Below are positions 1 through 23,628 of a stretch of DNA of 23,628 nt, one piece after another. Source of the stretch: a virus; IMG/VR virus record IMGVR_UViG_3300046010_004909, positions 1 to 23,628 of that record. The stretch is one strand, 5' to 3'. Position 1 is the stretch's first letter. The number at the start of each line of letters is the position of its first letter. The translations under genes and the position numbers were made by a program. Under the pieces are notes generated by a model. The model worked only from the letters and a program-made list of their open reading frames with translations. It had not been told where the DNA came from and made no database searches.

Positions 1-147
1 GATCACAAGCCGTTCCATGATGGCGTGCGCGTTGGTCTCGCCTTCGATGATGTCGGCTAGAAATGCGTCATCGTCCGCAAGCTCCGGGTGAGCCTCAATC
101 AGCGCGGCATGTGCGGCGCGTAGGTCTGTCAGAAAATGCGGGTTCAT
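1..147 (-). CDS. Gp157-like phage protein, N-terminal part (runs off left edge)
   Basis: The 49 visible residues start at an ATG at 147 and stay open to base 1, so the C-terminal part is outside the window. The segment EAHPELADDDAFLADIIEGE followed by TNAHAIMERLV resembles the N-terminus of siphovirus Gp157-like proteins, in which an acidic 'DT/DI-EGET' stretch precedes a helical region. Such proteins are often found in early phage operons near recombination genes, and their role is poorly defined. The start codon overlaps the stop of the upstream gene as TCAT on the + strand (ATGA on the coding strand), which implies translational coupling. The family call rests on motif resemblance only. 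Confidence 0.6.
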   Translation of the reverse strand, partial: MNPHFLTDLRAAHAALIEAHPELADDDAFLADIIEGETNAHAIMERLVI

Positions 148-353
148 GGCGCGTTGTCCTGCTTTGGTGGGGCGGGTAGCGGCATCCAGTGGGTAGCATT
201 CCATGCCACCAATTCACCATCGTCATCCCTACAGCCGTCAACCCATCCGCGTGCCGATTTCAGCCAAATACCACAAAACATAGTCAAACCATCGGCCATC
301 AGGATAACCGTTCCATCCTTCGGCGCTGTTTCAATATCCCGCCATTCGCTCAT
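144..353 (-). CDS. DUF551-like small phage protein
   Basis: This is a 69-residue protein. It starts MSEWRDIETAPKDGTVIL and later has WNATHWMPLPAPP. The opening 'W..IETAPKDGT.IL' and closing 'THWMPLP.PP' blocks are typical of DUF551-like proteins, small and widespread in phage early regions, with no established biochemical role. The order of these two blocks and the length agree with the family. It overlaps both neighbours by ATGA junctions (at 350-353 and 144-147), so it is an internal gene of the leftward operon. No signal peptide or membrane segment is visible. Confidence 0.75.
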   Translation of the reverse strand: MSEWRDIETAPKDGTVILMADGLTMFCGIWLKSARGWVDGCRDDDGELVAWNATHWMPLPAPPKQDNAP

Positions 354-541
354 GTCTCTTCCCTTTCCCTGCGTGCAAATTCCAGATGCGTCCTAACCCC
401 AGCCCGGAGCCGCGCAATCTCGCGACGATGCTTCTCGGCTGCTAGCGGATAACGACCAGCGCGCAATTCGGCGGCATACTCACCGGCAATCAGGCGCTGT
501 GTTTTGGCGAGTGACAGGAATGCAATGCCGAGCGGTGTCAT
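350..541 (-). CDS. Hypothetical 63-residue helical protein
   Basis: I do not recognise this protein. It is short, rich in Arg, Glu, Ala and Leu, and probably entirely helical. The second half (AAEKHRREIARLRAGVRTHL) looks like a basic amphipathic helix or short coiled coil. Both ends overlap neighbours by four bases (ATGA), the strongest evidence that it is translated. It has no cysteines, no membrane segment and no recognised nucleic-acid-binding motif, although its net basic charge would suit DNA or RNA contact. The function is unknown. Confidence 0.6.
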   Translation of the reverse strand: MTPLGIAFLSLAKTQRLIAGEYAAELRAGRYPLAAEKHRREIARLRAGVRTHLEFARREREET

Positions 542-978
542 GGGGTGGCATCCAAGGCTTCGCGGGCGGTCGCGGTAATGTATTCAAGGGCATCGATCAT
601 CGCCACATCTGTCCGCGATCTGTTCCAGTATTCTTCGATGCTGATTAAATCATCCCGCAGCCGCGCCTTATCGGCTTCTAGCTTGGTGATGCGGGCATCT
701 GATGCGCACAATTCAGCGCGCAATTCTTCTGCCCACGTTCTGATAAACGGCATTGGGTCGCGACACTCGGCGGGGCTATCGGGCCAATCATTGCAGTGGC
801 AATGGCCGTCAGAAGATACAGTCCCGCACCCTTTGCACCATTCAGCGATGAGGTTCTTCCGCGCTTCATCCCTCTCGCGTGTCAGGGTTTCGATGGCGTC
901 GGCTGCTTCAAGGGCAATCGGCCCAAGCATGTCGTGCTGGTCACGCAGGTTAAACACCAGTTCATCTGTCGTGCTCAT
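538..978 (-). CDS. Hypothetical early protein with CxxC and coiled-coil segments
   Basis: The start is placed at the ATG at 978 (MSTTDELVFNLRDQHDMLG) rather than the longer form from 1038, because it makes an ATGA overlap with the upstream gene like its neighbours. The product is 146 residues. After a helical segment (AADAIETLTRERDEARKNL) comes a Cys/His-rich part, WCKGCGTVSSDGHCHCNDW, which could bind a metal. A long helical, probably coiled-coil region (ELRAELCASDARITKLEADK) follows. This build of a 'DAIETL..ERDEA' helix plus coiled coil is frequent in Ea22-like phage early proteins. The role is unknown. Confidence 0.6.
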   Translation of the reverse strand: MSTTDELVFNLRDQHDMLGPIALEAADAIETLTRERDEARKNLIAEWCKGCGTVSSDGHCHCNDWPDSPAECRDPMPFIRTWAEELRAELCASDARITKLEADKARLRDDLISIEEYWNRSRTDVAMIDALEYITATAREALDATP

Positions 979-1271
979 GCTGCACCCATAAGGCTTGCAA
1001 TCGCCGGCAATGACAGCGCGGCAATCATCCACACGCACGCGGCGGCAACCTCGCCAACCGCACCAGACACGCGGCGGACAATGCCGTGGCGGGTCTCGTA
1101 TTCGTCCAGTTCAAGCGCAATGACCTTAAGGCCAGTCGGACCGCTGTCGGGTCCGATGCTATCGATGTAGTCGAGTTCGGCTTGTGCGCTGGCGCTAGTG
1201 CCAAAATACAGGCCGCTTGCCGCAAGAGTGCGGGCAATCTCAGGGGTGGATGCTACACAAAACACAATCAT
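975..1271 (-). CDS. Hypothetical protein with one C-terminal membrane segment
   Basis: This is a 98-residue protein I do not recognise. The N-terminal 70 residues look soluble and compact, with an alternating hydrophobic pattern (MIVFCVAS, LKVIALELDEYE). The C-terminal stretch VAAACVWMIAALSLPAIAS is long and hydrophobic enough to span the membrane once, which would leave the N-terminal domain in the cytoplasm if it acts as a tail anchor. The stop overlaps the next start as ATGA. The gap to the upstream gene is three bases. A membrane-anchored early phage protein could act in exclusion or host interference, but nothing here proves that. Confidence 0.55.
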   Translation of the reverse strand: MIVFCVASTPEIARTLAASGLYFGTSASAQAELDYIDSIGPDSGPTGLKVIALELDEYETRHGIVRRVSGAVGEVAAACVWMIAALSLPAIASLMGAA

Positions 1272-1274
1272 CGG

Positions 1275-1532
1275 TCAGCCCTCCAATTCGCGATTGATGA
1301 AATACTGGACGTGCCTCATGCCATCTTCCGTGGCCAAAAACGCATTCACGGCGTCTGACAGCCAGACCGGCACATTCTCAGCGCGCTTGCGATTATCTTC
1401 CTCGAACGACGCCACTTTGCCGGTTGACGTATCGACCCATGCCCACAAGTCATCTGTGGCGACCACAAAGCGGCCACCGTCAAAGACGAGTTCGTCGATT
1501 GAGATGCGGATTTCTTCGGGAATGTTGGACAT
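1275..1532 (-). CDS. Hypothetical 85-residue acidic protein
   Basis: The start is set at the ATG at 1532 (MSNIPEEIRISIDELVFDGG). It has a strong ribosome binding site, AAAGGAG, about eight bases upstream, whereas the longer alternative would begin with TTG at 1562. The protein is acidic, with beta-rich sequence (RFVVATDDLWAWVDTSTGKV) followed by a helical C-terminus (PVWLSDAVNAFLATEDGMRH). I do not recognise the family. The 17 bases covering Shine-Dalgarno, spacer and ATG are identical to those of the next upstream gene, which suggests duplication of the initiation region. The function is unknown. Confidence 0.6.
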   Translation of the reverse strand: MSNIPEEIRISIDELVFDGGRFVVATDDLWAWVDTSTGKVASFEEDNRKRAENVPVWLSDAVNAFLATEDGMRHVQYFINRELEG

Positions 1533-1558
1533 CTGCGTTGCTCCTTTGGGTTTGACGA

Positions 1559-1753
1559 TCAAACGAAAACGTCTGCAAATTCCAAAACAAATCGAAGATC
1601 AGCCGGATTGCCATGCTTGCGCCAGCCGATCAAATTAGCGCGAATGATGCGGCGGCAGGTCTCAACGACCATATCGTCACCGGCATCCTTGGCGGCTTCA
1701 AGAACCTGCCAAACAATCTGCATGCGGGGTGCCATCTGCGAATTAGCGTTCAT
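1559..1753 (-). CDS. Hypothetical 64-residue protein, first gene of leftward operon
   Basis: The start is the ATG at 1753, preceded by AAGGAGC at normal spacing. A longer in-frame version would run back through the divergent control region and is rejected. The product begins MNANSQMAPRMQIVWQVLEA and is helical, with a basic middle (CRRIIRANLIGWRKHGNP). I do not recognise it, and it lacks a visible helix-turn-helix. Its position would usually hold a repressor gene in a lambda-like layout, so its non-repressor appearance is notable. The spacing of 26 bases to the next gene leaves room for that gene's own ribosome binding site. Confidence 0.6.
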   Translation of the reverse strand: MNANSQMAPRMQIVWQVLEAAKDAGDDMVVETCRRIIRANLIGWRKHGNPADLRFVLEFADVFV

Positions 1754-1788
1754 CTGCGTTGCTCCTTGGCGTCCATCGCCATGACCCT

Positions 1789-1807
1789 TTATGGCATGTC
1801 GGCATAA
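1789..1807. promoter_or_regulatory. Candidate operator, imperfect palindrome
   Basis: TTATGGCATGTCGGCATAA is a 19-bp imperfect inverted repeat. The outer five base pairs (TTATG/CATAA) match perfectly, and one further C/G pair lies inside. It sits in the divergent region between the leftward operon (start 1753) and the Cro/YdaS-like gene (start 1869). That is where the binding site of an early regulator would be expected. I found no second clear copy, and the flanking promoters are not recognisable with confidence. Confidence 0.3.
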
Positions 1808-1868
1808 CCCGCGCAACAGAAAAAACATAGCAGCACTTAACTTTTTCGATTGACGCAACCTAGACCCC

Positions 1869-2078
1869 ATGCCATCAAAGGTCATGGAAACAGCACACAC
1901 AATCCTGAAGCAACACGGCATACGCAAGGCCGATCTAGCCCGCGCCCTTGGACTGACAAAGGGCGCTATCAGCCAATGGCAGCGGATACCAGCCGAACGA
2001 TTGCCTGCCGTTTCCAAGGCTACTGGAATTCCCATCAGGGCGTTGAGGCCCGATTTATTCGCAACAATGGAGGACTGA
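1869..2078 (+). CDS. Cro/YdaS-like helix-turn-helix regulator
   Basis: This is a 69-residue DNA-binding protein. The segment HGIRKADLARALGLTKGAIS followed by QWQRIPAERLPAVSKATGIP is a classic Cro/YdaS-type helix-turn-helix. The recognition helix lies near residues 30-40, and the conserved 'IP..RL..V...TGIP' tail ends in LRPDLF. Proteins of this family act as Cro-like repressors at the start of rightward early phage operons. The first ATG at 1869 is used. It has no clear Shine-Dalgarno sequence, and the internal ATG at 1884 has AAAGG too close to serve it, so translation may be leaderless. It stands divergent from the leftward operon and heads the rightward one. Confidence 0.85.
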   Translation: MPSKVMETAHTILKQHGIRKADLARALGLTKGAISQWQRIPAERLPAVSKATGIPIRALRPDLFATMED

Positions 2079-2081
2079 CTG

Positions 2082-2411
2082 ATGACAACGAGACACACCC
2101 CGGGGCCATGGGTTCTGACAATCCGTCCGGCTGAACACGATGCCGATTTCACGGTTGCCGAAATTGAACAGCCGCGTTCGGTGAAGTATCGCGGTGCTGT
2201 GACACGAATGCAATCTGCCGAGCACATTTACGGGATTGGCAGGGAAGAGTTGATTGCCAACGCCCGCTTGATTGCCGCTGCACCTGAGATGCTAGACGCG
2301 CTGCGCGGGCTTTTGGAAGATGCAAAGGCATACGGCATGGCCGACAGCGAATTTTCAGGTTCTTTGATTGAGGCTGCTATCGCCATTCGCCAAGCGGAGG
2401 GCAAGCCATGA
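2082..2411 (+). CDS. Conserved phage protein of the 'HTPGPW / NARLIAAAPEML' type
   Basis: This 109-residue protein opens MTTRHTPGPWVL and contains ELIANARLIAAAPEMLDALR. These two signature blocks mark a very common family of small phage and prophage proteins whose function is not established. A GGAGG ribosome binding site lies about eight bases before the ATG, three bases after the end of the regulator gene, so the two are co-transcribed. The C-terminal half is helical and ends with LIEAAIAIRQAEGKP. No enzymatic motif is visible. The family assignment is secure and the role unknown. Confidence 0.85.
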   Translation: MTTRHTPGPWVLTIRPAEHDADFTVAEIEQPRSVKYRGAVTRMQSAEHIYGIGREELIANARLIAAAPEMLDALRGLLEDAKAYGMADSEFSGSLIEAAIAIRQAEGKP

Positions 2412-2539
2412 CGCTATTCCTGATCATTGGCGCGTTCTTGCTATCAATCGCGGCTGCTTTCGCGTGGATTTGCGAGGAGCGCATCATCGCCGGCATTTAC
2501 GGCGCGATGGCTTTTGCCTGCGTTTTTGGAGCGCTGTGA
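2408..2539 (+). CDS. Small two-helix membrane protein
   Basis: This is a 43-residue gene bounded by an ATGA overlap with the gene before it and a TGATG overlap with the gene after it. The sequence has two hydrophobic stretches, LFLIIGAFLLSIAAAFAWI and GIYGAMAFACVFGAL, separated by a short charged loop (CEERI). Two transmembrane helices in a hairpin are likely. I do not recognise a family, and such small membrane proteins are frequent in phage early operons. The overlaps at both ends are the main evidence for expression. Confidence 0.65.
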   Translation: MTLFLIIGAFLLSIAAAFAWICEERIIAGIYGAMAFACVFGAL

Positions 2540-2784
2540 TGCGAGCTACAAAGCTAACCAAAACAGAACGCATGGCTAATGCCGTAGCAAAGCATGGCGG
2601 CACCATTAACTTGACCAGTGAACAGAAAATGGTGGCACGGCGCATGGCCCGCGACGGCGCGACTTACGCCCAAATTTATGAAAGCATCCAATTTACTGGC
2701 TCGAGGTCAACGTTTGAAAGAAAAATGAAGGCGCTTAACATCGTGACCAGCCGCGCTTTTTTCCATGCTGGCAGTTGTCGTTAG
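2539..2784 (+). CDS. Small homeodomain/HTH-like DNA-binding protein
   Basis: The start at the ATG at 2539 makes a TGATG junction with the preceding gene. The product is 81 residues, basic, and begins MRATKLTKTERMANAVAKHG. The region EQKMVARRMARDGATYAQIY then ESIQFTGSRSTFERKMKAL reads as a helix-turn-helix in which a long helix precedes 'G.TYAQI' and a basic recognition helix follows. This pattern resembles small HTH proteins of transposase or terminase-small type. A regulatory role in the early operon is plausible but not shown. The last 15 residues look unstructured. Confidence 0.6.
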   Translation: MRATKLTKTERMANAVAKHGGTINLTSEQKMVARRMARDGATYAQIYESIQFTGSRSTFERKMKALNIVTSRAFFHAGSCR

Positions 2785-2785
2785 C

Positions 2786-2884
2786 ATGACCGCCATCACC
2801 CTTCCCCCGTCGTGTTCCTCCCTGCGCGACGGTAACTGCCGGGGCTTCGGCCTCGGCTCTTTTATTCGAAAGTGCCAACCATGA
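2786..2884 (+). CDS. Possible 32-residue leader ORF before the DnaA-like gene
   Basis: An ATG one base after the preceding stop opens a 32-codon frame whose TGA overlaps the ATG of the DnaA-like gene (ATGA at 2881-2884). It therefore exactly bridges the only gap in this tightly packed stretch. The peptide starts MTAITLPPSCSSLRDGN and is Cys- and Gly-containing with no recognised motif. There is no clear ribosome binding site, so it would need reinitiation from the upstream gene. The strong hairpin at 2838-2857 lies inside this frame. It may be a leader peptide that controls the hairpin, or simply non-coding. Confidence 0.35.
   Translation: MTAITLPPSCSSLRDGNCRGFGLGSFIRKCQP
2838..2865 (+). terminator. 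Rho-independent terminator or attenuator hairpin
   Basis: The arms 2838-2845 (GCCGGGGC) and 2850-2857 (GCCTCGGC) form an eight-pair stem with one G-U wobble, closed by a TTCG tetraloop, one of the most stable loops known. The 3' side continues with TCTTTTATT. This is a textbook intrinsic terminator reading rightward. It lies only 23 bases before the start of the DnaA-like gene, inside the early operon. It therefore more likely works as an attenuator or antitermination target than as an operon end. Confidence 0.75.
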
Positions 2885-3456
2885 GCATAGTTGAACACAT
2901 CCCCACACAATCCGAGATTGCCGCAAGACGCGCCCGGATGGGCTTTGCGCCCGCTGCTAAGCCCGTCGTGCGGTTCAGGCCGGTTGAGCCAGAGCCAGAA
3001 GTCAAGGCACCGGAGCAAAAGCAAACGATTGAACATTTGTCGTTCATTGTGACGACCACAGTTTCAACGCCCTTGCTCCCGCCATCAAAGCCGACTGAGT
3101 GTCCAACGCTTGAAGAAATCAAGCGGCTGGTCTCGATTGTCCATCGCATCCCGCTGACGGAAATACTGTCAGAAGGTCGCCATCCATCGCTTGTCAAAGC
3201 CCGCGACCACATCGTCTGGCTGGCCTGCCGCCACACGCTCAAAAGCTTGCCCCAGATCGGTGAGGCCATCGGCAAGCGTGACCATACGACCGTCATTCAC
3301 AGCCTCTACAAGATGGTAGCGGCGCGTAACATCGCCTGCCGTGGACACACACCGGAAAGCGTAGCAGGCCGAATGAGCCGCCGCCGCCATTACCAGCGCG
3401 AGGTTGAGCGCAAGCGTGATCGATCTGGACGATATGAAAGAAGGGATGCGCTGTGA
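2881..3456 (+). CDS. DnaA C-terminal (domain IV) protein
   Basis: The ATG at 2881 is chosen over a GTG at 2872, giving 191 residues. Residues 1-75 are Pro/Glu-rich and probably disordered. Residues 77-155 match DnaA domain IV, the DnaA-box-binding helix-turn-helix. The family signature is visible as IGEAIGKRDHTTVIHSLYKM, with the DHTT basic loop at about 134-137. The AAA+ ATPase domain of full DnaA is absent, so this protein can bind origin DNA but cannot unwind it by itself. A highly basic tail (RRRHYQREVERKRDRSGRYE) follows. It may recruit or block host DnaA, or act as a regulator. Its end overlaps the helicase start by four bases. Confidence 0.85.
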   Translation: MSIVEHIPTQSEIAARRARMGFAPAAKPVVRFRPVEPEPEVKAPEQKQTIEHLSFIVTTTVSTPLLPPSKPTECPTLEEIKRLVSIVHRIPLTEILSEGRHPSLVKARDHIVWLACRHTLKSLPQIGEAIGKRDHTTVIHSLYKMVAARNIACRGHTPESVAGRMSRRRHYQREVERKRDRSGRYERRDAL

Positions 3457-4850
3457 GCCTGTCAGATTATCGCAACCTTATCGCCAAGAGCCATGGCGCA
3501 TTTGTGCCAGTCGGCTTTGAAGGTGACTTTGACCTTCCGTCATCGCTGTTTCCGCACCAAAAGGCCGCTGTTGAATTTAGCCTTCGCGCTGGATCTAGCG
3601 CCATGTTTCTGGACACCGGACTGGGCAAGACACGTTCCGCCCTTGCATGGGGTCAAGAGGTTGTCAGCCGCACGAATAAGCCTGTCCTGATGCTGGCCCC
3701 GCTTGGCGTCACTCGCCAGCACAAGACCGAGGCTGACGACATCGGCATTGATGCTTGTGTCTCGCGTGACGGTGGACCGCAAGATGCGCGCATCGTCATT
3801 GCCAATTATGAGCGCTTGCACCTATTCAACCCGTCTGACTTTGCCGGCATCATCTTGGATGAAAGTTCGATCCTCAAGAGCTTTTCCGGCCAGACCACAA
3901 AGCGGCTGATCGAGGCATTTGCTCGCACGCCTTACCGGCTGGCCTGCACTGCTACGCCAGCGCCGAATGACCACACCGAGCTTGGCACTCACGCCGAGTT
4001 CCTTGGCATCATGACACGTGACCAGATGCTTATGCGTTGGTTCCTGCACGATAGCGCAGACACCGGCACATGGCGGCTCAAAGGCCACGGCGTGCGCCCG
4101 TTCTGGGATTGGGTGGCGTCATGGGCAAGGTGCGTTAGCAAGCCTTCCGATCTGGGCTTTTCGGATGCCGGCTTTGATATGCCTGAATTGAACATGCACC
4201 GCCATTTGGTCGCGGCTGACCGGACAAAGGGCAAGGGCGAAGAGAAGGACGGACAAGCCCATCTGTTCCGAATGCCCGATATGTCCGCCACGTCCGTGCA
4301 TCAGGAAAAGCGGCTGACATGCGAGGCCCGCGCTTCGATGGTTGCCCAGATTGTCGCCAACGAGCCAAACGAGCCATGGACGGTCTGGGTTGAGACTGAT
4401 TACGATGCCGACGCCATCATGGCGGCAATACCCGGAGCCGTTGAGGTGCGCGGTTCAATGACCGCCGAACAGAAAGAGGAACGGCTAACGGCATTTACGC
4501 AAGGCACAATTCGCGTCCTTGTGACGAAAGCAAGCATTGCAGGTTTTGGCCTCAACTGGCAGCATTGCGCCCGCACTGTCTTTGCCGGAATGAGCTTTTC
4601 CTACGAGGCATTTTATCAGGCCGTTCGCCGGCATTGGCGCTTTCGCCAGACCAGACCAGTCGATTGCCATGTGGTGTTTGCTGACACGGAAGCCGCCATC
4701 TGGGACGTTGTGAGCCGCAAGGCCGGAGATCACAACGCCATGAAACGCGAGATGACGCAGGCCATGGCCCGCGCTCATCGGACTGAGACCAGACTACATT
4801 CCTATGAACCTCAAAAGCCGGCAATTGTCCCGGCATGGATGACGCCATGA
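3453..4850 (+). CDS. SNF2-family DEAD/DEAH-like helicase
   Basis: This is a 465-residue superfamily 2 ATPase of SNF2 type. It has a Walker A DTGLGKT (54-60), a Walker B ILDESS (134-139), motif III TATPAPND (166-173), motif V VLVTKASIAGFGLNWQ (355-370) and motif VI QAVRRHWRFRQ (389-399), in which R-x-R-x-x-Q residues contact ATP. A variable insertion lies between the lobes. The canonical 'RxxRxGQ' has R in place of G (WRFRQ). Phage enzymes of this family probably remodel or translocate on dsDNA during replication or recombination. It starts with an ATG/GTG-type overlap on the DnaA-like gene and overlaps the methylase gene at its end, so the three are one translational unit. Confidence 0.9.
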   Translation: MSLSDYRNLIAKSHGAFVPVGFEGDFDLPSSLFPHQKAAVEFSLRAGSSAMFLDTGLGKTRSALAWGQEVVSRTNKPVLMLAPLGVTRQHKTEADDIGIDACVSRDGGPQDARIVIANYERLHLFNPSDFAGIILDESSILKSFSGQTTKRLIEAFARTPYRLACTATPAPNDHTELGTHAEFLGIMTRDQMLMRWFLHDSADTGTWRLKGHGVRPFWDWVASWARCVSKPSDLGFSDAGFDMPELNMHRHLVAADRTKGKGEEKDGQAHLFRMPDMSATSVHQEKRLTCEARASMVAQIVANEPNEPWTVWVETDYDADAIMAAIPGAVEVRGSMTAEQKEERLTAFTQGTIRVLVTKASIAGFGLNWQHCARTVFAGMSFSYEAFYQAVRRHWRFRQTRPVDCHVVFADTEAAIWDVVSRKAGDHNAMKREMTQAMARAHRTETRLHSYEPQKPAIVPAWMTP

Positions 4851-5752
4851 CCAACGCAGTCCTTGATCAGCACATTTCAAACCGCTTTGCCGCATATAAT
4901 GCCGACACGGTGGAATTTACCGCCACGATGCCGGATAGCAGCGTCGGCCTGTCCGTCTATTCGCCACCATTCTCGCAGCTTTACGTCTATTCCGAAAGCG
5001 AGCGCGACATGGGCAACGTTGCGGATCATGACGAGTTTGCAGAGCGCTATCGCTACCTTGTGCGTGAGCTTTTGCGCGTCACGAAACCGGGCAGGATTAG
5101 CGCGGTCCATTGCTCCGACCTGCCGACCAGTAAGCAGCGTGACGGCGTTATCGGGCTGTTCGATCTGCCAAGCCTCATTCGCCAAGTTCATGAGGATGAG
5201 GGCTGGGTTTATCATTCCCGCGTGACCATCTGGAAATGCCCCGTGGTAGAGATGACCCGCACCAAGGCGCATGGCCTGCTTTACAAGACACTGCGCACCG
5301 ATGGCAGCCGGGTTCGCGTCGGGATGCCTGATTATCTGATGGTGTTCCGCAAGGAAAGCGACGGCAAGACGCCAGAGCCAGTGACGCATGATCCCGGTGT
5401 TTATCCTGTTTCATGGTGGCAGGAAGCGGCATCGCCGGTCTGGACCACGATCGACCAGACAGACGTTCTGAATGTCGCCGTGGCCCGTGATGACAAGGAC
5501 GAGCGCCACCTTTGCCCGCTCCAGTTGGACGTGATCGAACGCGCCGTTCATCTGTGGAGCAACACGGATGATCTAGTCTACTCGCCATTTATGGGCATCG
5601 GATCGGAAGGCTATGTTTCGATCAAGCACGGTCGCAGGTTTGCCGGAACCGAGCTAAAGCCAGCGTATTTCAAGCAGGCCGTGCGCAATCTCAAGATGGC
5701 TGAGGATACCGGCACCGAGGGTGATCTTGTGTCAAAGATGGGGTTCGCATGA
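4847..5752 (+). CDS. Beta-class DNA methyltransferase (N4/N6 type)
   Basis: The start at 4847 (MTNAVLDQHI) gives the ATGA overlap seen throughout the operon. An ATG at 4835 is an alternative. The 301-residue enzyme carries the catalytic motif IV as SPPF (39-42) near the N-terminus and the AdoMet-binding motif as YSPFMGIGSEGY at about 245-256, followed by GTELKPAYF. This order (catalytic before binding) defines the beta class, which methylates adenine N6 or cytosine N4. The target recognition region lies between. No restriction endonuclease of a standard type is adjacent, so protection of phage DNA or regulation is likelier than a classical restriction system. The target site cannot be read from sequence. 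Confidence 0.88.
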   Translation: MTNAVLDQHISNRFAAYNADTVEFTATMPDSSVGLSVYSPPFSQLYVYSESERDMGNVADHDEFAERYRYLVRELLRVTKPGRISAVHCSDLPTSKQRDGVIGLFDLPSLIRQVHEDEGWVYHSRVTIWKCPVVEMTRTKAHGLLYKTLRTDGSRVRVGMPDYLMVFRKESDGKTPEPVTHDPGVYPVSWWQEAASPVWTTIDQTDVLNVAVARDDKDERHLCPLQLDVIERAVHLWSNTDDLVYSPFMGIGSEGYVSIKHGRRFAGTELKPAYFKQAVRNLKMAEDTGTEGDLVSKMGFA

Positions 5753-6069
5753 AGCCTCGCAAGTATCGAAACCAACCCATCACCATCGACGGCTTGCGCT
5801 TTGACAGCCAAGCCGAGGCCCGCCGCTGGCAGCAATTGAAGCTGCTAGAGCGCGCTGGCGTGATCTTGGAATTACAGCGGCAGGTGACGTTCCCTATTAT
5901 GTGGGGAGCGGTCAAGATTTGCAGCTATCGGGCTGATTTTGTCTATCGCGAAACGGCAACCGGCGAGCGTGTCATCGAGGACGTGAAGGGCATGATCACG
6001 CCGGAATATCGCATCAAGGCAAAGCTGATGGCTGCACAAGGAATGCCGGTAACTGAGGTGAGGGCCTGA
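5749..6069 (+). CDS. DUF1064 PD-(D/E)xK-type nuclease
   Basis: This is a 106-residue protein of the DUF1064 family. It begins MKPRKYRNQPITIDGLRFDS and has the family landmarks: S-x-x-E in FDSQAEARRW, the acidic residue in YRADFVY, and the E-x-K pair in EDVKG. These are the metal-binding and catalytic residues of a compact PD-(D/E)xK fold. Such proteins occur in phage replication/recombination regions and are thought to act as endonucleases or junction resolvases, though the substrate is not established. The start overlaps the methylase stop by ATGA. Confidence 0.82.
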   Translation: MKPRKYRNQPITIDGLRFDSQAEARRWQQLKLLERAGVILELQRQVTFPIMWGAVKICSYRADFVYRETATGERVIEDVKGMITPEYRIKAKLMAAQGMPVTEVRA

Positions 6070-6070
6070 C

Positions 6071-6832
6071 ATGGCGCGGATTAGAAGCGTTCACCCCGGC
6101 CTGTTCACAGACGAGGCATTCATGTCTGCGTCTCCGCTCGCGCGGCTGCTCATGATCGGGCTTTGGACAGAGGCATGGGATGACGGCGTTTTTGAATGGA
6201 AGCCCATTGTCATCAAGGCGCGATTGTTCCCGGCAGACGCCTGCGACGTGGTTGCGCTTCTGGATGAATTGAGCGCGCTGCACGTCATCAAGCGAGTTGA
6301 GCGCAGCGGCAAGGCATGGGGACTTATCCGCAACTTCCGTAAGTTTCAGCGCCCGAAAAAGCCGAACAGTTCCGGCATTGCAATCGCTGATGACGTGGAA
6401 TTTCTCGGTCCTGAGCATGTCAGTTCCGAACCAGTTCCGAACCAGTTCCGAACCAGTTCCGAAATTCTTCCGCAGATGGAGGATGGAGGATGGAGGATGG
6501 AAGAGAAGAAGAAAGAAAAACCTTCGGTTTTAGAGCGCGAGGACAAGCCCGCGCCGAAACCCCGAAAGCCATCATCTGATGATAAGGTTTTTGACATCTT
6601 GACGAATGCCCTTTCGGATGCCAATGCTAGGGCCATAATCGAACATCGAAGAGCCAAGGGCGCTAAGTTGACCGAACGTGCCGCCGAATTGCTGGTCAAG
6701 GAATTTTTCAAGGTTCACAACCCGGACGACGCGGCGGAAACGATGATTGCGCAGGGCTGGCAAGGCTTCAACGTTGAATGGTATCGCAGAGCGCGACCGA
6801 CTGGAAAAGTGATAGAAGCGGGGATTAACTGA
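6071..6832 (+). CDS. Replication-initiator-like protein carrying internal iterons
   Basis: This 253-residue protein opens MARIRSVHPGLFTDEAFMSA. The N-terminal 100 residues (through GLIRNFRKFQRPKKPNSSG) look like the winged-helix domain of phage replication initiators and replisome organisers. The middle (about 115-170) is low-complexity and is encoded by iteron and purine-rich DNA. The C-terminal part (DKVFDILTNALSDANARAII to WQGFNVEWYRR) is a helical domain that could bind a helicase loader or helicase. In lambda, gene O has the same build, with an iteron-bearing linker between domains. The start is one base after the previous stop. The initiator role is inferred from domain layout and the repeats. 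Confidence 0.7.
   Translation: MARIRSVHPGLFTDEAFMSASPLARLLMIGLWTEAWDDGVFEWKPIVIKARLFPADACDVVALLDELSALHVIKRVERSGKAWGLIRNFRKFQRPKKPNSSGIAIADDVEFLGPEHVSSEPVPNQFRTSSEILPQMEDGGWRMEEKKKEKPSVLEREDKPAPKPRKPSSDDKVFDILTNALSDANARAIIEHRRAKGAKLTERAAELLVKEFFKVHNPDDAAETMIAQGWQGFNVEWYRRARPTGKVIEAGIN
6324..6332 (+). promoter_or_regulatory. DnaA-box-like site
   Basis: TTATCCGCA differs at one position from the DnaA box TTATCCACA. It lies about 90 bases before the iterons inside the initiator-like gene. The phage also encodes a DnaA domain IV protein, which makes the match interesting, but a single 8-of-9 match inside coding DNA can arise by chance. Confidence 0.25.
6421..6464 (+). repeat. Four 11-bp iterons (CAGTTCCGAAC)
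   Basis: CAGTTCCGAAC occurs at 6421-6431, 6432-6442 and 6443-6453, and again at 6454-6464 with the last base changed to A. Each unit contains the small palindrome GTTC-C-GAAC. Because 11 is not a multiple of three, the reading frame shifts through all three phases across the array and the encoded peptide is not a simple repeat. This means the DNA, not the protein, is what is conserved. A truncated unit (CAGTTCCG) occurs at 6367-6374. These are likely binding sites for the initiator encoded by the same gene. Confidence 0.85.
6476..6503 (+). repeat. Four 7-bp direct repeats (ATGGAGG) in a purine-rich tract
   Basis: ATGGAGG is repeated at 6476-6482, 6483-6489 and 6490-6496, then as ATGGAAG at 6497-6503. 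It is followed by an almost pure A/G run to 6520. The strand asymmetry and A-richness resemble the easily opened segment next to lambda-type iterons. It lies 12 bases after the iteron array, in the linker-coding part of the initiator-like gene. Confidence 0.7.
6517..6531. other. Small inverted repeat at edge of putative origin
   Basis: AAAACC (6517-6522) and GGTTTT (6526-6531) form a perfect six-pair stem around TTC. It closes the purine-rich side of the putative origin. The order iterons, then purine/A-rich tract, then inverted repeat is like that of oriλ. Alone, this short stem would not be significant. Confidence 0.4.
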
Positions 6833-6833
6833 C

Positions 6834-7415
6834 ATGGCAAACGACGCATCAGCCACGATGATTGACAGCGTTTTCCTCGCCAAGCTGATCCTGAGCGAGC
6901 TTTACAAACAGCCGGTTGAGGGGCTTGCCGAACGGCTCAAGGAACGCGCACCACGTGGGCTGACCGAAGAGGCTTTGAACGCGGCGGCTGAACACATCAT
7001 CCGCACCCATGGCAGCGGATCGTTTCCAAAATATCCGGCCTGCATTGCGGCAATCGAGAAGTTCCACGGCAACGCTTCTGCTGGCTTGCCGGTTCATGGC
7101 GCTGGCGGTCATGGCGTGACGAAAGACACCTACGCCGACATGGCAATTCAGTTTTGCCGCCGCGCTGGCGTGACCGGGTTTGCCGCGAAAGTCGTTAATC
7201 GCGAGCCAGCCAACGAAAGCCAGTGGCTGACATGGCAGGCGTATTTCAAATCAATCCAGATGCCCGGATTGGCCAGCCACATGAGATCTGCCCAGACAAT
7301 GACATTCCCATCGGATTGGCCATGGGAGTTTGACACTTTCTCACCTGTCGGATCGGCCATTCATCCGCCGGCATACATTGAAGCCGAGCGCATGGTTTAC
7401 AGGGGCGGCGTATGA
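6834..7415 (+). CDS. Hypothetical protein, probable replication partner by position
   Basis: I do not recognise this 193-residue protein. It starts MANDASATMIDSVFLAKLIL one base after the initiator-like gene ends. Residues 1-75 are helical (YKQPVEGLAERLKERAPRGL). A Gly-rich linker follows (GLPVHGAGGHGVTKDTYADM), then a second helical/Trp-rich domain (NESQWLTWQAYFKSIQMPGL). Its place directly after the initiator matches that of helicase loaders such as lambda P, but no Walker motif is present, and lambda P also lacks one. A replication role is inferred from position only. Confidence 0.6.
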   Translation: MANDASATMIDSVFLAKLILSELYKQPVEGLAERLKERAPRGLTEEALNAAAEHIIRTHGSGSFPKYPACIAAIEKFHGNASAGLPVHGAGGHGVTKDTYADMAIQFCRRAGVTGFAAKVVNREPANESQWLTWQAYFKSIQMPGLASHMRSAQTMTFPSDWPWEFDTFSPVGSAIHPPAYIEAERMVYRGGV

Positions 7416-7633
7416 GCGACACGGATCAAATGAAGATTGCAGGCTTCGGGCTGGGTGCATGTGCGAACGGGTTTATCGTCACCGTGACGTTCCAAGACGC
7501 TGAATGTGAGATCGAGGAAAACTACATCGCGACGGACAAGAACCATCTTTCCACACTTGTCAGCGGGTTTATCAGCCGCATTAGCGCGCCAACGCAACCC
7601 CTCAAGGTCATCAGCAAGGAGACGCGGCAGTGA
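7412..7633 (+). CDS. Hypothetical 73-residue protein
   Basis: I do not recognise this protein. The sequence is mostly short hydrophobic/beta segments (MKIAGFGLGACANGFIVTVTF) with an acidic middle (DAECEIEENYIATD) and a basic tail. Four-base overlaps link it to both neighbours (ATGA at its start, GTGA at its end), so it is almost certainly translated as part of the replication operon. There is no membrane segment and no nucleic-acid motif that I can name. Confidence 0.6.
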   Translation: MSDTDQMKIAGFGLGACANGFIVTVTFQDAECEIEENYIATDKNHLSTLVSGFISRISAPTQPLKVISKETRQ

Positions 7634-7896
7634 AGCCGATTGACGGGATCGACCTAGCCGATCTGATCCAGCGGGAAGCCGACGACTACATCCGCGAACG
7701 CACTGAAGAGGTCTTGAAACAGGTTCGCGCCATCGCAAGCCAGCGCCGGTCGTGGGCCTTCCTGATGGAAGCAAAGGCCAAGGAGATTGAGGAACTGCGC
7801 CGGAAGATCGAAAGCGCAGATATGAAACTGGAAGCCATGTCGAGGGGCGATTGGTCGCCGCTTCGTGAGGATAAACCAAAGGAACCCGGACAATGA
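7630..7896 (+). CDS. Hypothetical coiled-coil protein (GTG start)
   Basis: This is an 88-residue product translated from a GTG at 7630 that overlaps the previous TGA. It is almost entirely helical and charged: IQREADDYIRERTEEVLKQV then EAKAKEIEELRRKIESADMK, with heptad-like spacing indicating a coiled coil that probably dimerises. The C-terminus (DWSPLREDKPKEPGQ) is disordered. Small coiled-coil proteins of this kind are common in phage replication regions, often without a known role. It overlaps the next gene by ATGA. Confidence 0.6.
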   Translation: MKPIDGIDLADLIQREADDYIRERTEEVLKQVRAIASQRRSWAFLMEAKAKEIEELRRKIESADMKLEAMSRGDWSPLREDKPKEPGQ

Positions 7897-8183
7897 GCAA
7901 TCGAATGGACGTGAAGTCTTGGCGCAAGAGCCGCAACGGCAAGGCATATGCCGTCAGGATCGGATCGACATGGACGAATGACAAGGGCGTGACCTACATC
8001 GAGTTCGACGCGCTGCCATTGCCGGACGAACAAGGCCGCGTGTCGTGCTTCCTCGAACAGCCTCGCGAACGGGCAGAAACGGCACCAGAACGGCAAGAAC
8101 CCGGAGTGCAGGGCTTTGCCCGCCAGATGGCACCGAATGGCGCTGGCAAGGCTTCGCAGCTTGACGACGCGATTCCGTTTTGA
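7893..8183 (+). CDS. Small protein with SSB-like acidic C-terminal tip
   Basis: This is a 96-residue protein. The first 55 residues (SWRKSRNGKAYAVRIGSTWT, then NDKGVTYIEFDALPLPDEQG) predict a compact beta domain seen in many phage early proteins. A disordered Pro/Glu/Gln linker follows. The last residues are LDDAIPF, nearly identical to the DDDIPF tip of bacterial single-stranded DNA-binding proteins, which docks host partners such as PriA, RecO and exonuclease I. The layout of domain, linker and acidic tip is that of an SSB, though I cannot prove an OB fold. It lies in the replication operon and overlaps its upstream neighbour by ATGA. Confidence 0.65.
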   Translation: MSNRMDVKSWRKSRNGKAYAVRIGSTWTNDKGVTYIEFDALPLPDEQGRVSCFLEQPRERAETAPERQEPGVQGFARQMAPNGAGKASQLDDAIPF

Positions 8184-8194
8184 GGGGCGCAGGC

Positions 8195-8563
8195 ATGAAT
8201 GACGTTTTCACAGACGCAATTCGCGACACCATAGTGCGCAACCATGCTGGCGAGATTTACGCGCAACGAGCCAGCATCGCATCAAGAATGATTGATCCAT
8301 CAATGATGAACGTTCGCGACATCCGGCTGCCTTTATCGGCAGAAGCTTCCGTGTTGTTCGACCTATACGAGCCGCAAGTTATGCTGCGCGCAGAGGGGTG
8401 GGGCAACAAGGCCACTGGCGAGCGTCTCGGCGTGCAAAAACTGTTTACATATCAAGGCATCCGGCGAGACGACATTCCCGGTGCGGTTGCCATGCTGACG
8501 GAGCACATGATGCGAATGTTGGCAGACCAGCTTATGCGCGGCAAGCGAAACGACGGCCTGTAA
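8195..8563 (+). CDS. Hypothetical 122-residue protein
   Basis: The ATG at 8195 (MNDVFTDAIRDTIVRNHAGE) has GAGGGG about seven bases upstream, so it is preferred to an in-frame TTG at 8180. I do not recognise the family. The central part (ASVLFDLYEPQVMLRAEGWG) and the helical C-terminus (DIPGAVAMLTEHMMRMLADQ) look well folded. It is rich in Met and Arg and may contact nucleic acid. It belongs to the rightward early operon. Confidence 0.6.
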   Translation: MNDVFTDAIRDTIVRNHAGEIYAQRASIASRMIDPSMMNVRDIRLPLSAEASVLFDLYEPQVMLRAEGWGNKATGERLGVQKLFTYQGIRRDDIPGAVAMLTEHMMRMLADQLMRGKRNDGL

Positions 8564-8616
8564 CCTAGCCCATGCGTCGCGTTGAAACCGTCATCAATGG
8601 CAAGAGGGGATACATC

Positions 8617-9141
8617 ATGGCTCGACCGCGCAAGAAGCTGAAAGAGAACGTCCGCCGCCACCCATCTGGTGAGATTGTCCGTGCTGACATGGGCGAAAAG
8701 CCAGAGGACGTTATCGCCATTGCCAGCCGGCAGCCGCATCGCAGGGGCAACACAGACCCGCGCGCTGGCTTCGCACATGGCCGGATGCTTCTCGGTGGCA
8801 TCATCACGCAACGCCAGTTTGAAGCGGCTGAGGTGTTCATGAAACGCGCTGTTGCCTACATGGCGCTTGTGTCTGGATCATTGCCTAGGTTCCCATCCGT
8901 ATCGGCTGACATGGTAGCGCGTGGCATTGCTTGCGCGGCTGAATTGACCGACGAGCGCATTGCACAAGTGCGATCAGATTACGCCGAATTGCAGGACGCT
9001 TTGACCGATGGCGGGATGCACGCGGCGGGCAATAGCTTGCTGGTCAGGGTGTGCATCATGGATCGTGACATCGTGGCGCATTCGGAGATTGGCGATTTCC
9101 GTTGCGCGCTGAATTGCATTGCTCACAGGCTGCGCATTTGA
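8617..9141 (+). CDS. Conserved hypothetical phage protein near end of early operon
   Basis: The start at 8617 (MARPRKKLKENVRRHPSGEI) follows AAGAGGGG at good spacing. A longer form from 8572 lacks a ribosome binding site. The 174-residue protein has a basic N-terminus, a central motif DPRAGFAHGRMLLGGIITQR then QFEAAEVFMKRAVAYM, and a helical C-terminal half. The 'Arg-rich start, G-x-L-x-x-G-x-I-x-x-x-Q-x-x-A-A' build recurs in alphaproteobacterial phages just before late genes. Its function is unknown to me, and a late regulator is only a positional guess. Confidence 0.6.
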   Translation: MARPRKKLKENVRRHPSGEIVRADMGEKPEDVIAIASRQPHRRGNTDPRAGFAHGRMLLGGIITQRQFEAAEVFMKRAVAYMALVSGSLPRFPSVSADMVARGIACAAELTDERIAQVRSDYAELQDALTDGGMHAAGNSLLVRVCIMDRDIVAHSEIGDFRCALNCIAHRLRI

Positions 9142-9215
9142 TGCTTGACGGGTGGCGGCAAATCGTGCATTCGTCATCTGGACGCTGCGACATTTGCGCG
9201 AAGCGTTTTGTCTGA
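9141..9215 (+). CDS. Possible 24-residue CxxC micro-ORF
   Basis: A TGATG junction with the previous gene opens a 24-codon frame (MLDGWRQIVHSSSG, then RCDICAKRFV). The CxxC beside basic residues looks like half of a zinc knuckle, such as the N-terminus of an HNH or zinc-ribbon protein. The frame stops at 9215 and no second cysteine pair follows in frame. It may be a truncated remnant, a real micro-protein, or chance. Confidence 0.25.
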   Translation: MLDGWRQIVHSSSGRCDICAKRFV

Positions 9216-9265
9216 ATTTCCTATCGCTGGAAAGGTTGGACGCGACCCGGCGCAGCGCTGCAACG

Positions 9266-9497
9266 CTCACGGGTCATCTGGGGAGGGCTAGACCCTCTCC
9301 GTGAGTTTCGCCCGATATGGGCAACGAGTTGAGGCCCGGCAATGGACGCCACTTAGCCGGTCAAGAGCAAGGGAAGTGCCGCTCTTGCGCCTCAAGCTAA
9401 AACAAGACCTGCCACGCTTCGGCGCACCCCGGCGGGTTACTCATCAGGTTCGGGGCGCTTACGGCGATGGCCGGACCCCGACGCAAGCGACCATCGC
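9266..9497 (+). ncRNA. Candidate structured non-coding RNA with three-way junction
   Basis: Helices that can form on the + strand are: 9266-9270/9301-9305; 9280-9287/9293-9300 (eight pairs, one G-U); 9310-9313/9319-9322; 9329-9335/9389-9395 (TTGAGGC/GCCTCAA); 9336-9340/9356-9360; 9362-9368/9381-9387; 9406-9413/9431-9438 (eight pairs, two wobbles); 9415-9417/9422-9424 with a UUCG loop; 9450-9455/9476-9481; 9456-9460/9485-9489; and 9464-9470/9491-9497. Helices 9329-9395, 9336-9360 and 9362-9387 abut each other to make a three-way junction. The last three helices cross, implying a pseudoknot or alternative folds. All wobble pairs are valid only for a + strand transcript. No convincing protein is encoded here. 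The class is unknown; an HEARO/omega-RNA-like element is one possibility, but no IscB-type gene is present in the window. Confidence 0.6.
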
Positions 9498-9504
9498 GGC
9501 CTGA

Positions 9505-9687
9505 TCAATCCCGCGCAAGGCCATGGCGCTGATACATCGCCACAAGGATTGCCACGGTTCGGGATACGGGCATTGTGCCAGCCTCTAGCTTGGCGACGTG
9601 TTCGCGCCCTATGCCAAGCAGAAGGCCCCACTCTTTTTGAGTGAGGCCGAAATAGTGGCGGGTCGCTTGGAATGTGGCTGGGCTCAT
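9505..9687 (-). CDS. XRE-family helix-turn-helix regulator
   Basis: This is a 60-residue DNA-binding protein. The stretch MSPATFQATRHYFGLTQKEW followed by GLLLGIGREHVAKLEAGTMP is a clear XRE (Cro/C1-type) helix-turn-helix. It has the 'GLTQ.E...LLGI.R..V...E.G' signature and covers nearly the whole protein. There is no dimerisation or cleavage domain, so it is a minimal repressor or Cro-like protein. It is the last gene of a leftward three-gene unit and its start overlaps the middle gene by ATGA. The palindrome upstream of the unit at 10156-10170 is its most likely binding site, which would make it autoregulated. Confidence 0.85.
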   Translation of the reverse strand: MSPATFQATRHYFGLTQKEWGLLLGIGREHVAKLEAGTMPVSRTVAILVAMYQRHGLARD

Positions 9688-9884
9688 GGTGCTGACTGCC
9701 TTCCAATATAGGCAGCCTGTCCCGGCTGGACTGGCGTGTCGGAAAGCCGGACAACGGTAAACGTGCCGTCGTCCTCTTTGATAATGCGAACATACCCAAT
9801 GTCGTGCGCAATGGCATATGCCTCCGCATCATCGGCATTGAGCCAGTGGATCGTTGAAACCATATATTTGGGCTGGCTGGTCAT
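9684..9884 (-). CDS. Hypothetical 66-residue protein
   Basis: I do not recognise this protein. It begins MTSQPKYMVSTIHWLNADDA and continues with EAYAIAHDIGYVRIIKEDDG then TFTVVRLSDTPV. The sequence predicts a small alpha/beta domain with a helix (NADDAEAYAIAHDIG) between strands. An ATGA overlap joins it to the XRE gene, and 35 bases separate it from the upstream gene with AGGAGAG serving as ribosome binding site. It could be a partner or modulator of the regulator, but nothing in the sequence shows this. Confidence 0.6.
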   Translation of the reverse strand: MTSQPKYMVSTIHWLNADDAEAYAIAHDIGYVRIIKEDDGTFTVVRLSDTPVQPGQAAYIGRQSAP

Positions 9885-9919
9885 CTGGTTCTCTCCTGTG
9901 TGTGTGGACGGGGTGAGCG

Positions 9920-10126
9920 TTATGCCCAGCCCTTAGAAACGCGGCGGTTGTGCATAAATTCAATGGCGTCTGGAACTGAATTGAAAAGACGCTTTGAACC
10001 GCGCGTTGCGGTTGAGTTCCAGAACCAAACCCAGCCCCGTGGCCGCTTAACAACGATGCCGCAGTAAGCGCCTGATTTGGTGCGAACGTCGAAGCATTCA
10101 ATTCCTGCGCTGTCGATCTGATACAT
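9920..10126 (-). CDS. Hypothetical protein, first gene of leftward regulatory unit
   Basis: Two ATGs lie six bases apart. The one at 10126 (MYQIDSAGIECFDVRTKSGA) is chosen because AGGGAG is then eight bases upstream, whereas for the ATG at 10132 it would be only two bases away. The product has 68 residues, is basic and beta-rich with several Trp (KRPRGWVWFWNSTATRGSKR), and ends in a short helix (VPDAIEFMHNRRVSKGWA). I do not recognise the family. It is transcribed from the operator-overlapped promoter just upstream. Confidence 0.6.
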   Translation of the reverse strand: MYQIDSAGIECFDVRTKSGAYCGIVVKRPRGWVWFWNSTATRGSKRLFNSVPDAIEFMHNRRVSKGWA

Positions 10127-10152
10127 TTGCATATCTCCCTTGCTGATGACTG

Positions 10153-10181
10153 TTTGTAGCTAATAGCTACGGACAATGCAA
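10153..10181 (-). promoter_or_regulatory. Leftward promoter of the XRE unit
   Basis: On the minus strand TTGCAT (10181-10176), preceded by C to give the CTTG common in alphaproteobacterial -35 elements, is separated by exactly 17 bases from TACAAA (10158-10153), a four-of-six -10 match. Transcription would start about 20 bases before the first gene of the unit. The match is moderate, but position, spacing and the overlapping palindrome support it. Confidence 0.45.
10156..10170. promoter_or_regulatory. Operator: perfect 15-bp palindrome
   Basis: GTAGCTAATAGCTAC is a perfect inverted repeat of seven pairs around a central A. It lies between and partly over the -10 and -35 elements of the leftward promoter, and 39 bases before the first rightward gene. 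Occupation would block leftward transcription and might also affect rightward transcription. The XRE protein at 9505-9687 is the obvious candidate to bind it. Confidence 0.7.
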
Positions 10182-10208
10182 GCGCTATTTTTGGAAAGGT
10201 GAAAGAAA

Positions 10209-10316
10209 ATGAAGCCTTGCCCCGGTTGCCCAAACCCCAAAGCCTGCGCAAAGGCTGGCAAGTGCATGAAGCCCAAAAGCAAGCCAGCGGCTAAGCCCGG
10301 CAAGAAGGGCTATTGA
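10209..10316 (+). CDS. Micro-protein, Cys/Lys-rich, probable zinc binder
   Basis: This is a 35-residue gene with AAAGGTG about seven bases before the ATG. The sequence MKPCPGCPNPKACAKAGKCM contains four cysteines spaced C-x2-C-x5-C-x5-C, followed by a very basic tail rich in Lys and Pro. Four cysteines in 20 residues point to a single zinc-binding site. Similar small 'CPGCP...C...GKC' proteins occur in phages, usually without a known role. It heads the rightward late operon, just after the divergent control region. A nucleic-acid-binding role would fit the charge but is unproven. Confidence 0.65.
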   Translation: MKPCPGCPNPKACAKAGKCMKPKSKPAAKPGKKGY

Positions 10317-10318
10317 TC

Positions 10319-10396
10319 GTGTGGCGTGATCTGGGACTGATCGCCTGCCTAACTGCCTTATGGGTGGTTGCGCTGGTTGTTGCGTTCGCACGGTGA
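10319..10396 (+). CDS. Possible 25-residue single-pass membrane peptide
   Basis: A GTG two bases after the previous stop opens a 25-codon frame. It begins MWRDLGLIACLTALWVVALV and ends VAFAR. Nearly the whole peptide is one hydrophobic helix with a basic end, as expected for a single membrane-spanning peptide. The start is GTG and no strong ribosome binding site is seen, so it relies on coupling to the upstream gene. It fills the space between two likely genes almost exactly. Confidence 0.4.
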   Translation: MWRDLGLIACLTALWVVALVVAFAR

Positions 10397-10400
10397 CGCC

Positions 10401-10613
10401 ATGAACACCGAACAGTGCCGGTTGCGTGTTGCTGCTATCCACGTTTTGCAGTCACGCCACATGCCATTGCAGTTTGATAGCCCATGGCTCGGTGAACGGT
10501 TCCAGATTGCCGGCTCTGTCTTGCCCGATGAATGGCAATTTGGCCAAAGCGAACAGATCAAAGCCCGTTACGTGTCATGGCGCAGGCATAAGGGCGCATT
10601 GAGGTTCAAGTGA
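10401..10613 (+). CDS. Hypothetical 70-residue basic protein
   Basis: The ATG at 10401 is preferred to an upstream in-frame one at 10368 because it follows the micro-ORF stop with minimal overlap. The protein begins MNTEQCRLRVAAIHVLQSRH and is basic, with a C-terminus KARYVSWRRHKGALRFK that could contact nucleic acid. I do not recognise a family. The first 15 bases of the gene are identical to the first 15 of the next gene, the small terminase. It overlaps that gene by a TGATG junction. Confidence 0.55.
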   Translation: MNTEQCRLRVAAIHVLQSRHMPLQFDSPWLGERFQIAGSVLPDEWQFGQSEQIKARYVSWRRHKGALRFK

Positions 10614-11011
10614 TGAACACCGAACAGCCGTTTGACGATAAGAAAGCACGGTTCGTTCAGATCATTGCTGACGGTGGAACGCTTCGCGGGTCTGCCGCTG
10701 AACTCGGAACGACAACCACGACGCTAAAGCGCTGGTTGCGGGAAGATGAGGAGTTGCGTGCCCATTACGCGTGCGCGCGCGAGGATCAGGCAGACAGCTT
10801 TGCCGATGAAATCATCGAAACATCGCGTGACGCATCGCTTGACCCTAACGACCGACGCGTTCGGATCGACGCTCTCAAGTGGGCAGCCGGCAAGCGCAAG
10901 CCAAAGGTCTATGGCGACAAGCTGGCCATCGGCGGCGCTGATGATCTAGCAGCTATTCAGGTTCAACAGGTTCATCGTGTCATCGTCGATCCTAAGCATT
11001 CCAACGGCTAG
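10613..11011 (+). CDS. terS: Terminase small subunit
   Basis: This is a 132-residue protein. The N-terminal part contains a helix-turn-helix (ADGGTLRGSAAELGTTTTTL then KRWLREDEELRAHYA). It is followed by the family motif SFADEIIETSRDASLDPNDR and RIDALKWAAGKRKPKVYGDK, which is characteristic of phage small terminase subunits. The protein recognises the phage DNA to be packaged and regulates the large subunit as a ring-shaped oligomer. The start is the ATG of a TGATG junction at 10613. Its 3' end overlaps the large subunit gene by 35 bases, tight coupling typical of terminase pairs. Confidence 0.88.
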   Translation: MNTEQPFDDKKARFVQIIADGGTLRGSAAELGTTTTTLKRWLREDEELRAHYACAREDQADSFADEIIETSRDASLDPNDRRVRIDALKWAAGKRKPKVYGDKLAIGGADDLAAIQVQQVHRVIVDPKHSNG

Positions 11012-12254
11012 GGCTTTTGTCCCGCTGCTGGAGCCGTCGCGATACAAGGGCGCGTGGGGTGGTCGAGGATCTGGCAAATCGCATTTCTTTGCGGGCTTGA
11101 TGGTCGAGACTGCACTAAGGCAACGCGGCTTTCGTGGCTTGTGTGGCCGTGAAGTGCAGAAGAGCCTGAAAGAAAGCGCCAAGCGCCTGATCGAGGACAA
11201 GCTAGGCGAGCACGGGCTTGGCGAAGCGCAAGGGTTCAGGGTCTTTCGCGAAGTGATCGAAACGCCGGGTGATGGCGCGATCATGTTTCAGGGCTTGCAG
11301 GACCACACCGCCGAAAGCATCAAGTCATTCGAAGGGATTGACGTGTTCTGGGGTGAGGAAGCGCAATCGCTTTCAACCCGCTCGATGGAATTGCTCAGGC
11401 CCACAATCCGAAAGGACGGTTCGGAACTTTGGTTCTCATGGAACCCGAGACGCAAGACAGACCCGGTGGACAAGCTGCTAAGGGGCGAGACGCTGCCGAC
11501 TGGCTCAACGGTTGTCCGGGCTAACTGGTCTGACAATCCGTGGTTTCCAAGCGTGCTGGATCAAGAGCGCCGCGATTGTCTGGCGACGAACGCCGATCAA
11601 TACGCTCATATCTGGGAAGGCGATTACGCGGGCGTTTTGACCGGCGCTTATTACGCCAAGCATCTGGCGGAAGCCAAAGAGCAAGGCCGCGTTGGCGTTG
11701 TGGCGCGCGATCCGGTGATGACCATTCGCGCGGTCTGGGACATCGGTTTCCGTGACGCCTGCGCCATCTGGATCGTCCAGTATGTCGGACGCGAAATCAG
11801 GGTGCTGGACTATTACGAGGCTGTTGGCCAGCCGCTCGCCGCTCACCTGCATTGGTTGCGGTCGAATGGTTATGCCGACGCCTTGTGTGTGTTGCCGCAC
11901 GATGGCGCGCACGCTGATGCTGCGACTGGCATCCGGTTTGAGGATCACATTAGAGCCGCTGGCTTTCAATGCGAGACGGTGCCTAATCAAGGCAAGGGCG
12001 CTGCCATGAAGCGCATCGAAGCGACGCGGCGGCTGTTTCCGTCGATCTGGTTTAACGGCGCGACAACGCAAGGCGGGATGGATGCCCTCGGTTGGTATCA
12101 CGAACGCCAAGACGAGACGCGAAACATCGGACTAGGCCCAAACCACGATTGGGCATCACACGCCGCTGACGCCTTCGGGCTGGCTTGCGTTGCGTATGAG
12201 ATGCCCAAGGCTGGCAATAACAATTGGAACTTTGTTCCTCGAAAGGTTGTGTGA
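10977..12254 (+). CDS. terL: Terminase large subunit
   Basis: This 425-residue protein starts from a GTG inside the small-subunit gene. The ATPase domain has Walker A GGRGSGKS (28-35) and a Walker B ending in VFWGEE (123-128). The nuclease domain shows the conserved acidic residues in AVWDIGFRDA (about 254), in LPHDGAHADAA (about 304) and in DWASHAADAF (about 390), typical of the RNase H-like fold. The enzyme powers DNA translocation into the prohead and cuts the concatemer. It ends with a TGATG junction onto the portal gene, giving the standard small terminase, large terminase, portal order. No frameshift or missing key residue is seen. Confidence 0.95.
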   Translation: MSSSILSIPTARAFVPLLEPSRYKGAWGGRGSGKSHFFAGLMVETALRQRGFRGLCGREVQKSLKESAKRLIEDKLGEHGLGEAQGFRVFREVIETPGDGAIMFQGLQDHTAESIKSFEGIDVFWGEEAQSLSTRSMELLRPTIRKDGSELWFSWNPRRKTDPVDKLLRGETLPTGSTVVRANWSDNPWFPSVLDQERRDCLATNADQYAHIWEGDYAGVLTGAYYAKHLAEAKEQGRVGVVARDPVMTIRAVWDIGFRDACAIWIVQYVGREIRVLDYYEAVGQPLAAHLHWLRSNGYADALCVLPHDGAHADAATGIRFEDHIRAAGFQCETVPNQGKGAAMKRIEATRRLFPSIWFNGATTQGGMDALGWYHERQDETRNIGLGPNHDWASHAADAFGLACVAYEMPKAGNNNWNFVPRKVV

Positions 12255-14563
12255 TGGCGATGGATGAAGGGCGCTTCGCCAGCACGATTGCCGACCTGAT
12301 CACCGATTGCGAGAACTATCGCGAAGAGCGCTCGGCTGACCGCATTCAGGCCATGCAGTATTACGATGGCAAGATGCACGACGTGCCGAGTGAGGAAGGC
12401 CGGTCGCGTGTTGTGTCTCGGGACGTGCGTGCTGCCATCAAGAAGGTGCTGCCATCCGTCGTCAGGACGATCCTCGGCAACGACAAGGTGGTCGAGTTCG
12501 AGCCTGTCAGCGAAGGCGATGAGGCCGCGGCTGAGCAGGCAACGGATTACATGAACTATGTCGTCCTTCCCGAGAGCGATGGGCGAGAGGCAATTCAGGA
12601 CGCCATGCACGATGCCTTGCTGCTTCGCAACGGCGTCATCAGGTGGTGGCACGACGAACGGCAGGTGATCAAGGTCACGCACCACACCGGCCTTGACGAC
12701 ATGGCATTCGCCCAGATCGTTGCGGCTGATGATGTGCAGGTTCTGGAGCACTCGCCACGGCTTGAGACCGTGCAGGCTGTCGATCCCATGACAGGCCAGC
12801 CGGCAGAAATTCAGGTGCCGGTCCATGACGTGAAGGTCAAGCGGGCTGAACCTGTCCGCAAGATCAAGCTGGCGGCTGTTCCGCTTGAGAAATTCCTGAT
12901 CCATCCGGACGCGATTGATCTGGACGATGCGCTTTTGGTCGGCATTAGCGAACGGCTCCGCCGCGCTGATCTTATCGCGATGGGTTACGACCGCGACGTG
13001 ATCGAGGCTTTGCCGGAAGCATCTACCGATCTGGAAGCGGAAGAGGAGCGCCTTCAGCGTCGCCGTGAGTATGCCGAACAGGTTGTCACCGAACGGATGC
13101 TGCAAGAGGTCGATTATTACGAGGTTTACGTTCGGATCGACAAGGATGACGACGGCGTGGCTGAATTGCGCCGTATTGTCATGGCGGGCGGCACCGGGCA
13201 GGAAAACATCCTAGAGGATGATTACTGGGACGAGGTGCCTTTCGCTGACATCGCGTGCGAGCGCAGGCCGCATCAATGGGAAGGCGCATCGGTTGCCGAC
13301 GACGTGCAGGAAATCCAGCGCGTCAAGACGGTGCTGTTGAGGCAGACGCTTGATAACCTTTACTGGCAGAACATGGCGCAGCCAGCTGTTCAGGAAGGGG
13401 CTATCGAAAACCCCGAGGCTGTTCTTAACCCGCAGTTTGGCCTGCCCATTCGCGTCAAGCGTGGCGTGGCGATTGCGGAAGCGCTGCAATATAACCGGGT
13501 GCCGTTCTTTGCCGAACAGTCCTTCAGCATGTTGGGCTATCTCGACAACGAAGCGGCTGACCGAACGGGCATTAACGACGCATCGTCTGGCATGTCCCCA
13601 GATGCGTTGCAGAACACCACAGCGAAGGCCAGCGCCATGATTGAAGCGCAGGGCATCGGACAGACTGAATTGATCGTTCGCACGCTGGCGCATGGTCTAA
13701 AGCGCGTGTTCAAGGGCCTGCTCCGGCTGGTGATCCAGCATCAGGACAAGCCCCGCTCGGTCAGGCTCAAAGGCCAGTGGGTGCAATTCGATCCTAGATC
13801 GTGGAACGCGAGCATGGACGCGACGGTGAACGTCGGTCTGGGTGCCGGCACTCGTGAACGCGACATGATGATGATGTCCCAGATCATCGGGCTTCAGGAG
13901 CGTCTTTACGCGGCGTTGGGTGCCGATAATCCGTTCGTCAAGCCGGACAATTTGCATCGCGCGCTTGTGGGCATGACCATGGCGGCGGGCATCAAGTCGC
14001 CTGATATGTATTTCACCGCTCCGGACCCGCAGGACATCGCAAGGCGCGAACAGGAAGCCCGCCAGAAGCCGACGCCTGAACAGGAAAAGGCCCAAGCCAC
14101 AATGCAGATTGAGCAAATGAAGGCTCAAATTGCGATGCAGATGAAGCAGGCTGATATGCAGGTGCAGACCAGCAAAGAGCGCGCCCAGATGGACGCTGAC
14201 TTGCAGGTCAAGATGGCTGAAATGGAAAAGGACGCCATTGCACGCCGTGAACAGCTTGAAGCCGACGCGATCAAGGAAGAGCAGAAGGCCAACCTTGAGC
14301 GCGAAAAGATGGCGCAGGCCGAACGGCTCAAGTTGCTGGAATTGGCGCAGGCCCGTGACCTTGCATTGATGGCCCGTGGCGCTGAGGAAAGCCCAGACGG
14401 CACGCTTGCGCCGCTTGGAACAGATGCCGTCAATCAGATTATCCAGTCAGTGCAGATACTGGCGCAAAATGTCCAAGGGCTTGGCGCAATGCAGAACGCG
14501 CCCAAGCGAATTGTGCGTGATCCGGTGACTGGCGACATCGTTGGCGTCGAAGCCATCCAATAG
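12254..14563 (+). CDS. Portal protein, P22 type
   Basis: The start is the ATG of the TGATG junction at 12254 (MAMDEGRFASTIADLITDCE). An ATG two codons later is an alternative. At 769 residues it is long, like P22-type portals, and opens with the usual RIQAMQYYDGKMHDVPSEEG region followed by SRVVSRDVRAAIKKVLPSVV. Residues about 595-708 form an extended Met/Gln/Lys/Glu-rich coiled coil (PTPEQEKAQATMQIEQMKAQ onwards), which fits the barrel of helices that P22 portals extend into the capsid. The dodecameric ring forms the DNA entry vertex and docks the terminase and the adaptors. Confidence 0.9.
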   Translation: MAMDEGRFASTIADLITDCENYREERSADRIQAMQYYDGKMHDVPSEEGRSRVVSRDVRAAIKKVLPSVVRTILGNDKVVEFEPVSEGDEAAAEQATDYMNYVVLPESDGREAIQDAMHDALLLRNGVIRWWHDERQVIKVTHHTGLDDMAFAQIVAADDVQVLEHSPRLETVQAVDPMTGQPAEIQVPVHDVKVKRAEPVRKIKLAAVPLEKFLIHPDAIDLDDALLVGISERLRRADLIAMGYDRDVIEALPEASTDLEAEEERLQRRREYAEQVVTERMLQEVDYYEVYVRIDKDDDGVAELRRIVMAGGTGQENILEDDYWDEVPFADIACERRPHQWEGASVADDVQEIQRVKTVLLRQTLDNLYWQNMAQPAVQEGAIENPEAVLNPQFGLPIRVKRGVAIAEALQYNRVPFFAEQSFSMLGYLDNEAADRTGINDASSGMSPDALQNTTAKASAMIEAQGIGQTELIVRTLAHGLKRVFKGLLRLVIQHQDKPRSVRLKGQWVQFDPRSWNASMDATVNVGLGAGTRERDMMMMSQIIGLQERLYAALGADNPFVKPDNLHRALVGMTMAAGIKSPDMYFTAPDPQDIARREQEARQKPTPEQEKAQATMQIEQMKAQIAMQMKQADMQVQTSKERAQMDADLQVKMAEMEKDAIARREQLEADAIKEEQKANLEREKMAQAERLKLLELAQARDLALMARGAEESPDGTLAPLGTDAVNQIIQSVQILAQNVQGLGAMQNAPKRIVRDPVTGDIVGVEAIQ

Positions 14564-14578
14564 ATTTAGGAAAGCCGC

Positions 14579-15025
14579 ATGAGCGCATCAAACGCCTTTG
14601 AAACTGCAATCTTGCAGCACATTTTCCAGAACGCGGCGATTGCCAACATTGGCGACGTGTCGGGCTTGCCTGCATCCGCTACTGCCGGCTCATTGCATGT
14701 GTCACTACACACGGCAGATCCCGGTGAGGCCGGCGCGCAGAACACCAGTGAGGTATCCTACACCGGATACGCTCGGCAGGCTGTAGCCCGCTCCGCTGGT
14801 GGCTGGACGGTATCTGGTGCCAACGCATCCAACGCGGCGGCGGTTGTGTTCGGCCCCTGCACGGCTGGCTCGGCCACGATTACCCATTTCGGCATCGGCA
14901 CGGCATCGTCTGGCGCTGGCAACCTGCTTTTCTATGGCGCGTTGACGGCTCCGATCTCGGTCACAACGTCATCGAATGCAACGCAGACCTTCGCCATCGG
15001 CGCGCTTGATGTGGATGTTGACTAA
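14579..15025 (+). CDS. Gp80-like small virion/tail-associated protein
   Basis: This 148-residue protein begins MSASNAFETAILQHIFQNAA and has SLHVSLHTADPGEAGAQNT followed by EVSYTGYARQAV. 'FE..IL.HIF ... L.V.L.TADPGEAG ... E.SY.GYAR.AV' is a well-known phage pattern of beta-rich proteins, often annotated as tail-fibre-like or Gp80. The rest is Ala/Thr/Ser-rich beta sequence ending FAIGALDVDVD. AGGAAAG at normal spacing precedes the ATG. It lies between portal and scaffold genes, so it is probably a minor capsid or vertex component. The exact location in the virion is unknown. Confidence 0.7.
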   Translation: MSASNAFETAILQHIFQNAAIANIGDVSGLPASATAGSLHVSLHTADPGEAGAQNTSEVSYTGYARQAVARSAGGWTVSGANASNAAAVVFGPCTAGSATITHFGIGTASSGAGNLLFYGALTAPISVTTSSNATQTFAIGALDVDVD

Positions 15026-15474
15026 TGGCTGACAATATCACGGCACTCGCCAACACAGGCTCCGGAACGGACGTATTCGCAACCGATGACATCGGCGGCG
15101 TCAATTACCCGCGCACCAAAATCGGCTTCGGGGTTGATGGCTCCTACCACGACGTGAGCCACTCGCACCATTTGCCCGTTGTGACGCAGGATGAGTTGAT
15201 TGAGGCCATCGAGGCTATGCGGATGGCCGTGCAGGCCCTGACACGTTCGGGGCTAGGGCAGTCCATGCCAGACACGGCGCAGCGCCTGCGTGTGGTTGTG
15301 GACGCGATTACGGCGGGTCTCACGCTGGCGACAATCACGACAGTTGGCACTGTCACAACCGTTTCGACAATGACGAACCAGACGCAGGTCGGCGGCTTCG
15401 CTGCGACTGAGCAAATCCCGTCGCTGATGCGACTTGGCGCTGACAGCATGCGCCGCAACATCTCGGTGACATGA
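15025..15474 (+). CDS. Hypothetical virion-associated protein
   Basis: This 149-residue protein starts at a TAATG junction. The segment GTDVFATDDIGGVNYPRTKI and GFGVDGSYHDV recurs in many phage structural genes ('TDDIGGV.YPR.K...G..G'). It is followed by a helix (DELIEAIEAMRMAVQALTRS), a Thr/Val-rich repeat (LATITTVGTVTTVSTMTNQT) that looks like a short beta-fibre, and a basic C-terminus. This arrangement suits an oligomeric virion protein such as a short fibre or decoration subunit. The function is inferred from composition and position only. Confidence 0.6.
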   Translation: MADNITALANTGSGTDVFATDDIGGVNYPRTKIGFGVDGSYHDVSHSHHLPVVTQDELIEAIEAMRMAVQALTRSGLGQSMPDTAQRLRVVVDAITAGLTLATITTVGTVTTVSTMTNQTQVGGFAATEQIPSLMRLGADSMRRNISVT

Positions 15475-15475
15475 C

Positions 15476-16918
15476 ATGGCGACCACGAACGGCAACCGCA
15501 AAATCCTCGACCTGAAGCGCTGGGAGTTTTGCACGCCTGCCCCGACTGCCACGGTTGCGGGTGCGTTCATTGCGTCGTCGAGGCATTACCGGCAGCAGCA
15601 GTTGTTCGTCGCATCCGCGACGGTGCATTATCTGTATAACCCGCTTGAAGATGCGTGGGTGCAAATCCCGTCCGGTGCGCTGGCTGGCACGTTCGCAGTC
15701 GGCGCGTGCGGCACTGCAACGTCAGTCGGCCCGTCCGGCACTGCCACGGCTGGCACGACCTCGACCATCACGACGGGCCTGACGATTGCCCGCGATCTGC
15801 GTGGATATTCAATCCACATCACAGGCGGGCCGAACGCTGGCGTTACGCTGCCGATCCTGTCCAACACCATCGGCGCGGCTTCGGTCATCACCGTTGCAAC
15901 GCAACTGTCAGCGTTTTCGGCATCGACGACGTTCCGCCTCCTGACGCCTCGCTGGTATGTGCTCAACGCCATCACGGCAGCGGGCACGACGACGGCAAAC
16001 GTGTTCAGGTTCTATGACTTCGCGCTGAACACATGGACTTCAGCCGAGACTGGCGCAACGGACGGTATTGCCCCGGCAGCGGTTATCGGCACTGACAGCA
16101 AGTTGATTGCAACGCCGTCTTGGATGGGTGAGGGCTATGCCCCATTCGCGACCGGCACGGCCACGGCGGGCGGCGCATCGACGCTCACCAATTCCGCAAA
16201 GACATGGACCACGAACCAGTGGGCTAACTCACAGGTTCGCATTGTGTCTGGCACGGGCGCTGGCCAAATTCGCACGATCGCATCGAACACCGGCACCGTG
16301 CTGACGACATCGACGGCGTGGACGACGCAGCCCGATGCAACGAGCGTTTACAACATCGAAGGCAATGACGACTTCATTTATTATATGGGGTCTGCTGCCG
16401 TAACCCTGTTTCGCTACAGCATCAGCGCCGGCACATGGACGACGCTTTCGCCGACCGCTGCCCGTGCTGCTGCCCCAGCAGTCGGCATGTCGGGCCATTG
16501 GGTGTGGGAAGCGACAGACGCTGCATGGACGGACGAAAGCGCCATCCGGAACGGGCGGTATATCTATTCGTTCCGTGGTGGCGCTGGTGCCGTGCTGGAC
16601 CGCTACGACATCGCGCTCAACACATGGAACAGCGCGCTAACCTACGCGCCAGCAACCGAGGTGTTCGGGGCCGGCAGCAAGTATGTCTATCGAAATGACG
16701 CCATCTACACCCAAAAGGACGCAACGGGCCGCTGGTTCCGCTACAACGTCGTCACAGGCGAACAGGACGGTTGGTCAACGATGACCTACACGCAAGGCGC
16801 TGCCATTGCTGGCGACACCAGCTTCGACGTTCACTACACAGACGGCGCAACCGAGATTGACTACGTCTACATGGTGCTCAACACCAGCAACGTCATGCTT
16901 CGCGCGATGGTGATTTAA
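15476..16918 (+). CDS. Kelch-like beta-propeller virion protein
   Basis: This is a 480-residue, Thr/Ala/Gly-rich beta protein. Blade-like motifs appear as FRFYDFALNTWTSA (about 177-190), LFRYSISAGTWTTL (311-324) and LDRYDIALNTWNSA (about 374-387), the 'Y.....TW' spacing of kelch repeats. Two similar inserted domains, at about 88-156 and 227-295, share a 'GTATAG ... sGtgaGq..i.sNt ... FRLL/YNIEG' plan and look duplicated. It is probably a virion surface or vertex protein that binds partners or host glycans. It is preceded by a one-base gap from the upstream gene. No signal peptide or enzymatic motif is visible. Confidence 0.65.
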   Translation: MATTNGNRKILDLKRWEFCTPAPTATVAGAFIASSRHYRQQQLFVASATVHYLYNPLEDAWVQIPSGALAGTFAVGACGTATSVGPSGTATAGTTSTITTGLTIARDLRGYSIHITGGPNAGVTLPILSNTIGAASVITVATQLSAFSASTTFRLLTPRWYVLNAITAAGTTTANVFRFYDFALNTWTSAETGATDGIAPAAVIGTDSKLIATPSWMGEGYAPFATGTATAGGASTLTNSAKTWTTNQWANSQVRIVSGTGAGQIRTIASNTGTVLTTSTAWTTQPDATSVYNIEGNDDFIYYMGSAAVTLFRYSISAGTWTTLSPTAARAAAPAVGMSGHWVWEATDAAWTDESAIRNGRYIYSFRGGAGAVLDRYDIALNTWNSALTYAPATEVFGAGSKYVYRNDAIYTQKDATGRWFRYNVVTGEQDGWSTMTYTQGAAIAGDTSFDVHYTDGATEIDYVYMVLNTSNVMLRAMVI

Positions 16919-16919
16919 C

Positions 16920-17087
16920 ATGACCGTCAGCCAGATCATTGAAATGCTCGAACGCCGTGTCGCCTACCTGAGCCAGTTGCGTTCAAGCGCGGCGGCATTG
17001 GGTGACATCGCCCGCGTGGCATCACTTGACGAGGATCTGGCCGAAACGGAATTGACGCTCGCCACGCTTCTTGCTGCCAACAACTGA
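16920..17087 (+). CDS. Small helical protein of 55 residues
   Basis: This gene begins one base after the preceding stop. The product MTVSQIIEMLERRVAYLSQL continues with RSSAAALGDIARVASLDEDL and ends LAANN. It is a clean two-helix hairpin with heptad-like hydrophobics and acidic charges, so probably an oligomeric coiled-coil protein. I do not recognise a named family, but small helical proteins between virion genes are common. Its exact fit between neighbours supports its reality. Confidence 0.6.
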   Translation: MTVSQIIEMLERRVAYLSQLRSSAAALGDIARVASLDEDLAETELTLATLLAANN

Positions 17088-17097
17088 GTAACGCGCG

Positions 17098-17775
17098 ATG
17101 CTAACGCTTTGGCTGGCGACGGGTGTCATTGCCAAGGAAGCGCTGGCACCCGGTGCTATTGCCGGGCAGACTTCGCTCACGTTCACGACAACGGCGGGGC
17201 TTGACACCAGCGCGGCAATAACCGGGCAATCGGCGCTAACATTTACCACAACCGCAGACCTCACCGGGTCTGGCTCGGCTGGCGCAAACATAAGCGGCTC
17301 AACATCGCTGACGTTCGATGCGTTTGCGTTTCTTGCCGGCACGACGAACATTGAAGGCTCAACCTCGCTCACGTTTAGCGTGTCGGGGCAGCCTGAACAG
17401 CTAAACGATGCGTCCAATCGTGGTGATGGCTACTCGGTCCAGCGCAGCCCGCGCAAGCCACGCCAGACCATCGTTGAGATATACGAAGAGCAGGTTGAAA
17501 CCATCGAGCGTGCTGCCAAAACGGCACGCAAGCGCAAGCCATCGCCGGCAGTCATTGAAGCCGCACAAGAGGCTGTCGAGTGGCTCACAGAAGCCCGTAT
17601 AGCCCCGATTGCGGTTGCAGGTATCGAACGTGCTGTTGACGCCCTGAACGCTGCCACGCTTGGCCGCATGGCGTTTGCGAAGGCCCTTGAACGGCACACC
17701 GAGACCATCCGCGTTGAACAGAAGCGCAAGAAGCGAAACGAGGAAGCGGCACTTGTGCTGCTGTTGGCTGCATGA
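17098..17775 (+). CDS. Repeat-containing virion protein with helical C-terminus
   Basis: This is a 225-residue protein. The first 100 residues hold four imperfect copies of a beta motif, 'I-x-G-x-(T/S)-(S/A)-L-T-F': IAGQTSLTFTTTAGLDTS, ITGQSALTFTTTADLTGS, ISGSTSLTFDAFAFLAGT and IEGSTSLTFSVSG. Such repeats occur in short phage fibre-like or decoration domains. Then comes a basic linker (NRGDGYSVQRSPRKPRQTIV) and a long helical C-terminal part (EEQVETIERAAKTARKRKPS onwards) rich in Lys, Arg, Glu and Ala. A role in binding another virion component through the helices and presenting the repeats is possible. The function is unknown. Confidence 0.65.
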   Translation: MLTLWLATGVIAKEALAPGAIAGQTSLTFTTTAGLDTSAAITGQSALTFTTTADLTGSGSAGANISGSTSLTFDAFAFLAGTTNIEGSTSLTFSVSGQPEQLNDASNRGDGYSVQRSPRKPRQTIVEIYEEQVETIERAAKTARKRKPSPAVIEAAQEAVEWLTEARIAPIAVAGIERAVDALNAATLGRMAFAKALERHTETIRVEQKRKKRNEEAALVLLLAA

Positions 17776-18008
17776 CGAACGAACAGCGCATTGCCCGGGC
17801 ACGGGCCTTGATGGACGATGATCTGTTTATCGCGCTGATGAACGAATTTGAGGCGTCTGCAATCGACGCTGCGATATTTGCCAAGGCAACAGACCATGAG
17901 GCCAGACAGGCTGCATGTGCTGAAGCTAAGGCCATCCGTGATTTCAAGGCGAAGCTCGCTGCCATCGTGCGCGGTGCCAAATCGTCCTCGAAAGACGCTC
18001 CGGCATAG
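17772..18008 (+). CDS. Conserved small helical phage protein
   Basis: This 78-residue protein begins MTNEQRIARARALMDDDLFI and ends in a disordered Ser/Lys-rich tail. 'NEQRIARA...L..D.L....' followed by a helix (ALMNEFEASAIDAAIFAKAT) is a familiar small protein just upstream of scaffold genes in phages, with no defined role. It overlaps the upstream gene by ATGA. The whole protein is helical and acidic, with two cysteine-poor helices. It may assist capsid assembly, an inference from position. Confidence 0.65.
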   Translation: MTNEQRIARARALMDDDLFIALMNEFEASAIDAAIFAKATDHEARQAACAEAKAIRDFKAKLAAIVRGAKSSSKDAPA

Positions 18009-18038
18009 TGCCGGGCACAAGACTAGGACACCAACCCC

Positions 18039-19010
18039 ATGAGCAATAACGTCAACCTGCCCTCGGGCGGGAACGGAACTGCGACACCCTCCAACAGCTT
18101 CGACGATAATCTAGGGGACTTCGACTTCGAGGAGCAGGATCGTGACCCTGCCGAACCTGCGACCGAAGAAACCGAGACCGGCGACGACAGCGAGACGACT
18201 GAGGCCGAGAGCCAAGAGGTCGAAAATCCCGAAGCCGAACCAGAAGGCGACGAAACCGAACCGGAAGGCGAAGAGGCTGAAAAGCCCGAACCAACCGATG
18301 ACGTGACCGTCAAGCTTCCGACTGGTGAAGCCGTCCCACTAGCCGAACTGAAGAACGGCTACATGAGGGATCGGGATTACCGCATCAAGACAACTCAGGT
18401 CGCGGAAACGCGCAAGAGCCTTGAAGCGCAGGCTAACCGCGTCACGCAAACGGTGGACGTTCTGGCAGACTTTCTCGCCAAGCAACTGCCACCAGAACCT
18501 GATCCGGCCCTTCTTTATACCGACCCGCAGACGCACTATCGCCAGCGCGCGATTTATGACGCTGCGATAGCCCAGATCAACGCTGTTATCGAACTTGGTG
18601 CTGCCCCGAGAGAGGCGGTCAACAAGCTTAACGACCAGCAGCGGTCCGAAATCCTCGCGACTGAAAACGCAAGGCTGGCGGACCGGTTTCCGATGACCAC
18701 GAAAGAGCAAGGCCGGAAAGAGTTTTTCGACCGTGCTTTGAAAGCGGCTGCCTATGTCGGCATGACCGCTCAGGAAGTGGCCAACGAAACTGATCATCGG
18801 CGTCTTGGCATCGCTTATCTTGCCTCATTGGGCATGGAAGCGCTCGAAGCCAAGAAAACGGCTCAGAAGAAGGTGCAGGGTGTTCCTGCTATTGCCCCGG
18901 TCAAGCGACAGTCAGCCACACAAGGCGCTGTTGCGGCAAAGGGCAGGCAGGATGCGTTGAAGCGGCTCTCAAGTTCGGGCCGTCTTGAGGACGCGCTCGA
19001 TCTCATCTGA
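18039..19010 (+). CDS. Scaffold protein
   Basis: This 323-residue protein has a very acidic N-terminus (EEQDRDPAEPATEETETGDD and on to about residue 90), a basic and helical middle (MRDRDYRIKTTQVAETRKSL), and a basic C-terminus (KRQSATQGAVAAKGRQDALK). Acidic disordered N-terminus, coiled middle and basic C-terminus is the hallmark of scaffolding proteins that nucleate capsid assembly and bind the capsid protein's inner face. It lies directly upstream of the major capsid gene, the standard place. AGGA precedes the ATG. No protease motif is present, so removal would be by release, not self-cleavage. Confidence 0.85.
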   Translation: MSNNVNLPSGGNGTATPSNSFDDNLGDFDFEEQDRDPAEPATEETETGDDSETTEAESQEVENPEAEPEGDETEPEGEEAEKPEPTDDVTVKLPTGEAVPLAELKNGYMRDRDYRIKTTQVAETRKSLEAQANRVTQTVDVLADFLAKQLPPEPDPALLYTDPQTHYRQRAIYDAAIAQINAVIELGAAPREAVNKLNDQQRSEILATENARLADRFPMTTKEQGRKEFFDRALKAAAYVGMTAQEVANETDHRRLGIAYLASLGMEALEAKKTAQKKVQGVPAIAPVKRQSATQGAVAAKGRQDALKRLSSSGRLEDALDLI

Positions 19011-19027
19011 TCAGCCCTCATTCATCA

Positions 19028-19035
19028 TAAGGAGG
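19028..19035 (+). promoter_or_regulatory. Strong ribosome binding site of the capsid gene
   Basis: TAAGGAGG, a full match to the anti-Shine-Dalgarno sequence, lies five bases before the ATG of the capsid gene. It is the best ribosome binding site in the window and fits the most abundant virion protein. Confidence 0.85.
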
Positions 19036-19040
19036 CCATC

Positions 19041-20039
19041 ATGGCCGTTGTTACCAACACGTTCCGTGCGTCCGGTGCGACCACGAACCGCGAAAGCCTG
19101 TCCGACGTCATCAGCATGATCACGCCGGAAGATACCCCGATCTATTCCATGATCCCGAAAGGCAAAGCCGACGCCGTCAAGCCGGAATGGAGCGTGGACG
19201 ATCTGGCCACCCCGGCCCGCAACATCCGCGAAGAAGGCGACGACTACACCTTCTCGCAGGTGACACCGCCCGCCCGCCTTGCCAACTTCACGCAGATCTT
19301 CCGCAAGGATTGGATCATCTCCAATACTCAGGAAGTCACCTCGGAAGCCGGCAACGCGACCAAGCGCAAGCGCACCAAGCTGAAGCGGGGTGTTGAACTG
19401 CGCAAGGACGTTGAGTTTTCCATCGTTGACACCCTGCCCAGCCTCGGCGGCAATATCCGTCAGTCCGGCACGCTGTCCACTTGGCTGGTCACGAACACCT
19501 CTCGCGGTGGCTCCGGCACCAACGGCGGTTTCAACACCGGCACGGGTCTCACTGTTGCACCAGGTGCAGGCACCCAGCGTGCCTTCTCCAAGGTCATCAT
19601 GGATACCGTGATGCAGTCGATCTACAATAACGGCGGCACTTCCAAGAGCCTCGTTGTCAGCCCCTACGTGAAGAGCGTTTTCGTCACCTTCATGAGCGAC
19701 ACCAACGTTGCGGCATTCCGCTACAACGTGGACAAGGCTGGCTCTGCCAAGAACACCGTGGTTGCCACTGCCGACTATTACGAAGGCCCATTCGGTCGAG
19801 TGATGGTTGTCCCCAACCGCGTGATGGCAGGTTCCGCCACCGTTGCCCGTAACGCCTTCTTTGTCGATCCCGACTTCCTCGAATGGAAGTGGCTCCGCCC
19901 CATCAAGGAAGATGCGGGCGTTGCCAAGACCGGCGACGCAGAACGCGGCGTGCTGATCGGCGAAGGCACTTTGGCTGTCAAGAACGAGAAGGGTCTCGGC
20001 GTCGCCGCTGACCTGTTCGGCCTGACCGCTTCGACCTGA
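19041..20039 (+). CDS. Major capsid protein, DUF5309 type
   Basis: This 332-residue protein begins MAVVTNTFRASGATTNRESL then SDVISMITPEDTPIYSMIPK. The early 'TNRESLSDVI..I.P.DTP.YSMI.K' signature, the WSVDDLATPARNIREEGDDY block and IFRKDWIISNTQEVTSEAGN are landmarks of the DUF5309-type HK97-fold capsid proteins. The C-terminal half includes FFVDPDFLEWKWLRPIKEDA and DAERGVLIGEGTLAVKNEKG. The protein forms the icosahedral shell. It has an optimal ribosome binding site and follows the scaffold gene. A stable hairpin sits eight bases after the stop. No frameshift or truncation is seen. Confidence 0.93.
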   Translation: MAVVTNTFRASGATTNRESLSDVISMITPEDTPIYSMIPKGKADAVKPEWSVDDLATPARNIREEGDDYTFSQVTPPARLANFTQIFRKDWIISNTQEVTSEAGNATKRKRTKLKRGVELRKDVEFSIVDTLPSLGGNIRQSGTLSTWLVTNTSRGGSGTNGGFNTGTGLTVAPGAGTQRAFSKVIMDTVMQSIYNNGGTSKSLVVSPYVKSVFVTFMSDTNVAAFRYNVDKAGSAKNTVVATADYYEGPFGRVMVVPNRVMAGSATVARNAFFVDPDFLEWKWLRPIKEDAGVAKTGDAERGVLIGEGTLAVKNEKGLGVAADLFGLTAST

Positions 20040-20046
20040 CGAAACA

Positions 20047-20068
20047 GGGGCGGGCTAATCCCCGCCCC
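20047..20068 (+). terminator. GC-rich hairpin after the capsid gene
   Basis: The arms GGGGCGGG (20047-20054) and CCCGCCCC (20061-20068) form a perfect eight-pair, all-GC stem around CTAATC. No T-run follows, so it is a weak terminator at best. It could instead protect the 3' end of capsid mRNA from exonucleases or lower expression of the downstream genes. Confidence 0.6.
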
Positions 20069-20100
20069 ACTCCCTCACATCATTGAAAGGACCATTCGTC

Positions 20101-20430
20101 ATGTCGACGATCTTCTCTCTCAACTCCGGCACCGCAACCGCTACGGCGGGCGCTGCTACTCTTGCCAACCGTTTCGGCAAGGTCACGTCCGAAACGCTCA
20201 CCACGGCGCAGAACGGCGTTTACACCCTGACCATCACCAACACGAGCGTTCGGGCTTCCGATATCGTGCTGGCATCGGTCGCCAATGGCACCAACACGCA
20301 GGGCTCGCCCGTCGTGACCCGCGTTCAGCCTGCCGATGATTCGCTGGTTATTTTGGTCGCCAACCTGCACGCATCGGCGCAGGCCCTTAACGGCACCATC
20401 GTCGTGTCGTTTGCGGCCATGGGTGCCTGA
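20101..20430 (+). CDS. Small beta-rich protein, probable capsid decoration or head protein
   Basis: The start is the ATG at 20101 (MSTIFSLNSGTATATAGAAT), with AAAGGA about nine bases upstream. A longer TTG-start form is rejected. The 109-residue product is Ala/Thr/Val-rich, with alternating hydrophobics (GVYTLTITNTSVRASDIVLA and SLVILVANLHASAQALNGTI) predicting a beta-sandwich. Its size, fold class and place directly downstream of the major capsid gene fit a head decoration protein. I do not recognise a named family. Confidence 0.65.
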   Translation: MSTIFSLNSGTATATAGAATLANRFGKVTSETLTTAQNGVYTLTITNTSVRASDIVLASVANGTNTQGSPVVTRVQPADDSLVILVANLHASAQALNGTIVVSFAAMGA

Positions 20431-20432
20431 TC

Positions 20433-20699
20433 ATGGGCTGGCCGAAAGGCGTCGCTCGCAAACCACAAGGGGCGGCGGAAACGTCGCCTCTTTCCATCTC
20501 AGAACCATTGCAGGAACCTATCATGGCAAATGAACCAAAGGCCGAAGCCACAACCCCGGTCAAGCTGCTTTATGCCTACTGGATTGCGGAAGATGACCGC
20601 GTTGAGGAAGGCACCATCATCGAATTGCCAGTTTCCGAGGCTCGCAAGCTGATCGAAAACGGCAAAGCCGCTCGCGCTGACAAGTTCCCGGGTGAGTGA
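20433..20699 (+). CDS. Hypothetical small virion-region protein
   Basis: Two starts are possible: 20433 (MGWPKGVARKPQ, 88 residues) and 20523 (MANEPKAEATTPVKLLYAYW, 58 residues, with AGGA at good spacing). The first is reported because the short basic 'GWPKG..RKP' opening recurs at the N-terminus of many phage proteins. The second has the better ribosome binding site and may be the true one. The C-terminal 40 residues (AEDDRVEEGTIIELPVSEAR then KLIENGKAARADK) fold as a small alpha/beta domain common in head-region proteins. The function is unknown. Confidence 0.6.
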   Translation: MGWPKGVARKPQGAAETSPLSISEPLQEPIMANEPKAEATTPVKLLYAYWIAEDDRVEEGTIIELPVSEARKLIENGKAARADKFPGE

Positions 20700-20700
20700 C

Positions 20701-21027
20701 ATGGAAATCCAAGATGGTTCATGGACGTTGTTCGACCACGACCCGGACACGGGCCGCACCATCTGGCAGTCTATTGATGACAACGGCGTGATGGTGTTCC
20801 GCGTTGATATGCCGGTTGACGCTGTTCTGGAAGCCAACGCAGAAGCCTACAAGGACGCTGAAGGAACGCGGTTCGGCGAATGGGCGCGCGTCGCGTCTGT
20901 TCCGCTGACCTTGCTGCATTCCAGCGGGCTGCATGAAGCGCACTTGCAGGATGACCAGAAGTTTATCTCACGTTGGATGAACGACGGGGATAACAAGGCT
21001 TTCCGCACAAGACCGGGTGATGTCTAA
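20701..21027 (+). CDS. Conserved phage head-region protein
   Basis: The start at 20701 (MEIQDGSWTLFDHDPDTGRT) has GGTGAG upstream. A GTG start nine bases earlier is less likely. The 108-residue protein has a recurring pattern: 'W.L...DP.TGR..W....' then VFRVDMPVDAVLEANAEAYK, GTRFGEWARVASVPLTLLHS and FISRWMNDGDNKAFRTRPGD. The same arrangement occurs in several podovirus/siphovirus head modules between capsid and adaptor genes. It probably has a virion structural or assembly role that is not defined. It ends with a TAATG junction to the next gene. Confidence 0.65.
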   Translation: MEIQDGSWTLFDHDPDTGRTIWQSIDDNGVMVFRVDMPVDAVLEANAEAYKDAEGTRFGEWARVASVPLTLLHSSGLHEAHLQDDQKFISRWMNDGDNKAFRTRPGDV

Positions 21028-21617
21028 TGTCTGCGCTGGATGATTACCTTGATCTCAGGCTTGCAGTCAGCGAGCACGTCGGCAATCGCGCCATTTCTGA
21101 CGTGTTCCCGCGTCTTGTCCAGTTGGCCGAAACCACGCTGAACAAGAAGCTGCGCACCCGTAAGCAGATGACAACGGCCACGCTGACATTCACCAGCGGC
21201 GTGGCCCCGTTGCCGACGAATTGCCTCGAAATCATCAGCTTGTTCAACATGCACAAAGAGCCAATGCGCGCAACATCGCTCGCTGACGTGCAATTTGAAC
21301 AATCTAGCAACACGCAATACGCTATCGATGGCACGAACGTCGTGATCTACGGTCTGACCGGCACCCGTGAATTGCGCTATTTCGCATCCTTGCCGACGCT
21401 GACGACCAGCCCGACAACGAGCAACTGGCTTCTAGCCGATCACCCGCATGTTTACCTGTATGCGGTGGGCTTTGAGGCTGCCAAGTTCCTGCGTGATCCG
21501 GAATTGGCGACAATGACCGATCAGCTATTTTCCAACGCGCTTGATGAAATCAAGATCGACGACGACCGCAGCCGGTGGGCTAACGGCGTGGTCAGAATGC
21601 AGGCTTACACGCCATGA
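21027..21617 (+). CDS. Head-to-tail adaptor protein
   Basis: This 196-residue protein begins MSALDDYLDLRLAVSEHVGN. The pattern (helical N-terminus, FPRLVQLAETTLNKKLRTRK, beta segment TLTFTSGVAPLPTNCLEIIS, then HPHVYLYAVGFEAAKFLRDP and a helical C-terminus) is that of phage adaptors that dock under the portal in podoviruses. Adaptors bridge portal and tail nozzle and plug the exit after packaging. It starts at a TAATG junction and its stop overlaps the next gene by ATGA. The family call is by pattern and position. Confidence 0.72.
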   Translation: MSALDDYLDLRLAVSEHVGNRAISDVFPRLVQLAETTLNKKLRTRKQMTTATLTFTSGVAPLPTNCLEIISLFNMHKEPMRATSLADVQFEQSSNTQYAIDGTNVVIYGLTGTRELRYFASLPTLTTSPTTSNWLLADHPHVYLYAVGFEAAKFLRDPELATMTDQLFSNALDEIKIDDDRSRWANGVVRMQAYTP

Positions 21618-22222
21618 CGCTGCTTACAATCGTTCAGGACGTTGCGCGCAATACGGCAATTGGCATTCCAGCGACGGCATCAGGCTCGACGGAACGCGAA
21701 ATCGTCAACATCGTGCAATTCGTCAACGACACCGGCCTAGAGCTTGCCCGCCGCGTGGATTGGGGCGCGTTGCGGCAGACTTCGACAAAGACGGGCACGG
21801 GCGTGCTGGTGGCGCATACCATGCCGTCCGGGTATTCGCGTTTGATTAACGGCAATGCCGTATCGGCGAGCGGTGTTCCGGTTCGTGGCGGGCTGTCACC
21901 CGATGAATGGGCATCTTTGACGCCGGTTGAGGGAACGCCAAGGTTCTTTCGTATGCGTGGCAACACCATCAGCTTCTACCCATTTCTCGCTAACGGCGCG
22001 ACGGCGGTTGTGACATTCCAGAGCCTGCATTGGGCATCGAACGGCACAGAGCGTCTGAACCTTGATGCTGAAACGGCGCTTATTCCGGAAGACCTGATCA
22101 CGAAGGGCGCAATCTGGCGTCAGCGTCGCCATGTGGGGCAAGACTTCTCCGATCAGATTGCCGAATATGAAGCTGCGTTGGCTGATTATGCCGCATACGA
22201 CGCGCGGGATCGGTCCCCATGA
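21614..22222 (+). CDS. Second adaptor-like head-closure protein
   Basis: This 202-residue protein begins MTLLTIVQDVARNTAIGIPA and has the adaptor-like arrangement again: a helical segment with IVQFVNDTGLELARRVDWGA, a beta part with FRMRGNTISFYPFLANGATA, then LIPEDLITKGAIWRQRRHVG and a helical end. It resembles the preceding protein in plan more than in sequence. Two adaptor-type proteins in tandem before a nozzle gene is a known podovirus plan. It overlaps both neighbours by ATGA and probably closes the head after packaging. Confidence 0.65.
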   Translation: MTLLTIVQDVARNTAIGIPATASGSTEREIVNIVQFVNDTGLELARRVDWGALRQTSTKTGTGVLVAHTMPSGYSRLINGNAVSASGVPVRGGLSPDEWASLTPVEGTPRFFRMRGNTISFYPFLANGATAVVTFQSLHWASNGTERLNLDAETALIPEDLITKGAIWRQRRHVGQDFSDQIAEYEAALADYAAYDARDRSP

Positions 22223-23628
22223 TCCGGCCCGCTCGCGGTCAACCCAGACAAACGGCAGCGCGTCCGGCTGCGATGAAAAGCAAGACGATGCCGGCCCCTC
22301 GCAAGGGGTGGGTGGTCTCGCAAAACTACGCCATGCAAGAGCCAGAAACAGCTGTTGTCTTGGAAAACTGGTTCCCGACAACGACCGGCTGCCGTGTTCG
22401 TGGCGGCATCGTCAAGCGCGCGACCGTCGGCACCGATCCTGTCGTTTCCATGTGGGAGTATATCGGCTCGGCTGGTCGCAAAGCCTTTGCCGCATCCGAT
22501 GGCAGCATCTTTGACGTTGGCGCTGTTGGTGACCCGAATGTGGCACCTACTGCAACGGTAACAGGCCGGACATCGGACTATTATTCGACACCCCAGATCA
22601 GCACCGTTGGGGGTAACTTTCAATATTGCTTCAACGGCACTGACAAGCCGCTTCTTTATGACGGATCGACCTTTACCGCGATTGATGGTTCATCAACCCC
22701 AGCCATCACGGGCGTCACGACATCGACGCTCAGTCATGGATGGGTTTACGCTAACCGGCTGTTCATGGTCGAAAGTGGCACCATGAACGCATGGTATCTG
22801 CCGGTCGATAGCGTCGGCGGCCTAGCTGATGTCGTGTCCATGAACGGCGTATTCCAGCGCGGCGGCTCGCTTCTGTTCGGCGCTACGTGGTCACTTGATA
22901 CCGGATCCGGCCTTAATCAGAAATGCGTGTTTTTCAGCACGGAAGGCGAGGTTGCCGTCTATCAGGGAACAGACCCCAGCACCCCAGCCAATTGGGGACT
23001 GGAAGGCGTTTATAACATCACCCGACCGCTTGGCATGAAGGCCATCATGCGGGCTGGTGGCGACTTGCTCATTGCGACCGATGACGGCATCATCCCGCTG
23101 TCCGAAGCCATCCGCAAGGACATGGCAGCCCTTACGCTTGCAGCCGTGACGCGCAACATCGAACCGGAATGGCGCAAGGAAGCCACAGCAAGGGCGTCCA
23201 TGCCGTTTGAGATTATCAAGTGGCCACGCAACGCCATGATGGTTGTTAGCCTTCCGCCGGCCTTTGACGGGCTTGAGGATGCGTGTTTTGTCTGCAATCT
23301 CCAGACCGGCGCATGGTGCAAGTTCACGAATTGGCAAACCCGTTCCATGGCCATGGTGAACGAGCGCGGATGGTTCGGCACCAACGACGGCAAGATTTAC
23401 GAAATGGATGTCGGCGGCAATGACGATGGCTTGCCATACACGGCAGCCTATGCCGGCGCGTTTGACCATCTGGATACGCCCGGACGAACCAAGACCGTCA
23501 CCATGGCCCGGACCATCTTTCGCACGGCCAGCCCTGCCATCCCGCGCGTGAGTTGTTCCAAGAATTACGCCACGTCGCTCCCTTCCGTGCCATCGTCGCC
23601 AGCCAACTACATCGTTGACGAATGGGAC
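22219..23628 (+). CDS. Tail nozzle / P22 gp10-like protein, 5' part (runs off right edge)
   Basis: A frame starting at the ATG at 22219 remains open through the last base, giving 470 codons with the C-terminus outside the window. It begins MIRPARGQPRQTAARPAAMK and soon shows PAPRKGWVVSQNYAMQEPET and AVVLENWFPTTTGCRVRGG, the 'GW...N.A...P..A.VLENWFPT..G...RGG' opening of podovirus nozzle and gp10-like DNA-stabilisation proteins. Repeated beta segments follow (GWVYANRLFMVESGTMNAWY, WFGTNDGKIYEMDVGGND), which suit a beta-propeller that forms the nozzle. It overlaps the adaptor gene by ATGA. Confidence 0.78.
   Translation, partial: MIRPARGQPRQTAARPAAMKSKTMPAPRKGWVVSQNYAMQEPETAVVLENWFPTTTGCRVRGGIVKRATVGTDPVVSMWEYIGSAGRKAFAASDGSIFDVGAVGDPNVAPTATVTGRTSDYYSTPQISTVGGNFQYCFNGTDKPLLYDGSTFTAIDGSSTPAITGVTTSTLSHGWVYANRLFMVESGTMNAWYLPVDSVGGLADVVSMNGVFQRGGSLLFGATWSLDTGSGLNQKCVFFSTEGEVAVYQGTDPSTPANWGLEGVYNITRPLGMKAIMRAGGDLLIATDDGIIPLSEAIRKDMAALTLAAVTRNIEPEWRKEATARASMPFEIIKWPRNAMMVVSLPPAFDGLEDACFVCNLQTGAWCKFTNWQTRSMAMVNERGWFGTNDGKIYEMDVGGNDDGLPYTAAYAGAFDHLDTPGRTKTVTMARTIFRTASPAIPRVSCSKNYATSLPSVPSSPANYIVDEWD

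Follow-up and report, generated by a model that had tools for sequence, protein, structure and literature searches.

A divergent relative of the abiF RNA between the early and late genes of a phage, and its possible role as an antidote to AbiF

What is encoded by the 232 bases at 9266-9497 that separate the early from the late module of this phage? The stretch lies in IMG/VR record IMGVR_UViG_3300046010_004909, analysed over positions 1-23,628 and referred to here as the window (23.6 kb; IMG/VR records are often fragments). The window carries early genes on the + strand, followed by the non-coding stretch, three small genes on the - strand, and then the genes for the small and large terminase subunits and the portal. 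The closest annotated relatives of its terminases are those of EBPR podovirus 2 and a Sulfitobacter phage, and this similarity points to an alphaproteobacterial host. The window also contains an orphan type II-kind DNA methyltransferase gene (4835-5752), which may serve in counter-defence, possibly in anti-restriction. An open reading frame overlapping the stretch, 9301-9504, had no Pfam or PHROG match, and a protein-coding reading of 9266-9497 was therefore rejected. The features of the region are:

8572-9141, + strand: phrog_15385 gene (PHROG match, no function assigned), immediately 5' of the non-coding stretch
9266-9305, + strand: 5' stem-loop, CTCACGG 9266-9272 with CCGTGAG 9299-9305, enclosing an inner hairpin (sequence and fold; no homologue found)
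9307-9327, + strand: recurrent boundary hairpin, TTCGCCC-GATAT-GGGCAACGA (absent from shuffles; recurs in many phages)
9329-9395, + strand: candidate three-way junction, flanked by the boundary hairpin on its 5' side and the abiF RNA on its 3' side (minimum free energy and centroid folds; no homologue found)
9399-9445, + strand: abiF-family RNA, core 9407-9437 (RF03085, 27 bits; model R1, 56.2 bits)
9450-9497, + strand: candidate H-type pseudoknot (stems present; at chance level in shuffles)
9505-9687, - strand: helix-turn-helix protein gene, one of the three small - strand genes
10610-11011, + strand: terminase small subunit gene (PF20901, phrog_1482), start of the late module

The stretch as a single fold

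An earlier note on this DNA had read the stretch as one elaborate RNA of unclassified kind. The stems it named do exist in the sequence: TTGAGGC at 9329-9335 is complementary to GCCTCAA at 9389-9395, the UUCG-capped domain is present with its wobble pairs U-G 9410-9434 and G-U 9406-9438, and at the 3' end TCGGGG 9450-9455 / CCCCGA 9476-9481 crosses GCGATGG 9464-9470 / CCATCGC 9491-9497. However, when compared with dinucleotide shuffles, the minimum free energy of the stretch was unexceptional on the + strand (z = -1.14; 26 of 200 shuffles equally good) as well as on the - strand (z = -1.34; 18 of 200), and an H-type pseudoknot of at least equal length arose in 30 of 300 dinucleotide shuffles (10%). 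Thus, a single elaborate fold was not established, and one 232-nt RNA fold was rejected because its stability was no better than that of shuffles on either strand. The stems of the three-way junction appear in both the minimum free energy and the centroid fold, but are not significant against shuffles, and the crossing stems of the 3' pseudoknot are real complementarities at a frequency equalled by chance; homologue searches found none for either element, and phage and plasmid sequences gave no blastn match to the stretch. Support for the predicted 5' stem-loop is limited to one sequence.

What does have homologues and covariation is a known RNA, the abiF RNA, lying beside a recurrent boundary hairpin. 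The idea of one unclassified RNA was accordingly given up, and the broader claim that the + strand encodes structured non-coding RNA between the early and late modules holds in the form of these two elements. The note had further considered a HEARO/omega-RNA, likewise non-coding, structured and a few hundred bases long. This reading is not supported: the Rfam scan showed no HEARO match at E values up to 5, and a search for PF14239 (RRXRR, IscB/IsrB-type) across the 23.6-kb record, possibly a fragment, gave no match.

An abiF-family RNA at 9399-9445

The covariance search that the earlier note had proposed returned RF03085 in the window at 27 bits, below the gathering score of 37 bits, with E=1.2e-4 for this genome alone and only 0.5 in the full Rfam scan of the whole window. 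We reached the family through an array in L262 that weakly resembles window 9399-9448; a core pattern was derived from the two, and its matches, which Rfam assigns to the abiF RNA, share AACAA-ACCCGCC-A-CGC-loop-GCG-CACCCC-GGCGGGU-UUnnUUAU. The window copy consists of a single-stranded flank AAAACAAG, the stem ACCUGCC/GGCGGGU, a CGC/GCG stem closed by a UUCG loop, the bulge CACCCC and a single-stranded tail UACUCAUC. All 10 base pairs of RF03085 form in it, giving a two-stem hairpin with an internal loop of one base on the 5' and six bases on the 3' side. The conserved 11-nt apical loop CUCUCAACGAU is absent, with UUCG at 9418-9421 in its place, and the shortfall in the RF03085 score coincides with this replacement: relatives with the standard loop scored 49-55 bits, and relatives overall 37-55 bits. 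A covariance model, R1, built from 28 relatives with the window left out, matched the window once, at 56.2 bits (E=2.6e-15, a value flattered because the relatives, mostly over the Rfam cut-off, were for the most part collected by the pattern derived from the window and L262; the RF03085 score is free of this bias). The covariance match fell on the + strand only, in agreement with the strand direction that the wobble pairs had suggested for this element.

Collection of homologues, likewise called for by the earlier note, showed that 30 of the 50 viral records searched contain relatives exceeding the Rfam cut-off (records partly pre-selected by the pattern). In the family alignment, helix 1 showed double-sided changes at five of its seven pairs. 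The percentage of paired positions is biased because the rows were partly selected for pairing; the pattern did not dictate the pair changes at the outer positions or those in the array copies of L111, L153 and L292. Furthermore, intermediates (L332, L329, L338 and L262) link the window to clear members; in L332 the copy is nearly identical to that of the window, is also capped by UUCG and lies immediately 3' of a tRNA-like 3' end.

Could a GC-rich hairpin have matched by chance? A score under the Rfam cut-off and the whole-window E of 0.5 would allow it, but the R1 match, the near-identical copy in L332 and the agreement of flanks beyond the stem strongly disfavour coincidence, which we regard as extremely improbable. 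Consistent with family membership, RF03085, represented by RCd22 of Clostridioides difficile (AbiFr), shares with the window copy a 6-7 bp outer stem, an unpaired 5' A, a 3-bp inner stem, a 6-nt 3' bulge starting with CA and ending with C, an A-rich 5' flank and a U-rich 3' flank. It differs in its loop (CUCUCAACGAU versus a UUCG tetraloop) and bulge (CAAAUC versus CACCCC), and RCd22 has two motifs where the window has a single one with no abiF gene alongside. Thus, judged by sequence and predicted pairing, the identification of 9399-9445 as a divergent relative of the abiF RNA, rather than a member at the curated threshold, is well supported. The UUCG loop could reflect a changed or lost partner.

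Solitary copies in phages

The window record had no PF07751 (Abi_2) match and hence no adjacent abiF gene. Abi_2 was found in one of the 50 viral records searched, among which 44 with an RNA match were counted and 34 of these extend at least 1.5 kb on each side of the RNA, a comparison to be read with the proviso that Abi_2 models may miss remote toxins. In the exception, L356, the toxin reading frame begins a few bases 3' of the RNA. All seven GenBank phage genomes tested that carry an abiF RNA lacked Abi_2 anywhere in the genome. A core-pattern scan of 398 Pseudomonadota genomes gave five matches, too few for statistics, of which one was convincing: a bacterial abiF RNA immediately followed by an AbiF gene (L472). 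A more divergent related RNA was seen in an alphaproteobacterial genome (L477), at a distance of 161 nt on the 3' side of an Abi_2 reading frame; Abi_2 was present in 4 of 58 Alphaproteobacteria genomes. Toxin-linked copies (L373, L472) agree with solitary ones in both the core and the flanks (AACAA..., UU..UU).

L356 demonstrates that AbiF pairs can travel in a phage or prophage contig, and the window RNA might accordingly be the decayed remnant of a former toxin-antitoxin pair. Yet stem, bulge and flanks are retained in many unrelated toxin-less phages, and compensatory changes are present, which makes decay improbable. The occurrence of a toxin-less abiF RNA in dozens of unrelated phages suggests, though it does not prove, that the RNA serves them to disarm AbiF defence.

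The phages with an abiF RNA have Aeromonas, Rhizobium, Bradyrhizobium, Salicola and Synechococcus as hosts, in addition to uncultured phages. In CGphi29 the RNA lies between early genes and terminase, as in the window, and in other phages within tRNA arrays or between structural (capsid) genes, positions that fit an RNA serving the phage. The abiF sRNA of Synechococcus phage S-CREM1 is, like the window copy, solitary and located in a non-coding/tRNA region of a genome without Abi_2; it differs in its standard loop, its score above the cut-off and its setting in the tRNA array of a T4-like myophage. The accessible part of its description (PMC9964418) draws no link to AbiF neutralisation. In the same phage (L385, 1031-3006), tRNAs, wcaG, manA and abiF RNAs adjoin in one RNA array, paralleling the hairpin-bounded arrays described below.

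T-runs (GGCGGGTTTTTTATT) follow many of the solitary copies, which sit just past stop codons or between genes, as would be expected if the hairpin were an intrinsic terminator or a protector of RNA 3' ends that shares sequence with the abiF RNA by chance. The window copy, however, has no T-run (GGGTTACTCATC; tail TTACTCATC) and is not among the called terminator-like sites, and a terminator needs neither an invariant CACCCC bulge, nor an antitoxin-like 11-nt loop, nor a conserved AACAA flank upstream. We consider a terminator or end protector unlikely.

The boundary hairpin and neighbouring RNA modules

The boundary hairpin at 9307-9327 had no match in 100 shuffles. In the syntenic relatives L002 and L003, the flanking genes are ~67% identical and the non-coding stretch differs save for TTCGCCCGATnGGGCAACGA; an attempt to reach homologues of the stretch through the neighbouring gene and the terminase was abandoned, those relatives having other modules at that position. 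The hairpin recurs in phages and prophages, mostly of Alphaproteobacteria and, where the organism is named, mostly rhizobial. Some hairpin counts contain chance coding matches (e.g. RPMGNE-type codons), and we therefore discuss non-coding cases only. These copies follow tRNAs or lie between RNA-like modules, and the combinations of modules between them vary among phages. In the L242/L262 array the stem is swapped to AGG/CCT with the outer TTCG...CAACGA retained. Directly upstream of hairpin-bounded arrays, five phages (L269, L273, L279, L293 and L310) encode NusG-like antiterminators (PF02357, phrog_25909), and the same slot is occupied in others by DUF6456-like, DUF6362-like or uncharacterised proteins, and in the window by phrog_15385. 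Possible roles of the hairpin are processing, antitermination or a site of module exchange or recombination; the most plausible view is that it marks the limits of RNA arrays or serves in their processing or antitermination.

These neighbours bear on whether the window RNA might have a different phage role unrelated to AbiF, for instance in late-leader regulation or in antitermination, acting jointly with the hairpin at 9307-9327. Its location at the early/late junction, the NusG-like genes adjoining the array in the five related phages, and the listing of the S-CREM1 RNA as an sRNA with no assigned role, as far as the accessible text of PMC9964418 goes, are compatible with such a function. 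Most solitary copies, however, lie away from hairpins of this type, in tRNA arrays and between capsid genes, and we rate a role of this kind as quite unlikely.

Further elements were noticed in passing. A tRNA-like unit with the acceptor-like stem TGATGTAG...CTACATCA occurs at L115:4337- and L128:7242- (both in minus orientation); the L115 unit appears to contain a second tRNA-like sequence, and ARAGORN called no tRNA in the L115/L128 unit. In the syntenic relative L002, the phrog_15385 gene is separated from the non-coding array by a reading frame (2240-2809) that, by eye, resembles GIY-YIG proteins. We also observed a widespread phage RNA, termed RNA Y, with five helices in interlocking pseudoknots (L132:2297-2475, L002:2919-3077, L318, L319, L320, L392-L468 and others). 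Its covariation is strong: in its alignment 92.7% of cells were paired versus 76% in shuffles, with double changes at 17 pairs. Rfam 15 has no entry for RNA Y except for a hammerhead-like core, an insertion seen in roughly half of its copies. RNA Y is positioned in tRNA arrays or ahead of terminase genes; it is circularly permuted in Enterobacter phage SDFMU_EhYP (L320). Of hammerhead and RNA Y neither was found in the window; in the relatives L002 and L003, RNA Y occupies the syntenic position. It is probably more novel than the abiF RNA of the window. Near one RNA Y copy, L415:1982-2122 matched YrlA (Y RNA-like, RF02553) at 45 bits, below the cut-off.

A possible antidote without its toxin

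In bacteria, the abiF RNA is the antidote to AbiF (Abi_2), a toxin directed against phages. AbiF is a HEPN ribonuclease that forms an RNA-protein complex (PMC12737573); the ancestor of Cas13 is a relative of it (PMC12737573, PMC12165695). In C. difficile as well as E. coli, the abiF RNA RCd22 binds and neutralises the toxin, acting both in cis and in trans (PMC12373285). What is observed across the phage family is conservation of stem, bulge and single-stranded flanks, and absence of toxin genes next to the RNA. We favour, with somewhat better than even confidence, the view that the non-coding RNA array of the late region yields a stand-alone antitoxin RNA directed at the host's AbiF, which it would neutralise. 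The phage would have retained the antidote RNA without the toxin in the non-coding region ahead of its late genes; upon infection or induction, the hairpin RNA would be freed from a + strand transcript of the region. Like the cognate RNA, and in the manner of a type III-like toxin-antitoxin pair, it would then bind to AbiF, whether encoded by the host or by a rival or resident prophage, and restrain the ribonuclease, so that an antidote-only phage would gain protection. From family membership we infer the step to counter-defence, including transcription, AbiF binding and benefit to the phage. If AbiF binding depends on the loop, it would fail in the window copy because the conserved 11-nt loop is absent.

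Replacement of a host RNA antitoxin by a phage RNA is an established escape route: PhiTE pseudo-ToxI acts in this manner against ToxIN, as reported in the accessible part of PMC3475682, and differs in involving another toxin and RNA family, and escape mutants rather than a standing feature of many phages. Lactococcal phage sk1, which by the title of a paper protects another phage from AbiF, had no RF03085 match up to E=10 and was rejected as independent support for abiF RNA escape. More speculatively, and in our estimate doubtful, non-coding regions between early genes and terminase in these phages could be modular stores of counter-defence RNAs, comprising solitary RNA antitoxins like the abiF RNA, tRNA-like molecules and large pseudoknotted RNAs, with the boundary hairpin as the site of module exchange.

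If the antidote reading is true, it would provide a function for an RNA so far given in phages only as an sRNA with no assigned role, and would be readily testable, the RNA being ~50 nt and the toxin a single gene. Phages infecting many different hosts would then share a simple, widespread RNA-based answer to AbiF, a toxin family thought ancestral to Cas13.
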